Shown here: piece by piece, positions 1-64,000 of the stretch
Numbering within the stretch: the first letter of the stretch is position 1
Layout of the letters: each line of letters starts with the position of its first letter
DNA from: Streptomyces umbrinus
Lineage (GTDB): Bacteria > Actinomycetota > Actinomycetes > Streptomycetales > Streptomycetaceae
DNA length: 64,000 nucleotides
Direction of reading: 5' to 3'
Assembly (NCBI RefSeq): GCF_030817415.1
Contig: NZ_JAUSZI010000002.1
Coordinates: 1,798,001-1,862,000, forward strand
Notes under the pieces: generated by a model
Database searches by the model: none
Told to the model about the DNA's origin: nothing
What the model saw: only the letters and a program-made list of their open reading frames with translations
Program-made: the position numbers and the translations under genes

Positions 1-3000
1 GAGGGGAGGGAGACAGGTGCTTTCTCCCACGTGATCTCATACGTGGTTTCGTCGAGCGGCCGCGGAATCTCCCCCGGTTCGACGGTCCGGAGCCGCGTGT
101 CATTAGCGACGACCAGCTCCCGTCCCCCGGGGCCCTCCGCGTGGATGTCCCACCTGCCGCGGTGGGGTGATCGCCCCCGGGCGTCGCCGGTAGTCGATTC
201 ATCGATACACGGCAGGCACCGGACCCGGCACTCGTTCCGGGCAGGAGCCTGCAGCCGTACCTGCAGAGACCGTACGAAGACCGGAACGTCTTCCGTTGCG
301 GACGGTGCCTGATCTGCCCCGGGCACCTCCCCGTCCGGGCGGTCGCGACCGGCAGGTGCGTGCAGGACGGCATGGAGGAGCTCTCCGTGTGGCCGTTGGT
401 TCGGTGCGTGCTCCTCAGTGCCGGGCACGGGGAAGCCGGCCTCGAAGGGCGCGGCCCCTCCTGGTTCACGGCGGGCCAGCGGTTCGGGTCTGGTGAGAAC
501 ACGGGCAGAGGCATGGCACAGCCAGGCGCCGGAGGACGACCGTGAGTGGATGCCGACGGTTGCCTGATCGCGCCCCTCCGGCTCCCAGACGGTGGTGACA
601 GGCGTCCTCGCGGAGACCGGCAGCCAATGGTGCACTGCCAGGTTCTCGATGCGTACCGTCTCGATGGCCCTGGCGCTCGCGGCAGTCGCGGCGGTGATCA
701 TGAGTTCCGCGCAGACGGGCAGCGAAAGAACGGCCCTGCCGTGCAGCTTGGCCGGCTGCTGGTTCCAGCCGTCGGTGCCGATGTCCCCGTGCCACAGGAC
801 ACGGTCCGTGCCAGGATCCTCCACGCGCGTACCCAGCAGCCCGTGGCCGCCTGCGGGGACCGGCCGACTCGACAGGCTGCCCCTGCGGAACCAGTGGGGG
901 ACATGACGCCAGGGAGGGCTCGGCAAGGCCACCCGCTTGCCGTCCGGCCACAGTTGTCCGGCCAGACCTCGCACTCCGGCCAGGTGGAGTTCCGCAAGCG
1001 CGGTGCGCAGGCGCACGCACTCATCGCTGTCCCGGTGAATCGTCGACAGCACGCGGCCGCGCCCCGGGGCCACCGCGTCAAGCGTCTCGGTGACGGGAAC
1101 GACGGCAATCGGGTGGGGTGAGACCTCCAGGAAGATGTCGTGGCCGTCGGCCGCCGCGGCGGCCACCGCCTGCTGGAAGCGAACGGGGCGGCGGGCGTTG
1201 GCGCACCAGTACTGCGCGTCCGCATGGATGTCGGCGCGCGCGTCGTCGAGGACCGTTCCGTACCAGGGGATGGTCGCGGTACGTGGGCTGACGCTGTCGA
1301 GGGCGTCGCGCAGTGCCGGAAGGACGGGATCGACTGCCGGTGAATGTCCGGCGGCGCCGACAGCGAGGAGCCGGGCGAGTCGCCCCTGCGCCTCGACTTC
1401 CTCGACCATGCGCGCGATCGGTTCGCTGGGGCCCGTGACGGTACAACGCCGCGGCGAGGCGTACACCGCGATGCCGACATCCGGATAGCGGTCGAGGACG
1501 TCCGCGCGGGTTTCCTCCGGCAGTTCCACGGCCGCCATCGCGCCGGCCTGCTCCTGGTCGATGGCCGCGAGCCGGGTGGACCGGTTGAGGATCACTCGTA
1601 GGCCGTCACGGGTGTCAAGGGCGCCGGCGACCACGGCCGCACTCACTTCTCCCATCGAGTGTCCGATGACAGCGCCGGGTTCGACGCCGTAGGCACGCAA
1701 CGTGCCCGCCAGGGCGAGCTGGAGACCGAAGAGCAGAGGCTGCGTGCGGTCGACGCCCGTGCCCTGGTCCGCGCGGGAGATGAGATCCGTCAGGGAACTG
1801 CCCGTCTCCGCCTCGAAGACCGGGTCCTGTTCGCGTACGGCAGCGGCGAAGACGGGATCGTCGCGCAGCAGCCCGCGGCCCATTCCGTTCCACTGGGAGC
1901 CGTAACCGGAGAAGACGAGGACCGGTCTTCTCGGCGTCTTCCGGTCCGCTTCCGAGTCCTGTGCTGTCCGTGGTGGTACGACGCACGTCGGAGTCTCGCC
2001 CTTGGCGAGCGCTGCGAGTGCTGCGGTGAGGTCTTGCCGCCCCCGGCCGACGACGGCGGCGCCTGCCGGTCCCCGGCGTTGGTGTGCCAGCGTGTGGCCG
2101 ACATCAACGAGCGGCAGAGTACGGCCCCGCGCGTTCAGCCAATGGGCGAGACCGGTGGCAACGTCGCCGAGCCGGTCCTGCGAGCGTGCGGTGACCACGA
2201 GGATGTGCGGGACACCCTCGGCGGTTTCCTCGGCGCGCGGAGAAGCCGGTCGGGGCGCCTGCTCGAGGACGGCATGAGCGTTGGTGCCCCCGAAGCCGAA
2301 GGCCGATACGCCCGCCAGGGCGGGGCGCCCGCGTTCGGCCGGCCAGCGAGTCGGCTCAGTGACGACGCGCAGGCCCAGCTCCGCGAAGTCGATGTGCGGG
2401 TTGGGGCTTTGGAAGTGGAGGTTGGCAGGCAGCTTTCCGTGGTGAAGCGAGAGCACCGTCTTGATCAGGCCGACGATCCCCGCTGCGCCCTCCAGATGCC
2501 CCAGGTTGCTTTTGACCGAGCCGATCAGCAGCGGTTGGTCGGCCGGGCGGCCACGGCCCAGGACGGCGCCCAGGGCTCCCGCCTCGATGGGGTCGCCCAA
2601 CAGCGTTCCGGTGCCGTGGGCCTCGACATAGCCGATGTCGGCTGCTTCGGTGCCGGCGTCGCCCAGTGCGCTGCGCAGCAGTGCTTCCTGGGCGACCGGG
2701 TTGGGTGCCATGAGCCCGGCTGAGCGGCCGTCCGAGTTGACTGCTGTTCCGCGGATGACGGCCAGCACCCTGTCGCCGTCGCGCTGGGCGTCGGTCAGCC
2801 GTTTCAGGACGACGACGCCGCATCCCTCCCCGCGCACGATGCCGTCGGCCCTCGCGTCGAACGGCTTGCATCTGCCGTCCGGTGCCAACGCGCCGACCTG
2901 GTCGAAGTTGGCGGTGATGGCCGGCGACAGGAGCACGTTGACCCCAGCGGCGAGAGCGGTCTCGCATTCGCCGTCGCGGAGACTGCGGCTCGCCTGGTGC

Positions 3001-3917
3001 ACGGCGACCAGGGACGAGGAACAGGCGGTGTCGATCGTCATGCTGGGGCCGCGGAGGTCGAGCAGGTACGACATACGGTTTGCGGCGATGCTGCCTGCCG
3101 CCCCGGTGCTCGTCCACGGCGTAACTCCTGACAGGTCGGCCGTGGTGAGATGCCCGTATTCGAGCGCGCTGAGACCGACGAATACGCCGGTGGCGCTGCC
3201 TTGGAGGGCCGAGAGCGGGATTCCGGCGTGATCGAGGGCCTCGCATCCCACTTCGAGCAGCATTCTTTGCTGAGGGTCCATGACTTCGGCTTCGTCGGGC
3301 GTGATCCCGAAGAAGTCCGCGTCGAAGCCCTTGATGTCGGCCAGGAAAGCGCCCCAGCGAGTGGTACGAGCCAGCGCTGCCGCGGTCTCGGCCGCCCCGT
3401 CGTCGAAGAACTGCCAGCGTTCGTCCGGGACCTGGCCCACACCGTCCGTGCCTGCGAGCAGTCCCTCCCAGAAGGCGTCAGGCCCGTTGATGCCACCGGG
3501 GAGACGGCAGCCGATACCGACCACCGCGACCGCGTCGGCGCCGGTGCGGTCGGTGCCCTTGGCCGCCGTCTGGGGGCGGGTGCTCTGTTCGCGCGGTTCT
3601 CCTGATGCCAGGCTGCGGACCAGTTGCTCGATGCTCGGGTTCTCCCACACCAAGGTGGCGGGGAGTGTCCGGTCGAGCAGCTCTTCCAGCCGTCCACTGA
3701 GACCGACCGCGTCGCGCGAGGTCAGTCCGTACTCGGTCAGGGGACGCTCGGCGTCGAGTTCGTCACCGGGTACGCCGCACAGGTCCGCGACCAGATGACG
3801 CACCATGGAGCGGATCTCGGCGGCGGTCGGTGCCTCGATACCCGCGGTCCCCGGCGCAGGCGCGTGCTCAGCGCTCGGCGGCTGCGATTCCGCCTCCCCT
3901 CCTTGTGCGGTGGTCAT
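1..3917 (-). CDS. Type I polyketide synthase, ACP-KS-AT-DH (3' end beyond window)
   Basis: Modular PKS, about 1305 codons visible and still open at the left edge. An N-terminal acyl carrier protein (about residues 30-105) has the phosphopantetheine site GLTSRDAV at Ser67. The ketosynthase (about 125-550) has the complete triad: Cys299 in DTACSSS, His434 in EAHGTGT and His474 in KSNLGH. The acyltransferase (about 660-960) has GHSMGE at Ser754, but the position that usually reads HAFH (malonyl) or YASH (methylmalonyl) reads AAGH, so the extender unit cannot be predicted. A dehydratase-like double hotdog starts near residue 1025; where HxxxGxxxxP is expected I read AKLHGRAVLSLP, so the catalytic His looks absent. 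The ATG overlaps the FAAL stop by 4 nt (ATGA). Family knowledge: FAALs load such N-terminal ACPs with a fatty acyl starter. Product unknown. Confidence 0.95.
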   Translation of the reverse strand, partial: MTTAQGGEAESQPPSAEHAPAPGTAGIEAPTAAEIRSMVRHLVADLCGVPGDELDAERPLTEYGLTSRDAVGLSGRLEELLDRTLPATLVWENPSIEQLVRSLASGEPREQSTRPQTAAKGTDRTGADAVAVVGIGCRLPGGINGPDAFWEGLLAGTDGVGQVPDERWQFFDDGAAETAAALARTTRWGAFLADIKGFDADFFGITPDEAEVMDPQQRMLLEVGCEALDHAGIPLSALQGSATGVFVGLSALEYGHLTTADLSGVTPWTSTGAAGSIAANRMSYLLDLRGPSMTIDTACSSSLVAVHQASRSLRDGECETALAAGVNVLLSPAITANFDQVGALAPDGRCKPFDARADGIVRGEGCGVVVLKRLTDAQRDGDRVLAVIRGTAVNSDGRSAGLMAPNPVAQEALLRSALGDAGTEAADIGYVEAHGTGTLLGDPIEAGALGAVLGRGRPADQPLLIGSVKSNLGHLEGAAGIVGLIKTVLSLHHGKLPANLHFQSPNPHIDFAELGLRVVTEPTRWPAERGRPALAGVSAFGFGGTNAHAVLEQAPRPASPRAEETAEGVPHILVVTARSQDRLGDVATGLAHWLNARGRTLPLVDVGHTLAHQRRGPAGAAVVGRGRQDLTAALAALAKGETPTCVVPPRTAQDSEADRKTPRRPVLVFSGYGSQWNGMGRGLLRDDPVFAAAVREQDPVFEAETGSSLTDLISRADQGTGVDRTQPLLFGLQLALAGTLRAYGVEPGAVIGHSMGEVSAAVVAGALDTRDGLRVILNRSTRLAAIDQEQAGAMAAVELPEETRADVLDRYPDVGIAVYASPRRCTVTGPSEPIARMVEEVEAQGRLARLLAVGAAGHSPAVDPVLPALRDALDSVSPRTATIPWYGTVLDDARADIHADAQYWCANARRPVRFQQAVAAAAADGHDIFLEVSPHPIAVVPVTETLDAVAPGRGRVLSTIHRDSDECVRLRTALAELHLAGVRGLAGQLWPDGKRVALPSPPWRHVPHWFRRGSLSSRPVPAGGHGLLGTRVEDPGTDRVLWHGDIGTDGWNQQPAKLHGRAVLSLPVCAELMITAATAASARAIETVRIENLAVHHWLPVSARTPVTTVWEPEGRDQATVGIHSRSSSGAWLCHASARVLTRPEPLARREPGGAAPFEAGFPVPGTEEHAPNQRPHGELLHAVLHAPAGRDRPDGEVPGADQAPSATEDVPVFVRSLQVRLQAPARNECRVRCLPCIDESTTGDARGRSPHRGRWDIHAEGPGGRELVVANDTRLRTVEPGEIPRPLDETTYEITWEKAPVSLP

Positions 3918-5695
3918 GCGCTACCAGATCCCTTCAGTGCCGCGTTCTTCGTAGCCGTCCAGGTGTCGGCGAGGTAGCGCGCTCGGCAGGCGCTGCGGGC
4001 CACTTTGCCGCTGGTCGTGCGGGGCACGGCGCCGGGTGGGACGTAGACGAAGTCATGAACGGCGATGCCGTGGGTGACTGAGACAGCCCCGCGTACGGCC
4101 CGCGTCACCTCGTCGAGATGCGTGTGCGGGTCCGTGACGGCAGGGGAGTGCTCGGCGACGACGACCAGCCTTTCGCCCTCGTCGGTGGACACGGCGAACG
4201 CGGCCGTGTGGTGGCGTCGGACAGCAGAGTGTGCGTTTTCTACGGTGAGTTCGACGTCGTGTGGATAGTGGTTCGTACCGTCGACGATCACCAGGTCCTT
4301 CATTCGACCCGTGACATAGAGCTGCTTGTCGTGCCACATGCCCAGATCGCCCGTGCGCAGCCAACGCTGTGCCGGATCAGCCGGGTCTCCGCCCTCCATA
4401 ACGGCGCCGAAGGACTCCCCGTTCAGCAAGCGACCCCAGTAGCCGCGTCCGATGTTCGGGCCGCGTAGCCAGATCTCCCCGATTGTCCCGTCCTCCTGTC
4501 GGCGGCCGGTGGCAGGGTCGACGATGGCCACTTCCTGATCGGTCGGTCGGCCGCAGGCGACCAGTTCAATGTTGGGTCCGCCTTCGGTCGGTTCAGCGAC
4601 ACGCGCGGTGCCTTGCGCCAGCAGGTTCCGGTCGAAGGAGGTGACGGTCGGTTCCTCACCGGCAGGCGACGCCGCGACGAACACGGTGGCTTCCGCGAGG
4701 CCGTAGGAGGGGCGCATGGTCGTCCTGTGGATGCCGGACGGCGCGAAGGCTTCATGGAAGCGCTCGAGAGTCCGCGGGCTGACGGGCTCGCTGCCGTTGA
4801 TCATGCCGGCGACCGATCCCAGGGACAGGCCGGTCCGTTCCTCGGGTGGCACCCGATGAACGCAGTAGTCGTAGGCGAAGTTCGGTGCGGCTGTGAGGGC
4901 TCCGTCATGGCGCGTGAGCAAGCGGAGCCAGCGGGCCGGCTGCTGGACGAAATCCAGCGGATCCATGATGACGGACCGCATGCGGCCCACGACCGGCATG
5001 GCGATCCCCAGCATCAGACCCATGTCGTGATACAGCGGAAGCCAGCTCACGGCGCAGTTGCGCCCTCTGCGGACGCCATACGCTTCCATAGCCTGCCGCG
5101 CGTTGACGCAGACGTTGGCATGGGTGATCTCCACCCCGGACGGCATCCTCGTCGATCCGGATGTGTACTGCAGGTAGGCGCAGTCCTCGGGCTGCGGCTC
5201 CCGGGCTGTCCGAGCTTCCGTACCCTCTGTTCCAGCACTCTGCGTCAGGTCCTCGACGCTCACGACGCGCAAACGGGGAGCAATACCGTGGCCGGCGCAG
5301 AAGTCCGCCACCGATTCCCGTTGCTCGGGGGCGGAGATGGCAACGGAGGGTGCCGCGTCGGCCAGCACAGCCGCCAGTTTCTCGCCGTGGCCGGGCAGGT
5401 CGGGGGGGAAGAGCGGCACGGCAATCGCGCCCGCGCATACGGACCCCAGGAATCCGACCACGTAGTCGAGGCCCTGCGGTGCGACGATGGCTACTCGCTC
5501 GCCTACCGCACCCGCCCGGCGCAGCCCTGCTGCCACCGTCCGCACCCGCGTGTCCAGCTCGTTCCACGTCAGCTCGACCGAGTCCCCGCCCCTGTTGGCG
5601 CCGAAGTGCACGAAGGTGAAGGCCGCTTCATCGGGTGTCTGCTGGGCGGAGAGGGCCAAATGGCGGCTGAGTGTATCGCCCGTGGCTGACGACAT
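3914..5695 (-). CDS. Fatty acyl-AMP ligase (FAAL)
   Basis: Adenylate-forming enzyme of 593 aa that activates a fatty acid as acyl-AMP and passes it to an ACP rather than to CoA. The P-loop-like motif LQYTSGSTRMPSG, the GYWG and RTGDLG motifs and the C-terminal DLVIVDGTNHYPHDVE segment are the FAAL pattern, and the length fits the family. The start at 5695 (MSSATGD) is preceded by an AAGG-containing site; an in-frame start 69 nt upstream lacks a good ribosome binding site. It overlaps the PKS start by 4 nt, so the two are translationally coupled, and the PKS begins with an ACP, the expected acceptor. The fatty acid used cannot be read from sequence. Confidence 0.92.
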   Translation of the reverse strand: MSSATGDTLSRHLALSAQQTPDEAAFTFVHFGANRGGDSVELTWNELDTRVRTVAAGLRRAGAVGERVAIVAPQGLDYVVGFLGSVCAGAIAVPLFPPDLPGHGEKLAAVLADAAPSVAISAPEQRESVADFCAGHGIAPRLRVVSVEDLTQSAGTEGTEARTAREPQPEDCAYLQYTSGSTRMPSGVEITHANVCVNARQAMEAYGVRRGRNCAVSWLPLYHDMGLMLGIAMPVVGRMRSVIMDPLDFVQQPARWLRLLTRHDGALTAAPNFAYDYCVHRVPPEERTGLSLGSVAGMINGSEPVSPRTLERFHEAFAPSGIHRTTMRPSYGLAEATVFVAASPAGEEPTVTSFDRNLLAQGTARVAEPTEGGPNIELVACGRPTDQEVAIVDPATGRRQEDGTIGEIWLRGPNIGRGYWGRLLNGESFGAVMEGGDPADPAQRWLRTGDLGMWHDKQLYVTGRMKDLVIVDGTNHYPHDVELTVENAHSAVRRHHTAAFAVSTDEGERLVVVAEHSPAVTDPHTHLDEVTRAVRGAVSVTHGIAVHDFVYVPPGAVPRTTSGKVARSACRARYLADTWTATKNAALKGSGSA

Positions 5696-6112
5696 CTGAT
5701 CACCATGCCTTGATAGGGGTCGGACAGCATGACAGGGCTTTCCGCGGCCCGGCCGATTCACCATCCGAGGCGCGCCCCGTGCAGCACAGGGAAGGATGGA
5801 TACGGGCGTGCTTCCGTTCGTTCCGGCAATGCCTGAGAGGCCCCTTATTCAGCGTCAGCGAAACATGAAGCTATGATATTGACAGGACGACACGCGGGGT
5901 CCGCTGTACGGATGTCCTCATTCTCATCCATGCTACGCACAGGACGGAACGGAGGAGCACACGGGAAGGGCAGCAGGCGGAATGAGCAAGCGTGGCGTGT
6001 CCACTTGCGTCCGCTGGTCCACTCTGTACGATAAATTCCTGCTCCACCTGTTCGAGCCCGCTCGGGCTGCTCCCGCCCCCGTCGATCGGGGTCGACTTCC
6101 GAGGCATGGTTG
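5696..6112. promoter_or_regulatory. Divergent promoter region between FAAL-PKS and MFS exporter
   Basis: A 417-bp gene-free stretch between divergent genes, less GC-rich than its surroundings. Sigma-70-like boxes on the + strand are a TTGCGT at 6005-6010 spaced 16 nt from TACGAT at 6027-6032, plus isolated TATGAT (5871-5876) and TTGACA (5879-5884). A purine-rich GAGG at 6101-6104 precedes the MFS start. No obvious operator palindrome was seen. Promoter assignments are inference. Confidence 0.35.
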
Positions 6113-7846
6113 ATGAGCCGACTGCGCGGACTCAGCGTTCTGGCGGCAATCATCCTGCCGTCCTTCATGACGGCTCTCGACAACACCATTGTCAACGTCG
6201 CTTTTCCGCAAATCCAAGAGGAGTTGGTCCTCGGCGAGTCCGGCCTGAAGTGGGTCGCGACGGTGTACCCGCTCACCTTTTCCAGCTTCCTGCTGCTGGG
6301 GGGCCGCTGTGTGGACTCCAGAGGGCGGCGTCCCACGCAGGTCTCGGGGATCGCCCTCTTCACGGCTTCGTCACTGCTGTGCAGCGTGGCCACGAACGGT
6401 CCGGACTTGATCGTCTGGCGGGGGGTGCAGGGGGTGGGAGCGGCTCTCATCATGCCGGCTTCGCTCGCGTTGCTGTCCCACGACCTGCCCTCCGGCGCAC
6501 GTAACGCCGGTATCAGCGCGCTGACTGGGGCACTGGCCACCGCACTCGCCTGCGGTCCCGTGATCTCCGGAATTATCACAGAACACCTGGGATGGAAATG
6601 GCTGTTCGCGATCAACGCGCCGCTCGGCGTTCTTTCCCTGCTCGTGACGGTCGCGGCGATTCCTCGCGCCGCCAAACCCGACGGCGCTGTCCTGCGGCAG
6701 CCCCCGAACTCCGCCCTTCCACTCCGCACAGTGATGCTGGCCTGTCTCTTCTTCGGCGGACTCGCCTATTGCCTGATTGAGGGGCCTCGCTACGGTTTCA
6801 CGGCCGCCAGAATCGTTGTTCCTGGAATCATGTCCCTCATCTGCTTGATTACCGTCGTGATAACGGAATCATCGAGCAGGAGAACGCCGCTTGCCGATCT
6901 ACTTCTTCGGCGGGCGTTCGCGGGAGGAATCGTTACCCAGCTGTTGTGGGGCCTGGGAGTCACTGGCGTATTCTTCTTCACTTCGCAATTCCTGCAGAAT
7001 GTGCTGGATTTCAGCCCGACGTCCGCCGGCCTGACGTTCACGCCAGTGGCGTCAGCCCTGCTCGTGACCGCTGTGCTGGTCCCGAAGATGGTCCGGCGGT
7101 GGGGCGAGGGGCGGGTATCGGCAGTGGGATTGCTACTTGTGGCCCTGGGGCTGTTGCTCGTCGCCCGCGGCAGCGCCGCGGGCGGCTTCACCGACCTGTT
7201 GCCCGGGCTGACCTGTATCGGCATCGGCTCCGCCATGGCGGTTCCCTTGACGACGCGGGCTCTGGAAGCCGCCCCTGGCCATGCATCAGGTATCGCCGCG
7301 GGCTTGTTCAGCGCCACCCGCGAAGCCTCGGGTGTCCTCGGCGTCGCCGTGGTCGGTGTGATCGTCACGTACCGGCAACACTCAGCGGCTTCCGCGGGAG
7401 CCCATGCCGGTGAGGCATTTCTGGCGGGATACCAAGCGGGGCTCTACACCGCTGCCGCGCTGGTTGCGATCGGCGCGCCGGTGGCCTTGTGGACGTTGCA
7501 CAGCCAGCGACCCCCGACTGCGAAGTCGATGACCGAACGCTTCGCTGCTGCTGAAAGCCGGGTACACAGGCGCTGGGCCCCGGCTTTGATGACACGCGTG
7601 TACGGATACACGAGGAGCGGCTGGGAAGCGCCGTCACCGTCCGGAGTCCGGGGCTTCGATGTGGTGCGAGAGGGCTACGCCCGCGATCAGGTGGACCGCT
7701 ATCTCGAAGCGCTGTCCGAAACCGACTCGGCAGCGAGCCCGCCTCTGTTCCAGGTCGTGGGGCGAGGATACGACTGCAAGCAGGTCGACGAGCGCATCAG
7801 GGAACTCCTGGCGGACAGAGACATCAGCGGCTATCCGCCTGGGTAG
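6113..7846 (+). CDS. DHA2-type MFS drug exporter with DivIVA-like C-terminal repeats
   Basis: Proton-driven multidrug exporter, 577 aa, about 14 hydrophobic segments. The N-terminus (FMTALDNTIVNVAFPQI), the conserved DSRGRR between helices 2 and 3, and GPVISGIITEHLGWKWLF are DHA2/EmrB-QacA signatures. The ATG at 6113 follows GAGG with 8-nt spacing; a TTG directly before it is possible. After the last helix, where most DHA2 proteins end, about 90 residues follow and carry two copies of a GYxxxQVD motif: GFDVVREGYARDQVD (about residue 514) and FQVVGRGYDCKQVD (about 546). This matches the short N-terminal motif of actinobacterial DivIVA-type proteins. It is divergent from the FAAL-PKS pair and probably exports that product, though this is inferred from position only. 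Confidence 0.88.
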   Translation: MSRLRGLSVLAAIILPSFMTALDNTIVNVAFPQIQEELVLGESGLKWVATVYPLTFSSFLLLGGRCVDSRGRRPTQVSGIALFTASSLLCSVATNGPDLIVWRGVQGVGAALIMPASLALLSHDLPSGARNAGISALTGALATALACGPVISGIITEHLGWKWLFAINAPLGVLSLLVTVAAIPRAAKPDGAVLRQPPNSALPLRTVMLACLFFGGLAYCLIEGPRYGFTAARIVVPGIMSLICLITVVITESSSRRTPLADLLLRRAFAGGIVTQLLWGLGVTGVFFFTSQFLQNVLDFSPTSAGLTFTPVASALLVTAVLVPKMVRRWGEGRVSAVGLLLVALGLLLVARGSAAGGFTDLLPGLTCIGIGSAMAVPLTTRALEAAPGHASGIAAGLFSATREASGVLGVAVVGVIVTYRQHSAASAGAHAGEAFLAGYQAGLYTAAALVAIGAPVALWTLHSQRPPTAKSMTERFAAAESRVHRRWAPALMTRVYGYTRSGWEAPSPSGVRGFDVVREGYARDQVDRYLEALSETDSAASPPLFQVVGRGYDCKQVDERIRELLADRDISGYPPG

Positions 7847-7864
7847 TGCCGGCTGTTCTCGCTC

Positions 7865-7936
7865 TTGACGAACACGGCCCTTGAACCGGCCAAGCACCCC
7901 TACGACTTGCGCCATGCCGGCATCTCGTTCAGGTCG
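7865..7936 (+). pseudogene. Tyrosine integrase fragment A (box II region)
   Basis: A short in-frame stretch reads EPAKHPYDLRHAGISF, the box II (HxLRHA) context of actinomycete phage/ICE tyrosine recombinases, and then loses similarity. No N-terminal or C-terminal part of the integrase adjoins it. It lies 22 bp before a second, different integrase fragment in another frame, so it appears to be a relic. Confidence is limited by its length. Confidence 0.5.
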
Positions 7937-7958
7937 GCTTCGGCGTCGCCCCTGCAGA

Positions 7959-8230
7959 GTGCGCAAACTCGGCTACGAGCACCTGCGCCGCCACGACCTC
8001 CGGCACACCGGACTGACCTGGTTCGCCGACGCCGGAGTCCACGTGCACGTCCTCCGCAGGATCGCCGGCCACGGATCGCTGACCACCACCCAGCGCTACC
8101 TCCACCCGGACGTACACAAGATCACAGCCGCCGGCGCAGCGCGCTCCGCGCTCCCTGCCGAGCCCGATCGTCATGACCCGCTGACCCCGGTCAAGGACGC
8201 CAGTCCCCAACTGGTCCCCAAGAATGACCA
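7959..8230 (+). pseudogene. Tyrosine integrase fragment B (C-terminal catalytic part)
   Basis: From a GTG at 7959 the frame gives HLRRHDLRHTGLTWFADAG, then RRIAGHGSLTTTQRYLHPD. These are box II Arg/His, the second His-x-x-(G) position and the catalytic Tyr of a tyrosine recombinase. The first catalytic Arg and the core-binding domain are missing, so it cannot be active. The reading frame runs on through a hairpin and ends only inside the antisense of the tRNA-Pro gene (8318). An integrase 3' end against the 3' end of a tRNA is the usual arrangement of an integrated element, so this marks an old attachment site. Confidence 0.7.
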
Positions 8231-8264
8231 AGGGCCGGTTTCGGATGCCTCCGAAACCGGCCCT
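8231..8264 (-). terminator. Hairpin terminator of tRNA-Pro
   Basis: Perfect 15-bp inverted repeat (8231-8245 with 8250-8264) and a TGCC loop, 20 nt beyond the tRNA 3' end. It is not followed by a T-run, as is usual in Streptomyces, and could act in both directions. Confidence 0.8.
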
Positions 8265-8284
8265 GACCTGCGACTGTCTCCAGT

Positions 8285-8357
<73 letters not shown>

Positions 8358-8489
8358 ATGCGCTTCGTCGCGGAGTTCCGCGTGAACACGCAGGTGAACC
8401 TTATCGTACGCGCCCGGTGACCGAGGCCCGCTCAGCACTCGTGACCGGTGTCGGGGCGGCACCCGTCGCGCGGCGCTCGCCCGCGGCGG

Positions 8490-9368
8490 TCAGTCGACGA
8501 ACAGGCCCCGTGCCGCCGCCCTCGTGTCGAACTCCTCCAGGCGGGCCTGGGCGTCGGGCAGGGCGTCGCACATCGCTTCCAGGAGGACCTGGCCGAGGAG
8601 CATGGGGGCGCTCACCGTGTCGAAGACCAGGTCGGTGCCGACGGCGGCCGGCAGGAGCAGGTCGCTGTGGGCGGCGACCGGGGCGAAGGTGCCGTCGGCG
8701 ATCGTCACCACGGTCAGTCCCGTCGCGCGGGCGTGGTCGAGTGCGTCCAGGAGCTCGGCCGGGTGGCGCGGAAGGGCGAAGCACATGAGGGCGCTCGCAC
8801 CGGCGTTCTTGGCCATGTCGATGCGGTCGGCGAGCCGTGAGCCTCCCTCGTCGAGGAGACGCACGTCCGGGTGGACCTTGGCCGCGAAGTACGCGAAGCC
8901 GCGGGCCTGGGCCGCGGAGGCACGCAGCCCGAGCACCGGCAGAGGCCGCGAGGCGGCCAGCAGCCGTCCCGCGCGTTCCACGGGCCCGGCATCGGCGAGC
9001 AGGGAGGCGAGTTGGAGCAGGTGGTGGATCTCGGCCCGTACCGCCTGCTGGTACGGGTTGGCCGGCCGCGCGTCCACGGACGGCCCGGCCGGTGCCACGT
9101 CCCGCAGGTGCCTGCGCAGGGCCGGGTATCCGTCGAAGCCGAGGGCGACCGCGAAGCGGGTCACCGACGGCTGGCTCACGCCTGCCAGTTGGGCCAGTTC
9201 CACGCTCGACAGGAAGGGTGCGGCCGCGGTCTGCCGGACCAGACAGTGGGCGATCCGGCGCTGCGTGGGCGTCAGCCGGCGCCCCTCGAACAACTGGTGC
9301 AGCCGCGCGGGCTCGACAGCCCCCTGAGGTGCGTCGACACCGACGCCGGCCCCTTCCGTGTCGGTCAC
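8490..9368 (-). CDS. MurR/RpiR-family transcriptional regulator
   Basis: Regulator of 292 aa with an N-terminal HTH_6 domain (about residues 25-100: LTPTQRRIAHCL, LAQLAGVSQPSVTRFAVALGFDGY) and a C-terminal SIS domain (about 140-270: RLLAASRPLPVLGLRASAAQ, AGASALMCFALPRHPAE) that in this family senses a phosphosugar or related metabolite. The GTG at 9368 is chosen because GGAGGGGG precedes it; a longer frame upstream has no such site. It follows the betaine-transporter operon in the same direction behind a hairpin, and is the obvious candidate regulator for that transporter and the divergent catabolic genes. The ligand is unknown. Confidence 0.88.
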   Translation of the reverse strand: MTDTEGAGVGVDAPQGAVEPARLHQLFEGRRLTPTQRRIAHCLVRQTAAAPFLSSVELAQLAGVSQPSVTRFAVALGFDGYPALRRHLRDVAPAGPSVDARPANPYQQAVRAEIHHLLQLASLLADAGPVERAGRLLAASRPLPVLGLRASAAQARGFAYFAAKVHPDVRLLDEGGSRLADRIDMAKNAGASALMCFALPRHPAELLDALDHARATGLTVVTIADGTFAPVAAHSDLLLPAAVGTDLVFDTVSAPMLLGQVLLEAMCDALPDAQARLEEFDTRAAARGLFVD

Positions 9369-9439
9369 CCTGGTCCCCCTCCCTGCCGCGCGCGTACCGG
9401 ACTCGTTGCCGGTCCTGTCTGACTCCCCACCGGGGGTTA

Positions 9440-9472
9440 CCGGACCGTCCACACACATTGCGGACGGTCCGG
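9440..9472 (-). terminator. Hairpin terminator after the betaine-binding protein gene
   Basis: Perfect 11-bp inverted repeat (9440-9450 with 9462-9472) with an 11-nt loop, 13 nt after the substrate-binding-protein stop. It separates the transporter operon from the RpiR gene. Confidence 0.7.
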
Positions 9473-9485
9473 GCGACCGTCGGCG

Positions 9486-10427
9486 TCAGCCGGCGAGACC
9501 GGCGTTCGTCAGCCACTCCTTGGCGACGTCGGAGGCGTCCTCCTTGTCGTTGACGAGCTTCTTCATCATCTCCAGCAGGTCCTCGGTGGTGAGCTTGGCC
9601 GAGAGGGCGTTGAGGGCCGCCTTGGCCTTGTCGTCGACCGCGGCCTTGTAGACGAGGGGGGTGACGTTCTGCGAGGAGAAGAGGTTCTTCGGGTCCTCCA
9701 GGACGACCAGCTTGTCCTCGACGATGGCGGGGTCGGTCGTGTACAGGTTGGCGGCCTGCACCTTGTTGTCCTTCAGCAGCTTCAGCAAGGTGCTCTGGGC
9801 GCCCGCGTCCAGCGGCTGGAACTTCCCGAACTCGACGCCGTAGACCGTCTTCAGACCGACACCGCCCTGCGTGCGGGTCTTGAACTCCGAGCCGGCACCT
9901 ATGGTCATGTCCTTGGCGACCGGCTTCAGGTCGGCCAGGGTCTTGAGGTTGTGCTTGGCGGCGGTCTCGGAGGTGACCGTGACCGAGTCCTTGTCCTCGG
10001 CCGCGGCGGAGTCGAGTATCTCCACGGACTTCGGGAGCTTCGCCTTCAGCTCGGCGTTGATCTCCTCCGTGCTGGTGGCGGTGCTCTTCTTGTCGACCGC
10101 GACGGACAGCAGCGCGCCGTTGTACTCGGGGAAGACACCTATGCCGCCCTTGACCACCTGGTCGTAGTACACCTCGCGGGCACCGATGTCGAACTTGCGG
10201 GTCACTTTCAGGCCCTTGTCCTCCAGGGCCTGGGCGTAGATCTCGGCGAGGAGCTGGTTCTCGGGGAAGTTGGCCGAGCCGACGACGATGGATTTGCCGC
10301 CTCCGCTGTCCCCGCTGCTGCCCGTCAGCGGGTTGTCGTCGCTGTCGTCGCCTCCTCCGCAGGCGGTCAGGGCGAACGCGGTGACGAGGCCGAACGCGGT
10401 GGCGCGAACGATGGCTTTGGCTTTCAT
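9486..10427 (-). CDS. OpuC/ProX-type betaine ABC transporter substrate-binding lipoprotein
   Basis: Extracytoplasmic binding protein of 313 aa. A lipoprotein signal ends in the lipobox LTAC (about residues 20-23), followed by a Gly/Ser/Asp linker and an OpuAC domain (VVGSANFPENQLLAEIYAQ, VKGGIGVFPEYNG, AANLYTTDPAI). Family knowledge: these proteins bind quaternary ammonium compounds such as glycine betaine, choline or carnitine, and a related system (EgtU) binds ergothioneine. It is last in the transporter operon, 83 nt after the second permease, with a strong AAAGGA site. The divergent amino-acid-lyase genes argue for a catabolic rather than purely osmoprotective substrate; that is inference. 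Confidence 0.92.
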   Translation of the reverse strand: MKAKAIVRATAFGLVTAFALTACGGGDDSDDNPLTGSSGDSGGGKSIVVGSANFPENQLLAEIYAQALEDKGLKVTRKFDIGAREVYYDQVVKGGIGVFPEYNGALLSVAVDKKSTATSTEEINAELKAKLPKSVEILDSAAAEDKDSVTVTSETAAKHNLKTLADLKPVAKDMTIGAGSEFKTRTQGGVGLKTVYGVEFGKFQPLDAGAQSTLLKLLKDNKVQAANLYTTDPAIVEDKLVVLEDPKNLFSSQNVTPLVYKAAVDDKAKAALNALSAKLTTEDLLEMMKKLVNDKEDASDVAKEWLTNAGLAG

Positions 10428-10510
10428 GGGTGTTTCCTTTCTTGGGAGCCCTCAGGAGCTCTCGGGGCCTTCAGGAGCGTGGGAGCTCGGAAAATCAGGA
10501 ACTCGGGACA

Positions 10511-11200
10511 TCAGGACTTGGTCGCCGAAGGCTGCAGCCCCGGCGAGACGACGAGGCGCCGCAGCGCGGTGAAGACGGCCTGGACGACGAGCGCCAGCAT
10601 GACGACGACGGCGGAGCCGCCGATGACCAGTTCGTAGTTGTTGCGGGCGAGTCCGTCGACGATGAAGCGCCCCAGACCGCCGAGACCGGGGTACGCGGCG
10701 ACGGTCGCCGTGGCCACGACCTGGATCGCGGCGACCCGCAGCCCGAGCAGGATCAGCGGCAGCGCCATCGGCACCTCGACCTTCAGCAGGACCTCCCAGC
10801 CGGTCATGCCCATCCCGCGCGCCGCGTCCCTGGTGTCGGGGTCGACTCCGCGTACGCCCTCGAAGGTGTTGATGAGGATCGGCGGGACCGCCAGCGCGAC
10901 CAGGGCGACCAGCACCGGCGTGGTGCTCAGCCCGGCGACCGTGACGACGAGGACGACCAGGCCGAAGGTGGGGATCGCGCGCGCGAGGTTCGCCACGCTC
11001 GCGACGGCGAACGCGCCCCGGCCGGTGTGCCCGACCAGCAGTCCGAACGTCAGCCCGATCAGGGTGGCGAACACCAGCGATATGCCGCTGTAGGTCAGAT
11101 GCTCCGCGAGCCGGTGGGGGATGCCGTCGTCACCGCTCCACTGCTGGGACGACGTCAGCCAGTCGCCCACGAGCTCGACCTGGTTCAGGAAGTCGTTCAC
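10511..11200 (-). CDS. OpuC-type ABC transporter permease (second)
   Basis: Membrane component of the betaine importer, 229 aa, with about five hydrophobic helices (ISLVFATLIGLTFGLLVG, FGLVVLVVTVAGLS, ELVIGGSAVVVMLALVVQA) and the EAA-like loop DTRDAARGMGMTGWEVLLKVEVPMALP that contacts the ATPase. The GTG start (VNDFLNQ) overlaps the stop of the preceding permease by 4 nt (GTGA). OpuC systems normally have two different permeases, and this is the second. Confidence 0.92.
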   Translation of the reverse strand: MNDFLNQVELVGDWLTSSQQWSGDDGIPHRLAEHLTYSGISLVFATLIGLTFGLLVGHTGRGAFAVASVANLARAIPTFGLVVLVVTVAGLSTTPVLVALVALAVPPILINTFEGVRGVDPDTRDAARGMGMTGWEVLLKVEVPMALPLILLGLRVAAIQVVATATVAAYPGLGGLGRFIVDGLARNNYELVIGGSAVVVMLALVVQAVFTALRRLVVSPGLQPSATKS

Positions 11201-11862
11201 GCCGTCGCCCCCTTGCCGCGCGCCCATGGTGTGAGCAGCCGCTGTGCCAGCACGAGCAGTGCGTCGGTGACGAGGGCCAGCAGCATGATCAGTACGGTCG
11301 CGGTGATGATCGGGGTCGGGAAGTCGAGCTGGAGTCCGCGGGTGATGTAGTAGCCGAGGCCGCCCTGTCCGATCAGCTGCCCCACGGCGACGAGGCTGAT
11401 GGACGAGACGGCGGCGACCCGGACGCCGGCCACGACGACGGGCACGGCGATCGGCAGCTCCACCTGGACGACACGGCGTACCGTGCTGAATCCCATGGCG
11501 GTGGCCGCCTGCCGTACCGGTTCGGGGACCGAGGCCAGTCCGTCCACGACGTTGGGAATGAGCACCGACAGCGTGTAGAGCGTCAGCGGAATCATCACCG
11601 TGCGTTCGGTCAGACCCGTGTAGCGCACGAAGATCATGAACAGGGCCAGCGACGGGATCGAGTACAGCACGTTGGCCGCGGTGAGGGTCGGCGGGTAGAT
11701 CCACCGCCACCGGTGGCAGAGGATGCCGAGCGGCACGGAGATGATCAGCCCGAACAGCACCGGCAGGAGTCCGAGCCGCAGATGGACGCCGGTGTAGTCG
11801 GCCAGCTCGCCGATGTGATCGCCGATCCAGTCCCAGCGTATGAGGGGTTCGCCGTCTCTCAT
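11197..11862 (-). CDS. OpuC-type ABC transporter permease (first)
   Basis: Permease of 221 aa with about five transmembrane segments (LGLLPVLFGLIISVPLGIL, LYSIPSLALFMIFV, IITATVLIMLLALVTDALLV). The EAA loop reads EPVRQAATAMGFSTVRRVVQVELPIAVP. It overlaps the ATPase gene by 4 nt upstream and the second permease by 4 nt downstream, so the three are translated as one coupled unit. The Gly-rich GQGGLGYYI segment near the C-terminus is typical of betaine permeases. Confidence 0.92.
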   Translation of the reverse strand: MRDGEPLIRWDWIGDHIGELADYTGVHLRLGLLPVLFGLIISVPLGILCHRWRWIYPPTLTAANVLYSIPSLALFMIFVRYTGLTERTVMIPLTLYTLSVLIPNVVDGLASVPEPVRQAATAMGFSTVRRVVQVELPIAVPVVVAGVRVAAVSSISLVAVGQLIGQGGLGYYITRGLQLDFPTPIITATVLIMLLALVTDALLVLAQRLLTPWARGKGATA

Positions 11863-13223
11863 CGCCCGTCACCGCCCGAACCCGAGCCCGCTCCGTCGGC
11901 ATCGCCGCCGCTGCCGCCGACCGTTTCGTCCTTGGCGACCGGCACCTTGGACACCGAGTCCTCGGCGGTCGCCGCGTCGGCCGACTCGGCGCCGGAGGTC
12001 TCCGCGCCAGCCGTCTCCGTGCCGACCGTCCCCGCGCCGGTCGCCGCCGCCTCGGCAGTCTCCGCTTCAGTCGTCTCCACTTGGGCCGTCCCGGGTGCGG
12101 CCGTCGCCTCCTCGGCCGCCGCGTCACCGACAGCGCCGTCCCCGGTCATCGCCGCGGACAGTTCGTACGCGTCCGCGACCCCGACGACCGCGCCCTGGGG
12201 GTCCACACCCACCGCGAGCCGCGACGGCGACAGCAGGGCCGCGTCGAGGGCGGCCCGTGCCGAGTCGCCGGCCAGGCTGAACGTGTGGCCGAGGGGGGTC
12301 AGCGCGGCGTCCGCGAGCGTGCCGCCGGCCGGCAGGTCGGCGACCGCGGCCCAGCCGAGCGGACGCCGGTCCCCGTCGACGACGAGCACCCAGGGTTCGC
12401 CCGCCGCTCGGGCCCGGGCCACCGGGGAGTCGGCCGGCAGGACCAGCCCCTCCCGCAGCGGCAGATCGGCCGCCTTGACGAAGGACAGACGGCGGATGCC
12501 ACGGTCCTGGCCGACGAAATCGGCCACGAAGTCGTCGGCGGGATGCGCGAGCAGCCGCTCCGGGGTGTCGAACTGCGCCAGCTTGCCCCCGGTGCGGAAC
12601 ACGGCGATGTTGTCGCCGAGCTTGATCGCCTCGTCGATGTCATGGGTGACGAACACGATCGTCTTGTGCAGCTCCTTCTGCAGCCGGATGAACTCCGCCT
12701 GCAGTTCCCCCCGGACGATGGGGTCGACCGCGCTGAACGGCTCGTCCATCAGCAGCACCGGCGGGTCCGCGCCCAGCGCTCTGGCCACTCCGACGCGCTG
12801 CTGCTGCCCGCCGGAGAGCTGGTACGGATAGCGCTTGGCCATGGAGGCCGGCAGCCCCACGAGCTCCAGCAGCTCCGCCGCCCGCGAGCGCGCCTTCTTC
12901 TTGCCCCAGCCGAGCAGCAGCGGCACGGTGGCTATGTTGTCCAGCACCGTGCGGTGCGGGAACAGCCCCGCGTGCTGGATCACATAGCCGATGCCCCGGC
13001 GCAGCTCCGGGGCGGCGATCTCCCGGATGTCCTGGCCGCGCAGGCTCACCGTGCCGGCCGTCGGCTCGACCATGCGGTTGACCATGCGCAACGTCGTGGT
13101 CTTGCCGCAGCCGGAAGGGCCGACCAGGACCGTGATGCCGCCCTCCGCCAACTCCAGCGACAGCTCGTCCACGGCTGTCGTGCCGTTGGGATAGTTTTTG
13201 CTCACCGCGTCGAATCTGATCAA
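11859..13223 (-). CDS. OpuC/ProV-type ABC transporter ATPase with CBS region and acidic tail
   Basis: ATPase of 454 aa driving betaine import. It has Walker A GPSGCGKTT (about residues 35-43), signature LSGGQQQR, Walker B VLLMDEPFSAVDP and the switch His in FVTHD. Residues about 240-370 form a CBS-like region, which in related OpuA proteins responds to ionic strength. The last about 90 residues are a low-complexity Ala/Thr/Glu/Gly tail rich in TAEA and GAETAG-like units, not part of the family core. It is first in the operon; its ATG faces the divergent cyclodeaminase gene 119 bp away. Confidence 0.92.
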   Translation of the reverse strand: MIRFDAVSKNYPNGTTAVDELSLELAEGGITVLVGPSGCGKTTTLRMVNRMVEPTAGTVSLRGQDIREIAAPELRRGIGYVIQHAGLFPHRTVLDNIATVPLLLGWGKKKARSRAAELLELVGLPASMAKRYPYQLSGGQQQRVGVARALGADPPVLLMDEPFSAVDPIVRGELQAEFIRLQKELHKTIVFVTHDIDEAIKLGDNIAVFRTGGKLAQFDTPERLLAHPADDFVADFVGQDRGIRRLSFVKAADLPLREGLVLPADSPVARARAAGEPWVLVVDGDRRPLGWAAVADLPAGGTLADAALTPLGHTFSLAGDSARAALDAALLSPSRLAVGVDPQGAVVGVADAYELSAAMTGDGAVGDAAAEEATAAPGTAQVETTEAETAEAAATGAGTVGTETAGAETSGAESADAATAEDSVSKVPVAKDETVGGSGGDADGAGSGSGGDGR

Positions 13224-13342
13224 AGCTGCCCCTTACCCGACTGCATATGGTCATGCAGAGTTGTGTGTGGCTGAATTACAGTCAATCCCCTTTTGTAAAC
13301 GGCACGTTACGTTCGTCCGAAGAAAGTGAAAGGGCGCCCGAA
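13224..13342. promoter_or_regulatory. Divergent promoter between betaine transporter and lyase operons
   Basis: A 119-bp intergenic region serving two divergent operons and locally AT-richer (around 13264-13312). AAAGGG at 13329-13334 is the ribosome binding site of the cyclodeaminase homologue. No clear long palindrome was seen. It is the natural target for the RpiR regulator at 8490-9368, by inference. Confidence 0.4.
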
Positions 13343-14353
13343 ATGCAGGCGTTTGACCCGGTTTGGTTCACGTTCCTGAACGGCTCGGACATCGAACAGC
13401 TCGAACTTGACGACACCGAGGTGCTCGACGCCGTCGAGCAGGGGCTGCATGCTCAGGGCCGCGGGGAAACGGTGATCGAACCACGGGTCCACCTCACGCC
13501 CGATCCCTCGTTCAACGGCCACTTCAACGTCCTGCGCGGCTATATCGCGCCACTGGGGCTGGCCGGAGTCAAGATTGTGGGCGACTACGTCGGCAACTAC
13601 AAGGCCGGACTGCCCTCCGAGATGGCGCTGCTCAACCTCTTCGACCCGCGTACGGGCATGCCGGTGGCCGTGGTCGACGCCACCGCCATCACCGAGATGC
13701 GCACCGGCGCGCTCACCGCGCTCGGGGCGCGCCATCTGGCCCGCCCCGGTTCCAAGGTGCTCGGCCACATCGGCGCCCGCGCCACCTCCTACTGGAACGT
13801 CCGCCTGCTCGACCGGATCTTCGACTTCGACGAGATACGTGTCCACTCGCGCCGCTCGGAGAGCCGTGAGGCCTTCGCCGAGCGCCTGGAGAACGACCTC
13901 GGCAAGCCCGTGACCGTCACCGACGACTGGAAGACCTGTGTCGAGGGCGCGGACATCGTCGTGGAGGCGTCCCGGCTGGAACGGCCCGAGCCCCTGCTGA
14001 GGACGGAGTGGATCGCGCCGGGAGCGCTTGTCGTACCGTACGGAACGATGAGCGCGGTCGAACTCTCCCTCACCGACATCATGGACAAGGTCGTCGTCGA
14101 CGACTGGGGCCAGTGCCGGTCCGGGCCGTTCGGTGCCCTGCGCGCGCATGTCGAGTCGGGGCGGCTCAGCGAGGAGACCCTGCACGGCGAGCTGTGCGAG
14201 ATCGTCGTCGGCGACAAGCCCGGCCGTGAGCGCGACGACGAGACCATCCTGTTCTGGCATCGCGGCCTCTCGTTGTCCGACATCGCGCTGGGCGCGGCCA
14301 TGCTCAAGAAGGCCGAAGAACGTGGCCTCGGGCAGAACCTGCGGTTCTCATGA
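13343..14353 (+). CDS. Ornithine cyclodeaminase / mu-crystallin family protein
   Basis: NAD(P)-binding enzyme of 336 aa. The family includes ornithine cyclodeaminase, alanine dehydrogenase and ketimine/pyrroline reductases. It has the family core VDATAITEMRTGALTALGARHLA (about residues 110-132) and a Rossmann loop GHIGARATSYWN, slightly different from the usual GxGxQA, followed by an acidic/basic strand EIRVHSRR. The ATG at 13343 follows AAAGGG; in-frame codons further upstream lack support. It overlaps the lyase gene by 4 nt. In this setting it may reduce or deaminate an intermediate of the amino-acid-derived substrate; the exact reaction cannot be told from sequence. Confidence 0.85.
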   Translation: MQAFDPVWFTFLNGSDIEQLELDDTEVLDAVEQGLHAQGRGETVIEPRVHLTPDPSFNGHFNVLRGYIAPLGLAGVKIVGDYVGNYKAGLPSEMALLNLFDPRTGMPVAVVDATAITEMRTGALTALGARHLARPGSKVLGHIGARATSYWNVRLLDRIFDFDEIRVHSRRSESREAFAERLENDLGKPVTVTDDWKTCVEGADIVVEASRLERPEPLLRTEWIAPGALVVPYGTMSAVELSLTDIMDKVVVDDWGQCRSGPFGALRAHVESGRLSEETLHGELCEIVVGDKPGRERDDETILFWHRGLSLSDIALGAAMLKKAEERGLGQNLRFS

Positions 14354-15915
14354 GCGGTACGCCTCCCGCTCCTACCCCACCCGTCGCGGCTGACGCCGTG
14401 GTCCTCGACGGGAGCGCCCTCACCTGCGACGACGTCGCCGCCGTCGCACTCCGCGGCGCCCGGGTCGCCCTGGCCGAGGAGGTACTGCCCCGGCTGGAGC
14501 GCGACCGCGCGGTCGTCGACGACGTGGTCGACCGTGAGGTGCCGACGTACGGCCTGACGACGGGGCTCGGCAGCCGGTCCTCGTACGCGCTGCCGCGGGC
14601 CGAACTCGGCGAGTTCAGCGTGCGCACGGTGCGGGGACGGGCCAACGCGGTGGGCGATCCGCTGCCGGTCCCCGTCGTACGCGCCGCCCTGCTGACCCGG
14701 GTGAACGGCATCGCGGGCGGCGGCAGCGGGGTGCGGCCGGAGATCGTGCCGCTGCTGGTCTCCATGCTCAACTCACGGGTGCACCCGGTGATCCCCGAGG
14801 TGGGGTCGATCGGCGCCTCCGACCTGTGCCAGATGGCCCATGTCGGCCTGGTCGTCATCGGCGAGGGCCGTGCCGAGGTCTCCGGTGAGGCTCTCGACGG
14901 TGCGCAGGCACTGCGGCGGGCCGGGCTGGCCCCCGCCGAACTGGGGCCGAAGGACGGGCATGTGCTGTGCAGCGCGAGCCCGCTGGCCGCCGGTGCCGGC
15001 GCCCTCGCCCTCCACGAGGCGGCCGCCGTCCTCACCCTCGCCCAGGCGGTCACGGCGCTCACCTTCGAGGGGTTCCGGGCGAACACGAGCCCGCTCGACA
15101 GCCGCGTACTGGGCCTGCGTCCGGCCCCCGGCCAGGCCCGGGCGGCGGCCGAACTGCTCGCCCTGCTGGACGGCGGCGAGCTGGCGGATCCCCGGCACGC
15201 GAGGCGCGTCCAGGACCCCGTGAGCCTGCGCTGTGCCGCCCAGGTGCACGGGGCGTTGCACTCCGCCCTGGACTTCGCCCTCGCCGCACTGGAACCCGAA
15301 CTCAACGGCTGCGGCGACAACCCGGTGGTCCTGGCCGACACCGGGGAGATCCTCTCGTCCGGGAACTTCCACACCCCGGCCCTGGCCCTCGGCTTCGACA
15401 CCGTCGCGCTGGCCCTGACACAGACCGCGGCGATCTCCGCCGAGCGCATGCGGCGACTGCTGAATCCCGCTGTCAGCGGACTGCCCGCGAACCTCTCGCC
15501 GTACGGTCCGGAGCGTTCGGGCTTCGCGCCGCTGGCCAAGACGGCACAGGCACTCGTCGCCGAGATCCGTGCCCTGTCCGCGCCCGTGTGCACCGACCCC
15601 CGGCACGGCGCGGACGCGGTCGAGGACGACTCGACCAACGCGGCGCTCGGCGCGCGACGGCTGACGACGATGCTGGTCAGGCTGCGGCAACTGCTCGCCG
15701 TGGAGGCCCTGGCCGCGGCACAGGCCGTGGACCTGGCGGCCCCGGCCACCATGGGACGGGGGCCCGGTCTCCTGCACCGCGCGATCCGCGAGCTGGTCCC
15801 GCGCCTGGACGACGACCGGCCCTGCGGAGTGGACGTGGACCTGGTGAGCCGGGACGTCCTGGGGTCCGACGAGGTACGAAGCGCTCTGCACGCTTTGGTG
15901 GAAGGACCTTCGTGA
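14350..15915 (+). CDS. Histidine/aromatic ammonia-lyase family protein with atypical MIO triad
   Basis: 521 aa, the usual length of a histidine ammonia-lyase. Recognisable family segments are YGLTTGLG (residues about 73-80), GGGSGVRPEIVPLL, VQDPVSLRCAAQVHGAL, NGCGDNPV, SSGNFHTPALALGF and ERMRRLLNPAVSGLP. Family knowledge: the MIO cofactor forms from Ala-Ser-Gly in GSxGASGDLAPLAH. Here I read GSIGASDLCQMAH, so Ala156-Ser157 is followed by Asp158 and one Gly is missing. The histidase SHAAG motif is replaced by RGRANAVG and YSLRC by VSLRC. It is therefore a divergent lyase, or possibly has lost ammonia-lyase chemistry. It is coupled by 4-nt overlaps to the genes on both sides. Confidence 0.85.
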   Translation: MSGTPPAPTPPVAADAVVLDGSALTCDDVAAVALRGARVALAEEVLPRLERDRAVVDDVVDREVPTYGLTTGLGSRSSYALPRAELGEFSVRTVRGRANAVGDPLPVPVVRAALLTRVNGIAGGGSGVRPEIVPLLVSMLNSRVHPVIPEVGSIGASDLCQMAHVGLVVIGEGRAEVSGEALDGAQALRRAGLAPAELGPKDGHVLCSASPLAAGAGALALHEAAAVLTLAQAVTALTFEGFRANTSPLDSRVLGLRPAPGQARAAAELLALLDGGELADPRHARRVQDPVSLRCAAQVHGALHSALDFALAALEPELNGCGDNPVVLADTGEILSSGNFHTPALALGFDTVALALTQTAAISAERMRRLLNPAVSGLPANLSPYGPERSGFAPLAKTAQALVAEIRALSAPVCTDPRHGADAVEDDSTNAALGARRLTTMLVRLRQLLAVEALAAAQAVDLAAPATMGRGPGLLHRAIRELVPRLDDDRPCGVDVDLVSRDVLGSDEVRSALHALVEGPS

Positions 15916-16817
15916 CCAACGTCGACGTACACCAGCATCTGTGGACCGCCTCGTTCCTCGCGGCCCTCCGCGCGCGTGACGAGCCGCCGTTCCTTGACGG
16001 CTGGACCCTGCACACGGCCGGTGAGCCGCCCTACGAGGTCCCGGCCGCCCAGCACGATGTGGCCGCGCGTGCCGAACGGGCCGCCGCCGACGGGCTCGGC
16101 AGAGCGCTCGTCTCACTGTCCGCCCCGCTCGGCATCGAGTGGCTGCCGTCCGACGAGGCACGCCCCCTGCTCGCCGCCTACCACCAGGACGCGGCAGGCC
16201 TGCCCGAGCCGTTCGGGGCCTGGGCCGCCGCCTGCGTCCGGGACATCGACGCCGACGCGACCGCCGCGGACCTCGCCCGCGGGTTCGCCGGGCTCCAGCT
16301 CCCGGCGAACGCCCTGACCGACGAGGCGGGGTACGCGCGCTGCGCCCCGCTGCTCGATCTGCTCGAAGCGCGCGGCCTCCCGCTGTTCGTCCACCCCGGC
16401 CCGGCGCCCGGTGCGTCGCCAGGGCCCGGCTGGTGGCCCGCGATGGTGCCGTACGTGCAGCAGATGCACTCCGCTTGGTTCGCCTTCCGGGCGTTCGGCC
16501 GGCCTCGTCATCCCCGGCTGCGGGTGTGCTTCGCGCTGCTGGCCGGGCTCGCCCCGCTGCACGGGGAGCGCTTCGCCGCACGTGGCGGGGCCGAGGGGCA
16601 CGCGGGGGTCGACCCCGATGTGTTCGTCGAGACGTCCTCGTACGGTCCGCGTGCCGTCGACTCGGTCGTCCGCGTCCTCGGTACCGACGTCGTCGTGATG
16701 GGCTCGGACCGGCCCTACGCGGAACCGCCGCAGCAGCCCGGCTTCGGCCTGGGCGGAGCCACCGCGTACGCCTTCCGCATCACCAATCCACGCCGCCTGC
16801 TCACCGGAGAGGACTGA
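15912..16817 (+). CDS. Amidohydrolase-family (TIM-barrel) hydrolase
   Basis: 301 aa, amidohydrolase_2-like. The N-terminal metal motif is VDVHQHLW (HxH, residues about 4-11), a later metal-ligand strand reads LFVHPG (about 158-163), and a C-terminal Asp lies in VMGSDRPY (about 262). This is the ligand set of metal-dependent C-N or C-C hydrolases/decarboxylases. The GTG start overlaps the lyase stop by 4 nt (GTGA), so it is a coupled member of the operon. It probably acts on the product of the lyase, for example opening a ring or cleaving an amide; the substrate is not known. Confidence 0.85.
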   Translation: MTNVDVHQHLWTASFLAALRARDEPPFLDGWTLHTAGEPPYEVPAAQHDVAARAERAAADGLGRALVSLSAPLGIEWLPSDEARPLLAAYHQDAAGLPEPFGAWAAACVRDIDADATAADLARGFAGLQLPANALTDEAGYARCAPLLDLLEARGLPLFVHPGPAPGASPGPGWWPAMVPYVQQMHSAWFAFRAFGRPRHPRLRVCFALLAGLAPLHGERFAARGGAEGHAGVDPDVFVETSSYGPRAVDSVVRVLGTDVVVMGSDRPYAEPPQQPGFGLGGATAYAFRITNPRRLLTGED

Positions 16818-16878
16818 CCGCGCCCGACGGCCACCCGTGGCCGTCGTCCAACACGCAACCGGCACCAGGGGGATGACC

Positions 16879-17416
16879 ATGAACCCGACCCCGATCGACA
16901 CGACCGCGCTCGCCGAACTCGGCGCGTCCGACCGGCCGTTCCGGCCCGAGGAGTGCGCGGACCGGGCCCGCCGGGCCGCGGCGTTCGTCGACACCGCCCG
17001 CGCTCGACCGCTCCGGTCCCGGCTCGTATCTGCTGCTGTGGCGGAACGCGAACTCCGAGGCGTGGCTGAACACTTGGTGGCAGTCGCGCGACACCGGCTA
17101 CCACGACCATCAGGGGTCCTGCGTCGGCGTGCACGTGATCGAAGGCGCCGCCTGGCAGGAGGGACTGCCGGTGGGCGGCCCGCGTCGCACCCGCAGGTAC
17201 GGGCCCGGCGAGTCGTTCTCGTTCCCGGGTTCGGGCGTCCATCGGATGGACCACGACGCCGGCGCGGTGACCATCCACGTCTACTCGCCGCCGATCGAGG
17301 CCATCGGGCACTACGAGATCGTCGACGGCGAACTCCATCGCACGGCCGGGCCGCCCGACAAGGGCTCCCCGGCGAGTCCCCGGCTGCTCGACGCCCTCAA
17401 CTCGATCGGACGGTGA
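16879..17416 (+). pseudogene. Cysteine-dioxygenase-like cupin, frameshifted
   Basis: Two halves of one cupin gene lie in different frames. The first (from ATG 16879, after AGGGGG) reads to AAFVDTAR near 16999. The second resumes at 17003 with LDRSGPGSYLLLWRN, followed by the cupin metal motif GYHDHQGSCVGVHVIEG and PGSGVHRMDH, ending at 17416. A loss of 2 nt in the CGCGC run at 16999-17003 (or a gain of 1) explains the break. Family knowledge: such cupins are iron-dependent thiol dioxygenases. Position suggests it was the last gene of the lyase operon. Whether this is a true mutation or a sequencing error cannot be decided here. It is convergent with the YceI gene, 20 bp apart. Confidence 0.8.
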
Positions 17417-17436
17417 GCGGGTTCGGAGAGGGCCCG

Positions 17437-18348
17437 CTACTCCGGCGGCGTGGGTGTGTCGTGCGTGCGGTACATCGCCTGTACGTCCAGTTCGAGCTGG
17501 ATCGTCGGGCCGACCACCGCGATACCGCGGGCCAGCATGTTCCGCCAGTTGAGGGTGTAGTCCTCGCGGTGCAGTTCGGCCTTGGCCAGGGCCGCACAGC
17601 GCAGTTCCTCGCCGTAACCGCCGTTCACCATACCGAGGTACGTCGTGTCCAGAGCCACCGAGCGGCTCACCCCGTGCATCGTCAGCGAGCCCTGCAGGAT
17701 CCACTTGCTGCCGCCGCGGTAGGCGAACCGCGTGCTGTGGAAGTCGATGAAGGGGAACCGCTTGACGTCCAGGAAGTCCGCCGACCGGAGGTGGTTGTCG
17801 CGGGTCGTGTTGCCGGTCGTGATGCTCGACGCGTCGATCCGGACATGGACCCGGGACTCGGTCATGTCCTGGGCGATCTGGATGCCGCCGTCGAAACGCT
17901 CGAAGCGCCCGTGCACATGGGCCATCCCGACGTGCTTGGCGATGAAGCGGATCGCCGTGTGGGGCGGGTCGAAGAGCCAGGTGCCGGTCGGCGGCAGGTC
18001 GAGCTGACGGGCCGGTTCCAGGCGGGCGTACAGGGTGGGGAGGGTGACGCCGGCGACGATCTCGACGGTCTCGCGGACCGGGGAGAGCCCCTCGGCCATG
18101 ACCATCATGCTGTAGCCGCCCGGCGGCAGCACGGCCATGAAGAAGCCGTACGGGTCGGTGGTGCCGCGGGCCGCGACGCGATGGGAGTCGAGCGCGGTGA
18201 TCGTGACGTCGGCGCCGCCCATGGGCTGTCCCATGGGGTCCGCGACCTCGCAGCCGACCGCGCCCGCGCCGGGCGGCAAGGGCAGCGTGAGGCCCGAGGC
18301 GGCGGAGGCGTCCCTGGAACGCCGACGCCGAAGCAGTCCGAGGGCCAT
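17437..18348 (-). CDS. YceI-family protein with N-terminal carboxypeptidase-regulatory-like domain
   Basis: 303 aa. Residues about 25-105 form a small beta-sandwich of the carboxypeptidase regulatory type (GCEVADPMGQPMGGADVTIT, DPYGFFMAVLPPGGYS). Residues about 120-300 form a YceI lipocalin-like barrel (WLFDPPHTAIRFIAKHVGM, VHGRFERFDGGIQI, FPFIDFHSTRF, LTMHGVSR). YceI proteins bind isoprenoid-like lipids; no signal peptide is seen. The ATG at 18348 is preceded by CAGGTG; a longer frame upstream runs through the regulatory element and is unlikely. About 115 bp upstream sits a composite element that also occurs in front of the resorcinol operon, suggesting co-regulation. Confidence 0.85.
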   Translation of the reverse strand: MALGLLRRRRSRDASAASGLTLPLPPGAGAVGCEVADPMGQPMGGADVTITALDSHRVAARGTTDPYGFFMAVLPPGGYSMMVMAEGLSPVRETVEIVAGVTLPTLYARLEPARQLDLPPTGTWLFDPPHTAIRFIAKHVGMAHVHGRFERFDGGIQIAQDMTESRVHVRIDASSITTGNTTRDNHLRSADFLDVKRFPFIDFHSTRFAYRGGSKWILQGSLTMHGVSRSVALDTTYLGMVNGGYGEELRCAALAKAELHREDYTLNWRNMLARGIAVVGPTIQLELDVQAMYRTHDTPTPPE

Positions 18349-18463
18349 GATGTTCACCTGTCTTCTCAATTCCGTTGCGTGCCACGGCTCGACGCCCTCC
18401 CACGCACCCGGCAGGCCCGTGGGCCGCACGGACACGGGCACGGCGGACCGGGACGTGAGCCAC

Positions 18464-18514
18464 TCATGATCGTGATCCAGCCATCCACGGCGTGGGTGTC
18501 TCAATACGAGACAG
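18464..18514. promoter_or_regulatory. Composite regulatory element, copy 1 (upstream of YceI gene)
   Basis: TCATGATCGTGATCC at 18464-18478, then 18 nt, then the inverted repeat TGTCTCAATACGAGACA at 18497-18513. The same two blocks with identical spacing recur at 34701-34750 beside the GAF-Fis activator and resorcinol monooxygenase. The downstream gene on the minus strand is YceI here and the monooxygenase there. Confidence 0.7.
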
Positions 18515-18578
18515 TGGCTCGCCGTACGAGAGGTGGCTCGACGGCACGACGTCCGGACTCCGCGAGCCCGCCCCGGAC

Positions 18579-19613
18579 TCACCGCGAGGGCGCGGGTCCC
18601 GTGGAGTCGCGTACCACCAGCTCATGGCCGGTGGATTTGCGGCGGGGCCGGGAGGCGGGTGGTCTGAGGGCCATCGAGAGGGCCTGGCGGCCCATTTCGG
18701 CGAGGGGCAGCCGGACGGTGGTGAGGCCGGGGGCGAGGTCCGCCGCGAACGACACGTCGTCGAATCCGGCGACCGACATCCGGTGCGGGACCGGCACGCG
18801 GTGGGTACGGAGCGCGGAGAGGACACCGATGGCCATGGCGTCGTTGAGGGCGACGATCGCGGTGGTGTCCGGGTGGTCGCGCAGGATCCGCTCGGCCGCG
18901 TGGCGCCCGCCGTCGCGGGTGAACTCGGCCTGCGCCAACGGCAGTTCGTCCGAGGGCAGTCCGGCCCCCGCCAGCGCCGCCGCCACCCCCGCGAACCGGT
19001 CGGCGACCGTGGACAGCAGCATCTCCCCCGCCGCCACCGCGATCCGGCGGTGCCCGAGGGCCAGCAGATGCCCGGTAACGGTCTCGGCGCCCTCCTTGTT
19101 GTCGGGCCGTACCGCGTCCGCGTTGAGGAAGTGACGGCCGATCACCGTGAGCCGCCCGCCGGCGTCCTGGAAGGCGGACAGCTCTGCCCTGGACTCGGCC
19201 TCCATCCGGGGATCGACGTACCCGGAGCCCGCGATGATGATGACGCCGACGCGCTGGGCGATCAGATGGCGGATCTGGCGCAGTTCGTTCTGCGGATTGC
19301 GGCCGGAATGGCAGATCTGGACGATCAGATCCCGTTCGCCCGCCACCTGTACGACCCCGCCCGCGATCTCCGAGAAGTACGGGTCGTCGATCTGATGGAC
19401 GATCAGCCCCACCGTCGACGCGGTACCGCCCGCCAGGGTGCGCGCATGGGGATTGGCGACATAGCCGAGCTCCCGCGAGATGCGGCGGACCCGCTCGGCC
19501 ACCTCCTCGCGCACCCCGTCCCGTCCGGCGAGCGCCCGGGACGCCGTGGTCAGTGAAACGCCCGCGCGCTCGGCCACATCGGCGAGCCGCAGTCGTGAAC
19601 GGGGCCTTGGCAT
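18579..19613 (-). CDS. LacI-family transcriptional regulator
   Basis: 344 aa. The N-terminal LacI helix-turn-helix and hinge (RLADVAERAGVSLTTASRALAG, RVRRISRELGYVANPHARTLAG) are followed by a periplasmic-binding-protein-like effector domain (VGLIVHQIDDPYFSEIAGG, VAGFDDVSFAADLAPGLTTV). It is divergent from the liv-type ABC operon, and the 148-bp gap holds two adjacent AGCGCT-centred LacI-type palindromes, so it probably represses that operon and itself. The effector is unknown. Confidence 0.92.
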   Translation of the reverse strand: MPRPRSRLRLADVAERAGVSLTTASRALAGRDGVREEVAERVRRISRELGYVANPHARTLAGGTASTVGLIVHQIDDPYFSEIAGGVVQVAGERDLIVQICHSGRNPQNELRQIRHLIAQRVGVIIIAGSGYVDPRMEAESRAELSAFQDAGGRLTVIGRHFLNADAVRPDNKEGAETVTGHLLALGHRRIAVAAGEMLLSTVADRFAGVAAALAGAGLPSDELPLAQAEFTRDGGRHAAERILRDHPDTTAIVALNDAMAIGVLSALRTHRVPVPHRMSVAGFDDVSFAADLAPGLTTVRLPLAEMGRQALSMALRPPASRPRRKSTGHELVVRDSTGPAPSR

Positions 19614-19698
19614 TCGTCACCGCCTCCGAACAGGGCCTTGTCAATCGGTCCGTGCACGACGCTTGTCTCAACTCATGTGACGTGGCTTACATAGTACG

Positions 19699-19722
19699 CA
19701 AGCGCTCGCGAAAGCGCTTTCG
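19699..19722. promoter_or_regulatory. Tandem LacI-type operators
   Basis: Perfect 14-bp palindrome CGAAAGCGCTTTCG (19709-19722), and immediately before it an imperfect one centred on AGCGCT at 19701-19706 (CGCAAGCGCTCGCG). The two centres are 12 bp apart, about one helical turn. They lie between the divergent LacI gene and the ABC operon. Confidence 0.7.
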
Positions 19723-19761
19723 AACGGCGAAGAGAGTGCCTGCGGACAGGGGAGTCCAGCG

Positions 19762-20988
19762 ATGAGCACAACACAGCGCCTTTCATGGAGAGTTGCCGCC
19801 CTCGCGTCCGCCACGGCACTCACTGCCGCCGGTTGCGGCTCGGGCGGCGGCTCGGAGGATTCACCCGACGACCCCATCACCATCGGTGTCTCACTGCCGC
19901 TCACCGGGGACTTCTCGGAGCCCGGCAAGGGTGTGGAGCGCGGCTACAAGGCATGGGCGAAGATCGTCAACGACAAGGGCGGACTGCTCGGCCGCAAGGT
20001 CGAGTTGAAGATCCTCGACGACCAGTCGAACGCCGACAGGGTGGTCTCCGACTACGAGCAGCTGATCGGCAGGGACCAGGTCGACCTGGTCCTCGGCCCG
20101 TTCTCCACCCGGCTCGTGGTGCCGGCGGCCCGGGTGGCGGAGGAGTACGGTCTGCTCTTCGTCGAACCGGCCGGCGCGGCCCCGGAGGTCTTCGACCAGG
20201 GCTTCAAGAACCTCTTCTACGCGGCCCCGGCGGTCGCCAACGACCACTACAACCACCTCGCCGACTACATCCTGGCGCTGCCCGAGGCGGAGCGTCCCAA
20301 GTCCGTGGCGTACGCGGCGATGGACGACCCCTTCGCCCAGGGAACGGCGTACGGGCTGAAGGACAAGCTGGAGAAGGGCGGTATCAAGACCGTCGTCGAC
20401 GAGGTCTACCCGCCCAACACCACCGACTTCGGCTCGATCGCCGCGCAGATCGCCTCCTCCAAAGCCGACATGGTGGTGGGCGGCTCGCAGTACCAGGACG
20501 GGGTGAACCTGATCGTCGCCCTCCAACAGCTGAACTACCAGCCGAAGATGGCCGCCTTCTCCACCGCCCCCACCGAACCGGAGTTCGCCAAGGCCATCGG
20601 CGACAAGACCGAGGGCATCCTCGCGCCGACCGGCTACACGCAGCACGCGGACTACCCGAGCAACAAGGAGTTCGTCGAGAAGTACACCGAGCAGTTCGGC
20701 AAGGCCCCGGAGGAGGACGAGGCCAACGCCTACACCACGGGACAGGTCGTCGCCGCGGCCGTCGAGGCCGCCAAGTGCGCCTCCCAGGACGAGGAATGCC
20801 AGCAGAAGCTCGTGAAGTGGCTGCGCGGCAACGAGGTGGAGACCGTCGTCGGGCCCCTCAAGTGGGACGACAAGGGGCGCCCGCAGAGCGCGCACATGAT
20901 CCAGCAGTGGGTGGACGGCGAGATCCAGATCGTTCTGCCCGAGGAACAGAAGGAAGCCGACCTGGTCCATCCCAAGCCGAAGTGGTGA
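19762..20988 (+). CDS. LivJ-type ABC transporter substrate-binding lipoprotein
   Basis: 408 aa. A signal sequence ends in a lipobox (TAAGC, Cys about residue 25). A periplasmic binding domain follows (ITIGVSLPLTGDFSEPGKGVERGYKAW, KILDDQSN, LVLGPFSTRLVVPAARVAEEYG) of the branched-chain amino acid/amide type. It is first of a five-gene transporter operon under LacI-type operators. LacI control is more usual for sugar than amino acid uptake, so the solute may be a non-classical one. AGGGGAG precedes the ATG. Confidence 0.92.
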   Translation: MSTTQRLSWRVAALASATALTAAGCGSGGGSEDSPDDPITIGVSLPLTGDFSEPGKGVERGYKAWAKIVNDKGGLLGRKVELKILDDQSNADRVVSDYEQLIGRDQVDLVLGPFSTRLVVPAARVAEEYGLLFVEPAGAAPEVFDQGFKNLFYAAPAVANDHYNHLADYILALPEAERPKSVAYAAMDDPFAQGTAYGLKDKLEKGGIKTVVDEVYPPNTTDFGSIAAQIASSKADMVVGGSQYQDGVNLIVALQQLNYQPKMAAFSTAPTEPEFAKAIGDKTEGILAPTGYTQHADYPSNKEFVEKYTEQFGKAPEEDEANAYTTGQVVAAAVEAAKCASQDEECQQKLVKWLRGNEVETVVGPLKWDDKGRPQSAHMIQQWVDGEIQIVLPEEQKEADLVHPKPKW

Positions 20989-20994
20989 GCCTCT

Positions 20995-21882
20995 GTGCCC
21001 TCCGCGAGCCTCGTCTTCCAGAGCATCGTCCTCGGCGTGCTGCTGGGAGGGCTCTACGCCCTCCTGGCGGCCGGCCTGACCCTCTACTTCGGTGTCATGC
21101 GCGTCGTGATGATCGCCCACTCCGCGTTCCTGATCCTCGCCGCCTACCTCGCCTGGTACGCCCACCGGGAGACCGGTGTCGACCCGCTGCTCACCCTGCT
21201 CGTGACCGTGCCCCTGTTCTTCGTCGCGGGCGTGGCCATGCAACGGCTGCTCCTGACCCGGCTGCGCCCGGCGACCCTGACCATGATGTCGGTGCTGCTG
21301 ACGTTCTCCGTCGCCCTCGTCATCGAGGGGCTCCTCGGGTACGCCTTCTCCGGCACCCAGCGCCGCATCCGGCTCGGCTACTCCTCCGCGAGCCTGGAGT
21401 TCTTCGGCGCGCGCGTCGCGGTGGTCAAGCTCATCGCGTTCGGCCTGGCGGCGGCCGCACTGCTCGGGCTGTATCTCCTGATGCGGCACAGCAGGTTCGG
21501 CCAGGCGCTGCGGGCGACGATCCAGCACCGGGAGGCCGCCGCGCTGGTCGGCATCGACACCGACCGGATCGCCGGGTACGGCTTCGGACTCGGTCTCGCC
21601 ACGGCGGCGGTCGGCGGTACGGCGCTCTCGCTCGACACGACCATCTACCCGTCGCTGCACTGGCACTGGATCGGCCCGCTGATGGCGATCATCGTCGTCG
21701 GCGGCCTCGGCAGCGTGCCGGGCGCCGCGATCGCCGCCATGGCCCTCGGCATGACACAGAGCCTGTTGCAGCTGGAACTCAGCACGACCTGGGCGCAGAC
21801 GGTGTTCTACGTCGCGCTCTTCGCCACGCTGGCCGTCCGGCCGCAGGGATTCTTCGGGGGTCGGCTTGCCCAGAGATTCTGA
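20995..21882 (+). CDS. livH: LivH-type ABC transporter permease
   Basis: 295 aa inner-membrane permease with about eight hydrophobic segments (LVFQSIVLGVLLGGLYALLA, LIAFGLAAAALLGLYLLM). The typical ATPase-contact loop RFGQALRATIQHREAAALVGIDTDRI and the Gly-rich VVGGLGSVPGAAIAAMALG are present. The GTG start lies 6 nt after the binding-protein stop; the 3' end overlaps the next permease by 17 nt. Confidence 0.9.
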   Translation: MPSASLVFQSIVLGVLLGGLYALLAAGLTLYFGVMRVVMIAHSAFLILAAYLAWYAHRETGVDPLLTLLVTVPLFFVAGVAMQRLLLTRLRPATLTMMSVLLTFSVALVIEGLLGYAFSGTQRRIRLGYSSASLEFFGARVAVVKLIAFGLAAAALLGLYLLMRHSRFGQALRATIQHREAAALVGIDTDRIAGYGFGLGLATAAVGGTALSLDTTIYPSLHWHWIGPLMAIIVVGGLGSVPGAAIAAMALGMTQSLLQLELSTTWAQTVFYVALFATLAVRPQGFFGGRLAQRF

Positions 21883-22990
21883 ACGCCCGCGCCACACAGC
21901 CAGGTTGCTGCGGCTGGGAGCACTGCTCGCCGGGATCGCCGTCGCGCTGTCCTTCCCGTCCATGGCCCCGAGTCCGTACGAGCTGACGGTGGGCATCGCC
22001 ATCCTCAACTTCGCGGTGCTCTCCACCTCCTGGAACTTCGTCGGCGGTTTCACCGGCTACATCTCCCTGGGACACGGCGCGTTCGCCGGGCTCGGCGCCT
22101 ACGCGACCGGGCTGCTCGTCACCAAGGGCGAACTGCCGTCCTTCGTCGCGCTGTTCGTCGCGGCCGCCCTGGTCGCCGTGCTCGCGATACCCGTCGGCTA
22201 CGCGGCACTGCGGGTCCGCGGCGCGTCCTTCGTCATCGTCTCGATCGCACTCGTGCTGATCATGCTGCTGGTCTTCCAGAGCTGGGCCTCCTTCACCGGA
22301 GGCTCGCGCGGTCTGGTGGTCCCGCGGCCGTTCCCGGGCAAGCTGCGCTCCGAGCACCACGAGATCTTCTACTTCCTGTTCCTCGGGCTGCTGGCACTGG
22401 CGCTGCTGGCCTGGTGGATCATCGACCGCTCGCGGTTCGGCATGGGCCTGAAGGCGATCCGCGAGGACGAGGACAAGGCCCAGTCGCTGGGCACCCCCAC
22501 CTATACGTACAAGCTCGTCGTCTTCGTGGTCTCGGCGGCCTTCACCGCTCTGGCCGGAGGGCTCTACGGGCTGTGGTTCGGCGACCTCGACCCCGTCTTC
22601 CAGTTCTCGATCCTGAGCGGTGCCTACATGGTCCTGATGGCGCTCCTCGGGGGCGTACGCCATCTGTACGGGCCACTGCTCGGGGCGGTGGTCGTCGGGT
22701 ACGGCCTCGAGTACTCCAAGCTCGAATACGGGGACACTCCGCTGCACCTGGTCTTCGCGGGCCTGCTGCTGGGGGTCGTCGTGATGTTCATGCCGGACGG
22801 TGTCATCCCGGCGGTGACCGGTCTGGTCGCCCGTGTCCTCGGGACCGGCGAGACGTCGATCCGCGAGGTCACCGCGGCCGAACTGCGCGACGAGCGCGAC
22901 GAGCGCGAGGCGGACGTCCGGCCGGACCACCGGCCGGACGGGAAAAGACCGGACGGGAAGAGAGACGGGAAAAGAGAGGTGAGGCAGTGA
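21866..22990 (+). CDS. livM: LivM-type ABC transporter permease
   Basis: 374 aa permease. The contact loop is RFGMGLKAIREDEDKAQSLG, and FVGGFTGYISLGHGAFAGLGAYATG is a family signature. The TTG at 21866 overlaps livH by 17 nt and follows GGGGGT; an internal TTG is possible. The C-terminus after the last helix is a charged tail with repeated RDE and PDGKR units (about residues 335-374), longer than usual and probably cytoplasmic. It overlaps the next gene by 4 nt. Confidence 0.9.
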   Translation: MPRDSERPRHTARLLRLGALLAGIAVALSFPSMAPSPYELTVGIAILNFAVLSTSWNFVGGFTGYISLGHGAFAGLGAYATGLLVTKGELPSFVALFVAAALVAVLAIPVGYAALRVRGASFVIVSIALVLIMLLVFQSWASFTGGSRGLVVPRPFPGKLRSEHHEIFYFLFLGLLALALLAWWIIDRSRFGMGLKAIREDEDKAQSLGTPTYTYKLVVFVVSAAFTALAGGLYGLWFGDLDPVFQFSILSGAYMVLMALLGGVRHLYGPLLGAVVVGYGLEYSKLEYGDTPLHLVFAGLLLGVVVMFMPDGVIPAVTGLVARVLGTGETSIREVTAAELRDERDEREADVRPDHRPDGKRPDGKRDGKREVRQ

Positions 22991-23736
22991 GCGCGGACGA
23001 GGGTGAGCAGAGCCTGGCGACCGTCGGACTCACCAAGGCTTTCGGCGGGGTCGCCGCCCTGGACGGCGCCACCGTGTCCTTCCGGCACGGCAGGGTCAAC
23101 GCCCTGATCGGGCCCAACGGCTCCGGCAAGACCACGTTCTTCAACTGCGTCACCGGCATGATCCGTCCCGACGCGGGCCGCACGACGTACCGGGGCCGGG
23201 ACATCACCGCCAGGCCGCCGCACCGCATCGCCCGGGCCGGTATCGGCCGCTCCTTCCAGCTCTGCCGTGTCTTCCCCCGGATGACGGTCCTGGACAACCT
23301 GCTCGTCGCCGTACGCCCGCAGAACCTCCTGGCCCAACTCGCCGGTGCCCGCAAGCGGGAGGAGACGGAACGGGCCCGGTACTGGCTGACGCGCATGGGT
23401 ATCGATCACCTGGAACGGGCGGAGGCACGAAATCTGTCCTGGGGGCAGCAGAAGCTGCTGGAACTCGCGGGCGTCCTGATGAGCGAGCCCGAGCTGATCC
23501 TGCTCGACGAACCGGCGGGCGGGGTCAACCCGGCGCTGATCGACCGCATCTGCGACCTGGTGCGCGAACTCAACGCCGAGGGACGGACGTTCCTGATCGT
23601 CGAGCACAACATGGACCTGGTCATGTCCCTCAGCGACCACATCGTCGTCTTCGACCGCGGGCGGCCGATCGCGGAAGGCCCGCCCTCGGCGATCCAGTCC
23701 GACGAACGAGTCCTGGAGGCCTACCTTGGCGTCTGA
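22987..23736 (+). CDS. livG: LivG-type ABC transporter ATPase
   Basis: 249 aa ATPase with Walker A GPNGSGKTT, the family-specific GRSFQLCRVFPRMTV, an ABC signature region NLSWGQQKLLELAGVLM (SWGQQ instead of LSGGQ) and Walker B LILLDEPAGGVNP. The GTG start overlaps livM by 4 nt (GTGA). It pairs with LivF as the ATPase dimer of the importer. Confidence 0.92.
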   Translation: MSADEGEQSLATVGLTKAFGGVAALDGATVSFRHGRVNALIGPNGSGKTTFFNCVTGMIRPDAGRTTYRGRDITARPPHRIARAGIGRSFQLCRVFPRMTVLDNLLVAVRPQNLLAQLAGARKREETERARYWLTRMGIDHLERAEARNLSWGQQKLLELAGVLMSEPELILLDEPAGGVNPALIDRICDLVRELNAEGRTFLIVEHNMDLVMSLSDHIVVFDRGRPIAEGPPSAIQSDERVLEAYLGV

Positions 23737-24529
23737 CTCCGGCTCCTCCACCGTCTCCCCGTCCCCGTCCCCCTCCGACTCCGGTTTCCTTCTCGAACTC
23801 GACGACATCCGCGCCGGATACGGCCGCGCGGCCCTGGTGCTGCGCGGTCTGACGGTACGAGTGCCCGCCGGGGGCGTCGTGTGCCTGGTCGGTCCGAACG
23901 GCGCGGGCAAGTCCACCGTGCTGAAGGTGGCCAGCGGACTGCTCGCACCGCGCTCCGGCCGGGTCCTGGTCGACGGCGAGGACGTCACCGGCCGCGGACC
24001 GCAGCAACTGCTCGCCGCCGGGGTCGCCCACGTCCTCCAAGGGCACAGCGTCTTCCGGGAGATGACGGTCGCCGAGAACGTCCTCCTCGGCGGCTACACC
24101 ATCAAGGACAAGGCGGTCGTCGCCGAGCGCGCCGACTTCGTACGCGACCTCTTCCCGCTCGTCGCCGAACGCTGGACGAGCCTGGCCGGACTGCTATCGG
24201 GCGGCCAGCAGAAGCAGGTGGAGTTCGCCCGCTCGCTGATGGTCAGGCCCCGGGTGGTGCTGCTCGACGAACCGTCCATGGGGCTCGACCCGAAGACGAC
24301 GGGCGTGGTCTTCGAGCAGATCGTGCGGATGCGGGAGGCGGGCACGGCCGTACTGCTGGTCGAGCAGAACGCCCGCCGCGCGCTGGAGACCGCCGACATC
24401 GGCTGCGTACTCGACCTCGGACGGGTCCATATCTCGGGTCCGGCGAGGGAGTTGCTGGCCGATCCACAGCTGGGCGAGCTCTACCTCGGGGGCAGGCCGG
24501 CGCAGCCACCGGCCACACCCAAGAGGTAG
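23726..24529 (+). CDS. livF: LivF-type ABC transporter ATPase
   Basis: 267 aa ATPase with Walker A GPNGAGKST, signature LLSGGQQKQVEFARSLM and Walker B VVLLDEPSMGLDPK. The first about 25 residues are a Ser/Pro-rich stretch not usual in LivF (TTG start at 23726, 11-nt overlap with livG), so the true start could be a little later. It completes the livJHMGF-type importer; the LamG and dehydrogenase genes follow 66 bp downstream, possibly in the same transcript. Confidence 0.92.
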   Translation: MASDSGSSTVSPSPSPSDSGFLLELDDIRAGYGRAALVLRGLTVRVPAGGVVCLVGPNGAGKSTVLKVASGLLAPRSGRVLVDGEDVTGRGPQQLLAAGVAHVLQGHSVFREMTVAENVLLGGYTIKDKAVVAERADFVRDLFPLVAERWTSLAGLLSGGQQKQVEFARSLMVRPRVVLLDEPSMGLDPKTTGVVFEQIVRMREAGTAVLLVEQNARRALETADIGCVLDLGRVHISGPARELLADPQLGELYLGGRPAQPPATPKR

Positions 24530-24595
24530 CCCCGCAGGGATGACACACGGCAAGGACAGCTATGACGTGGCACGCCTCGCAAAGGAGCGAGCGAC

Positions 24596-25639
24596 ATGGT
24601 TGAGCACGGACGGAACGGACCTCATGGACCCCGTAGACCCTATGGACACAGGCCGCACAGAGCACACAGAGCACACAGACGGTACGAGGGAGCGGTTCTC
24701 GCCGTTCTCCTGACAGTCCTCACGGCACTGGCGGCAGCTCCGGCCGGGGCCCGCGGCGACGGACGGCCGGGACCCGCCGTGCACCCCGGACTCAGACCCC
24801 ACCTCGCCGCCCACTACGACTTCGAGCATCCGGTGCGCGGCAATCCGGCCCGGGAACGCGACCGGGGCTTCTCCGGCACCGACATCGACCTCGTCGGCGG
24901 CGGCGCGCAGATGCGGGCGCGAGACGGCGCGCACCGCGGCAGCCGGACCTCGCTCCAGGTGCGGCAGGTCGATCCGGACTCGGCGGGCAACGACGACTGG
25001 AAGGCGGGCGTGTACTCCGCGTCCGGCGTGCCGACGCTGAACGCCTTCAACGCGGTGCGCGGGACCAGCGTCATGGGGTGGTTCAAGATGACCGGGCAGA
25101 ACCCGAGCCCCAACACCAACACGGCCTCCCCCGACGACCTCTACGGCGCGATCGGTCTTGCCGGGGTGCTCTCCGGCGACTCCGACGGACATGGTGTGCG
25201 CGCCCTGCTGGAACTCATCAACGTGAACGGCGAACTCCGGCTGGTCGCCCTCGGCCGGCGGATCGACGGGGCCGCCTCCCAGACCTTCGCGGCCTCCCAG
25301 GACTGGCGGACCCTGCTGCCGCCCGGCAAGTGGGTGTTCCTCGCCGCGACCTTCGACTTCGACAGCGGTGAGATGGCGCTCTACCGCAACGGCAGGCCGC
25401 TGGACGGCTTCTACACCGTGCCCGGCGACCCCTGGGACCTCTCGGGCCCCGGCCCGCACCGCACCTCGGCCACCGACCCGCGAGGCATCAAGATCGGCGG
25501 CAGCTTCCCGCAGAACACCCGGGAGGGCAATCCCTGCAACTGCCGTATGGACAGCCTGATGTTCCTCGACCGCGCGGTGGACGCCGCGCTGGTGCGAGCG
25601 CAGTACCGACTGGTCACGCACAAGGCCGCAGAGGAGTGA
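24596..25639 (+). CDS. Secreted LamG/concanavalin-like domain protein
   Basis: 347 aa. A basic His/Arg-rich N-terminus is followed by a hydrophobic signal segment (AVLAVLLTVLTALAAAPAGA, about residues 33-52). Residues about 65-340 form a LamG-like beta-sandwich (LAAHYDFEHPVRGNPARER, GTSVMGWFKMTGQ, GKWVFLAATFDFDSGEMALYRNGRPLDGF, IKIGGSF). Such domains bind carbohydrate or protein ligands; no catalytic signature was seen. It lies 5 nt before the secreted dehydrogenase, which itself ends in a similar domain, so the two probably act together outside the cell. Confidence 0.75.
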   Translation: MVEHGRNGPHGPRRPYGHRPHRAHRAHRRYEGAVLAVLLTVLTALAAAPAGARGDGRPGPAVHPGLRPHLAAHYDFEHPVRGNPARERDRGFSGTDIDLVGGGAQMRARDGAHRGSRTSLQVRQVDPDSAGNDDWKAGVYSASGVPTLNAFNAVRGTSVMGWFKMTGQNPSPNTNTASPDDLYGAIGLAGVLSGDSDGHGVRALLELINVNGELRLVALGRRIDGAASQTFAASQDWRTLLPPGKWVFLAATFDFDSGEMALYRNGRPLDGFYTVPGDPWDLSGPGPHRTSATDPRGIKIGGSFPQNTREGNPCNCRMDSLMFLDRAVDAALVRAQYRLVTHKAAEE

Positions 25640-25644
25640 CAGCC

Positions 25645-27774
25645 ATGACCGGATCCCCCGGCACCAGACCCAGACACGGGCCCAGCCACAGGCCCATCGT
25701 CCTTACACCGTTACTCGTTCTCGCCCTGCTGCTGTCCGTCCTCGTCGCCCTGCCCGGCGCCACGGCCCACGCGGCCGAACCGATCACCGACCCGATCCCC
25801 GAGCGGCCCACCACCTCCGGCATCGGGCTCACCGTCGAGGAGTTCGCGGCCTTCCCGAAGAGCGAGCCGCCGGACGGTCCCGTCACCGATCCACGGCTGA
25901 GGCGGCACGCCCGCATCAACTATCTGAGCGAACTGCCCGACGGCTCGGGCCGGATGGCCGTGCCGGACCTCAACGGCAAGCTGTATCTCGTCGAGAACGG
26001 CACCCCGCGCGTCTACCTCGACGTCGCCGGCACCTTCTCCCCCGCGTTCTTCGGCAGCCAGGGTCTCGGCATGGGCTTCGGGTTCGTCACCTTCGACCCG
26101 CGCTTCAAGAAGAACGGCCGTTTCTACACCGTCCACACCGAACTGGCCTCCGCCACCACCGCCGTGCCCGACATGCGGCAGGCGTCGAACACGGTGTACC
26201 ACGGCGTCGTCACCGAGTGGACGGCCGACGCCCCCTCGGCCGACACCTTCGAGGGCACGCGTCGCGAGGTGCTCCGGATCGGCTTCACGGGCCGCGTCCA
26301 CGGCATCCAGCAGATCGACTTCAACCCCACCGCCCGGCCCCACGACAAGGACTACGGGCTGCTCTACCTCGCCGTCGGCGACGGCGGCCAGGGCGCCAGG
26401 AACAGCGAGCCGCAGAGCCTGACCGTGCCGCACGGCAAGATCCTGCGCATCGACCCGCGGGGCACCGACAGCGCCAACGGCAAGTACGGCATCCCGTCCC
26501 GCAACCCCTTCGTCGACACCCCCGGCGCCCTCGGCGAGATCTACGCGTACGGCATGCGCGACCCGCACCGCTTCAGCTGGGACTCCGGCGGCCGCAACCG
26601 TATGTACCTCGGCCACATCGGTGAGCACGCCATAGAGGCCGTCTACGAGGTGAGGGCCGGCGACAACCTCGGCTGGAGCGAACGCGAGGGCGCCTTCGTC
26701 TTCGACAAGGCAGCCACCGATCCCTGCGCCAAGATCCAGCCGCTGCCCGCCGACGACGAGAAGTACGGCTACACGTATCCCGTCGCCGCCTACGACCACG
26801 ACCCGCCCGCCGACTGGAACTGCACCTCCGACGTCGGACGGGCCGTCGTCGGCGGCTTCGTCCTGCGCGACCGCGACCTGCCCGAGCTGTACGGCAAGTA
26901 CGTCTTCGGCGACCTCGTCGACGGCCGGCTCCTCTACGCCGACACCAAGGACATGCGCCGGGGCGGCACGGAACTGGCCGAGCTGTACGACCTGATGCTG
27001 TACGACGAGAGCGGCGCCCGGGTGACGCTGCAGGACCTGGCCGGGGACGACCGGGTCGACCTGCGCTTCGGGCAGGACGCCGACGGCGGGCTCTATCTGC
27101 TCTCCAAGGCCAACGGCAGGATCTGGAAGGTGACCGGCACCCGGAAGTTCGCCTCCTGCGACACCGACGGCACGAAGGTCACCAACGTCATGGCCGGACG
27201 GAACTGGGCGCCGGTCACCCCGTCCAAGTGGCGGTTCCCGGGCCGTGAGGCGATCCTCGCCGAGGCGGGAGTGGCCCGCCCCGGCCCGCGCCGACCCTTC
27301 GAGTACGCCGTGCTCACCGCGGGTCCCCCGGCCTTCGGCTCTGTACGGATCGACGCGCAGGTCCGCCTCGACACGCCCGTCGAGGTCACCAACCGGGACG
27401 TGATCGTCGTGTTCGGCCACCAGTCCGACACGAAGTTCTATTACGCGCACCTGTCGACCGACAACACCATCTATCCGCACAACGGGATCTTCGTCGTGAA
27501 CGACGCCGACCGGCTGCGCCTGGAGGACCAGTGGAACGGCACCACCGGTGCGCCACCGGCCGTCACCGACTCGGCCTGGCACAAGGTGCGGGTGGTGCAC
27601 TGCCCCGGCACCGGTGAGATCGCGGTCTATCTCGACGGTTCGAAACAGCCCCTGATGACGGCCGTCGACACCACGCTCTCCTCCGGCCGGGTGGGCTTCG
27701 GCTCGTTCGACAACATCGGACGGATGCGCGACCTGAAGGTCACCGGCGCGGGCGGGGCCGCCCTCACACGGTGA
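25645..27774 (+). CDS. Secreted glucose/sorbosone dehydrogenase-family protein with C-terminal LamG-like domain
   Basis: 709 aa. A signal peptide (about residues 18-43) precedes a six-bladed PQQ-dependent sugar dehydrogenase-type propeller (YLSELPDGSGRMAVPDLNG, GFVTFDPRFKKNGRFYTVH, DYGLLYLAVGDGGQ, IYAYGMRDPHRFSWD, DNLGWSEREGAF, YVFGDLVDGRLLYAD). A concanavalin-like C-terminal domain (about 510-700) ends with KVRVVHCPGTGEIAVYLDG. Members oxidise sugars extracellularly with PQQ; no PQQ biosynthesis genes are in the window. The ATG at 25645 is preferred because GAGGAG lies 9 nt upstream. The 3' end overlaps the convergent GH30 gene by 11 nt. Confidence 0.87.
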   Translation: MTGSPGTRPRHGPSHRPIVLTPLLVLALLLSVLVALPGATAHAAEPITDPIPERPTTSGIGLTVEEFAAFPKSEPPDGPVTDPRLRRHARINYLSELPDGSGRMAVPDLNGKLYLVENGTPRVYLDVAGTFSPAFFGSQGLGMGFGFVTFDPRFKKNGRFYTVHTELASATTAVPDMRQASNTVYHGVVTEWTADAPSADTFEGTRREVLRIGFTGRVHGIQQIDFNPTARPHDKDYGLLYLAVGDGGQGARNSEPQSLTVPHGKILRIDPRGTDSANGKYGIPSRNPFVDTPGALGEIYAYGMRDPHRFSWDSGGRNRMYLGHIGEHAIEAVYEVRAGDNLGWSEREGAFVFDKAATDPCAKIQPLPADDEKYGYTYPVAAYDHDPPADWNCTSDVGRAVVGGFVLRDRDLPELYGKYVFGDLVDGRLLYADTKDMRRGGTELAELYDLMLYDESGARVTLQDLAGDDRVDLRFGQDADGGLYLLSKANGRIWKVTGTRKFASCDTDGTKVTNVMAGRNWAPVTPSKWRFPGREAILAEAGVARPGPRRPFEYAVLTAGPPAFGSVRIDAQVRLDTPVEVTNRDVIVVFGHQSDTKFYYAHLSTDNTIYPHNGIFVVNDADRLRLEDQWNGTTGAPPAVTDSAWHKVRVVHCPGTGEIAVYLDGSKQPLMTAVDTTLSSGRVGFGSFDNIGRMRDLKVTGAGGAALTR

Positions 27775-29236
27775 CACCGTCGATCTCGAAGGTCTGCACC
27801 GAGGCGGCGGCGAACGGCACGCTCAGGCTCTTGCCGTTGAGGTAGGTGTCCGAGCGTGCCGTGTAGAGGTCGCCGCTGCCCGAGGTGAGCGTGTTCCAGC
27901 GCCGTACGAGCCCGCCGCTGCCGCCCGTGACCGTGGTGAAGCGGGACAGGTCGAAGGTGAGCGTCTGCGCGGCACCGGAGTTGACGGCCACGATGACGAG
28001 GCGCTTCTGCGTCGCGTCATGGGCGGCGACCGCGTAGCCGACACCGGTGTCGAGGATGGTCATCCCCGGCCGGATGTGACGGCTGAACTGGGCCATCACG
28101 TAGTACTTGGTCTGGACGGTGGTGGGCTGCAGGGTGCTCGCGTCGTACGCGATCATCGCCCAGCCGGTGGAGGGGTCCATCACCTGCCAGTAGACCCAGG
28201 CGGTCGGGTGCAGCCAGCGGAAGTCCAGGCACAGGTTGCTCGCCAGGGTGAGGCCGGAGCCGTCGCTGTCACCGGTCTCGGAGTTCCAGAGCTTCTTGCC
28301 GGCGGTCGTCACGACATCCGTGTGGAGGAGGTCGCGGCGGCCGCCCGAACCCTGGTAGCCGTGCACGTTGACCTGGCTGACCAGGGCCTTCGTCGACGCC
28401 CCGAAGGAGTTCCAGGTCGTACGGGCCAGGTCGTAGCTGGTCTCGTCGGACGCCGAGATCCTGATGCCGGACAGGCCCCGCGTGTCGAGTTCGCTGCGCA
28501 TGTACGGGAGGACGGCGGCCTGGACGGCGGCGTCCATGTGGCAGCCCTCCTGGGTGCCGGTGGCGGTCCACCAGGAGGACGAGGGTTCGTTGAAGGGGTC
28601 GACGGTCGCGAAGTTCACGCCCCAGTTGTTCTTGGCGCGCAGGGCGACGGCCGCCAGGTGGGAGGCATGCTGGCGGTAGTTCCAGGACTGGAGGTTGTTG
28701 CCGCCCCCCGACGCGCCCGACGGGTTGTGGTTGAGGCACATCCACCACATGGGCGAGTTGGCGAACAGCTCGGTGACCGCGCCGCGTTGGACGGCCTTCA
28801 CCAGGGCGGCGCGCTGGTTGGCGTCCGCCGTCCAGTCCCAGGCCGAGGAGGTGGGGTCCTCGTTGTTCCAGTCCTGCCAGTAGCCCTCGATCTGCTTGAA
28901 GGCCGGGATGTTGGGCGAGGCGACCATGGACTGGCCGCCCACGCTGTTCGGGCTGCACGCGCCCAGGTTGTAGCGGGCGATGTTCATGCCGAGGCCCGGC
29001 AGCGTCCTGCCGCCGTACGCCACGGACTTGGTGGTGAAGAAGATGTCGGCGAAGTCGTCCCGCGCGCCGAACACGTTCGCCCACCACGCGAGCGAGGTAC
29101 CCCAGCCCTCCCAACGCCCGTAGCTTGTACCGGGGTTGACGCCGATGGTCGCGTCGGCGCGGGCGGTGCCCGTCGCCAGCGCACTGCCCAGCAGCGTGCC
29201 GCCCGCCGCCGCCAGCAGCGATCTGCGCTTCATCAT
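27764..29236 (-). CDS. GH30 glycosidase, galactan endo-beta-1,6-galactanase type
   Basis: 490 aa secreted enzyme. The N-terminus MMKRRSLLAAAGGTLLGSALA is an export signal. The catalytic barrel shows the GH30 acid/base Glu in VDPFNEPSSSWW and the nucleophile Glu in LWNSETGDSDG. The whole-chain pattern (GWGTSLAWWANVFG, GMNIARYNLG, SPMWWM, NNLQSWNYRQHA) resembles the Streptomyces beta-1,6-galactanases that attack arabinogalactan side chains. A beta-sandwich (about residues 400-490) follows. AGGAGA precedes the first ATG by 6 nt. Its promoter carries a CGATAGTTTTACG motif similar to one ahead of the beta-helix protein at 63202. Confidence 0.88.
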   Translation of the reverse strand: MMKRRSLLAAAGGTLLGSALATGTARADATIGVNPGTSYGRWEGWGTSLAWWANVFGARDDFADIFFTTKSVAYGGRTLPGLGMNIARYNLGACSPNSVGGQSMVASPNIPAFKQIEGYWQDWNNEDPTSSAWDWTADANQRAALVKAVQRGAVTELFANSPMWWMCLNHNPSGASGGGNNLQSWNYRQHASHLAAVALRAKNNWGVNFATVDPFNEPSSSWWTATGTQEGCHMDAAVQAAVLPYMRSELDTRGLSGIRISASDETSYDLARTTWNSFGASTKALVSQVNVHGYQGSGGRRDLLHTDVVTTAGKKLWNSETGDSDGSGLTLASNLCLDFRWLHPTAWVYWQVMDPSTGWAMIAYDASTLQPTTVQTKYYVMAQFSRHIRPGMTILDTGVGYAVAAHDATQKRLVIVAVNSGAAQTLTFDLSRFTTVTGGSGGLVRRWNTLTSGSGDLYTARSDTYLNGKSLSVPFAAASVQTFEIDGVTV

Positions 29237-29405
29237 GGAGGTCTCCTGTCGCGCTCATGCCACAACCTGGTTGAAGAATGGGGCGGGGGCAAACGGTTGT
29301 CGAGACGCGTGACAGCGCTTTCTGTTTCGATAGTTTTACGGACGCCCGTGTCACGGCAGTGGCCTACGGGCACCCGTGTCCCACGGCCTCATGGGCGCGC
29401 CGGCG
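29237..29405. promoter_or_regulatory. GH30 promoter region
   Basis: A 169-bp gap. ACAG-N6-CTGT around an AGCGCTTTC half-site at 29312-29325 and TTTCGATAGTTTTACG at 29325-29340 are candidate operator sequences; the latter shares AAAACTATCG (other strand) with the 62913-62924 site. The LacI-like half-site resembles the operators at 19701-19722. Confidence 0.35.
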
Positions 29406-30662
29406 TCACCACCGAGGGAGCTTGAGCTCGTACTCCGGGTGGACGCGCCGCATGTAACCGGTGTCGTCGCGGCCCTTCATCCCCGAGTCGAGATAGACCC
29501 GGTGGAGCCGTTCCAGCGCGTCATGGTCGAGTTCGACGCCGAGACCGGGACCCGTGGGGACCTTGACCGCGCCGCCCCGCAGTTCCAGGGCACCGGGGAC
29601 GACGACGTCGTCCGCGAAGTTCCACGGGTAGTGGGTGTCGCAGGAGGTGTCGAGGTTCGGGATCGCGGCGGCCACATGGGTCATGGCGGCGAGGCTGATG
29701 CCGAGGTGCGAGTTGGAGTGCATGGACAGGCCGATCCCGAACGCCTCGCAGACGGCGGCGAGTTCACGGGTGCGGCGGAGTCCGCCCCAGTAGTGGTGGT
29801 CGGTGAGGAGGACCTGGATGGCGTCCTGTTCCACGGCCGGCTTCAGGTGCTCCCAGGCGACCACGCACATGTTGGTGGCCAGCGGCATGGGCGAGGTCTT
29901 CGCGACTCCCGCCATGCCGGGAATCGTGGGGGTGGGGTCCTCCAGGTACTCCAGGCAGCCGTCCAGCTCCCGCGCCACGTACTGCGAAGTCTCCACCGTC
30001 CAGGCCGTGTTGGGGTCGAGCCGCAACGGCTGTCCCGGGAAGGCCTCGGCGAGCGCCTTCATCGCGGCGATCTCCTCGTCGGGCGGGAAGACACCGCCCT
30101 TGAGCTTGAACGAGCCGAATCCGTACCGCTGTTGCATCAGCCGGGCCTGCTCGACGATGCCCGCCGGGTCGAGAGCCTCGCCCCACTCGTCGCCGACGGC
30201 CGGGTTGCCGTCGAGCGCCGGGTGTTCGGCCCACTTGTAGAAGAGGTACGCGGCGAAGGGCACGGCGTCGCGGACCGCGCCGCCCAGCAGGTCGCTGACC
30301 GAGCGCCCGAGGAGCTTGCCCTGGGCGTCCAGACAGGCGACCTCCACGGCGGAGGTGGTCCAGCCGCGCTCGTGGGAACTGGGCACGGTGGGCAGCAGGA
30401 CGGTGTCGATCGCGGCGGCGACGGCGGTCGTGTCGAAGACGTCCATACCGACGACCACCTGCGCCGCGGCCGCCAGCCGTTCGATACGGATGTCACCGCC
30501 GGTCGACTCGCCGAGGCCCACCGTGCCGTCCTCCAGGACGAGTTGGAGGATCAGCCGCAGGGCGAGGGGCTCGTGCACACCGCTGGAGTTGAGGAGCGGC
30601 GGGTCACGGAAGGCGATCGGCGTGACGATCAGTTCACGGATCCGACTGTCGGGGGTGGTCAT
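29406..30662 (-). CDS. gudD: Glucarate dehydratase (enolase superfamily)
   Basis: 418 aa. It dehydrates D-glucarate to 5-keto-4-deoxyglucarate in hexuronate catabolism. Catalytic signatures are FKLKGG (KxK base), RLDPNTAW and LEDPTP (metal ligands), ATNMCV and HSNSHLG (the general-acid/base His). The length fits the family. The ATG at 30662 follows GGAGG; an in-frame start 72 nt upstream lacks support. It stands alone between the GH30 gene and the resorcinol operon, and would suit the uronates released by the polysaccharide lyase at 37816. An inverted TTCATGAA sits about 70 bp upstream as a possible operator. Confidence 0.92.
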   Translation of the reverse strand: MTTPDSRIRELIVTPIAFRDPPLLNSSGVHEPLALRLILQLVLEDGTVGLGESTGGDIRIERLAAAAQVVVGMDVFDTTAVAAAIDTVLLPTVPSSHERGWTTSAVEVACLDAQGKLLGRSVSDLLGGAVRDAVPFAAYLFYKWAEHPALDGNPAVGDEWGEALDPAGIVEQARLMQQRYGFGSFKLKGGVFPPDEEIAAMKALAEAFPGQPLRLDPNTAWTVETSQYVARELDGCLEYLEDPTPTIPGMAGVAKTSPMPLATNMCVVAWEHLKPAVEQDAIQVLLTDHHYWGGLRRTRELAAVCEAFGIGLSMHSNSHLGISLAAMTHVAAAIPNLDTSCDTHYPWNFADDVVVPGALELRGGAVKVPTGPGLGVELDHDALERLHRVYLDSGMKGRDDTGYMRRVHPEYELKLPRW

Positions 30663-30795
30663 GCGCGGACTGCCTCCAGGCCGTGGTCGATGAGCTTCAC
30701 ACACGCTCCATTCACGTCCATGAACCTGCTTCATGAATCTAGATGGCGCGCAGCCAGCTAAGAATCGTTTCAGGTGTATGTCAAGACATGGAGAC

Positions 30796-31857
30796 CTAGA
30801 CGCGAGGGGTGTCCCCCGCGAACGCCGCCCTCAGCACGGCGAGCGCACCCTCGTGCGTGACCTCGCGCGGATTGGCGTACGCCTGGCCCGCGACCTGCTC
30901 GGCCGCGACCGCCAAGTCGGCCTCGGCGAGACCCAGTTGAGCGAGGGACCGAGGTGCGCCGAGCTTTCCGGACAGGGTCCACAGAGCGAGCGGGGCGTTG
31001 TCGGTGTCCAGGGCGCGATCGAGGGCCCCGATCGCCTCGGGAGCGGCGGGCGCGTTGTAGGCGAGGGCGTACGGGAGGACGACCGTGTGCGTCTCGGCGT
31101 GCGGCAGGCCGAACGTGCCGCCCAGCACATGACAGAGCTTGTGATGCAGACCCATGGTGGTCGCGCCCAGGCAGGAACCGCACAGCCAGGCCCCGTAGAG
31201 GGCACGCCCGCGGGCCTCCAGGGACGAAGGCTCCGCAGCGATCTCCGGAAGCGCCGCGGTCATCGCCCGTACGCCCTCCTCGGCCATCAGGGAGACGAGG
31301 GGCGAGGTGTCGGGGGCGTACAGCGCCTCGACCGCGTGTGCGACGGCATTGACTCCGCTCGTGACGGAGAGGGGCACGGGCATGGAGAGGGTGAGCTCGG
31401 GGTCGTACACCACGCTGCGCGGGAGGACCGACGGGTCGCGCCCCGTGCGCTTCGCGCCGTGCTCGGTGAGGCCCCACACGGGGGTCATCTCGGAACCGGA
31501 GTACGTGGAGGGCACGGCGATCAGGGGCAGTCCCGTGCGCAGCGCGATCGCCTTGCCCAGGCCGATCGACGAACCGCCGCCCACGGCGACGCAGCCGTCG
31601 GCGCCGGCCTCGCGAGCCACCTCGACGGCCCGGTCGGCGACCTCCACCGGGACGTGCATCCGGGCTTCGGTGTGCAGTCCCGCGCACAGCTCGCCCAGCG
31701 AGTCGGCGACCGCCCGCGCGGTGTCCGAGCCACGCGCGCCGGACACCAGCAACACCCGCCGCAGACCGAGCCGTCGGACCTCCTCCGCCGTCGCGCTCAC
31801 CGAGGCGCCGGGCCGGAAGACGACCCGCATGGGCTGGGCCTCGTACGAGAAGTTCAC
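30796..31857 (-). CDS. Maleylacetate reductase
   Basis: 353 aa iron-containing-alcohol-dehydrogenase-like enzyme that reduces maleylacetate to 3-oxoadipate with NAD(P)H. Signatures are the nucleotide-binding VAVGGGSSIGLGKAIAL, the family-specific AVPSTYSGSEMTPVWGLTE, and GLHHKLCHVLGGTFGLPHAETH, whose His residues take part in catalysis. The GTG start (VNFSYE) overlaps the hydroxyquinol dioxygenase stop by 4 nt. It is the last step of the resorcinol operon. Confidence 0.93.
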   Translation of the reverse strand: MNFSYEAQPMRVVFRPGASVSATAEEVRRLGLRRVLLVSGARGSDTARAVADSLGELCAGLHTEARMHVPVEVADRAVEVAREAGADGCVAVGGGSSIGLGKAIALRTGLPLIAVPSTYSGSEMTPVWGLTEHGAKRTGRDPSVLPRSVVYDPELTLSMPVPLSVTSGVNAVAHAVEALYAPDTSPLVSLMAEEGVRAMTAALPEIAAEPSSLEARGRALYGAWLCGSCLGATTMGLHHKLCHVLGGTFGLPHAETHTVVLPYALAYNAPAAPEAIGALDRALDTDNAPLALWTLSGKLGAPRSLAQLGLAEADLAVAAEQVAGQAYANPREVTHEGALAVLRAAFAGDTPRV

Positions 31858-32729
31858 GCTTTCGCCCCAGGAGTCAGTACGAGATCGAACTGCGCGTGCC
31901 GGAAGGGGTTCGGGATGCCGAACTCCCGCGCCAGGGAGGGGTCGTCGGTCGTCGCGAAGTCCTCGACCAGACTGCTCTTCACCGCGAAGACCGCGTCCGA
32001 GTCGAGGTAGTCGCTGCCCGCCACGAAGATGTGCGTCGTGACGGGGGCGTGGCCCTCGGCGGTGGCGATGAAGTGGATGTGGGCGGGGCGGTAGGGGTGC
32101 CGGCCGGTGGCGCGGAGCAGGTCGCCGACCGGTCCGTCGGTGGGGATGGGGTACGGGCTCGGTACGCAGGTGCGGAACCAGAAGCGGCCCGCCGCGTCCG
32201 CCGTGAACAGACCGCGTCCGTTGCCCGGCGGCTGGAGGTCCGGCTGCTGCACGTCGTAGAAGCCGTCGGCGTCGGCCTGCCAGACGTCGAGGACCGCGCC
32301 GGGCAGCGGGGTGCCGTCCTGGGAGAGCACCCGGCCGCTGACGACACACGGTTCGCCGCTGCCCACCAGGTCGATGTCGGCCCCGAGTTCACGGACCGGG
32401 GACTCGGTCATGTGGAAGGGACCGAGGACGGTCGACTCGGTGGCGCCGGGGCCGCGGTCGGCGTTCAGGGTCTCCACCAGCATCGACAGTCCGAGCACGT
32501 CCGACAGGAGGATGAACTCCTGCCGGGTGTCGGTGCACGTCTGCCCGGTCGCCGTCAGAAACCCGATCGCCCGCTCCCACTCCTCCTGGGTGAGCCGCGT
32601 CTCCCGCGCGAAGTCGTGAAGGTGCCGGATCAGACCGGTGAGCAACTCCCGCAACCGCGGATCGGTACCCGCACCAAGACTCCCGACGGCCTCCTCGGTG
32701 ACCGCGGTCCCGCCGGCATCGATGGTCAT
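31854..32729 (-). CDS. Hydroxyquinol 1,2-dioxygenase (intradiol)
   Basis: 291 aa non-haem Fe(III) enzyme that opens hydroxyquinol (1,2,4-trihydroxybenzene) to maleylacetate. The N-terminal dimerisation helices (about residues 20-100) and the Fe ligands are visible: Tyr in ADGFYDVQQ, and Tyr/His/His in HPYRPAHIHFIATAEGH. Its partner genes favour hydroxyquinol over catechol. The ATG at 32729 follows AGGAG with 6-nt spacing; a longer in-frame reading through the upstream repeat is not believable. It is coupled to the reductase by GTGA. Confidence 0.93.
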   Translation of the reverse strand: MTIDAGGTAVTEEAVGSLGAGTDPRLRELLTGLIRHLHDFARETRLTQEEWERAIGFLTATGQTCTDTRQEFILLSDVLGLSMLVETLNADRGPGATESTVLGPFHMTESPVRELGADIDLVGSGEPCVVSGRVLSQDGTPLPGAVLDVWQADADGFYDVQQPDLQPPGNGRGLFTADAAGRFWFRTCVPSPYPIPTDGPVGDLLRATGRHPYRPAHIHFIATAEGHAPVTTHIFVAGSDYLDSDAVFAVKSSLVEDFATTDDPSLAREFGIPNPFRHAQFDLVLTPGAKA

Positions 32730-32816
32730 GACGACTCCTGATTCACCGTGTCCCGCTTCCCGACGATCACTGTCCCGTACAGCCTGCCTCGCGTTGTGAA
32801 CGACGCAAGCCCTTCG

Positions 32817-32865
32817 CCCTTCAGGGGCGCGGGGAACTGCGCGACCAGCCACGTACGACCCGCAC
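32817..32865. repeat. Dispersed intergenic repeat, copy 1
   Basis: A 35-bp stretch (32817-32851) is identical to 43194-43228, and the similarity extends through ACGACCCGCAC (32855-32865). It begins CCCTTCAGGGG (a small hairpin) and contains GCGCGGGGAACTGCGC. It lies after the stop of the upstream minus-strand gene in both places. I recognise it as a very common Streptomyces intergenic element; its function is unknown. Confidence 0.75.
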
Positions 32866-32915
32866 AAGCACGACGGCCCACACAACCCCGACGCCCAACG
32901 GCACAACCAGCAGAG

Positions 32916-34664
32916 CTACCCGTGACCGAGGATCCGCCGCACCGCATCCCCCAGCAACGCCTCCGCGTCGCCGACAGCCGTCCCGTACCGAAACGCCACA
33001 TACCCGTCGGGCCGCACAAGCAGCACACCCGAGTCGGAGACATCACTCAGCCGCGCCCAGTCACCGTACGGATCCTCGTACTGCTGCCCGGGCCCGACGA
33101 CGGCGGTGGCGATGTCGAGGCCGACGGCCTCGGCGGCCCGCACCCAGCAGTCCCCACCGATACCGGTGAACAGGGTGAAGCGCCCCTGCCCGGCCGCGTC
33201 GAGCGTGGACAGGGTCCGGTCCCCGGCCGTGATCCACGCATGGGGCAGCTTGGCACCGGGCCGCGAGGACGGCTGGTGGTACAGCTCGGGGTCCCGCTCG
33301 AACCCGGGATCCTCCGTACCGTCGGGGACAACCGCGTCCGACACGTACCGCTGATTGAGATCGACGCCGTGCGCGTTGAACTCGTACACCTTGAAGGCGA
33401 TCGCCTCGCGGAGCCTGGCGCGCTGCTTCTCGGCGGCCTCGGTGGCGTCCTTGCGGGCGGCGATGTTGGCCCACAGCTGCTCGGGGCTCTGCGGCGAGAG
33501 GCCGTCGAGCGCCTCGAAGATCGGCGCGGTCTCGCCGATGGACTTGTTGGCGCGGGTGACGATCTGCCTGCCGACCGGGGCGCGCTCGGCGGTGTACGTG
33601 TCGAGGAGCTTCGGCGAGGCCGTGCCGTCGAGGACGAGCCTGAGCTTCCACGCCAGGTTGTACGCGTCCTGGACGGAGGTGTTGGAGCCGAGGCCGTTGG
33701 ACGGTGGATGGCGGTGCGTGGCGTCGCCCGCGCAGAAGACGCGGCCGTTCGAGTACGTCTCGGCGTACATCTCGTTGACCGTCCACGCCGAGGAGGACTT
33801 GATGGTCACGGGGATCTCGTCGTCACCGACGAGTCTGCGGACGATGGACTCCGCGTACTCGGTGGTGAGGTCGGGGGCGCCCGCGGTCACGTCGTAGCCC
33901 CAGACGATCATCCACTCGTTCCAGGGGCGGACGTTGCGGACGAGGCCGGCGCCGATGCCGCCGACGGTCGCGCCCGGGGCGAGCACCCAGTAGAGCGTGG
34001 ACGGCCGGTGCGCGGTGTACTTGCTCAGGTCCGCGTCGAAGACGATGTTGATGCTGCCGGCCACGCCCATCTGGCCGCCCATCGGCAGACCCGCGTCCTC
34101 GGCGACCTTGGAGCGGCCCCCGTCGGCGCCGATCAGGTACTTGGCGCGGATGGTGTACTCGTCGCCGCGCAGCCGGTCCTCGACGGTGACCGTGACTCCG
34201 TCGGCGTCCTGGACGAACGACTTGTAGACCGTGCTGAAGCGGAGGTGGGTGCCCCGGGCGACGGCGGCGTCGACGAGCACCGGTTCCATGAGGTGCTGCG
34301 GCATGTCGCACATACGGGTGGGGCTGGCGAGGTCGTGCGCGGCCTGTACGAGGGGGTCGTTGCCCCAGGAGCGGACGCGGCCGAGTTCCTCGCCGGCCAG
34401 GCTGGTGCAGAAGGTGGTGTTGCCCATCAGGTGCTGGGGCGTGGCCTGCGCGACGACGTCCTGCTCGACGCCGAGGTCGCGCAGGACCTCCATCGTGCGC
34501 TGGTTGGTGATGTGGGCCCGGGGTGTGTCGGCGAGGCTCGCGTAGCGGGTGACCACGATGTTGGGCACACCGTAGGTGCTGAGGGCCAGGGCGGCCGAGG
34601 CGCCCGCGGGGCCGCTGCCCACGATGAGTACGTCGGTCTCGACTACGGGCTCGACGGTGTGCAC
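32916..34664 (-). CDS. FAD-dependent aromatic hydroxylase (resorcinol/phenol monooxygenase type)
   Basis: About 582 aa class A flavoprotein monooxygenase (PheA/TfdB/MhpA group). FAD signatures are DVLIVGSGPAGASAALAL (about residues 12-29), the DG motif YLIGADGGRSKVAEDAG, and the GD motif RVFCAGDATHRHPPSNGLG. The C-terminal thioredoxin-like fold ends near GVLLVRPDGYVAFR. With hydroxyquinol dioxygenase and maleylacetate reductase downstream, the likely reaction is resorcinol (or a related phenol) to hydroxyquinol. The GTG at 34664 has TGGAG 7 nt upstream; an ATG at 34700 would lie next to the regulatory element. Divergent from the activator gene. Confidence 0.9.
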   Translation of the reverse strand: MHTVEPVVETDVLIVGSGPAGASAALALSTYGVPNIVVTRYASLADTPRAHITNQRTMEVLRDLGVEQDVVAQATPQHLMGNTTFCTSLAGEELGRVRSWGNDPLVQAAHDLASPTRMCDMPQHLMEPVLVDAAVARGTHLRFSTVYKSFVQDADGVTVTVEDRLRGDEYTIRAKYLIGADGGRSKVAEDAGLPMGGQMGVAGSINIVFDADLSKYTAHRPSTLYWVLAPGATVGGIGAGLVRNVRPWNEWMIVWGYDVTAGAPDLTTEYAESIVRRLVGDDEIPVTIKSSSAWTVNEMYAETYSNGRVFCAGDATHRHPPSNGLGSNTSVQDAYNLAWKLRLVLDGTASPKLLDTYTAERAPVGRQIVTRANKSIGETAPIFEALDGLSPQSPEQLWANIAARKDATEAAEKQRARLREAIAFKVYEFNAHGVDLNQRYVSDAVVPDGTEDPGFERDPELYHQPSSRPGAKLPHAWITAGDRTLSTLDAAGQGRFTLFTGIGGDCWVRAAEAVGLDIATAVVGPGQQYEDPYGDWARLSDVSDSGVLLVRPDGYVAFRYGTAVGDAEALLGDAVRRILGHG

Positions 34665-34700
34665 GGGCACGCTCCAGAGGATGAGAACAGCACCAACCAT

Positions 34701-34751
34701 TCATGATCATGGTCCGGGGCGCGGGAGCGCGGGTGTCTCATTACGAGACAC
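34701..34751. promoter_or_regulatory. Composite regulatory element, copy 2 (resorcinol operon / activator)
   Basis: TCATGATCATGGTCC at 34701-34715, 18 nt, then GTGTCTCATTACGAGACAC at 34733-34751 (perfect 7-bp arms, 5-bp spacer). It is the same arrangement as 18464-18513. It lies between the divergent monooxygenase and activator genes, 37 bp from the monooxygenase start, where a Fis-type activator would be expected to bind. Confidence 0.75.
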
Positions 34752-34770
34752 CGGTGCGGGTTTGCGCGGC

Positions 34771-34814
34771 ACCGGTGCGGGCGCGGAACACCGACCGGTG
34801 CGGGCGCGGAACAC
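34771..34814. repeat. 21-bp direct repeat upstream of the activator gene
   Basis: A 21-bp sequence beginning ACCGGTGCGGGCGCGG occurs at 34771-34791 and identically at 34794-34814. A third, shorter copy (ACCGGTGCGGG) starts at 34750, so starts are spaced about two helical turns apart. It may be an additional regulator-binding array. Confidence 0.6.
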
Positions 34815-34870
34815 AACGAGTGCGCCCCTTTGTTACCTGTTCAACCATGCCCGGTACGGTGGGAGGCGCC

Positions 34871-36583
34871 GTGACGACCACCGAAGAGTCCCCCGCCCGT
34901 CCCGCTCTCACGCCGCTGCGCCAGGCGCGAGAGCGGTTCCTGACGGGACGCCCGCTGCCCGACGGAGTACCGGACGAGATCGTCGCCGCCTGGCGGCGTG
35001 CCCGGTTCTTCGGCGTACGCCACGACCTGACGGAACCCTCCGAGACCCTGCCTCCCGTGCAGTCGGCCCTGCTGACCGCCGCGCGCCCCGTGCTCGAACG
35101 GCTCGCCCCCGCCCTCGCCTCGGGGCAGTCGTCCCTCGTCCTCACCGACGAGCGGCTGCGCGTGCTCTGGTCGGCCGGGAGCGGGCCCGGCGACGAGAAG
35201 TGCCACGACCTGTCCGAGCAGGAGGTCGGGCACAACAGCGCGGCCCTCGCCCTGCGCACCCGGCGTCGCGCCGAGGTGCACGGCCCCGAGCACTTCCTCG
35301 ACCTGTGGCAGGACGTGTCCGCCGTCAGCGTGCCGGTGCTGGCCCCGGAGAACGGCCAGGTCCTGGGCACGGTGACCGTCGCGTCCGGCCTGTGCACCGG
35401 GTGCACGCCGCACCCGGGCGCCGCCCTCGCCGAGGCCACGGCGACGGCCGTCGAGGCGGAGCTGGTGGCGCGGTCCCGCACGACGGAACGAGCGCTGCTC
35501 GACGCCTTCCAGCGGGCCGCCGCCCGGCCGGGGGCGGCGGTCGTGGCGCTCGACGGCAGGAACCGGCTGCTGAGCGACGCGGCAGCGGGAATGCTGTCGC
35601 CGGGCGCGGTGGCGGTCCTGGAGCGGACCGCGGCGGCGAACGGCTCGGGACACCTCGAACTCCCCGACGGCACGGGCACGGCGCATGTCACTCCCGTACG
35701 CCACGAGGGCGCGGTCATCGGTGTGGTCGCCGTGGTCGAGCCGCCCGCCGACGAAGCCGTGCGACAGCACACGCGGCAGCCCCGCGTCGCGCTCGCCGGG
35801 CGCTCGGTGCCGTGGCGTCACGCGACGGCGATGGCCGCGGAACTGGCCCGTTCCCGGGAGCCCCTGCTCCTGACCGGGGAGCGCGGCACCGGAAAGACCG
35901 CCCTGGCAAGGGAGTTGCTGAGGGCGCGCGGGGATCTGGATCCGCTGGTCGTGGACGCGGCGGAGGGCCCGGTCGATGAACCCGGCATCTGGGCAACGGC
36001 ACTGGCGAGCAGCCGCGCGCTTCTCCTCCGCCACGCCGAGCGCCTCGCCCAGGCCGACGTCGCCGCTCTCAACTCCCTGCTCGACGAACGCCCGGACGCG
36101 CCCCTGCTCCTCACGTTCACACCCGGCACTCCCCCGGGCCCCTGTCTCCAGCGGCTGCTCGACACCCTGGCCGTCCGCTCGGTGACTCTCCCGGCGCTGC
36201 GCGAACGCCCGGACGACATAAGGGAGTTGCTCCCCGAACTGGCACCGAAGCCGGTACCGGGACGGCCGCCTCTCACCTGGACTCTGGACGCGCTGCGGGC
36301 CCTGGAACACCATCCGTGGCCCGGGAACATCACGGAACTCGCCCATCTCGTCAGGGCGTTGGCCGAGCACCGACAGGTGGCGGGGCCGGTGCGTCGCACC
36401 GAACTCCCGGACCCCGTCCGGGAGGGCCCCGCGACACGGCAGCTGAGTCCGATGGAACTCGCCGAGCGCACGGCCATCCTGGAGTCGCTGCGCCGTCACG
36501 GCGGCAACAAGGCACGGGCCGCGGCGGCGCTGGGCATCGCCCGCGCGACCCTGTACCGAAAGCTGCGGGGCTACTCCCTGTGA
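34871..36583 (+). CDS. GAF-AAA-Fis transcriptional activator (degenerate enhancer-binding protein)
   Basis: 570 aa regulator of the AcoR/MimR kind. A GAF-like sensor spans about residues 60-220, with LCTGCTPHPG inside it. A degenerate AAA+ domain follows (about 320-500): Walker A LTGERGTGKTALA is present, but the sigma-54-contacting GAFTGA loop is absent and the Walker B position reads LLLRHAER. A C-terminal Fis-type helix-turn-helix closes it (GGNKARAAAALGIARATLYRKLR). Streptomyces lacks sigma-54, which fits these losses. The GTG at 34871 follows GGGAGG. It is divergent from the resorcinol operon and probably activates it on sensing an aromatic substrate. Confidence 0.85.
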   Translation: MTTTEESPARPALTPLRQARERFLTGRPLPDGVPDEIVAAWRRARFFGVRHDLTEPSETLPPVQSALLTAARPVLERLAPALASGQSSLVLTDERLRVLWSAGSGPGDEKCHDLSEQEVGHNSAALALRTRRRAEVHGPEHFLDLWQDVSAVSVPVLAPENGQVLGTVTVASGLCTGCTPHPGAALAEATATAVEAELVARSRTTERALLDAFQRAAARPGAAVVALDGRNRLLSDAAAGMLSPGAVAVLERTAAANGSGHLELPDGTGTAHVTPVRHEGAVIGVVAVVEPPADEAVRQHTRQPRVALAGRSVPWRHATAMAAELARSREPLLLTGERGTGKTALARELLRARGDLDPLVVDAAEGPVDEPGIWATALASSRALLLRHAERLAQADVAALNSLLDERPDAPLLLTFTPGTPPGPCLQRLLDTLAVRSVTLPALRERPDDIRELLPELAPKPVPGRPPLTWTLDALRALEHHPWPGNITELAHLVRALAEHRQVAGPVRRTELPDPVREGPATRQLSPMELAERTAILESLRRHGGNKARAAAALGIARATLYRKLRGYSL

Positions 36584-36640
36584 CAGGGGAATTCCGCCCC
36601 CTCCCCGTCCGCCGCTCCCCCTGCTAGCCTCCGGCCCGGG

Positions 36641-36648
36641 AACCGGTT
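36641..36648. promoter_or_regulatory. AACCGGTT operator upstream of LacI gene
   Basis: Palindrome AACCGGTT within GGGAACCGGTTGCCACG, 87 bp before the LacI-family gene at 36735. The same core in near-identical context (GGAACCGGTTGCCGC) precedes the GH43 gene (43115), and the core also precedes the GH28-like gene (41249, 41429). Confidence 0.6.
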
Positions 36649-36734
36649 GCCACGAGCGTTGCCGCACTTCCCAGGGGTGGGGCGCACCCGGACGGCGGAC
36701 GAGTCGCTTCCGGGGCGGAGCAGAGGGGCGGGTC

Positions 36735-37805
36735 ATGACCAGGAAGACCACCAGCGACGTCGCGGGCCGACGCACCATCCGGGACGTGGCCGCACGGGCC
36801 GGCGTTTCCGCGTCCACGGTGTCGCGCGTCCTCGGCGGCGACTACCCGGTCAGCACCTCGACCCGTACCCGCGTGATGCGTGCGGTCCGCGACCTCGACT
36901 ACGTGGCGGACGCCCGCGCCAAGGCCATCGCGGGGGCGGGCACTCCCACGCTCGCGTTCGTCCTGGACGACATCACGGGCCCGTCCTTCGCACACATGGC
37001 ACACGGCGTGGAACGCGAGGCGACCCGCCTCGGCCATCTGTCCCTCGTGTGCAGCACGGACGGCGACGCCGAACGCCAGCTGGAGTTCATCGAGATGATG
37101 CGCGCCCAGCGCGCCGCTGCGGTGATCCTCGTCGGCGGAACCGCGGACACCGCCGAGTACCGCGAACGCATGGCCCGTATCGCGGACTCACTTGCCTCCG
37201 CGGGCTCCCGCCTGGTCCTCTGCGGCCGCCCGCCCCTGGACCCGGGCACGCCGGTGACCGTCATCGAATACGACAACGAGAGCGGGGCGTACGCACTCTG
37301 CGCCCATCTCCTCGCCCAGGGCCACCGCCGCGTCCTCTTCCTGGGCGGCAAACCGTCCAACACCACGGCCCAGGGCCGCGAGCAGGGCTACCTCGCGGCC
37401 CACCGGGCCCGCGGCGTCACCGCGGACCCGGCCCTCCGCCTCTTCGGCGACTTCACCCGCGACTCGGGCCACCGCCTCGTCCGCCAGGCCCTCGCCCAGG
37501 GCCTCGACTTCACCGCGGTCATGGCGTCCACCGACATGGTCGCCTCGGGAGCCCTGACCGCGCTCCACGAGGCGGGGCTCTCCGTCCCGGAGGACGTGTC
37601 GCTGGTCGGCTACGACGACATCCCCTTCGCCCGGGACCTCAATCCGCCGCTGACCACCGTCCATGTCCCCTACGAGGACCTGGGCCGGCTCGCGGTCCGC
37701 ACAGCCCTGACCCGCACCCCGGACGCCCCCGACGAACACCTCCTCCTGGGCACGCACGTGGTCGTACGGGCCTCGGTGGCGCCCCCGCCCAACACTCGGC
37801 GGTGA
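36735..37805 (+). CDS. LacI-family transcriptional regulator
   Basis: 356 aa. The N-terminal LacI domain reads RTIRDVAARAGVSASTVSRVLGGDYPVS, with a hinge at DARAKAIAGAG. The effector domain follows (LAFVLDDITGPSFAHMAHGVE, VSLVGYDDIPFARDLNPPLTTV). It is convergent with the polysaccharide lyase (10 bp between stops). The AACCGGTT palindrome in its own promoter recurs upstream of the neighbouring GH28-like and GH43 genes, so I infer it controls this carbohydrate cluster. Effector probably an oligo-uronide or pentose derivative. Confidence 0.92.
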   Translation: MTRKTTSDVAGRRTIRDVAARAGVSASTVSRVLGGDYPVSTSTRTRVMRAVRDLDYVADARAKAIAGAGTPTLAFVLDDITGPSFAHMAHGVEREATRLGHLSLVCSTDGDAERQLEFIEMMRAQRAAAVILVGGTADTAEYRERMARIADSLASAGSRLVLCGRPPLDPGTPVTVIEYDNESGAYALCAHLLAQGHRRVLFLGGKPSNTTAQGREQGYLAAHRARGVTADPALRLFGDFTRDSGHRLVRQALAQGLDFTAVMASTDMVASGALTALHEAGLSVPEDVSLVGYDDIPFARDLNPPLTTVHVPYEDLGRLAVRTALTRTPDAPDEHLLLGTHVVVRASVAPPPNTRR

Positions 37806-37815
37806 CCGGCGGCGC

Positions 37816-39063
37816 CTACTTGGCGTACATCAGCGTCCCGAAACCGAGCTGGTCGAAGCCTCCGCTGGCGGCACCGTAGTCACCTCCGCCGCCCTCGGGC
37901 CGCACGCTCTCGGCCATGGCGGTGATGTACGGGACGGACAGCCCGCGCCGGCGGGCGTAGTGGTAGTGGAGGATGTCCCACACCGGCCTGATCTGCCCCC
38001 GGCTGTTGGCGGAGATCACGGTGTGCGCCTGCTGGGCGCAGTTCTGACCCGAACCCCACGTGTACCTCGTGAAGGGCACGTCCTGTCCGAGGTTGTACTT
38101 GGCGACGTACTGGGCGGCCTTCATGAACCGGTTGTCGCCGTAGCCGTACAGGTCCTCGCCCTGCGACCAGGCCATCTCGCAGAACGCGCCCATCTGGCCC
38201 ATGCCCATCATGGTGTGGCCCTGGTCCCGCCCGCTCTCCTGCCACTGGGCGAGCCCTTCCGAGTCGTACACGAACGGGACGGCGTGGTTGATGGAGCCGT
38301 TGCCCGCGCCGTTCTTGAAGTAGTTCACGGCCTCGTCGTACTTGGCGGCGTCGTCGCAGAGGATGCCGATCGCCAGGATCGAGTTCATGGTGCACAGATC
38401 CCAGTTGGCCCAGTAGTTGGTGATGCAGGCGTCGTTGTGACTGTTCAGGAACTGGTTGTTGAGGGGGTAGAAGACGTTGAGCATCATCGTCTTGAACCGG
38501 TCGAGGTCGAATCCGCTGTAGCCGCGCATGAGTTCGGCGGCGTTCGCGAACTGGTAGCCGTAGATCCCGGCGGCCAGGAAGCGGTCGGCGTTGCCGGTGA
38601 CCGTGGTGAGCGTGGCCGACCAGGCGTTGAGGATGTCGCGGGCCTTGTCGCCGTGGGCCGTGGTACCGGCGATCTTCCAGCGCAGGGCGTTCTGGTAGGC
38701 GGCGTGGATGTCGTTGTACAGGAGGCTGTAGTTCTCGCCGGTGCCACCGCGGATGATCGTGGCCTGCGGACGCGCTGTCCAGGTGCCGGCGGAGTGGGAG
38801 TTGGCGGTCAGCCGGTTCCAGCCGGACAGCCACGGCTCGTTCCCCGCGGCGACCCGTACCTTGGCCCGGTTGAGTTCGCCGTACGCGTGCAGCATGCCCG
38901 GGTGGGTGAAGGTCGCCGGGGCCGCCGCCGCGGTACTGCCGGTGAGGGCCGTGGCGGAGGCGCCGACCGCGAGGGCGGCCGTGAGGCCACCGGCGGTCCT
39001 CAGCAGACCGCGTCGGCTCAACTCCGTGCTGGGGAGGTGCTGGTGGGGGGATGTGCGGCTCAT
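37816..39063 (-). CDS. Secreted alginate-lyase-superfamily polysaccharide lyase
   Basis: 415 aa. A twin-arginine-type signal (SRRGLLRTAGGLTAALAVGA, about residues 16-35) precedes an alpha/alpha-toroid lyase domain of the alginate_lyase Pfam type (ACITNYWANWDLCTMNSILAIG, GQNCAQQAHTVISANSRGQ, HYHYARRRGL). The Asn/His/Tyr-rich motifs suit beta-elimination of a uronate polymer; related families cut alginate or glucuronan, and which polymer is not clear. The ATG at 39063 is preferred because GGAG lies 9 nt upstream; an earlier in-frame ATG overlaps that site. Glucarate dehydratase and the GH28-like gene nearby support uronate use. Confidence 0.82.
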   Translation of the reverse strand: MSRTSPHQHLPSTELSRRGLLRTAGGLTAALAVGASATALTGSTAAAAPATFTHPGMLHAYGELNRAKVRVAAGNEPWLSGWNRLTANSHSAGTWTARPQATIIRGGTGENYSLLYNDIHAAYQNALRWKIAGTTAHGDKARDILNAWSATLTTVTGNADRFLAAGIYGYQFANAAELMRGYSGFDLDRFKTMMLNVFYPLNNQFLNSHNDACITNYWANWDLCTMNSILAIGILCDDAAKYDEAVNYFKNGAGNGSINHAVPFVYDSEGLAQWQESGRDQGHTMMGMGQMGAFCEMAWSQGEDLYGYGDNRFMKAAQYVAKYNLGQDVPFTRYTWGSGQNCAQQAHTVISANSRGQIRPVWDILHYHYARRRGLSVPYITAMAESVRPEGGGGDYGAASGGFDQLGFGTLMYAK

Positions 39064-39331
39064 TCTGTGCATCTCCAATCCTGGGAAGGATCAGCGGCCC
39101 GGAGGCACACGGGAACGCACCCGCGCTGCCGGGGACCGCTCAGGTGGGGGGCGTCGCAGGGGTCGGGGATCTCTCCTTCGGCGAGGGGGCCGGGCGACGC
39201 CGTCATCAGAGGAAAGGGCCGCGCCGGAAGCAGTCCCGGTGCTCGTCGGTCGCGGCACAGCGGGGAGGCCGACGGTCACCGCCACCCACCCCGAGCTGCT
39301 GCCGCTTGCCTCCTGCGGGTTGGTGGCGGAG

Positions 39332-39371
39332 ACCGAGCAGTAGTACGTACGGCCCGCCCGTACTGCTCGGT
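39332..39371. other. Inverted repeat in the 39064-39446 gap
   Basis: Perfect 11-bp arms (ACCGAGCAGTA at 39332-39342 and its complement at 39361-39371) around an 18-nt loop that includes GTACGTAC. It lies about 75 nt after the GH28-like stop, so a terminator is likely. The minus strand here also reads YYCSVSATNP and SGWVAVTV, reminiscent of a fibronectin-III/Ig-like domain and of the C-terminal domain of the GH28-like protein, possibly a decayed domain. No intact gene was seen in this gap. Confidence 0.45.
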
Positions 39372-39446
39372 TCGGACGGAAAGCGTTCTCGCGCCCTGTG
39401 CTGCCGGGCAATGTCCGTCGGCTCGGGAGAAGCACGGTGACTCCCC

Positions 39447-41201
39447 TCACACGTTCCGGACGGTGAGCTTGAGCGGCTTGGTCGCCGTGCCCGCCGCGTT
39501 CGTGGCCGAGACGGTGACCGTGCTGGTGCCGGGCGCCTCCGGGGTCCCTGAGATCAGTCCCGTGCCCTTGTCGATGGCCAGGCCCTTCGGCAGCCCCTCG
39601 GCGTCGAACGACGTCGGCAGAGCGGTCGCGGTGACGAGGTGGTTGAAGGCGCGGTTGTTCGTGGCCGTCGCCTCGTCCGCGCTGGTGATCTCCGGGGCCG
39701 CCGTGGAGGCGGCCGTCTCCTCGTCGAGGAAGCGGAGGTTCCGCACGTGCTCGTTGGCGAACATCGGCACCATGTCGGTGGTCAGGAACCAGCCCGGCTT
39801 CTCCATCCTGTCGTGGACGACCGTGCCGTTGACCGTCAGGTTCTGGAAGGTGACGTTCCTGACGGACCGGTCGGCGTCGTAGCCTGCCAGGATCGCCGTG
39901 TCCGCGTGGGTGCCGTCGTACGTCAGGTTCCGCACGTACACGTCCTCGATGCCCCGGCCGGGCGAGGCGTTGTACCGGTTGGCCATCACCCGCAGGTTGA
40001 CCAGCTGGCCACAGGTGAAGTCCTCGACCCGGACGTCCTGGACACGGACGTTCCGGAGGAGGTTGGAGTCACCGGGATTGAGGGCGAGGCAGCCCTGGTA
40101 GAGCACCTGCGGCTCGCGGTGCTGGAGGACGTCGATGTTGCTCAGGACGACGTTCTCGATGACCTCGGGCTGCTCCGGGTTGCCGTGCGTGCCGATGTTC
40201 ACCGGGTGCGCGACATCGGCCCACAGGGTGGAGTCGCGGACGGTGATGTTGCGGCAGTCGCCGTAGTAGTCCCAGCGGTGGGCGTAGACGGCGACACAGT
40301 CGTCGCTGTTGCGCATGAAGACGCCTTCGATCAGGACGTCCTCACTGCTGAACACGTCGATCCCGTCGCCCCACTGCCCGCAGCTGTACGAGTGCAGGTT
40401 GCGGACGGTGACCTGCTGGGACTGGCCGATGGCGCAGGAGTATCCGGTCCTCGGGTCGAGGACGAGGATGCCGTCGATCTCGATGTTCCTGGAGAACGCC
40501 ACCGTGGTGCCGCCGTCCGCGTCGTACAGGATGCCCCGGCCGATCAGCCGGGCGTTCTCCACGTCGGTGAAGTCGACCCGTGCCTTGAGCACCGCGCCGC
40601 CGGCCAGGTAGACCGTCTTCCCGCTGGGCACCCGCAGCACGTCGTCCGGGACGGTGTGGATACCGGGGCCGAAGTAGAGGACGTCCGGGTCGTCGGCATC
40701 GGGGCGCCGCTGCTCGATCGGGTTGGCGTGCAGGTGGAGGTTGTCGTAGCGGTCGCCGTCGATCTCGACGGAGAGGTTGCGCGGCTCGGTGAGGCCGAAG
40801 CGGACGGTGTCGCCACTCACCTCGTGCTCGACCGCGTACGACAAGGGGCGGATTCGTACGGAGCCGATGGCGCCCTTGGCGGAGGTGACCTCGACCTCGA
40901 CCGTGCCGGTGAAGTCCAGGTTGGCGACCGAGGAGTTCCTGACGATGCCCGCGCCGGTCGTCTCGTCGACGGTCCTCGTCCTGGCACGCAGAACGGGCAC
41001 CGTCCGCCACCCGCCGCCGGGTGTGCGGGCCTTGACGGAGAAGCTGGTGTTGAGCGGCAGCCCGGTCGGTACGGGATGCACCACCAGCCGATCGGCGGCC
41101 TCCGGTCCGTCCTCGGCTCCGTCCTCCGCTCCGGTGGTGCCGACCGCCGAGCGGGTGAGGAAGGGACCTCGGCCGAGGGGAGCGACGGCGGGTGAGCGCA
41201 T
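39447..41201 (-). CDS. Parallel beta-helix glycosidase, GH28/polygalacturonase-like, with Ig-like C-terminal domain
   Basis: 584 aa. An N-terminal beta-sandwich (about residues 30-150) precedes a right-handed parallel beta-helix (about 150-480) with GH28-like acidic clusters GDGIDVFSS and NSDDCVAVYAHRW and a GTHGNPEQP loop, where GH28 enzymes have DGxD, DDC and GHG. A C-terminal putative Ig-type domain (about 495-584) ends in STVTVSATNAAGTATKPLKLTV. No signal peptide is evident, which is odd for this kind of enzyme. The start is ATG 41201 or the TTG just before it (AGGAG upstream). The promoter has an AACCGGTT site 45 bp upstream. Confidence 0.8.
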   Translation of the reverse strand: MRSPAVAPLGRGPFLTRSAVGTTGAEDGAEDGPEAADRLVVHPVPTGLPLNTSFSVKARTPGGGWRTVPVLRARTRTVDETTGAGIVRNSSVANLDFTGTVEVEVTSAKGAIGSVRIRPLSYAVEHEVSGDTVRFGLTEPRNLSVEIDGDRYDNLHLHANPIEQRRPDADDPDVLYFGPGIHTVPDDVLRVPSGKTVYLAGGAVLKARVDFTDVENARLIGRGILYDADGGTTVAFSRNIEIDGILVLDPRTGYSCAIGQSQQVTVRNLHSYSCGQWGDGIDVFSSEDVLIEGVFMRNSDDCVAVYAHRWDYYGDCRNITVRDSTLWADVAHPVNIGTHGNPEQPEVIENVVLSNIDVLQHREPQVLYQGCLALNPGDSNLLRNVRVQDVRVEDFTCGQLVNLRVMANRYNASPGRGIEDVYVRNLTYDGTHADTAILAGYDADRSVRNVTFQNLTVNGTVVHDRMEKPGWFLTTDMVPMFANEHVRNLRFLDEETAASTAAPEITSADEATATNNRAFNHLVTATALPTSFDAEGLPKGLAIDKGTGLISGTPEAPGTSTVTVSATNAAGTATKPLKLTVRNV

Positions 41202-41248
41202 CAACTGGTCATCTCCTGCTTCGGGTTGTGTGCGGCGGCACGTTCGAC

Positions 41249-41436
41249 AACCGGTTTCTATAGGTGGGTGCGCAGAGCTTCTTCCTCTCCGGAAACCGCG
41301 TCAAGGGTCTGCGCCGACTTTCGAAAAGAACCGGTGCCCAGGAGGCCCCGAAGCAGAGGTCCGGGGCATGCCGAACGTCGGTGTCGGTGAGGTGATGACA
41401 CGCGGTCCGACCGTCGGGGCAGCCGCGCAACCGGTT
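41249..41436. promoter_or_regulatory. Operator cluster upstream of GH28-like gene
   Basis: Two AACCGGTT palindromes (41249-41256 and 41429-41436, the latter within CAACCGGTTGTT) flank CTTTCGAAAAG (41318-41328, core TTTCGAAA). All lie in the 259-bp gap before the GH28-like gene; no other gene was seen there. They match elements upstream of the LacI gene (36641) and GH43 gene (43115, 43163). Confidence 0.6.
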
Positions 41437-41460
41437 GTTCGGAGAGGGGTCGCCGGACCC

Positions 41461-43059
41461 CTACTGCCTGCCGTCGAGCTCCCGCATCTCGAACCAGTCG
41501 AAGTCCGCCGGGGTGCGGGTCCCGCCCAGGTCCTGCGCGCAGATGCCGACGAAGGCGCCGGTGAACCGCAGTCGGTCCCCGTAGTCGTCGGAGAGCTTGC
41601 TCGCGTCCAGGACGGGGCCGACGGCATGCCAGTCCGTGCCGTCGGGCGACGCGGAGAAGCGGAGTTCCGAGCCGTCGAAGCGGGCCCGCAGATGGACCAA
41701 CGGCCAGTCGTCCGTGGCGAGTTCGCCGGCGGGGAGCTCTCCGTACGCGCCGTCGTCGGTGAGGACCACGCCCAGGACGCGGCCCCGGCCCTCGACATGG
41801 GTGAGGCGGAGATAGAAGTGCGTCGACGTGTCGTACCAGCAGATGAGGCCCGCGAGTTGGCTGAAGTGCGCGGGGCGGAAGTCGACGACCGTCGTCACCT
41901 CGCAGCGCACCGAGGTGAGCCGCCGCGCGACCAGGCTCTGGTCGAACCGCGAGTGCGGGCTCTGCCTGCCGCGCAGCCGCAGATGTCCGGGACGCTCGCG
42001 CAGAGTCAGCCAGTCGGGGGTGGCGGGGACGCGGAGTGTGCTCCAACTCCCGCCCAGGGAGGGCGAGTCGAAGTCGTCCCGGGCGATGGGAGGGCCGACC
42101 GGGCCCGACTCGACCCCCGTGGGCGCCGGGACCTCCAGACTCGGCCGCCGCCCTCCGTCCGCCAGCCGCAGCCAGCCGTCGTCCGTCCAGGTAACGCGTT
42201 GCAGACAGGTCTCCCGGCCGAGGACGCAGCGCGGTCCGTCCGGCGTCCGTACGGGTCTGGAGGCCAGGTGTGCGAGGTACCACTCCCCCTCCGGCGTCTC
42301 GACCAGCTCGCCGTGACCGGCCTTCTGCAACGGCCAGTCCGGGGCGTCGCGGGTCGTCAACAGCGAGCCGTCCGGGTCGAGTTCGTACGGTCCGGTCAGT
42401 TCGCGCGAGCGGGCCATCAGGATGCCGTGGTTCCAGCCGGTGCCGCCCTCGGCGAGCATCAGGTAGTACCAGCCGTCGCGCCGGTAGACGTTGGGCCCCT
42501 CGATCAGTTCCTCATGGGTGAGGATCGTGCGCGGCTGTCCGATCAGGGCACGCTTGTCGGCGTCGTACTCCTGAAGCACGATCCCGGCGAAGGACGGGCG
42601 GCCGTCGCGCGGGTCCCACTGGATGTTGAGCAGCCAGCTGCGGCCGTCCTCGTCGTGGAAGAACGACGGGTCGAAGCCGGAGGAGTTGAGGAACACCGGC
42701 TCGGACCACGGGCCGTCGATCGACGGGGCCGTGATCAGGTAGTTGTCGACGTCCTTGAACGGATGCCCGATCGTCCGCACGATGCTGTGGACGAGCCAGA
42801 ACCGCCCCTCGTGGTGCGAGAGCGAGGGCGCCCACACACCCGCCGAGTCGGCGACTCCACGGAGGTCGAGCAGATCGGGCCGGTCCAGGATGTGGCCGGC
42901 CTGCTCCCAGTGGACGAGATCCGTCGAGCGGTGCACGGGTACGCCCGGGAACCATTCGAAGGTGGAGGTGGCGAGGAAGTACTCCGCGCCGACGCGCAGG
43001 ATGCTCGGATCCGGGTGGAATCCGGGCAGCACGGGGTTGCTGATGTGGCCCACGGTCAT
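41461..43059 (-). CDS. GH43 glycosidase (beta-xylosidase / alpha-L-arabinofuranosidase type)
   Basis: 532 aa. A five-bladed propeller with GH43 catalytic residues: base Asp in NPVLPGFHPDPSI (near residue 17), pKa-modulating Asp in SSGFDPSFFHD and acid Glu in ELIEGPNVYRR. The C-terminal beta-sandwich (about 325-532) is the GH43 C2-type domain (ARDDFDSPSLGGSWSTLRVP, SQLAGLICWYD). The pattern is that of the XynB-type beta-xylosidases. No signal peptide, so it likely cleaves imported oligosaccharides in the cytoplasm. Upstream are AACCGGTT and CGAAACTTTCG sites. Confidence 0.9.
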   Translation of the reverse strand: MTVGHISNPVLPGFHPDPSILRVGAEYFLATSTFEWFPGVPVHRSTDLVHWEQAGHILDRPDLLDLRGVADSAGVWAPSLSHHEGRFWLVHSIVRTIGHPFKDVDNYLITAPSIDGPWSEPVFLNSSGFDPSFFHDEDGRSWLLNIQWDPRDGRPSFAGIVLQEYDADKRALIGQPRTILTHEELIEGPNVYRRDGWYYLMLAEGGTGWNHGILMARSRELTGPYELDPDGSLLTTRDAPDWPLQKAGHGELVETPEGEWYLAHLASRPVRTPDGPRCVLGRETCLQRVTWTDDGWLRLADGGRRPSLEVPAPTGVESGPVGPPIARDDFDSPSLGGSWSTLRVPATPDWLTLRERPGHLRLRGRQSPHSRFDQSLVARRLTSVRCEVTTVVDFRPAHFSQLAGLICWYDTSTHFYLRLTHVEGRGRVLGVVLTDDGAYGELPAGELATDDWPLVHLRARFDGSELRFSASPDGTDWHAVGPVLDASKLSDDYGDRLRFTGAFVGICAQDLGGTRTPADFDWFEMRELDGRQ

Positions 43060-43114
43060 GCAGGTCCCTTCACACGGAGTCCGCCACGCCTCGCTGAGGC
43101 GCGCTCAATGTAGG

Positions 43115-43173
43115 AACCGGTTGCCGCAGGGTCAACGCTCCCGTCGGACGAGCACCGCTATTCGAAACTTTCG
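43115..43173. promoter_or_regulatory. GH43 promoter operators
   Basis: AACCGGTT at 43115-43122 (in GGAACCGGTTGCCGC) and a perfect CGAAACTTTCG at 43163-43173. From the literature as I recall it, CGAAA/TTTCG repeats occur in Streptomyces xylanase and xylosidase promoters, which fits the GH43 gene. Confidence 0.6.
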
Positions 43174-43193
43174 CTGGGAACGCGGGGGCGCCC

Positions 43194-43242
43194 CCCTTCA
43201 GGGGCGCGGGGAACTGCGCGACCAGCCAGAGACGACCCGCAC
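43194..43242. repeat. Dispersed intergenic repeat, copy 2
   Basis: 35 bp (43194-43228) are identical to 32817-32851, with similarity continuing to 43242. CCCCTTCAGGGG (43193-43204) can form a hairpin. It lies 26 nt past the stop of the kinase gene on the minus strand, the same relative position and orientation as copy 1. Confidence 0.75.
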
Positions 43243-43267
43243 GCACCCGGCGCCCCGAAGCCACCCC

Positions 43268-44143
43268 CTACCCCCTCCCGACCCACCGCCCCAACGCCAC
43301 CGAGGCGATGACCAGTTGAGGCGGATCGATCGCCGTCTTGCCGTCCTCGATGTCCCACAGGGTGTTCTGCAGGATGCGCCCCAGCGTCCAGCCACCCGCC
43401 CGCTGGCGGTCCAGGCCGACCGTCCCGGTCAGCACGTCGAAACGGCGGAGCACCGCGCGGGCCTCGTCGCCGGTCGCCGTCACCGCGTCCCAGCGGCTGT
43501 TCAGCGCGGGCCACAGGTCGAACCCCGGGTCTCCGGCGAGGGGTTCGGGATCGATGGCGAGCCAGGGTTCCCGCTGCCCGGCGAGGACGTTGTCGTAGTG
43601 CAGGTCCCAGTGGAGCAGCCGGTCCCCCGCCTCGCCGACGAGTTCGGCCACGGCGGACGCGCAGGTGCGCAGCAGACGCCGGTCGGCGGGGTCGCGGAGG
43701 GCGGGCAGCGCGTGCGGCACCTGGTCGAGCATGGCGGCGGCGATGCCGGAGAGCCGTCGCAGGCCGTCCGGCGCGGGCACCGCGACCAGGCGCGCCAACA
43801 GGTCGGCGAGGATCCGCAGAGCGGCGGCGTCGTCGGCCAGCGACGACAGCGGCCGCGCCGCGTCCAGTCGCTCCAGCAGCATGGTGCCGGTGTCCGGGTC
43901 GTGGTCGAGCAGACGCACCGCGCCGGCACCGTTCCACACCCGCAGTCCCAGTGTCGCGCCCGCGTTGTCCTCGCTGAGTTCCTGGAACTTCAGGACCGCG
44001 GGCGTGCCGTCCGCGCGGGTCACCGGCAGGATGACGGAGGCCATACCGCGCGCCGTCGGGCCGTCCGGCGTCAGTGACCAGCGGTCCAGGAAGTCCCGGG
44101 CGGCGAACTTTTCGGGGATCTCCCCGGAAGTCTGTGTACTCAT
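43268..44143 (-). CDS. Aminoglycoside/hydroxyurea-type phosphotransferase (APH(6)/HUR family)
   Basis: 291 aa small-molecule kinase. Catalytic loop LHWDLHYDNVL (HxDxxxxN type) and metal-binding Asp in LAIDPEPLAGDPGFDL are clear. The N-terminal part (TPAVLKFQELSEDNAGATLGLRVWNGAGAVRLL) carries the ATP-binding Lys. The family includes streptomycin 6-kinases and hydroxyurea phosphotransferase; in Streptomyces such genes are often chromosomal with no known resistance role. It stands alone between the GH43 gene and the sigma-factor gene. Confidence 0.87.
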   Translation of the reverse strand: MSTQTSGEIPEKFAARDFLDRWSLTPDGPTARGMASVILPVTRADGTPAVLKFQELSEDNAGATLGLRVWNGAGAVRLLDHDPDTGTMLLERLDAARPLSSLADDAAALRILADLLARLVAVPAPDGLRRLSGIAAAMLDQVPHALPALRDPADRRLLRTCASAVAELVGEAGDRLLHWDLHYDNVLAGQREPWLAIDPEPLAGDPGFDLWPALNSRWDAVTATGDEARAVLRRFDVLTGTVGLDRQRAGGWTLGRILQNTLWDIEDGKTAIDPPQLVIASVALGRWVGRG

Positions 44144-44361
44144 CGGTGTCGGAGTATGGGCTGACCCCGCCCCTGCGGGCCACGGAATATTGGGCGTTCA
44201 GAATCCGTCGAGAAAATCAACAGCGCGGACGACGTGATTCATGTCACCCACAATTCGAGGCAATGCGGGGCCGCTGACCGGGGCTCCGGCGGGTGTACCG
44301 TAATGGGGCGAGCCTGATGAAGATTCCCACGCCCAGCGATCAGCACCGTGGACGACGAGAA

Positions 44362-44389
44362 TTCAGGATTCCTGAAGACCGAAGGTCTT
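44362..44389. promoter_or_regulatory. Overlapping palindromes upstream of sigma-factor gene
   Basis: TTCAGGATTCCTGAA (44362-44376, 7-bp arms, 1-nt centre) overlaps a small hairpin AAGACC-GAA-GGTCTT (44375-44389). They lie 47-74 bp before the sigma start in a 292-bp AT-richer intergenic region. Likely an operator and/or 5'-UTR structure. Confidence 0.5.
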
Positions 44390-44435
44390 GCTCGACATTG
44401 TTGAGTTTGCACCAAGAACTGAGGCACGGGAAGAG

Positions 44436-45458
44436 ATGTTGACCGCAATGGAGACGGATACCCCAGAACAAGGGCAGGAGACTCTTCTGGTGTCTCCGGA
44501 CTACGACGCCGACGCCCCCGAGCCCCGGCTCGGCTCCGACGGTGCCTCGGTCGATCCGGTCCGGGACTACCTGAAGGTGATCGGCCGGGTCCGCCTCCTC
44601 AGCGCCGCACAGGAGGTCGACCTCGCCAAGCGGATCGAGGCCGGCCTGTTCGCCGAGCACAGGCTCGAAGAAGAACCCGATCTCGATCCGGCGTTCCGGC
44701 GCGAGCTGAAAATCCTCGTCGAGGACGGCCACCGGGCGAAATCCCACCTCATCGAGGCCAACCTCCGCCTGGTCGTGTCCATCGCAAAGCGTTATACGAG
44801 ACGGGGTCTCACTTTTCTGGACCTGATCCAGGAGGGCAACACAGGTCTGATTCGGGCCGTTGAAAAGTTCGACTACGTCAAGGGTTTCAAGTTCTCGACC
44901 TACGCCACCTGGTGGATCAGGCAGGCGCTGACACGGGCCCTGGCCGACCAGAGCCGCACGATCCGCATTCCGGTCCACGCGGTCGAGGTCATCAACAGAA
45001 TGGCCAGGCTCCGCCGGGAGATGCTTCAGGAACTGGGCGTCGAGCCGACGGTGGGGCAGGTGGCGGAGCGGATGGAGCTGCCCGTCTCCAAGGTCATCGA
45101 GCTCGACAGCTACACCAAGGACCCGGTCTCGCTGCACCTGCCGCTGGGCGAGGACGGCGGCAGCGAACTCGGTGACGTGATCGAGGACAGCGAAAGCATC
45201 TCCCCCTTCGACGCGGTGACGTTCCTCCTGCTCAAGGACACCATCCAGGAGATCCTCGCCCATATGACCCCGCGCGAGGCCGGCATCATCACCCTGCGGT
45301 ACGGGCTTCTCGACGGACAGGCGAAGACCCTGGAGGAGATCGGCCAGGTCTACGGCGTCACCCGCGAGCGCATCCGCCAGATCGAGTCCAAGACGATGTC
45401 GAAGCTGCGCCACCCGTCGCGCTCACAGGCCCTGCGCGACTACGTGGGCCTCGACTGA
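44436..45458 (+). CDS. HrdB-related sigma-70 family RNA polymerase sigma factor (group 2 type)
   Basis: 340 aa. It has region 1.2 ([31 protein letters not shown]), region 2 ([52 protein letters not shown] for -10 recognition), region 3 ([16 protein letters not shown]) and region 4 ([30 protein letters not shown] for -35 recognition). It lacks the long N-terminal extension of HrdB, so it fits HrdA/C/D-like alternative principal-type factors. The start is taken at ATG 44436 after GGGAAG; ATG 44448 is an alternative. It is convergent with the phosphatase/kinase regulator downstream. Confidence 0.9.
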
Positions 45459-45475
45459 GCCGAGCCGCCCCACTT

Positions 45476-45529
45476 CTTGAGTCGGGCCCGCTTCCTGAGT
45501 CCGTGCGAAATCCTGAGTCCGGCCGAGTG
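45476..45529. repeat. Three 18-nt direct repeats between convergent genes
   Basis: CTTGAGT/CCTGAGT units start at 45476, 45494 and 45512, exactly 18 nt apart, each followed by CGG or CCG. They fill the 72-bp gap after the sigma-factor stop. No stem-loop terminator is obvious. Confidence 0.5.
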
Positions 45530-45530
45530 C

Positions 45531-47948
45531 TCACTGGACCGGCAGTGCCTGCTCGGCCCAGATGGTCTTTCCGGTGCCGCTCGGCCGGCTGCCCCAGCGG
45601 TCGGTGAGCTGTGCGACGAGCAGCAGGCCCCGGCCGCCCTCGTCGAAGGTGCGGGCCCGGCGCAGATGGGGCGAGGTGCTGCTGGCGTCGGAGACCTCGC
45701 AGATGAGCGCACGGTCGCGGATGAGCCTGAGCTGGATCGGGGTACCGCCGTAGCGGATGGCGTTGGTGACCAGTTCGCTCACGACGAGTTCGGTGACGAA
45801 GGCGGCCTCGTCGAGCCCCCAGCGGGTCAGCTGCTCGGTGGCGTACTGCCGGGCCGTGGCGACCAGCGCCGGATCGGACTCCAGGTCCCAGACGGCCACC
45901 TGGTCGGCGTCCAGGGCACGGGTACGGGCCAGGAGCAGCGCCACGTCGTCGGCCGGGCGCTGCGGGAGCAGGGCCTTGAGGACGTTGTCGCAGGTGTCCT
46001 CCAGATTCCGGGCCGGGGCGGCCAGGGCGGTGCAGAGGGCGGCGGTGCCCACGTCCACGTCGACATCGCGGGCCTCGACGAGACCGTCGGTGTAGAGGGC
46101 GAGTACGGCACCTTCGGGCACGTCCAGCTCGGTGGCCTCGAACGGCAGGCCGCCGACGCCGAGCATCGGTCCCGCGGCGACCTCGACGACCTTCACCGTC
46201 CCGTCCGGGAGCAGCACGACGGGCGGCGGGTGGCCGGCGGAGGCGACGGTGCAGCGGCGGGACACCGGGTCGTACACCGCGTACAGGCAGGTGGCGCCGA
46301 TCTCGCCGATCATCGCGCTCTCGTCGGCCGCGAGGTGGCCGACCAGGTCGTCCAGGTGTGTGAGCAGCTCGTCCGGCGGCAGGTCGACATCGGCGAGGGT
46401 CCAGACCGCCGTACGGAGCCGGCCCATGGTGACGGAGGCGTGCAGGCCGTGTCCGACGACGTCCCCGACGACCAGCGCCACCCTGGTCCCGGACAGCGGG
46501 ATCACGTCGAACCAGTCGCCGCCCACTCCCGCCTGCGACAGCGCCGGAAGGTAGCGGGAGGCGAACTCGACGGCAGCCTGCACCGCCATCACCTGGGGCA
46601 GCAGGCTGCGCTGCAGGGCCAGCGCGGTGGTGCGCTCCTTGCTGTAGCGGCGGGCGTTGTCGACGCAGACGGCCGCCCGGCTGGACAGTTCCTCGGCCAG
46701 CGACACATCGTCCGGGTCGAAGGCGTCGGGATGCTCGGGGGTGAGGATCCGTACGAAGACGGCCACGCCCAGTGTCGTGCCGCGTGCCACCAGCGGGACG
46801 GCCATCAGCGACAGCTCGTGGTCCTCGCCCTCCCGCAGCTTGGCGGAGCGGGCGTCGTGCTCGGCGAACCAGGTGTCGAGGCCGCTGTCGCCGCTCCGGG
46901 TGAGCACCGGCTCGCCGGTGGCCAGGGCGCGGGCGGGCGGGGAGAAGGCCGGGTAGATGTCGGCGGCACCCAGGTCGATGGCCGCCTCCGGCACACCGGG
47001 GGTGTCGGAGTGGTGGGCCACCCTGCGCAGCTCCACGCCGCCCTCCACCGGCCCCGTTTCGGGTTCCTCGCCCTGGAGCACCGAGTCCAGCAGGTCGACG
47101 CCGGCGAAGTCGGCGAGCCGGGGCACGGCCAGTTCGGCGAGTTCACGGGCGGTCTGGATCACGTCGAGCTTGGTGCCGATGGAGCCGGCGGCCTCGTTCA
47201 GCAGGGCCAGCCGCTGTCGTGCCCAGTACTGCTCACTGCTGTCGAACCCGGCCAGCGCGGTGCCCAGCAGCTCTCCGGTCCGGTCCCGCACCGGCCACAT
47301 CTCGAAGCTCCAGGCGTGCATGCGACGGCCGGACGGCGCGCGGGTCCAGCTCTCGTAGTGGACCGGCTGCCCGGTCTCGGCGACGATCTCCAGATGGCGC
47401 AGGAAGCCGCGGCTGTGCTCGGCGTTCTCCACGGTGTCGGGGAAGTACCGGTGCCGGAACGCCGTCTCGGGCTGTCCCATGACCTGGCACGCGAAGTCGT
47501 TCATCCGCAGGTAGCGCTGCCCGGTGTCGAAGATCGACATGGACATCGACGCCTGCTTGAAGGCCAGCTCGCCCAGGGTCCGCTCGCCCGGGTCCGGAGT
47601 CGCGGTGACGACGAACCCGGGACCCTGGCACCCTTTCCCGCCCTGCAGCGGGCACATTCGCAGCGCCAGCTCCAGCCGCCGCCCGTCCTTGTGGCGCACG
47701 GTCACGACAGTGTCGCCGTGTGTCAGCAGAGCCCGCCGGGCCGCCGCGGGCTCCCCCGCCACCAGCTCCGACGCCGGGCGCCCGGTCACGTCCTCGGCCG
47801 TGTACCCCGTCAGCAGCCGCGCGCCCTCGCTCCAGCCCGTGACATTGCCGCTCGCGTCGACCACCGCCATGGCGTCACCGGCCGTGGCCGCCGGTCCTCC
47901 GTCGCGCGGCAATGTCACCATGTGTACAAGAATCGTCCCCTTCGGCAT
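45531..47948 (-). CDS. PAS-PAS-GAF-PP2C(SpoIIE)-HATPase signalling protein
   Basis: About 805 aa. Two PAS domains (about 20-120: VVDASGNVTGWSEGARLLTGY; 130-250) are followed by a GAF domain (about 270-430), a SpoIIE/RsbU-type PP2C phosphatase (about 450-650: LPALSQAGVGGDWFDVIPL, VVGDVVGHGLHASVTMGRLR, LALYTDGLVEARDVDVD), and an RsbW/SpoIIAB-like ATPase (about 680-800: VVSELVTNAIRYGG, DEGGRGLLLVAQLTDRWG). Family knowledge: this architecture dephosphorylates and phosphorylates anti-sigma-factor antagonists. It sits convergent to a sigma factor, but partner proteins are not in the window. Start uncertain: ATG 47948 or 47921, both with weak ribosome binding sites. Confidence 0.87.
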   Translation of the reverse strand: MPKGTILVHMVTLPRDGGPAATAGDAMAVVDASGNVTGWSEGARLLTGYTAEDVTGRPASELVAGEPAAARRALLTHGDTVVTVRHKDGRRLELALRMCPLQGGKGCQGPGFVVTATPDPGERTLGELAFKQASMSMSIFDTGQRYLRMNDFACQVMGQPETAFRHRYFPDTVENAEHSRGFLRHLEIVAETGQPVHYESWTRAPSGRRMHAWSFEMWPVRDRTGELLGTALAGFDSSEQYWARQRLALLNEAAGSIGTKLDVIQTARELAELAVPRLADFAGVDLLDSVLQGEEPETGPVEGGVELRRVAHHSDTPGVPEAAIDLGAADIYPAFSPPARALATGEPVLTRSGDSGLDTWFAEHDARSAKLREGEDHELSLMAVPLVARGTTLGVAVFVRILTPEHPDAFDPDDVSLAEELSSRAAVCVDNARRYSKERTTALALQRSLLPQVMAVQAAVEFASRYLPALSQAGVGGDWFDVIPLSGTRVALVVGDVVGHGLHASVTMGRLRTAVWTLADVDLPPDELLTHLDDLVGHLAADESAMIGEIGATCLYAVYDPVSRRCTVASAGHPPPVVLLPDGTVKVVEVAAGPMLGVGGLPFEATELDVPEGAVLALYTDGLVEARDVDVDVGTAALCTALAAPARNLEDTCDNVLKALLPQRPADDVALLLARTRALDADQVAVWDLESDPALVATARQYATEQLTRWGLDEAAFVTELVVSELVTNAIRYGGTPIQLRLIRDRALICEVSDASSTSPHLRRARTFDEGGRGLLLVAQLTDRWGSRPSGTGKTIWAEQALPVQ

Positions 47949-48027
47949 CCGTATCAAGCCAGGTGACCGGTTTCGACCCTCACTCTGTGGTCTCGTGCTT
48001 ACACGATCGGAGTGACCGCCCGTACGT

Positions 48028-49446
48028 TCACGAAGCCACCCGCTCACCTCGCTCACCGATGTCGTCGGCGGCGTCGACATCGGCATCGGCACTGGTACGG
48101 GAATCGGGATGGGCCAGGCCCAGGTGGTCGCGCAGGGTCGTGCCCTCGTACTCCGTACGGAACACACCGCGCTCCTGGAGCAGCGGGACCACCGTGTCGG
48201 CGAAGGCGTCGAGGCCGCCGGGGGTGATGTGCGGGACGAGGATGAAGCCGTCGCTCGCGTCGGCCTGGACGAAGTCGTCGATGGTGGCCGCGACCGTGGC
48301 CGGGGAGCCGACGAAGGCCTGGCGGTTGCCGGTCTCGATGACCAGGTCGCGGATGGACCAGTTGTTGGCGGCCGCTCGCTCCCGCCACTCCCGGGCGGTG
48401 GCCAGCGGGTCGCGGTACATCCGGACCTGGGCCCGGCCGCGCGCGACGGTGTGCTCGCCGAGGTCGGGGTCGATGTCGGGCAGCGGGCCGTCGGGGTCGT
48501 ACGCGGACAGGTCGCGGTTCCAGACGAATTCCAGGTGCTTGATGGCGGTCGCCCCGCTGACCTGCTGCCGGCGCACCTCGCGGGCCAGCTCCTCCGCCTC
48601 GGCGTCGGTGTCGCCGAGGACGAAGGTCGCCGCGGGCAGGATCAGCAACTGGTCGGGCGTACGGCCGTAGCGGGCCAGGCGTCCCTTGACGTCCGTGTAG
48701 AACGCCTGGCCGTCCTTGAGGGTGGCGTACCGGCTGAAGATCGCGTCGGCGCCTGCGGCGGCGAACTCCCGGCCCTCCTCGGAGTCGCCGGCCTGGAAGA
48801 TCACCGGGCGGCCCTGTGGGGAGCGCGGGACGTTGAACTGCCCCTCGATGTCGAAGTGCCGGCCCTGGTGGACGAAGGCGCCGGCCTTCGCGTCGCGCAG
48901 GAAGGTGCCGGTGTCCTGGTCGGCGATGATCTCGTCGCCGTGCCAGGAGTCGAAGAGTTCGTTCGCGGTGGCCAGGAACTCCTTGGCCCGGGAGTAGCGC
49001 TCGTCCTGCGGGAGGAAGCCGCCGCGCCGGAAGTTCTCGCCGGTGAAGGCGTCCCAGGAGGTGACGACGTTCCAGGCGGCGCGCCCGTCCGAGAGGTGGT
49101 CGAGGCTGGCGAACTGCCGAGCTACTTCATAGGGCTCGTTGAAGGTGGAGTTGATGGTGCCGGTCAGGCCGAGGTGCTGGGTGACGGCGGCGAGCGCGGT
49201 GAGGACGGTGAAGGTGTCGGGGCGGCCGACGACGTCCAAGTCGTAGATCTTTCCGCCCTGTTCGCGCAGTCGCAGCCCTTCGGCGAGGAACAGGAAGTCG
49301 AACTTGGCGCGTTCGGCGGTCCGTGCGAAGTGCGCGAAGGAGCTGAACTCGATGTGGCTGCCGGCCTCCGGGGCGCTCCAGACGGTGGTGTTGTTGACGC
49401 CGGGGAAGTGGGCGGCCAGGTGGATCTGCTTCAGCGGCTTGCTCAT
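48028..49446 (-). CDS. LLM-class flavin-dependent monooxygenase (NtaA/SnaA/DszA family)
   Basis: 472 aa FMNH2-dependent monooxygenase with the luciferase-like barrel pattern IHLAAHFPGVNNTTVWSAPEAGSHIEFSSFAHFARTAERAKFDFLFLAEG, NVVTSWDAFTGENFRRGGFL and PVIFQAGDSEEGREFAA. The family degrades nitrilotriacetate, dibenzothiophene sulfone or related compounds, often to liberate sulfur. The ATG at 49446 is chosen over an in-frame Pro-rich extension. It lies 22 nt after the second LLM gene in one transcript that starts with a Cys-Cys leader peptide, so organosulfur oxidation for sulfur supply is the best guess. Confidence 0.9.
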   Translation of the reverse strand: MSKPLKQIHLAAHFPGVNNTTVWSAPEAGSHIEFSSFAHFARTAERAKFDFLFLAEGLRLREQGGKIYDLDVVGRPDTFTVLTALAAVTQHLGLTGTINSTFNEPYEVARQFASLDHLSDGRAAWNVVTSWDAFTGENFRRGGFLPQDERYSRAKEFLATANELFDSWHGDEIIADQDTGTFLRDAKAGAFVHQGRHFDIEGQFNVPRSPQGRPVIFQAGDSEEGREFAAAGADAIFSRYATLKDGQAFYTDVKGRLARYGRTPDQLLILPAATFVLGDTDAEAEELAREVRRQQVSGATAIKHLEFVWNRDLSAYDPDGPLPDIDPDLGEHTVARGRAQVRMYRDPLATAREWRERAAANNWSIRDLVIETGNRQAFVGSPATVAATIDDFVQADASDGFILVPHITPGGLDAFADTVVPLLQERGVFRTEYEGTTLRDHLGLAHPDSRTSADADVDAADDIGERGERVAS

Positions 49447-49468
49447 GGTCCTGCGGTCTCCGTCCGGC

Positions 49469-50728
49469 TCAGGCGGTGGCGTTGGCAGCGGCGTTGGCGT
49501 TGGCGGCAGCAGCGCCGGTGGCGTAGCGGTTGGGCGGGCGGGTGAGCCCGAGCAGTCCGCGCAGGGTGTCGGCCTCGTAGGCGCGGCGGAAGGCACCCCG
49601 GCGCTGGAGTTCGGGGACCAGTCCCTGGGTGATGGCGGGCAGGTCGTGGCCGAGGACGGCGGGGCGCAGCCGGAAGCCGCTCAGCCCGGCCGACCACAGC
49701 TCCTGGAGCAGGTCGGCGAGTTGGGCGGGTGTGCCGGTGAAGACGCGGGCGTCGCTGGTGAACGGCTCTCCCGCGAGGGCGTCGAGACGGTCCCTTCGGG
49801 CGGCCGCGGCGGCCGGATCGTCGTCGAGGAAGACCACCAGGTCCCCGAAGACGTGCAGAGGTTGGTCGGCGCGGCCCGCGAGGGCCTGCTCGGCGCGGAT
49901 CTCGGCGACGATCGCCCGGGCGTGGTCGGTGTCGTGCGGGGTGACGTAGCCGATGTCGGTGGCGCGGGCCACCAGCCGGTACGGGACGGTCTGGTGGGCG
50001 AGGGCGCTGACGACGGGCTGGCCCTGGGGCGGACGCGGGGTGATGGAGGGGCCCTTGACGCTGAAGCGCGGGCCCTCGAAGTCGATGTAGTGGAGCTTGT
50101 CGCGGTCGACGAAGCGGCCGGTGGTCACGTCCCGGATCTCGGCGTCGTCCTCCCAGCTGTCCCAGAGTCTGCGTACGACCTCGACGTAGTCGGCCGTCTC
50201 GTCGAAGAGTTCGGTCACCACGTCCTGGGTGGCCGGGCTGTCGTAGGCGTCCAGGCGGGGCAGCGTTCGGCGGCCGAAGTGCGCCGCCTCGTTCTGGCGT
50301 GCCGTCAACTGCACCCTCAAGCCCGCCCGGCCGGAACTCACATAGTCGAGGGTGGCGATGGCCTTGGAGATGTGGAACGGCTCCGTGTGCGTGGCCACCA
50401 CGGTCGGCACCAGACCTATGTGGCGGGTCAACGGGGCGACCCGGGCGGCGACGAGAACGGCGTCGAGCCGGCCGCGGACCTGGTCGGTCCGCCCGTCCGG
50501 CTCGATGAAGTGCGACGACTGCAGTCCGAGGCCGTCCTCGAAGGTCACGAAGTCGAGGAGACCGCGCTCGGCCTCGGCGACGAGGTCGGCCCAGTAACCG
50601 GCGGTGAACAGTTCCCGGGGCCGGGCCACCGGTTCGCGCCAGGCGGAGGGATGCCAGCCGGCGCCGTCGAGCGCCACGGCGAGGTGCAGATGCGCGGAGG
50701 AGGGCAGGGCAGAAGGTGCTGAGGACAC
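49469..50728 (-). CDS. LLM-class flavin-dependent monooxygenase
   Basis: 419 aa luciferase-like flavin monooxygenase (LHLAVALDGAGWHPSAWREP, LLDFVTFEDGLGLQ, ARVAPLTRHIGLVPTVVATHTEPFHISKAIATLDYVSSGRAGLRVQ). It differs clearly from its neighbour, so the pair may act on two substrates or in sequence. The GTG at 50728 follows GGAAGG. The last residues are a low-complexity Ala/Asn tail. First full gene after the leader peptide; a flavin reductase, needed by this class, is not in the window. Confidence 0.88.
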   Translation of the reverse strand: MSSAPSALPSSAHLHLAVALDGAGWHPSAWREPVARPRELFTAGYWADLVAEAERGLLDFVTFEDGLGLQSSHFIEPDGRTDQVRGRLDAVLVAARVAPLTRHIGLVPTVVATHTEPFHISKAIATLDYVSSGRAGLRVQLTARQNEAAHFGRRTLPRLDAYDSPATQDVVTELFDETADYVEVVRRLWDSWEDDAEIRDVTTGRFVDRDKLHYIDFEGPRFSVKGPSITPRPPQGQPVVSALAHQTVPYRLVARATDIGYVTPHDTDHARAIVAEIRAEQALAGRADQPLHVFGDLVVFLDDDPAAAAARRDRLDALAGEPFTSDARVFTGTPAQLADLLQELWSAGLSGFRLRPAVLGHDLPAITQGLVPELQRRGAFRRAYEADTLRGLLGLTRPPNRYATGAAAANANAAANATA

Positions 50729-50803
50729 GAGAGGTGTGCCTTCCTGATCGACCGTACGAGAAAGCCGGCCCTCACCGGAGGACGCGGCCGCGTGGGATTC
50801 GGG

Positions 50804-50911
50804 TCAGGAGCAACAGAGCGCGCCGGCAACGCGCAGCAGGTCGATGTGCGGCCGGGAGTAGAGGCGTACGCGATGGAGCGGGGCGGCCTTCGGGGCGCTG
50901 CGGCGGGACAC
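50804..50911 (-). CDS. Cysteine attenuation leader peptide
   Basis: A 35-codon frame from GTG 50911 ends YSRPHIDLLRVAGALCCS. The core RPHIDLxRVxxAxC with tandem Cys before the stop matches the short putative leader peptides found before sulfur-assimilation genes in actinobacteria. It ends 75 nt before the LLM monooxygenase gene. A 12-bp palindrome ACGCGGCCGCGT (50782-50793) just after the stop may take part in attenuation. Tandem Cys codons would let ribosome stalling sense Cys-tRNA shortage. The start codon is uncertain because no strong ribosome binding site is seen. Confidence 0.75.
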   Translation of the reverse strand: MSRRSAPKAAPLHRVRLYSRPHIDLLRVAGALCCS

Positions 50912-51037
50912 GGTTCGCGCCGGCACGTGCGTCACCTCCGCCCTTCCGGCCCGGCGGACCTGGGGTCCGGCCGACCTCGTGTTCGCGGGCCCTCGATCGG
51001 GCACCGCCTCGTCGTCAACGAGCACAACAGTACGGCT

Positions 51038-51137
51038 GTGCCTTTTCTTCCGGCTACCAAGAGTTCCTGTTGCCACGGCTGGCGGGAGTTCCTGTTCCTT
51101 CGGCCACCGGGCGTTCCTGTCAGGACGCTTCTCATCA
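51038..51137. repeat. Degenerate 25-nt tandem repeats upstream of the sulfur operon
   Basis: GTTCCTGT starts at 51063, 51088 and 51113, exactly 25 nt apart, with partial matches in between (CGGC, CGGG at equivalent places); a weaker unit starts at 51038. They lie 127-226 bp before the leader peptide on the minus strand. The surrounding 50912-51591 region (680 bp) contains no other gene I can support. Confidence 0.55.
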
Positions 51138-51591
51138 CGAGGTGCGAAGCCGGTCTTGTGGTGAGGCGGCCGGATGCCCAGCTGCTGAGACGCCGTCTTG
51201 ACGGTCACGCTGAGCGCATCAACACTGACGGAGACGGTCACGATTGCCAGCGCCCGTCGTGCGGGGACTCCCCGTTCGTGCGGTCATCGGCCCCGGCCCG
51301 CTGGCAGGCAACCCTTCCACCGCGACGGGGTGCCCCGGGTGACGACCGGGTTCCGCCGGAGCGGCGGGGCAAGCGTGGTCTCGCGTCTCGCGAGCCCCGA
51401 CGGCAGGACCGGTGGGAATTGTCCAGGAACGGCTTGACGAGGCGCCTGCACATCGATTTGTCGCGTGTCTCCAGCGCTTACTGATCCGCTACGCGTCCGA
51501 CCGATCCGGACCTGTACGGCAGCGCAGTCACTCCGTTCCGCCGCTGGCGCCCACGAGGCGGCCAGGGCCTCCGCGTTCCCCCTGGAGAGTC

Positions 51592-52287
51592 ATGCCCGAG
51601 ACAGTTTCCCGTGGTTCCAGCAGCACCGACACCTTCACGACGGCGGCCTCCCGCCCGAGCGCCGCCCACTCCTCCGGCTGCGGTACGGCCGCCGGTGGCA
51701 CGTCCGTCCCCGTTCCGGCCGCCCGCCCGCACCGCTTCCGCAGCCGTATCGGCGTCGGTCTCGCGGGCGGCTTCTACCCGGCGCCGCACCGCTATCAGCT
51801 GTATCTGTCGGAGGCCTGTCCCTACTCGGGGCGCGTGGCGGTCGTCCTCGACCTGCTCGGCCTCAAGGGCGCGCTCACCACCACGGTCCTGAAGCTCCCC
51901 GCCGAGACACCCGATGGCTTCGCATCGCTGCGCGGCGCCTACGAGGCGACCTGGCACCACTACGACGGCCCGCTCACCGCGCCCGCGCTGTGCGACCGCT
52001 GGAGCGGACGCGTCGTCAGCAACCACACGCCCGACATCCTCCGCGACCTGGCCGGCCTGCTCGCCGACGGAGCACGCGAGTCCGCACTGGACCGGCTCGA
52101 CCGGCAACTCGCCTGCCAGCCCTACGTGTTGGGCGACGAGCTCGGCACCGCTGACAGGGACCTCTGGGTGACACTCACCCACCTCGACCACTTCGACGCG
52201 GCCGGCACCCTCGCTCCGTACCGCCACATCGAGGAGTACGTACGACGTCTCGGCGATCACCCGGACCTCTCCACCGACGAGCGCTGA
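51592..52287 (+). CDS. Glutathione S-transferase-like protein
   Basis: 231 aa. A thioredoxin-fold N-terminal part with the motif YLSEACPYSGRVAVVLDLLGL is followed by an all-helical domain (SNHTPDILRDLAGLLADG, CQPYVLGDELGTADRDLWVTLTHLDHF). The Cys-Pro-Tyr corresponds to the CPW of glutathionyl-hydroquinone reductases (Xi-class), so the catalytic residue is probably Cys. Streptomyces uses mycothiol, so the true thiol is uncertain. The ATG at 51592 follows GGAGAG; a longer frame has no support. It is divergent from the sulfur operon. The first about 45 residues are Ser/Thr/Ala-rich and unusual. Confidence 0.75.
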   Translation: MPETVSRGSSSTDTFTTAASRPSAAHSSGCGTAAGGTSVPVPAARPHRFRSRIGVGLAGGFYPAPHRYQLYLSEACPYSGRVAVVLDLLGLKGALTTTVLKLPAETPDGFASLRGAYEATWHHYDGPLTAPALCDRWSGRVVSNHTPDILRDLAGLLADGARESALDRLDRQLACQPYVLGDELGTADRDLWVTLTHLDHFDAAGTLAPYRHIEEYVRRLGDHPDLSTDER

Positions 52288-52427
52288 GCGCAGAACCTGA
52301 GCGCCGGCCCACCGGCGGGTGTGACAACTGTGCGGCAGTGGGCCTGAATACGCCTTCCGGATATGCCGGTAACGGGGATAGAGAAAGGGAACAGTGAGGG
52401 AGTTGTAAAACTGGGGGCGGGGAGCGG

Positions 52428-55400
52428 ATGCGCATTCAGGTACTCGGGCCGGTCTGCGCCTGGCGGGACGGCACCCGCCTCGACCTCGGTTCGCCCCAGC
52501 GCCGCGCGGTACTCGCCCTGCTCGCCGTGTCCCGTGGACAGCAACTGCCGTTCTTCGGACTCGCGGACGCACTGTGGGGCGAGCGCCCGCCGGCGACCGC
52601 GCCGAACGTCGTCCAGACCCACATCAAGCATCTGCGCCACCTGCTGGAGCCGGACCGGCCACCACGCTCCCGCAGTGCGCTGCTCCCCCGGCTCGGCGAC
52701 GGCTACGCGCTGCGCGTCCCGTACGACGCCATCGACCTGCTGCGCTTCAGGGACCTGGTCGCCGAGGCGGTGACCGTACGACGGGACGGGCGGCGCGGCG
52801 GCCAGGAGCGGGCCGCCGCACTGCTGACCGACGCACTCGGGCTCTGGCAGCAACCGCCCCTCGCGGACCTGCCCTTCCTCTCCGCACACCCGGTGGTCGT
52901 CGCGCTGGCGGAGGAACGCCGTGGGGCGGTCGCCCAGTACGGCGAGGCCATGATCGCGGCGGGCCGGAGCGCCGACGCGCTGCCCGTCCTGGAGGAGACC
53001 GCGGTCGCGCAGCCGCTGGACGAGGACGCCCAGGCCCGGCTCATCCGGGCGTACGAGGCCGTCGGGCGACGTGATCAGGCGGTCGCCGTCTACCGACGGA
53101 GCCGGCGCCGGCTGGCCGACGAACTCGGCGTAGACCCCGGCCCAGCACTGGCCGAGGCCTATGCCGCCCTGCTGCGCCGCCGCACCCGGCCTTCCGCTCC
53201 CGACGCCGGGCACGCTCCCGCCCACGACACCGCCGACGGCCCTGGCACGGCAGGCGCCGCCGAGTTGCCCGCGCAGGTGCCCGCCCACGTACCCCCGTAC
53301 CCGACTTCGGCGCGCCGATTACCCGCGCAACTCCCCGCGGATGTACCCGACTTCGCGGGCCGGGACCCGGAACTGTCGGCGCTGGACCGGCTGCTGGCCG
53401 CGGCGGCGGGCAGTCCGACGGCCGGGGCCGTCACGGTCGTCTCCGGCACGGCCGGGGTGGGAAAGACCGCGCTGACCGTCCACTGGGCGCACCGCACGCG
53501 GCACCGGTTCCCCGACGGCCAGCTCTACGTCAACCTGCGCGGCTACGACCCGGACCGCCCCATGCCGCCCGGCGACGCCCTCACCCGGTTTCTCACCGTC
53601 CTCGGAGTGCCCGGTGACGCGATCCCGCTCGACGTCGACGACCGCGCGAGCCGGTTCCGGACCGAACTGGCCGACCGGCGGATGCTGCTGGTCCTCGACA
53701 ACGCCCTGTCCGAGGAGCAGGTCCGCCCGCTGCTTCCCGGCTCGCCGGCCTGTGCGGTCGTGGTCACCAGCCGGGACAGCCTCGCCGGACTGGTGGCCCT
53801 GCACGGCGCCCGCCGTATCGGTCTGGGCCCGCTCCCGCCGCCCGACGCCCTCGCCCTGCTGCGCACGCTCGTCGGTGCGCGCGTCGACACCGAGCCGGGG
53901 TCGGCCGCCGCCCTGGCCGAACAGTGCGCACGTCTCCCGCTGGCGCTCCGGGTCGCGGCCGAACTCGCCGTCGCCCACCCGTCGTCGAGACTGGCGGACC
54001 TGGTCGCGGAGCTGGCCGACCAGCAGCGGCGGCTCGACCTCCTGGACGCGGGCGGCGACCGGCGCGCGGCGGTGGAGGCGGTGTTCTCCTGGTCCTACGA
54101 GCGGCTCCCCGCCCCGGCCGCCCGCACCTTCCGCCTGCTGAGCCTGCACCCGGGACCGGAGGCGGACGCCCATGCGGTCGCGGCGCTGATCGGCGAAGCG
54201 CCGGGGGAAGCACCGACCTGTGTGCCGGGCGAGGGGCCGACCCATGTGCCGGGCGCAGCGCAGGAAGAGAGACCCGAGCACGTGCCGGGCGCCTTGTCGG
54301 ACCAGGTGCCGGACAGCCTGCCACTCCACGCGCCGGACCACCTGCCGGACCACATGCCAGGCCGGGTGTCGGCCCACGCGTCAGATGCCGTACCGGGCGA
54401 CGAGCGCGCGGGTGCCGGTGAGAGCCCCGCCCAGGCCGCCGCAACACTGGCCCTGCTGGCCCGGGCCCATCTCCTGGAGCCCGCCCGGCCGGGCCGGTTC
54501 GGCACCCACGATCTGCTGCGTGCCTACGCGTACCGCCTGACCCGAACGCATGACTCCGAGGCCGAACGGCAGGCCGCGCTGGTTCGTCTCTTCGACCACT
54601 ACCTCGGCACGGCCGCGGCAGCCATGGACACGCTCTACCCGGCCGAGCGGCACCACAGGCCCGCGGTCGCACCCTCCGTCCATGCCCCGCCCGCCGTCGG
54701 CGACGCGGCCGCGGCACTGGCCTGGCTGGACGCCGAGCGGCCGACGCTGGCCGCCGTCTGCGCGGTGGCCGCGGACCGCGGCAGTCCCCGGCACGCCGTC
54801 CGTCTGGCTGCTCTGCTGTTCCGCCACCTCGACTCCGGTCACCACACCGAGGCGCTGGAGATCCACCGCCACGCCCTGCGGGCCGCCGAGACGATCGGTG
54901 ACCTGGGCGGACAGGCCCACGCACTGACCAACCTCGGGGTCGTGCACTGGCGGCTCGCCGACGCGGGATCGGCCGAGGACCACCTCGTACGGGCCCTCGA
55001 ACTGCACCTCCGGACGGGCGACCGCGCTGGGCGGGCGCGAACCCTGTCCAACCTCGGCAACGTCCACTGGCGGCTGGGCAGTCTCCGCGACGCGGCGCAC
55101 GACCATCAACAGGCCCTCGCCCTCTACCGGGAGACCGGCGACCAGGTGGGCCAGGCGCGCACCCTCACGAACCTCGGCAATGTGTGTCTGCGGCTGGGCG
55201 AGTACGAGCAGGCGGCCGACCACCAACGGCAGGCCCTCGCCCTGCACGACCTGACCGGTGACCGGATCGGCCGCGCCCGCACCCTCTCCCATCTCGGCAA
55301 CGCCCTTCTGCGGCTGGGCCGTTCGGAGTCCGCGGCCGAATGCCAGGAGCAGGCCCTCACGCTCTTCCGGCAGTTGGGGCACCACGGCGGCGAGGCGTAC

Positions 55401-55724
55401 GCGCTGTCCGGCCTAGGCGACATCCGGCTGGGACAGGGCGAGTTCCAGGCCGCCGTCGCCTGTCAGCGGCGAGCCCTCGAACTGTTCCGTGAGAACGGGG
55501 AGGGCTACGGCGAGGCGTCGGCGCTCAACGGCCTGGCCGAGGCGCTGCACGGCAGCGGCCGTCACGACGAGGCGCTCGACCACCACTCCACCGCGGCGAC
55601 GGTCGCGGCCGTGACCGGTGAACACGACCAACTGGCACGGGCGCACGCAGGCGCCGAGCGCGCCCGCCGGGCCCTGGGGCCGTGGGTGACAGCCACCGCG
55701 TCGTCGACCACATCGGGGCCGTGA
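52428..55724 (+). CDS. SARP/AfsR-type regulator: BTAD, NB-ARC, TPR
   Basis: 1098 aa. An OmpR-like DNA-binding domain (residues about 1-95: MRIQVLGPVCAWRDGTRLDL) and BTAD (about 100-250) are followed by an NB-ARC ATPase (about 300-580; P-loop VVSGTAGVGKTALTVHW, RMLLVLDNALS) and about six 40-residue TPR repeats (about 830-1075; ALTNLGVVHWRL, TLSNLGNVHWRL, TLTNLGNVCLRL). Between NB-ARC and the winged helix, about residues 585-660 form an insert of degenerate HVPG/HxPD repeats. AfsR-type proteins activate secondary metabolism or related genes; the target is not evident. ATG follows GGGGAG. Confidence 0.92.
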   Translation: MRIQVLGPVCAWRDGTRLDLGSPQRRAVLALLAVSRGQQLPFFGLADALWGERPPATAPNVVQTHIKHLRHLLEPDRPPRSRSALLPRLGDGYALRVPYDAIDLLRFRDLVAEAVTVRRDGRRGGQERAAALLTDALGLWQQPPLADLPFLSAHPVVVALAEERRGAVAQYGEAMIAAGRSADALPVLEETAVAQPLDEDAQARLIRAYEAVGRRDQAVAVYRRSRRRLADELGVDPGPALAEAYAALLRRRTRPSAPDAGHAPAHDTADGPGTAGAAELPAQVPAHVPPYPTSARRLPAQLPADVPDFAGRDPELSALDRLLAAAAGSPTAGAVTVVSGTAGVGKTALTVHWAHRTRHRFPDGQLYVNLRGYDPDRPMPPGDALTRFLTVLGVPGDAIPLDVDDRASRFRTELADRRMLLVLDNALSEEQVRPLLPGSPACAVVVTSRDSLAGLVALHGARRIGLGPLPPPDALALLRTLVGARVDTEPGSAAALAEQCARLPLALRVAAELAVAHPSSRLADLVAELADQQRRLDLLDAGGDRRAAVEAVFSWSYERLPAPAARTFRLLSLHPGPEADAHAVAALIGEAPGEAPTCVPGEGPTHVPGAAQEERPEHVPGALSDQVPDSLPLHAPDHLPDHMPGRVSAHASDAVPGDERAGAGESPAQAAATLALLARAHLLEPARPGRFGTHDLLRAYAYRLTRTHDSEAERQAALVRLFDHYLGTAAAAMDTLYPAERHHRPAVAPSVHAPPAVGDAAAALAWLDAERPTLAAVCAVAADRGSPRHAVRLAALLFRHLDSGHHTEALEIHRHALRAAETIGDLGGQAHALTNLGVVHWRLADAGSAEDHLVRALELHLRTGDRAGRARTLSNLGNVHWRLGSLRDAAHDHQQALALYRETGDQVGQARTLTNLGNVCLRLGEYEQAADHQRQALALHDLTGDRIGRARTLSHLGNALLRLGRSESAAECQEQALTLFRQLGHHGGEAYALSGLGDIRLGQGEFQAAVACQRRALELFRENGEGYGEASALNGLAEALHGSGRHDEALDHHSTAATVAAVTGEHDQLARAHAGAERARRALGPWVTATASSTTSGP

Positions 55725-55915
55725 ACCCGCGGAGCCCCGCCGTTCAACCGTCCAGCCGTTCAACCACCGTCCAGTGGACGTCCAGTCCTGCCCCATAGCT
55801 TGCCGTCGCCGCCTGACGATCCGGCCTGGCGGACCAGGCGGCAATGCCTATGCCTCAGTACACGCTCGTGCTCACCTCCACGCTCAAGCTCACGCCGACC
55901 GAGAGGGAAGAAGCG

Positions 55916-56776
55916 ATGAAAGCAGGGCTCAGGAAGAAGTTGGCCACGGCGGTCGCGGCCGCGTCCGCCATGGCGGCACTCGTCGTGGCGACCCCGGGCA
56001 CCAGCCACGCGGCGACGCCCAGCCTGCCGGCGTTCGGCATCTCGGCCGACGGCAAGCTGATGGCGTATTTCACCACCGACAGACCCGACGTGCTCAACTG
56101 GTTCAGGGTCATCAACGGGCTCAGCGGCGACACCTCGGTCATCGGGATCGACTTCCGCGTACAGAACGGACTGATGTACGCCGTCGGCAACCAGGGCGGC
56201 GTCTACACGGTCAAGACCCCGCCCGCCGTCCCGGACGTACAGGTCACCAAGGTCTCGCAGCTCAGTGTCCCGTTGCAGGGCACCAACTTCGGTGTCGACT
56301 TCAACCCCGCGGCCGACCGGCTCCGGATCATCAGCGACACCGGCCAGAACCTGGCGCACAACCTCGCCAACAGCAGCACCGCCACGAACACCCCGCTGAC
56401 CACGGACGGGGCGACGACCCACGGCGTCACCGGCGCCGCCTACACGAACAACGACCTCAACTCGGCCACCGCGACCACGCTGTTCGACATCAACACGACC
56501 TCGGACCAGGTCGTCATCCAGTCACCGCCCGCCAACGGCCTGCTGACCGCGACCGGTTCGCTCGGCTTCGACGCCGGCGCCAACGCGGGCTTCGACATCT
56601 TCAGCGACCTGAGCGCGGGCAAGACCATCTCGAACACGGCCTTCGCCGCCCTCACTCCGGCCGGTGCCTCGACGACGACGCTCTACACCGTCGACGTACT
56701 CACCGGAGCCACGACCGACGTGTACGCGTTCCCGATACCCATCACCGACATCGCCGTCGCGCTCGACGCGGGCTGA
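55916..56776 (+). CDS. Secreted DUF4394-domain protein
   Basis: 286 aa. A signal peptide (KKLATAVAAASAMAALVVATPGTSHAA, about residues 6-32) precedes a beta-propeller-like DUF4394 domain with the recurrent GTNFGVDFNPAADRLRIISDTGQNL and TLFDINTTSDQVVIQSPPANGLL segments. Function unknown; such proteins are extracellular. The ATG at 55916 follows GGGAAG; an upstream in-frame ATG lacks a signal-compatible N-terminus. Confidence 0.82.
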   Translation: MKAGLRKKLATAVAAASAMAALVVATPGTSHAATPSLPAFGISADGKLMAYFTTDRPDVLNWFRVINGLSGDTSVIGIDFRVQNGLMYAVGNQGGVYTVKTPPAVPDVQVTKVSQLSVPLQGTNFGVDFNPAADRLRIISDTGQNLAHNLANSSTATNTPLTTDGATTHGVTGAAYTNNDLNSATATTLFDINTTSDQVVIQSPPANGLLTATGSLGFDAGANAGFDIFSDLSAGKTISNTAFAALTPAGASTTTLYTVDVLTGATTDVYAFPIPITDIAVALDAG

Positions 56777-56815
56777 CCCGACCGCGGACCGGCCGTCTCG
56801 GAGACGAGACGATCA

Positions 56816-56860
56816 GAGGCCGTATCGGTCGGCGCCTCGCGCGCGTTCCGATACGGCCTC
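56816..56860. terminator. Bidirectional hairpin terminator
   Basis: Perfect 13-bp arms (56816-56828 with 56848-56860), 19-nt loop, between the convergent DUF4394 and NlpC/P60 genes. A smaller GTCTC-G-GAGAC palindrome lies at 56795-56805. Confidence 0.85.
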
Positions 56861-56882
56861 CGGGTCAGGTACGGCTCCGGGG

Positions 56883-58358
56883 TCAGGCGGGCCGGATCAC
56901 GCTGTGGATCGCCGCCTCGCCGGCCCAGTGGATCGACTCCTCGCGGATGGACGCCCCCGGGCTCGGCGCGTGGACCATCATGCCGTTGCCGCTGTAGATG
57001 CCGACATGGCCGACGTGCCCGTGGAAGAGGACCAGGTCGCCGAGACGGATGTCGGAGAGGGGGACAGCCGTACCGGCGACCGCCTGATCGTGCACGGTAC
57101 GCGGGAGTGCGACCCCCGCCGCCTTCCACGCCGCCTGGGTGAGGCTGGAGCAGTCGTACGAGCCCGGCCCCATCGCTCCCCACACACAGGGCTTGCCGAT
57201 CTGCTCACGGGCGAAGTCGACGGCTGTCGCGGCCTTCCCGCCGTATCCGGGGGTCGATCCGGCGTATCCCGGGGTCGACCGACCGCTGTATGCCGGAGAC
57301 GAAGCGCTGTATCCCGGGGTCGGAGTGCCATACCCCGGGTTCGCAGCACCGTCCGAACCGATGGGCAGGCCCGTGCCGATCGGCGTACGGGAGTCGACGG
57401 GCGGAGCCATACCGAACGACAGGTCCGGGCCCATGGACAGATCCATGCCGAACGACGGAGCCGGAGCGATTGGTGGAACGATTGCCGGAGCCGGAGCGGC
57501 GGGCAGCCCCATGCCGAACGTCAGGTCCGGGCCGCCCAAGGCGTCGACAGCCGGTTCCATGCCGAAACCGGCCGACAGCGGCTGCGCCTGTGCCTGCGGC
57601 TGCCACCATTCGGCCTCGGCCTGGCGGTAGCCCTGTCCCTCGGTGGTGACCCAGGCGGTCTCCGCCGGAGGAGGTTCGATGGCCGCCACCGGCGCGCTCC
57701 GCCGGGCGATGTGTGCGGAGAGCAGTTCACGGGCCTTCGCGAGTTTGCTCTGGTTCCGCTGCTTGGAGGTCTTCAGCGACTGCCGCGGATCGGCGGCAGT
57801 CACGGGCAGTACCGCGGTGGCCTCCTGACGCGCCTGCGGCACGGCCGGCAGCGCGGCGACGGGTCCTGCGGTCAACTCCGCCACGGGTCGGGCGGCTGTC
57901 GCGGCGCCGGGTCCGGCGGTCAGCTCCAGGAGGGGCTTGCCCGCCCCTTCCAGCGCACGGTCGGGCGAGCGGTCGGGTGACCGGTCTGCCGGACGGTCAC
58001 CGGGGCTCTTGGGCCGCGTCGCGGCCTGGCCGCGGTCCGGCGCCCTGTCGGGCGGCAGCACGGCGGGGATGAGGGGCCCCAGTTGCGAACGCCCCACGTC
58101 GAACCACTGCTTGGCGCGGTCGCTCAGAACGGGATCGGCGGCGGCGACCGTGTCGGCACGCCCACGCCCGGTGTCGGGCCCGGGCGCCATACGCTCACGC
58201 GGCCGGCCCGAGTTCATCGCCCGGGTCGCGTTGTAGTTCCCGCTGACGGTCTCTGCCTGGTCGTAGAGGCTGCTGATCCGCTGCTGGACCTCTTCGCGAC
58301 TGGGCCCGTCGTCCCCTCTTGCGGGCGAGGATCCGCCGGCCGAGGAGTAGAGGTCCAC
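56883..58358 (-). CDS. NlpC/P60 family cell-wall hydrolase
   Basis: At least 491 aa. An N-terminal coiled-coil-like segment (EEVQQRISSLYDQAETVSGNYNATRAM) and a long Pro/Ala/Gly-rich middle with repeats (SPDRSPDR, FGM units, TPGY units) precede a C-terminal NlpC/P60 peptidase (about 375-491) with catalytic Cys in GSYDCSSLTQ, His in GHVGHVGIYS and third residue His in MMVHAPSPG. It cleaves stem-peptide bonds of peptidoglycan. The first standard start is GTG 58358, but it has no ribosome binding site. A strong GGAAGGAG (58456-58463) directly after the riboswitch points to initiation 10 nt later at an in-frame ATC (58445), adding 29 residues. The true start is therefore unclear. Confidence 0.88.
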   Translation of the reverse strand: MDLYSSAGGSSPARGDDGPSREEVQQRISSLYDQAETVSGNYNATRAMNSGRPRERMAPGPDTGRGRADTVAAADPVLSDRAKQWFDVGRSQLGPLIPAVLPPDRAPDRGQAATRPKSPGDRPADRSPDRSPDRALEGAGKPLLELTAGPGAATAARPVAELTAGPVAALPAVPQARQEATAVLPVTAADPRQSLKTSKQRNQSKLAKARELLSAHIARRSAPVAAIEPPPAETAWVTTEGQGYRQAEAEWWQPQAQAQPLSAGFGMEPAVDALGGPDLTFGMGLPAAPAPAIVPPIAPAPSFGMDLSMGPDLSFGMAPPVDSRTPIGTGLPIGSDGAANPGYGTPTPGYSASSPAYSGRSTPGYAGSTPGYGGKAATAVDFAREQIGKPCVWGAMGPGSYDCSSLTQAAWKAAGVALPRTVHDQAVAGTAVPLSDIRLGDLVLFHGHVGHVGIYSGNGMMVHAPSPGASIREESIHWAGEAAIHSVIRPA

Positions 58359-58466
58359 TGAGGTGGCGGCCGCCGTCGCGAGGGCGGGCCGGGGTATGCC
58401 CGGGAGGTTGCTGCCTCCGGGGCGCGGGGTTCGTTCCGGCGCGATGGGAGCCGTACTCCTTCCGTG

Positions 58467-58619
58467 CTCCGCCTACCGAGTTAGCTGTCGGGTTCGGGCG
58501 AGGAATCCGGAAGGTATGCCCTACGGCCCTTGCCCTGTCGGGCGGTCGGGCCGATTCACCCCAAAGTTCGGTTGGGTCCCCGGTTCCGGTCGCCGCGAGG
58601 GCCACCGGATTCGGCGGAG
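58467..58619 (-). ncRNA. ydaO/yuaA-type cyclic di-AMP riboswitch
   Basis: On the minus strand the segment shows the family hallmarks in order: CGCCGAATC, GGAACCGGGGACCCA, TTTGGGGTGAATCGG, CAAGGGCCGTAGGGC, then CGAACCCGACAGCTAAC and TCGGTAGGCGG. The 7-nt ends CTCCGCC (58613-58619) and GGCGGAG (58467-58473) close P1. It sits immediately before the ribosome binding site of the NlpC/P60 gene. Family knowledge: this class binds c-di-AMP, usually turns expression off, and is common before Streptomyces cell-wall hydrolase genes. An AT-rich GATATATAAC at 58721-58730 may be part of the promoter. The rest of 58620-58818 holds nothing else I can identify. Confidence 0.92.
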
Positions 58620-58818
58620 GCCGCGCGACCCGGCGAGGTTCACCGGAGGGAGTCGTGCGTCCTGTCCGTCAACTTAGCCAACATGTGCACCTCGTGTGAA
58701 GATTGAAGGGCGAAGTGTCCGATATATAACTGTGACCTTCGTCGTACCGGGTCGAGACATCGCCGGACTTCGACGACTTCTCACGGTTCGCCGATCCTGC
58801 TGCTCCCGCCACTCGCAA

Positions 58819-61701
58819 CTACTGCTCCAGCGAGACGGCGAAGACATGGGCCCTGGACGACCCTGAGGGCCCGGTCAGCATGATCGCGGTGAGCTGCTTG
58901 CTCGCGTCGAGCTCGATCACCTGATGGAAGACGGCCGCCTTGGTGGCCAACGGCCCGGTGCGCGAGTGGATCTGACCGGTGATCACCGCCTCGGTCTCTC
59001 CGAACTCGGGACCGGACGCCAGCCAGTTGGTGAGCGCGATCGGGGCGGCCTCGCTCGTTCCGTCGGCGTACCGGACCACCGCGGGGACGGTCACGGCCGC
59101 CGTGTCGCCCGCGCCGAGCACGTGCAGCTTCGTGAACGCACGTTGCGCGCCCTGCGGAACGGCGATCTCCTGCCCTGCCGCCACGAGGTTGTTGTTCGTT
59201 CCCTCGCTGCCGTTGGTGAAGAGGAAGGCGATCCCGTTGTCCGTCGTCTGCCCGGTCTGCGGAAGTTGGGCCATGGGGTACGTACGGCCGGTGCCGTCGA
59301 AGTCCCCGTCGCCGTAGTACATCTCGGTGGTGATGCCGTCGTTGTCGAAGTGCCCTGTGAGATCGAGCTGGGTGACGGTTCCGCTCTGCGGCGGTTCCGG
59401 CAGTCCCCACGGGTCGGCGGGCACGGTCACCTTCACCGGGGCGATCCGCAGGTCGGGCCGCGAGCCGACCGGGTGGATCACCGCCTCCGCGTCCCGTGCC
59501 AGGTCCAGTTCGACGACACCGTCGCCCAGGTCGCGCCAGGCGGGTGCGGGGCCGCCGACCCCGGCGACCGCGAGCCGGCCGCGCAGGGAGTGGCGTACCC
59601 GGCACGGCTCTCCGGCGAGGCTGCGTACACGGATCCAGCGGGTGGTGCCGCCCCGGCGGACGGCGCTGACGAGGAACGCGCCCTGGGTGCGGAAGTCGTG
59701 CAGCGTGACGTCCCGCCACGCGCCCGGGACGGCCGGGAAGACGCGGATCGTGTCGCCCCAGCTCTGGCAGAGCATGTCGTGCAGGCTCTGCGCGGCGGAC
59801 AGCGGTGTCTCGATGACCGGACCCGCCTCGTAGTACATGGTGTTGGGCTGTACGAACCGGTCGACCAGCTCCCGTAAGTACGTCAGCGCGTCGTCGCCCC
59901 GGCCCATCTGGGCGGTGATGGAGGCGGCGCCGGTGAAGCTGTAGCCGCGCAGGGCACCCTCGAAGCCGATCCAGTGATTCAGCGACCGCTCGATCAGGTC
60001 CCGGTGCTCGGGCTGCTCCCAGTTGACGAGGTGGAGCGGGTAGACGGAGAGCATGTGGGAGTAGTGGCGGTGGGACTTGGCGAAGGGAACGCCGGCGCCG
60101 ATCATGAAGCCGTTCCCGTCCACCGGGTAGTCGGTCAACTTCTCCAGCACCTCGCGCCACTTGGGCGCCAGCTCGTCCCGTACACCGAGCAGGGCGGCGA
60201 TCTCCAGCAGGGCCGTACAGCTCCAACGCAGCAGTGCCAGGTCGTAGTTGCAGTCCGGAGCGTTGCCGTACTCGGGCGAGTGGGTCGGCGGCAGATGCAG
60301 CCTGCCGTCGTCGCCCTCGTACAGGAAGTGCAGGTAGTAGTTGGTGCTTCGGCGCAGCAGCGGGTACAGGACGTCCTCCAGGACGCCCCGGTCCATGGTG
60401 TGGCGGTAGGTCAGCCAGACGTTGTGCAGCGCCCAGGGGAGGTTGCCGAGCTCCGGACTGGCGCCGATGCCCGGGACAGCCACGGTGCCGCTGGTGTCGC
60501 AGGTGGCGTCGGTGGCGCGGCGCAGGCCCGCCGAGTCGGGCCGGTACTCGGGGCGCAGGCCGCCGACGAGTGTGCCGGTGTTCTCGGCGAGGGTGCGTGG
60601 GACGGCGTCCAGCTCAAGGTGGTTGGAGCCGTGCACCGCCCAGTACTCCAGCTGGACGTTGAGGTTCCACCACACGGCGGGCCAGGGCGTGGACTCCAGC
60701 CAGGGTCCGGTGGTCGCCATGATGGGCGCGTCCTCGCGGGCGGCGGAGGCGAGTTTGTAGAGCTGGATCCAGTAGAAGCTCTGCAGCATCTCGTCGGGGA
60801 CGGAGAGGAAGCTCTTGCGGTAGAAGCGGTGCCACCACGCACGATGGGTGCGCAGCAGGCTGGAGACGGGCAGCGCCGATGCCTTGCGGACCGCGGATCT
60901 CGCCCGTCCCTCGGCGTCGGTGCCGGGATGGGAGTGGGCGACGGCCAGTACGTACGCGCGCTCGTCGCCCCGCCGGTGTTCCCGGTGGGCGGTGACTGTC
61001 TGGCCTCCCGCGACCAGCGACTGGACGACGACGCCCGTGCCGTCCGGCTCGCGTGTGGTCACCGGAGCGGGGTTGGGCTCCAGGCCCGCCGGAGGGTCCT
61101 CCCGGACGATGCGCGGGCTGACGGCGGGCGAGGGGACGAACTCCCAGCGGAAATCACGCTCGCCCGCGCTCGCGCGTGCGGTGACGAGCAGCAGCGTCCG
61201 GTCGTTGTGGACCAGCGCGCGCAGTGCGATGGTGCCCTTGTCCGTGGTGACCGTTCCGCTGACCTCGGCGTTCCACAGGTCCAGGCGCAGGTCGGCGCCC
61301 GTGATGGCGCCGACGGGGTGCAGACGGAGGTTGCCGACCGGGAGGCGGGCCACGCCCCAGTTGTGGCCGAACTCCGGCCGGTGGTCCTGCACTTCGGTGT
61401 GGTGCACGGTGAAGCGCAGGGCGTTGGTCCCGGGTTCCCCGTGGATGATCGAGCCGAGCAGGCCGTTGCCGAGGAAGGGCCCCTCGTACCAGGCGCGCGG
61501 CAGTCGCTTCCAGCGCGGGTCCTGTCCGGCGAGGAAGTCCCGCCATTCGCGGTCCGTACGCATACCGGTGAGGGCCACGGGGCCGACGAGCGGGCCCGGT
61601 TGGGCCGACGCCGGTTCCGCGACGCCCATTCCGGTCGCCGCTCCGCCGGCCGCGCTCGCGGCGACGCGGCCCAGGAATCCCCGCCTGCTGACACCCATCA
61701 T
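58819..61701 (-). CDS. Secreted GH95-type glycosidase (alpha-L-fucosidase/galactosidase family)
   Basis: 960 aa. A Tat signal (SRRGFLGRVAASAAGGAATG) precedes an N-terminal beta-sandwich (RAWYEGPFLGNGLLGSIIHGEPG, a GH95-type opening), an alpha/alpha-barrel (about residues 300-700; MLQSFYWIQLYKLASA, PWPAVWWNLNVQLEYWAVHGSNH, HSPEYGNAPDCNYDLALLRW, FAKSHRHYSHMLSVYPLH, QSWGDTIRVFPAVP), and C-terminal beta-domains including a discoidin-like tail. Catalytic residues are presumed in the THSPEY/NYDLAL region. Substrate is fucosyl or galactosyl side chains, not certain. The ATG at 61701 has GGGAG 4 nt upstream. Two TCATCSGATGA-like operators lie in its promoter. Confidence 0.86.
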   Translation of the reverse strand: MMGVSRRGFLGRVAASAAGGAATGMGVAEPASAQPGPLVGPVALTGMRTDREWRDFLAGQDPRWKRLPRAWYEGPFLGNGLLGSIIHGEPGTNALRFTVHHTEVQDHRPEFGHNWGVARLPVGNLRLHPVGAITGADLRLDLWNAEVSGTVTTDKGTIALRALVHNDRTLLLVTARASAGERDFRWEFVPSPAVSPRIVREDPPAGLEPNPAPVTTREPDGTGVVVQSLVAGGQTVTAHREHRRGDERAYVLAVAHSHPGTDAEGRARSAVRKASALPVSSLLRTHRAWWHRFYRKSFLSVPDEMLQSFYWIQLYKLASAAREDAPIMATTGPWLESTPWPAVWWNLNVQLEYWAVHGSNHLELDAVPRTLAENTGTLVGGLRPEYRPDSAGLRRATDATCDTSGTVAVPGIGASPELGNLPWALHNVWLTYRHTMDRGVLEDVLYPLLRRSTNYYLHFLYEGDDGRLHLPPTHSPEYGNAPDCNYDLALLRWSCTALLEIAALLGVRDELAPKWREVLEKLTDYPVDGNGFMIGAGVPFAKSHRHYSHMLSVYPLHLVNWEQPEHRDLIERSLNHWIGFEGALRGYSFTGAASITAQMGRGDDALTYLRELVDRFVQPNTMYYEAGPVIETPLSAAQSLHDMLCQSWGDTIRVFPAVPGAWRDVTLHDFRTQGAFLVSAVRRGGTTRWIRVRSLAGEPCRVRHSLRGRLAVAGVGGPAPAWRDLGDGVVELDLARDAEAVIHPVGSRPDLRIAPVKVTVPADPWGLPEPPQSGTVTQLDLTGHFDNDGITTEMYYGDGDFDGTGRTYPMAQLPQTGQTTDNGIAFLFTNGSEGTNNNLVAAGQEIAVPQGAQRAFTKLHVLGAGDTAAVTVPAVVRYADGTSEAAPIALTNWLASGPEFGETEAVITGQIHSRTGPLATKAAVFHQVIELDASKQLTAIMLTGPSGSSRAHVFAVSLEQ

Positions 61702-61721
61702 CGACTCCCGTCCCGCCACAT

Positions 61722-61808
61722 TGATCCGATGACTTGGTTGAATGCGAGGGTAGGAAGCAGCTAATGAGGCGTCAATACGACTCACACACTCAGCTGTTCA
61801 TCCGATGA
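61722..61808. promoter_or_regulatory. Two operators for the neighbouring LacI regulator
   Basis: TGATCCGATGA (61722-61732) and TCATCCGATGA (61798-61808) lie in the 122-bp gap between GH95 and LacI genes. Both match the palindrome TCATCGGATGA at 62870-62880, at the LacI start codon (10/11 and 11/11 counting the centre base in the opposite orientation). Confidence 0.75.
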
Positions 61809-61823
61809 CTGATCAACGACGAC

Positions 61824-62873
61824 TCATCCACGACCCGGCGGCGCGCTGCTCTCCCGCACCACCAGTTCCGTCGCCACCTCCACTCGCGTCGCCTCCGGCT
61901 GCTCCCCGGACAGCAGCCGGAGCACCATCCGCGCCGCGAGGGCGGTCATGTCTGCCAGGGGGGTGCGGACCGTGGTCAGTCGAGGGGTCACCCAGTCGGC
62001 GAACGGCAGGTCGTCGAAACCGACCACGCTGACGTCGGCCGGGATCCGCAGCCCGAGTTCGGCGGCGGCCCGGTAGGTACCCAGCGCCTGGTGGTCACTG
62101 CCCGCGAAGACCGCCGTCGGACGCTCGGGCAGCGCCAGCAGTTCCAGCGCGTGCCGGTGCGCGAGGTCGTGGGTGAAGTCGCCGTAGCGCACCAGCGCCG
62201 GATCGAAGGGGAGCCCCGCCTCCGTCAGCGCCGAGCGATAGCCGTCGACCCGCGCCCGCGAGGTGAGCCGGCGCTCCGGGCCGCTGATGATCGCGATCCG
62301 CCGATGGCCCAGCTCGATGAGATGGCGGGTGGCGGCAAGACCGCCGGGCCAGTTGGTCGCACCCACCCACGGCGTCCCGGGCGCGGGCTCGTCGATCGGC
62401 GCCACCAGCGCGTACGGGATGCCGAGCCGGCCCAGCTCCTCGTGCTGCTCCGGCGTCAGCTCAGGCACCACGAGGATCGCCCCGCGGGTGGACCGGGTGG
62501 CCAGGGAGTCCAGCCATTGGCGGGCGCGTCTGGTCCGACCATGAGTGGCCGAGACGACCAGTCCCATGTTCGCGTCGTGCAGGACGTCCTCCGCACCGCG
62601 GATCAGCTCCACGGCCCAGGGGCTGTCCAGTTCGTTGATGACGAAGTCGATCAGACCACCGGGTGGTGCCGCGGTGGCCGCGGGACGATGCTTCGCCAGA
62701 TAGCCGTGCTGTTCGAGGATGCGCTGCACCTTGGCCCTGGTCTCCGCTGATACATCGGATCTCTCGTGCAGCACCTTGGAAACAGTGGAGACCGAAACGC
62801 CCGCTTGTTCGGCAATTTCGGCCAGAGTACGCCGCCTCCCTGGGGCAGATCCGGTCCGAACTGTTGACGTCAT
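61824..62873 (-). CDS. LacI-family regulator of the GH95 gene
   Basis: 349 aa. LacI HTH (RTLAEIAEQAGVSVSTVSKVLHERSDVSAETRAKVQRILEQHGY) and a sugar-binding-type effector domain (LIDFVINELDSPWAVELIRGAEDVL, VVGFDDLPFADWVTPRLTTVR). It lies directly upstream of and parallel to the GH95 gene. A TCATCGGATGA palindrome covers its own start codon and the bases just before it, between AGGAGA and ATG, and two copies precede the GH95 gene. Autoregulation plus control of GH95 is a strong inference. Confidence 0.92.
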   Translation of the reverse strand: MTSTVRTGSAPGRRRTLAEIAEQAGVSVSTVSKVLHERSDVSAETRAKVQRILEQHGYLAKHRPAATAAPPGGLIDFVINELDSPWAVELIRGAEDVLHDANMGLVVSATHGRTRRARQWLDSLATRSTRGAILVVPELTPEQHEELGRLGIPYALVAPIDEPAPGTPWVGATNWPGGLAATRHLIELGHRRIAIISGPERRLTSRARVDGYRSALTEAGLPFDPALVRYGDFTHDLAHRHALELLALPERPTAVFAGSDHQALGTYRAAAELGLRIPADVSVVGFDDLPFADWVTPRLTTVRTPLADMTALAARMVLRLLSGEQPEATRVEVATELVVRESSAPPGRG

Positions 62874-62944
62874 CGGATGAATCTCCTACGTTTCCGAGGC
62901 GGTCACGAGTTGCGAAAACTATCGCAACCATACTCCCGGGAGTA
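62870..62944. promoter_or_regulatory. Operator and palindromes in the LacI / beta-helix divergent promoter
   Basis: Perfect 11-bp palindrome TCATCGGATGA (62870-62880) overlapping the LacI start; inverted repeat GTTGCGA-N6-TCGCAAC (62909-62928), which contains CGAAAACTATCG; and 14-bp palindrome TACTCCCGGGAGTA (62931-62944). The remaining 257 bp to the beta-helix start (63202) show only a GGAGGCGGG ribosome binding site. Confidence 0.65.
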
Positions 62945-63201
62945 GAGGCGGTCCCGAGATGCAGAGATGGCACGCCACTCCCTGCCACGTGAGGGCGTGG
63001 TCGTCGGCTGCCTCCCCGACACCGAAGTCCTTGCCCGGCGTCCCGCACTGCCCACGCCGACCAGCCGACTCCCGCCGGGCGAGCGCCGGTTGAGACTCGC
63101 GGTGCTCGGCGCCCCGGACGGTCCGGAACCCGAGGAGGCCCCGGCGGCACGCTCCGGAATCCCGACGAACCCCCGGAACCCTCGACCACTGGAGGCGGGA
63201 C

Positions 63202-64000
63202 ATGACAACCAGAAGGCTCAGACGCCTGTCCGTGCTGGCCGCTGCCACGGCACTGCTGGCCCTCCCGGTCCAGGCGCAGACACCGGCGCAGGCACAGGAA
63301 GCGGGCCCCGGCCGCATCTACCACGTCGCCGCCTCGGGCCAGGACCACGCGTCCGGATCGGCGGCAAGACCGCTGCGCACCATCGGCGACTGTCTCTCCC
63401 GCGTCCGCCCCGGCGACACCTGTCTGATCCACCGCGGCACCTACCGCGAGCAACTCGCTCCGCCCTCCGGCACCGAGAACGCGCCGATCACCGTCGCGGG
63501 CGTACGGCGACGGACCGGTGACGGTCGACGGGACCGAACCGGTGACCGGTTGGAAGGACGCGGGCGACGGTCTGGTCGCCGCCGACACCGACCTTCCCCC
63601 CGACCCCGACTTCAACGCGGTGTTCCTGGACAACGCCCGGGCTCAGGAAGGCCGTTGGCCCAACTCCGGCCCCGATCCGCTGAACACCACCTGGGCCGAG
63701 GCCGATCCCACCTCCACCGACCAGCACATCGACGACACCGACCTGGCGGACGCCGGCTGGACCGGCGCGACCGTGCACTTGTGGGCGGGCTCCAACCCCT
63801 GGGCCCAGCAGACCGGCACGGTCACCACCACCGGCCCCGGCAAGCTGGACTTCAAGGGCGGCAACTACCGCTGCCCGCCGCTGTGCATGGGTAACCAGAA
63901 CTACCGCAACTACTATCTCGTCGGCTCCAAGGCCGCCCTCGACCGGCCCGGGGAGTGGTACTACGACGAGACCGCGCACCGGCTCTACATGGTGCCGCCG
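63202..64000 (+). pseudogene. Secreted parallel beta-helix (DUF1565-like) protein, frameshifted; 3' end beyond window
   Basis: ATG 63202 after GGAGGCGGG opens with a signal peptide (LRRLSVLAAATALLALPVQAQ) and a DUF1565-like start: RIYHVAASGQDHASGSAARPLRTIGDCLSRVRPGDTCLIHRGTYREQL. At 63499-63503 the frame breaks: one extra G before TACGGCGAC shifts the reading. From 63503 the +1 frame continues sensibly (YGDGPVTVDGTEPV, DPDFNAVFLDNARAQEGRWPNSG, YYDETAHRLYMVPP) and stays open to the window end. The enzyme class is probably a polysaccharide lyase or glycosidase with a parallel beta-helix. The single-base change may be a true mutation or a sequencing error. Confidence 0.8.

Follow-up and report, generated by a model that had tools for sequence, protein, structure and literature searches.

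Which compound is imported and broken down by a gene set of Streptomyces umbrinus in which a transporter of a betaine-class family faces a relative of histidine ammonia-lyase (HAL)? The genes lie at positions 8490-17416 of the window, the whole stretch of 64,000 nucleotides that was analysed, and comprise an RpiR regulator and an OpuC-type importer, divergent from genes for an OCD/mu-crystallin-family enzyme (OCD), a lyase and an amidohydrolase (Table 1). An earlier note, made from the sequence, had proposed the catabolism of an amino-acid-derived betaine by a new route. Its description of the gene set was partly confirmed and its overall interpretation is partly supported: the conserved set probably takes up and degrades an unusual compound derived from histidine, which may be spent ergothioneine, by means of an enzyme without the reactive group on which its relatives rely, although we infer the substrate's identity (ergothioneine, hercynine or a derivative of these).

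Gene families and layout of the divergent locus

The regulator and importer genes face the OCD, lyase and amidohydrolase genes, with the families at the places originally given, and the latter three overlap tightly, by four bases between OCD and lyase (14350-14353) and by four between lyase and amidohydrolase (15912-15915). The OCD reading frame opens at 13247; judged from orthologues, its probable start is the ATG at 13343. An RpiR gene also adjoins the OCD gene in a distant actinobacterial locus (L081).

Table 1 Features of the divergent locus, with positions in the window.
Feature	Position	Strand	Evidence
RpiR/MurR-family regulator	8490..9458	-	PF01418, 1.2e-11
OpuAC-type substrate-binding protein, altered cage motifs	9486..10427	-	PF04069, 2.7e-49
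ABC permease, GTG start	10511..11200	-	BPD_transp_1
ABC permease	11197..11862	-	BPD_transp_1
ABC ATPase, proV-like	11859..13223	-	TIGR01186, 303.5 bits (cut-off 326.6)
Divergent intergenic region, importer versus catabolic operon	13224..13342	.	Gene ends and inferred OCD start
OCD/mu-crystallin-family enzyme	13343..14353	+	OCD_Mu_crystall PF02423, 2.7e-54
HAL-like lyase, MIO-less	14350..15915	+	Lyase_aromatic PF00221, 2.4e-133
Codon of lyase Arg97, at the HAL His83 site	14638..14640	+	Alignments
Degenerate MIO loop GSIGASDLCQMAH of lyase	14803..14841	+	Loop one residue short; true HALs have GSVGASGDLAPLAH
Amidohydrolase-like protein, ACMSD-like, GTG start	15912..16817	+	PDB sequence match; invariant HxH
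Cysteine-dioxygenase-type cupin, frameshift-broken	16873..17416	+	CDO_I similarity, orthologue comparison

The window amidohydrolase matched no Pfam or NCBIfam family and is ACMSD-like by PDB sequence match only, and weakly so (1.9e-4 alone, 5.2e-7 as a profile); the HxH near its N-terminus is invariant, and its predicted model was unusable (pLDDT 47.3). The thiol-dioxygenase-like cupin had been counted as a working part of the system, a role that it loses here. The sequence at 16873-17416 is spread over two frames, with a one-base length change relative to L011, L012 and L014, and its C-terminal piece alone falls below the CDO_I (PF05995) cut-off (20.6 versus 23 bits), which the intact L012 orthologue passes with 28.9 bits. 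A linked full-length cupin is found in just 5 of 35 related loci (L011, L012, L014, L024 and L039), and in three related loci the cupin terminates a second module containing urocanase.

Nor does the importer's family serve as evidence for a betaine. The aromatic cage of glycine betaine/choline-binding OpuC proteins (the NxY and PPYY tyrosines) is absent from the window binding protein, whose motifs are GSANF, PEYNGA, AEDKDS, NLYTTD and SSQNVTP, with AEDKDS and SSQNVTP in place of the cage. The same motifs are changed in every binding protein of the related actinobacterial set, where 30 loci have one, so that in the window and these loci E/Q-D-K-D and S/A-S-Q-N replace NNxY and PPYY, and, in the mapping made in this analysis, no Lys occupies the carboxylate-binding-Lys site in the actinobacterial binding proteins. 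This genome's other lyase-linked binding protein has a similar replacement (AEDSDA and PGQHIVP), and one of its OpuC-type binding proteins retains NNTY. NNGY and PPY are retained in six distinct binding proteins of proteobacterial clusters with an orthologous OCD, the fourth aromatic site being Ala in those of L043 and L047. Judged from these motifs, the altered cage speaks against glycine betaine or choline as the ligand and weakly against any betaine.

A HAL relative without the MIO triad and its OCD partner

In the alignment the window lyase has lost the MIO triad, with GSIGASDL in its place and the loop one residue short. The loop is shortened in this way in 17 of the 21 aligned lyases, including the window's and ergothionase 6s7j, and ASG or CSG is kept in the four true HALs. 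The sequence test thus gives a PF00221 fold without MIO, as in ergothionase, which the available text of PMC13405746 describes as lacking MIO. The window lyase scored below the hutH equivalog cut-off (TIGR01225, 396.5 versus 539.15 bits). For a profile of 13 lyases the best PDB match was ergothionase (404.5 bits; best HAL 383.2); the single-sequence match slightly favours HAL (248 and 245 bits versus 242.8 for ergothionase), and the predicted model fits both equally. Identity to 6s7j is about 30%, and in the tree the window lyase did not group with it, forming a separate clade (support 100/99), while 6s7j joins the lyases of L050, L053 and L058 (98/93). The lost triad and the profile match bear out the original assignment, and support a HAL homologue that is MIO-less in the manner of ergothionase.

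Arg97 of the window lyase aligns with His83 of HAL, the imidazole-binding residue. True HALs and 6s7j retain His there, whereas Arg occupies the site in 11 of the 12 rows of the window's clade (L133, the exception, has His) and in all seven OCD-linked lyases from further Actinobacteria. L130 and L144 have three atypical HAL-like proteins close to the OCD, one with Arg at the site, one with His and one with neither.

The window OCD lies above the PF02423 gathering score (184.7 bits, cut-off 24) and reached no NCBIfam equivalog, that is, no named reaction (best 183.8 versus 409.15). Residues H50, R65, E93, H142, R146, R211, H306 and R307 are common to all site-bearing members among 59 aligned OCDs, and by these residues the enzyme belongs to a subfamily of its own within the OCD/mu-crystallin family.

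Linkage in relatives and ties to urocanate breakdown

Importer, OCD and lyase occur together in 26 of 35 other actinobacterial loci (34 strains, L042 and L044 being two pieces of one strain's operon), which is more than chance; this neighbourhood check upholds the linkage of transporter and lyase. The OCD-lyase pair was also found in Proteobacteria. OCD with a MIO-less lyase was observed in Actinobacteria, Alphaproteobacteria and Betaproteobacteria; lyases of the Arg type were seen in Actinobacteria and Alphaproteobacteria only. Among 367 Alphaproteobacteria, 25 have the OCD, and all 11 MIO-less enzymes among 30 typed lyase matches fell within these genomes (1.3e-14, a figure that includes G150 by construction, covers typing of the higher-ranking matches and ignores relatedness and genome size); four of the 11 are adjacent to the OCD. 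The OCD is not specific to Arg-type lyases: in 14 of the 25 genomes no typed MIO-less lyase accompanies it, in L052 and L056 it occurs with nothing but true HALs, and in L050, L053 and L058 it occurs with His-retaining lyases of the ergothionase clade.

The argument that the route must be new since no urocanate-hydratase homologue is present fails, because the genome has one urocanase; EgtD is also present. In three relatives a urocanase-like gene adjoins the operon (family tested for L012), and the HutU of the L012 linked module is above the urocanate hydratase cut-off (693.7 versus 375) and far below that for thiourocanate hydratase (535 versus 930). In the Alphaproteobacteria, urocanase occurs in 21 of the 25 OCD genomes versus 71 of the 342 others (1.9e-10, relatedness and genome size again ignored). 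Hut genes lie near the OCD in L052, L053, L058, L085 and L146, while L080-L083 and L131 have HutF/HutI-like amidohydrolases there. Sulfite/sulfate-exporter families were found near the cluster in L043, L047, L050 and L053 (YeiH-type) and in L077 and L079 (TauE); around the 35 actinobacterial loci and within the window, YeiH, TauE and PhnD-like families had no match.

Candidate substrates and comparison with known systems

Our preferred reading, held tentatively, is that the operon imports and degrades an imidazole compound related to hercynine and ergothioneine, in all likelihood one whose ring bears an additional anionic group, such as ergothioneine-2-sulfonate. The OpuC-type importer would take up the substrate and RpiR would sense a product. 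In the MIO-less lyase the catalytic Tyr would remove the beta proton and trimethylamine would be expelled, a step for which an already quaternary leaving group makes MIO dispensable, and Arg97 would hold the anionic ring substituent. The OCD would finish the unsaturated acid with NAD(P)H, in the simplest case through attack of a hydride on C2 with loss of sulfite, and the resulting urocanate would reach glutamate via the ordinary urocanase pathway; the amidohydrolase would perform an accessory step, to which the proposal assigns no chemistry. Counting for this reading are the lost MIO triad, the profile match to ergothionase, the Arg at the His83 site, the linkage and co-occurrence of OCD with lyase and with urocanase, the hut and exporter genes of relatives, and the urocanase and EgtD of this genome. 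Counting against it are the lack of exporter matches in the actinobacterial loci, the altered cage, the OCDs that occur without an Arg-type lyase, the His of L133, the mixed residues of the L130 and L144 proteins, and the single-sequence and model comparisons, which do not favour ergothionase over HAL. A bolder and rather doubtful extension is that members of this conserved OCD subfamily release the sulfur in a widespread recycling of oxidised ergothioneine: once an Arg-type MIO-less lyase had taken trimethylamine from ergothioneine-2-sulfonate, the OCD would convert 2-sulfourocanate reductively to urocanate and sulfite. If true, a family known for C=N reduction would gain a new reaction, the reductive C-S cleavage of an imidazole sulfonate; reductive desulfonation by a protein of the OCD family is not known from any experiment.

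Relatives tie the system to urocanate and histidine catabolism, which supports that part of the original interpretation; plain ergothioneine or hercynine is disfavoured because Arg replaces His at the HAL His83 site. Hercynine (histidine betaine) would be converted to urocanate directly, leaving the OCD in an unrelated side job. EgtD, which suggests hercynine synthesis, the urocanase and the MIO-less lyase agree with this, but true HALs and ergothionase keep the His and the strict lyase-OCD co-occurrence would go unexplained, and we consider it unlikely. Degradation of ergothioneine itself through thiourocanate, which appears quite unlikely, would suit a lyase whose nearest solved relative by profile is ergothionase, the ergothionase-clade lyases near the same OCD and the thiol-dioxygenase-type cupin of some relatives; the urocanate hydratase score of the L012 HutU, the binding protein without the EgtU signature (see below) and the Arg again count against it.

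Another (hetero)aromatic betaine, for example tryptophan or tyrosine betaine, with the acrylate degraded by CoA-dependent steps, is suggested by the CoA-transferase, SDR and MaoC genes immediately upstream of hutC and the lyase in R. johnstonii 3841. We hold this to be very unlikely, since CoA-transferase and MaoC were matched in just one of 13 plasmid loci, where hut genes recur instead, and nowhere in the window or the actinobacterial set of 35 loci. The actinobacterial system might instead be a non-betaine one, its lyase expelling another leaving group and its importer binding a different cation, as the replaced cage motifs of both lyase-linked binding proteins and the 30 related loci would allow, alongside the NNTY kept elsewhere in this genome. 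The cage retained in the proteobacterial clusters, save for the Ala at the fourth site in two, makes this improbable, a chemistry common to both groups being more likely betaine chemistry. MIO enzymes and OCDs are known from Streptomyces biosynthesis, but the linked importer and RpiR regulator, the hut genes of relatives and the absence of any match between an operon gene and a biosynthetic core family make it extremely improbable that these genes make a natural product.

Under the preferred reading, of an imidazole substrate with an anionic ring substituent, the system may explain the fate of spent ergothioneine in soil bacteria and a source of environmental trimethylamine. Lyase and OCD form a testable two-enzyme unit tied to urocanate breakdown, and the MIO-free clade of HAL relatives in soil bacteria is often annotated 'histidine ammonia-lyase' yet by sequence appears unable to make MIO.

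The window lyase shares its superfamily with histidine ammonia-lyase of the hut pathway and differs from it in lacking the MIO triad and in its changed His83 and Asn195 sites. With ergothionase 6s7j, the ergothioneine trimethylamine-lyase of Treponema denticola, it has in common the PF00221 fold, the catalytic Tyr and the triad lost through one-residue loop shortening. In HAL numbering, both also have Ser at the Asn195 site, have lost the Tyr280 site and retain the Arg283 and Glu414 sites; the Arg at the His83 site, the separate tree clade and the linkage to OCD and amidohydrolase set the window lyase apart. The binding protein belongs to the OpuAC substrate-binding family, as does the ergothioneine importer EgtU, whose signature residues in the available text of PMC9732360 are Gly244 and Phe293; the window protein lacks both, with Phe and Tyr at the aligned sites of its motifs GSANF and PEYNG, respectively, in a motif-based mapping made in this analysis. 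The OCD shares PF02423 with a family that includes alanine dehydrogenase and ketimine reductases, and has Lys77 and Asp112 in common with A. fulgidus alanine dehydrogenase 1omo, from which its subfamily differs at the eight conserved residues listed above. An ergothioneine-sulfonate catabolic pathway as such is already published, by its title: a bacterial one was reportedly described by Yan, Huang and Zhang in 2022 (ACS Catal 12:4825). The available text of PMC13405746 cites Yan 2022 for ergothionase in Agrobacterium radiobacter, and Rhizobium carries an OCD-lyase-OpuC cluster, which we liken to the A. radiobacter pathway by that title and citation only.

Layout and conservation of the operon

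Genes of the operon in the window (G000:C2:1798001-1862000, in a 12.4 Mb genome) are listed below together with other features of the genome. The gene for an OCD/mu-crystallin family enzyme (PF02423; OCD) overlaps the gene for a lyase related to histidine ammonia-lyase (HAL) by 4 bases, as does the latter the amidohydrolase-like gene. The cupin gene 3' of this last gene is split across two frames and differs in length by one base from three relatives with a full-length frame.

Features of the window and further lyase loci in the same genome
Feature	Position	Strand or orientation	Remark
Phage-integrase-family fragment	7881-8318	+	short; PF00589, 3.6e-9; adjoins operon
tRNA-Pro	8283-8357	-	overlaps integrase fragment
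RpiR regulator	8490-9458	-	
OpuAC-type substrate-binding protein (SBP)	9486-10427	-	
Two permeases and ATPase (importer)		-	with RpiR and SBP
OCD-family gene	ends 14353	divergent from importer	
PF00221 lyase	14350-15915	divergent from importer	
Amidohydrolase-like gene	15912-16817	divergent from importer	
LLM-type flavin oxidoreductase matches (two)	48097-50689	-	37% and 31%; ~31 kb from operon
Locus of second MIO-less lyase, GSVGTGDIAALAQ	L088 9118-14149 (G000:C2:4966000-4985000)	divergent from another OpuC-type importer	His kept
Third MIO-less lyase, GSIGTGDLPALAV	L089 (G000:C2:450000-469000)		

The overlap of tRNA-Pro and integrase fragment may mark where a mobile element integrated. The two LLM-type matches are to a pair adjoining OCD in R. 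acidisoli and Sinorhizobium.

A contig scan gave 36 loci, namely the Rhizobiales locus L043 and 35 actinobacterial loci, 34 of them Streptomyces and one entitled Actinobacteria bacterium OK074. These 35 represent 34 strains, since L042 and L044 are contigs of the same strain. With presence defined as alignment of more than half of a gene at 45% identity or above, we found the SBP in 30 of the 35, each permease and the ATPase in 29, OCD in 26, the lyase in 32, the amidohydrolase in 29, RpiR in 15 and the cupin in 5. Importer, OCD and lyase were jointly present in 26/35, bearing out the conserved linkage of transporter and lyase expected under the earlier note. Among the nine incomplete loci, L042 and L044 stop at contig ends, and L032, L035, L040 and L041 retain lyase and amidohydrolase but have neither importer nor OCD; divergent from the lyase in L032, L040 and L041 is an MFS gene (efflux_EmrB in L040). 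The nine include altered copies from Streptomyces, with OCD truncated in L013 and L042, a long insertion in the L041 lyase frame, and only the lyase C-terminus adjoining an intact amidohydrolase in L045 and L046. At E 1e-100 the lyase was found in 6 of 150 relatives, own genome counted, and the closest named relative of the window lyase is from Streptomyces phaeochromogenes (96%).

Active-site changes in the lyase and the binding protein

In HAL and its kin the electrophile MIO is built from Ala-Ser-Gly. The corresponding loop of the window lyase is GSIGASDLCQMAH, shorter by one residue; this residue is missing in 17 of 21 aligned rows, including the window lyase and the T. denticola ergothionase 6s7j, and ASG or CSG is retained in all four true HALs of that alignment. 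Aligned with HAL (HAL numbering), the window lyase has Ser at the Asn195 site and Val at the Tyr280 site, and keeps Tyr53, Arg283 and Glu414. His83 of HAL holds the imidazole, and at this site the window lyase has Arg97. Searched against the PDB, a profile of 13 lyases placed ergothionase, which is without MIO according to PMC13405746, at the top (404.5 bits; best HAL 383.2, PDB HAL entries giving MIO as X). On its own, the window sequence gave two HALs a small lead (248 and 245) over ergothionase (242.8), and its predicted model (pLDDT 83.3) fitted HAL, ergothionase and tyrosine aminomutase equally well; the structure is therefore not decisive.

In a lyase tree of 37 rows (the partial row of L084 being absent), a clade of 12 members with support 100/99 unites the window lyase with lyases of rhizobia and other Alphaproteobacteria; Arg occupies the His83 site in 11 of the 12, L133 having His. 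Ergothionase lay outside this clade, grouped with L050, L053 and L058 (98/93). The seven OCD-linked lyases from Actinobacteria outside Streptomyces (L077, L078, L079, L081, L084, L085, L087) all have Arg at this site, and Glu rather than Asp after the MIO triad; the triad Ser is gone in five and TSG or ASG retained in two. Their tree neighbours are three odd HAL-like proteins near OCD in the alphaproteobacterial loci L130 and L144; the site is Arg in one of the three, His in another and neither in the third. Arg therefore accompanies OCD in two separate groups, not invariably. Other MIO-loop changes (GMDGE, GGA-GE, GSAGE) occur in HAL-like proteins of L130 (13442-16524), L144 (6280-7842) and L077-L087, hinting at further lineages that lost MIO. 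The 2.7 Mb alphaproteobacterial genome G621 (L130, L146) has seven matches to urocanase, two OCD genes and a pair of odd HAL-like genes that adjoin each other.

Downstream of the amidohydrolase, L012, L024 and L039 carry a second module of a urocanate-hydratase-like gene, a GntR regulator, a 3-hydroxyacyl-CoA-dehydrogenase-like gene, a second MIO-less lyase and a full-length cupin. This lyase reads GSIGQADL, with His kept in both aligned copies (L012, L024). The L012 urocanase scored 693.7 for hutU (cut-off 375); for thiourocanate hydratase it scored 535, below the cut-off of 930. The window, L011 and L014 retain only the cupin of this module, so the window cupin is probably a remnant of it. 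Elsewhere in the window's genome, the importer facing the L088 lyase has altered cage motifs, and the sole urocanase found in this genome lies ~7.5 kb away; a TPR protein near the L089 lyase shares 48% identity with one adjoining OCD in Paracoccus (L053).

The motifs that carry the aromatic cage of OpuC-type proteins are changed in the window SBP and in the 30 related actinobacterial loci with an SBP, from NNxY to E/Q-D-K-D and from PPYY to S/A-S-Q-N; the first motif is GSANF, without Lys, throughout this group (L046 being truncated there). Eight SBPs of other actinobacterial loci have similar, not identical, motifs, and six distinct proteobacterial SBPs retain GSKNF, NNGY and PPY, with Ala at the fourth aromatic site in L043 and L047. 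Seven of the 13 OpuAC matches in the own genome were compared and two aligned poorly; motifs were read in L150, another OpuC-type protein (NNTY kept), L151, the SBP adjoining the second MIO-less lyase (AEDSDA, PGQHIVP), and L152, the window's own SBP. A profile of these SBPs gave better fits to acetylcholine/nicotine-sensor precursors and ProX than to EgtUC. The EgtU signature residues named in PMC9732360 are not matched which, with the changed cage motifs, indicates that the window SBP is neither EgtU nor a typical glycine betaine/choline binder.

OCD in other genomes

A search of 72,556 plasmid records gave OCD orthologues in 84 (69 from Rhizobium), and 13 of the 84 loci were fetched, picked for spread. 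Eleven have a HAL-like gene within the stretch (L055 and L057 being without): an MIO-less lyase with Arg in six, an ergothionase-clade lyase in three and a true HAL alone in two (L052, L056); L053 has a true HAL besides its ergothionase-clade lyase. No lyase of the Arg type was present in the fetched betaproteobacterial plasmid loci (L050, L052, L057, L058). Among the 13, hut genes lie near OCD in L052, L053 and L058. Genes of the YeiH type, a sulfite exporter, occur in L043, L047, L050 and L053 (30-48% identity except L047; Pfam tested for L043), and the sulfite exporter TauE in L077 and L079. Most proteobacterial plasmid loci (L047-L057 and L059) have along with OCD a PhnD/SsuA-like protein of ~270 aa (PF12974 in L047), with no match in L054 and L058; by eye it seems to have no signal peptide, and so may act as an enzyme instead of a binding protein.

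OCD was present in 13 of 396 actinobacterial genomes. The 11 of these from outside Streptomyces, all fetched, have an adjoining lyase in seven cases, importer parts in nine and HutF/HutI/HutU-like genes in five (L080-L083, L085), the HutF/HutI-like ones at 30-40% identity and, for two tested, with Pfam giving amidohydrolase only.

Among 367 sampled Alphaproteobacteria, OCD was found in 25 (E 1e-90) and a match to the L043 lyase in 93. Typing covered 30 places with loci, leaving aside three interspersed places without a locus and all lower-ranking ones; the top 11 were MIO-less (10 Arg, one His) and the remaining 19 true HALs. All 11 MIO-less lyases were in OCD genomes (1.3e-14, relatedness and genome size ignored), with G150, the source of both queries, among the 11. 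Urocanase was more frequent in genomes with OCD (21 of 25) than in the 342 others (71; 1.9e-10, with the same factors ignored), and was present in 12 of the 14 that have OCD but no typed MIO-less lyase. Lyase and OCD are adjacent in four of the 11 (G150, G890, G886, G640) and apart in seven. Flanks with a HAL-like gene were seen at 6 of 26 OCD places, so the association lies in genome content more than in neighbourhood; peptide-type binding proteins, TctA-type transporters and a class IV aminotransferase are among the other neighbours of OCD.

A candidate pathway

From families, motifs, linkage and co-occurrence, which were obtained directly, we infer a substrate and its reactions. An MIO-less lyase points to a betaine, since a quaternary amine needs no MIO in order to leave. 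An imidazole skeleton is suggested by the co-occurrence with urocanase, an anionic ring group by Arg in place of the His kept in HAL and ergothionase, and a sulfonate by sulfite/sulfate exporters near some relatives. Together these clues fit ergothioneine-2-sulfonate, from which the lyase would remove trimethylamine and the OCD enzyme, with NAD(P)H, the sulfonate; the resulting urocanate would enter the hut pathway. Two findings count against this reading: no sulfur-export gene was found near any of the 35 close actinobacterial copies, and OCD also accompanies true HALs and His-type lyases.

Within the reach of our literature search, no description was found of the actinobacterial version, the tie to OCD or the Arg-type MIO-less clade. 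A bacterial ergothioneine sulfonate catabolic pathway has already been published (Yan, Huang, Zhang 2022), as cited for A. radiobacter in PMC13405746. Since Rhizobium carries an OCD-lyase cluster of the kind in the window, the published pathway may well be the one encoded by this type of cluster.
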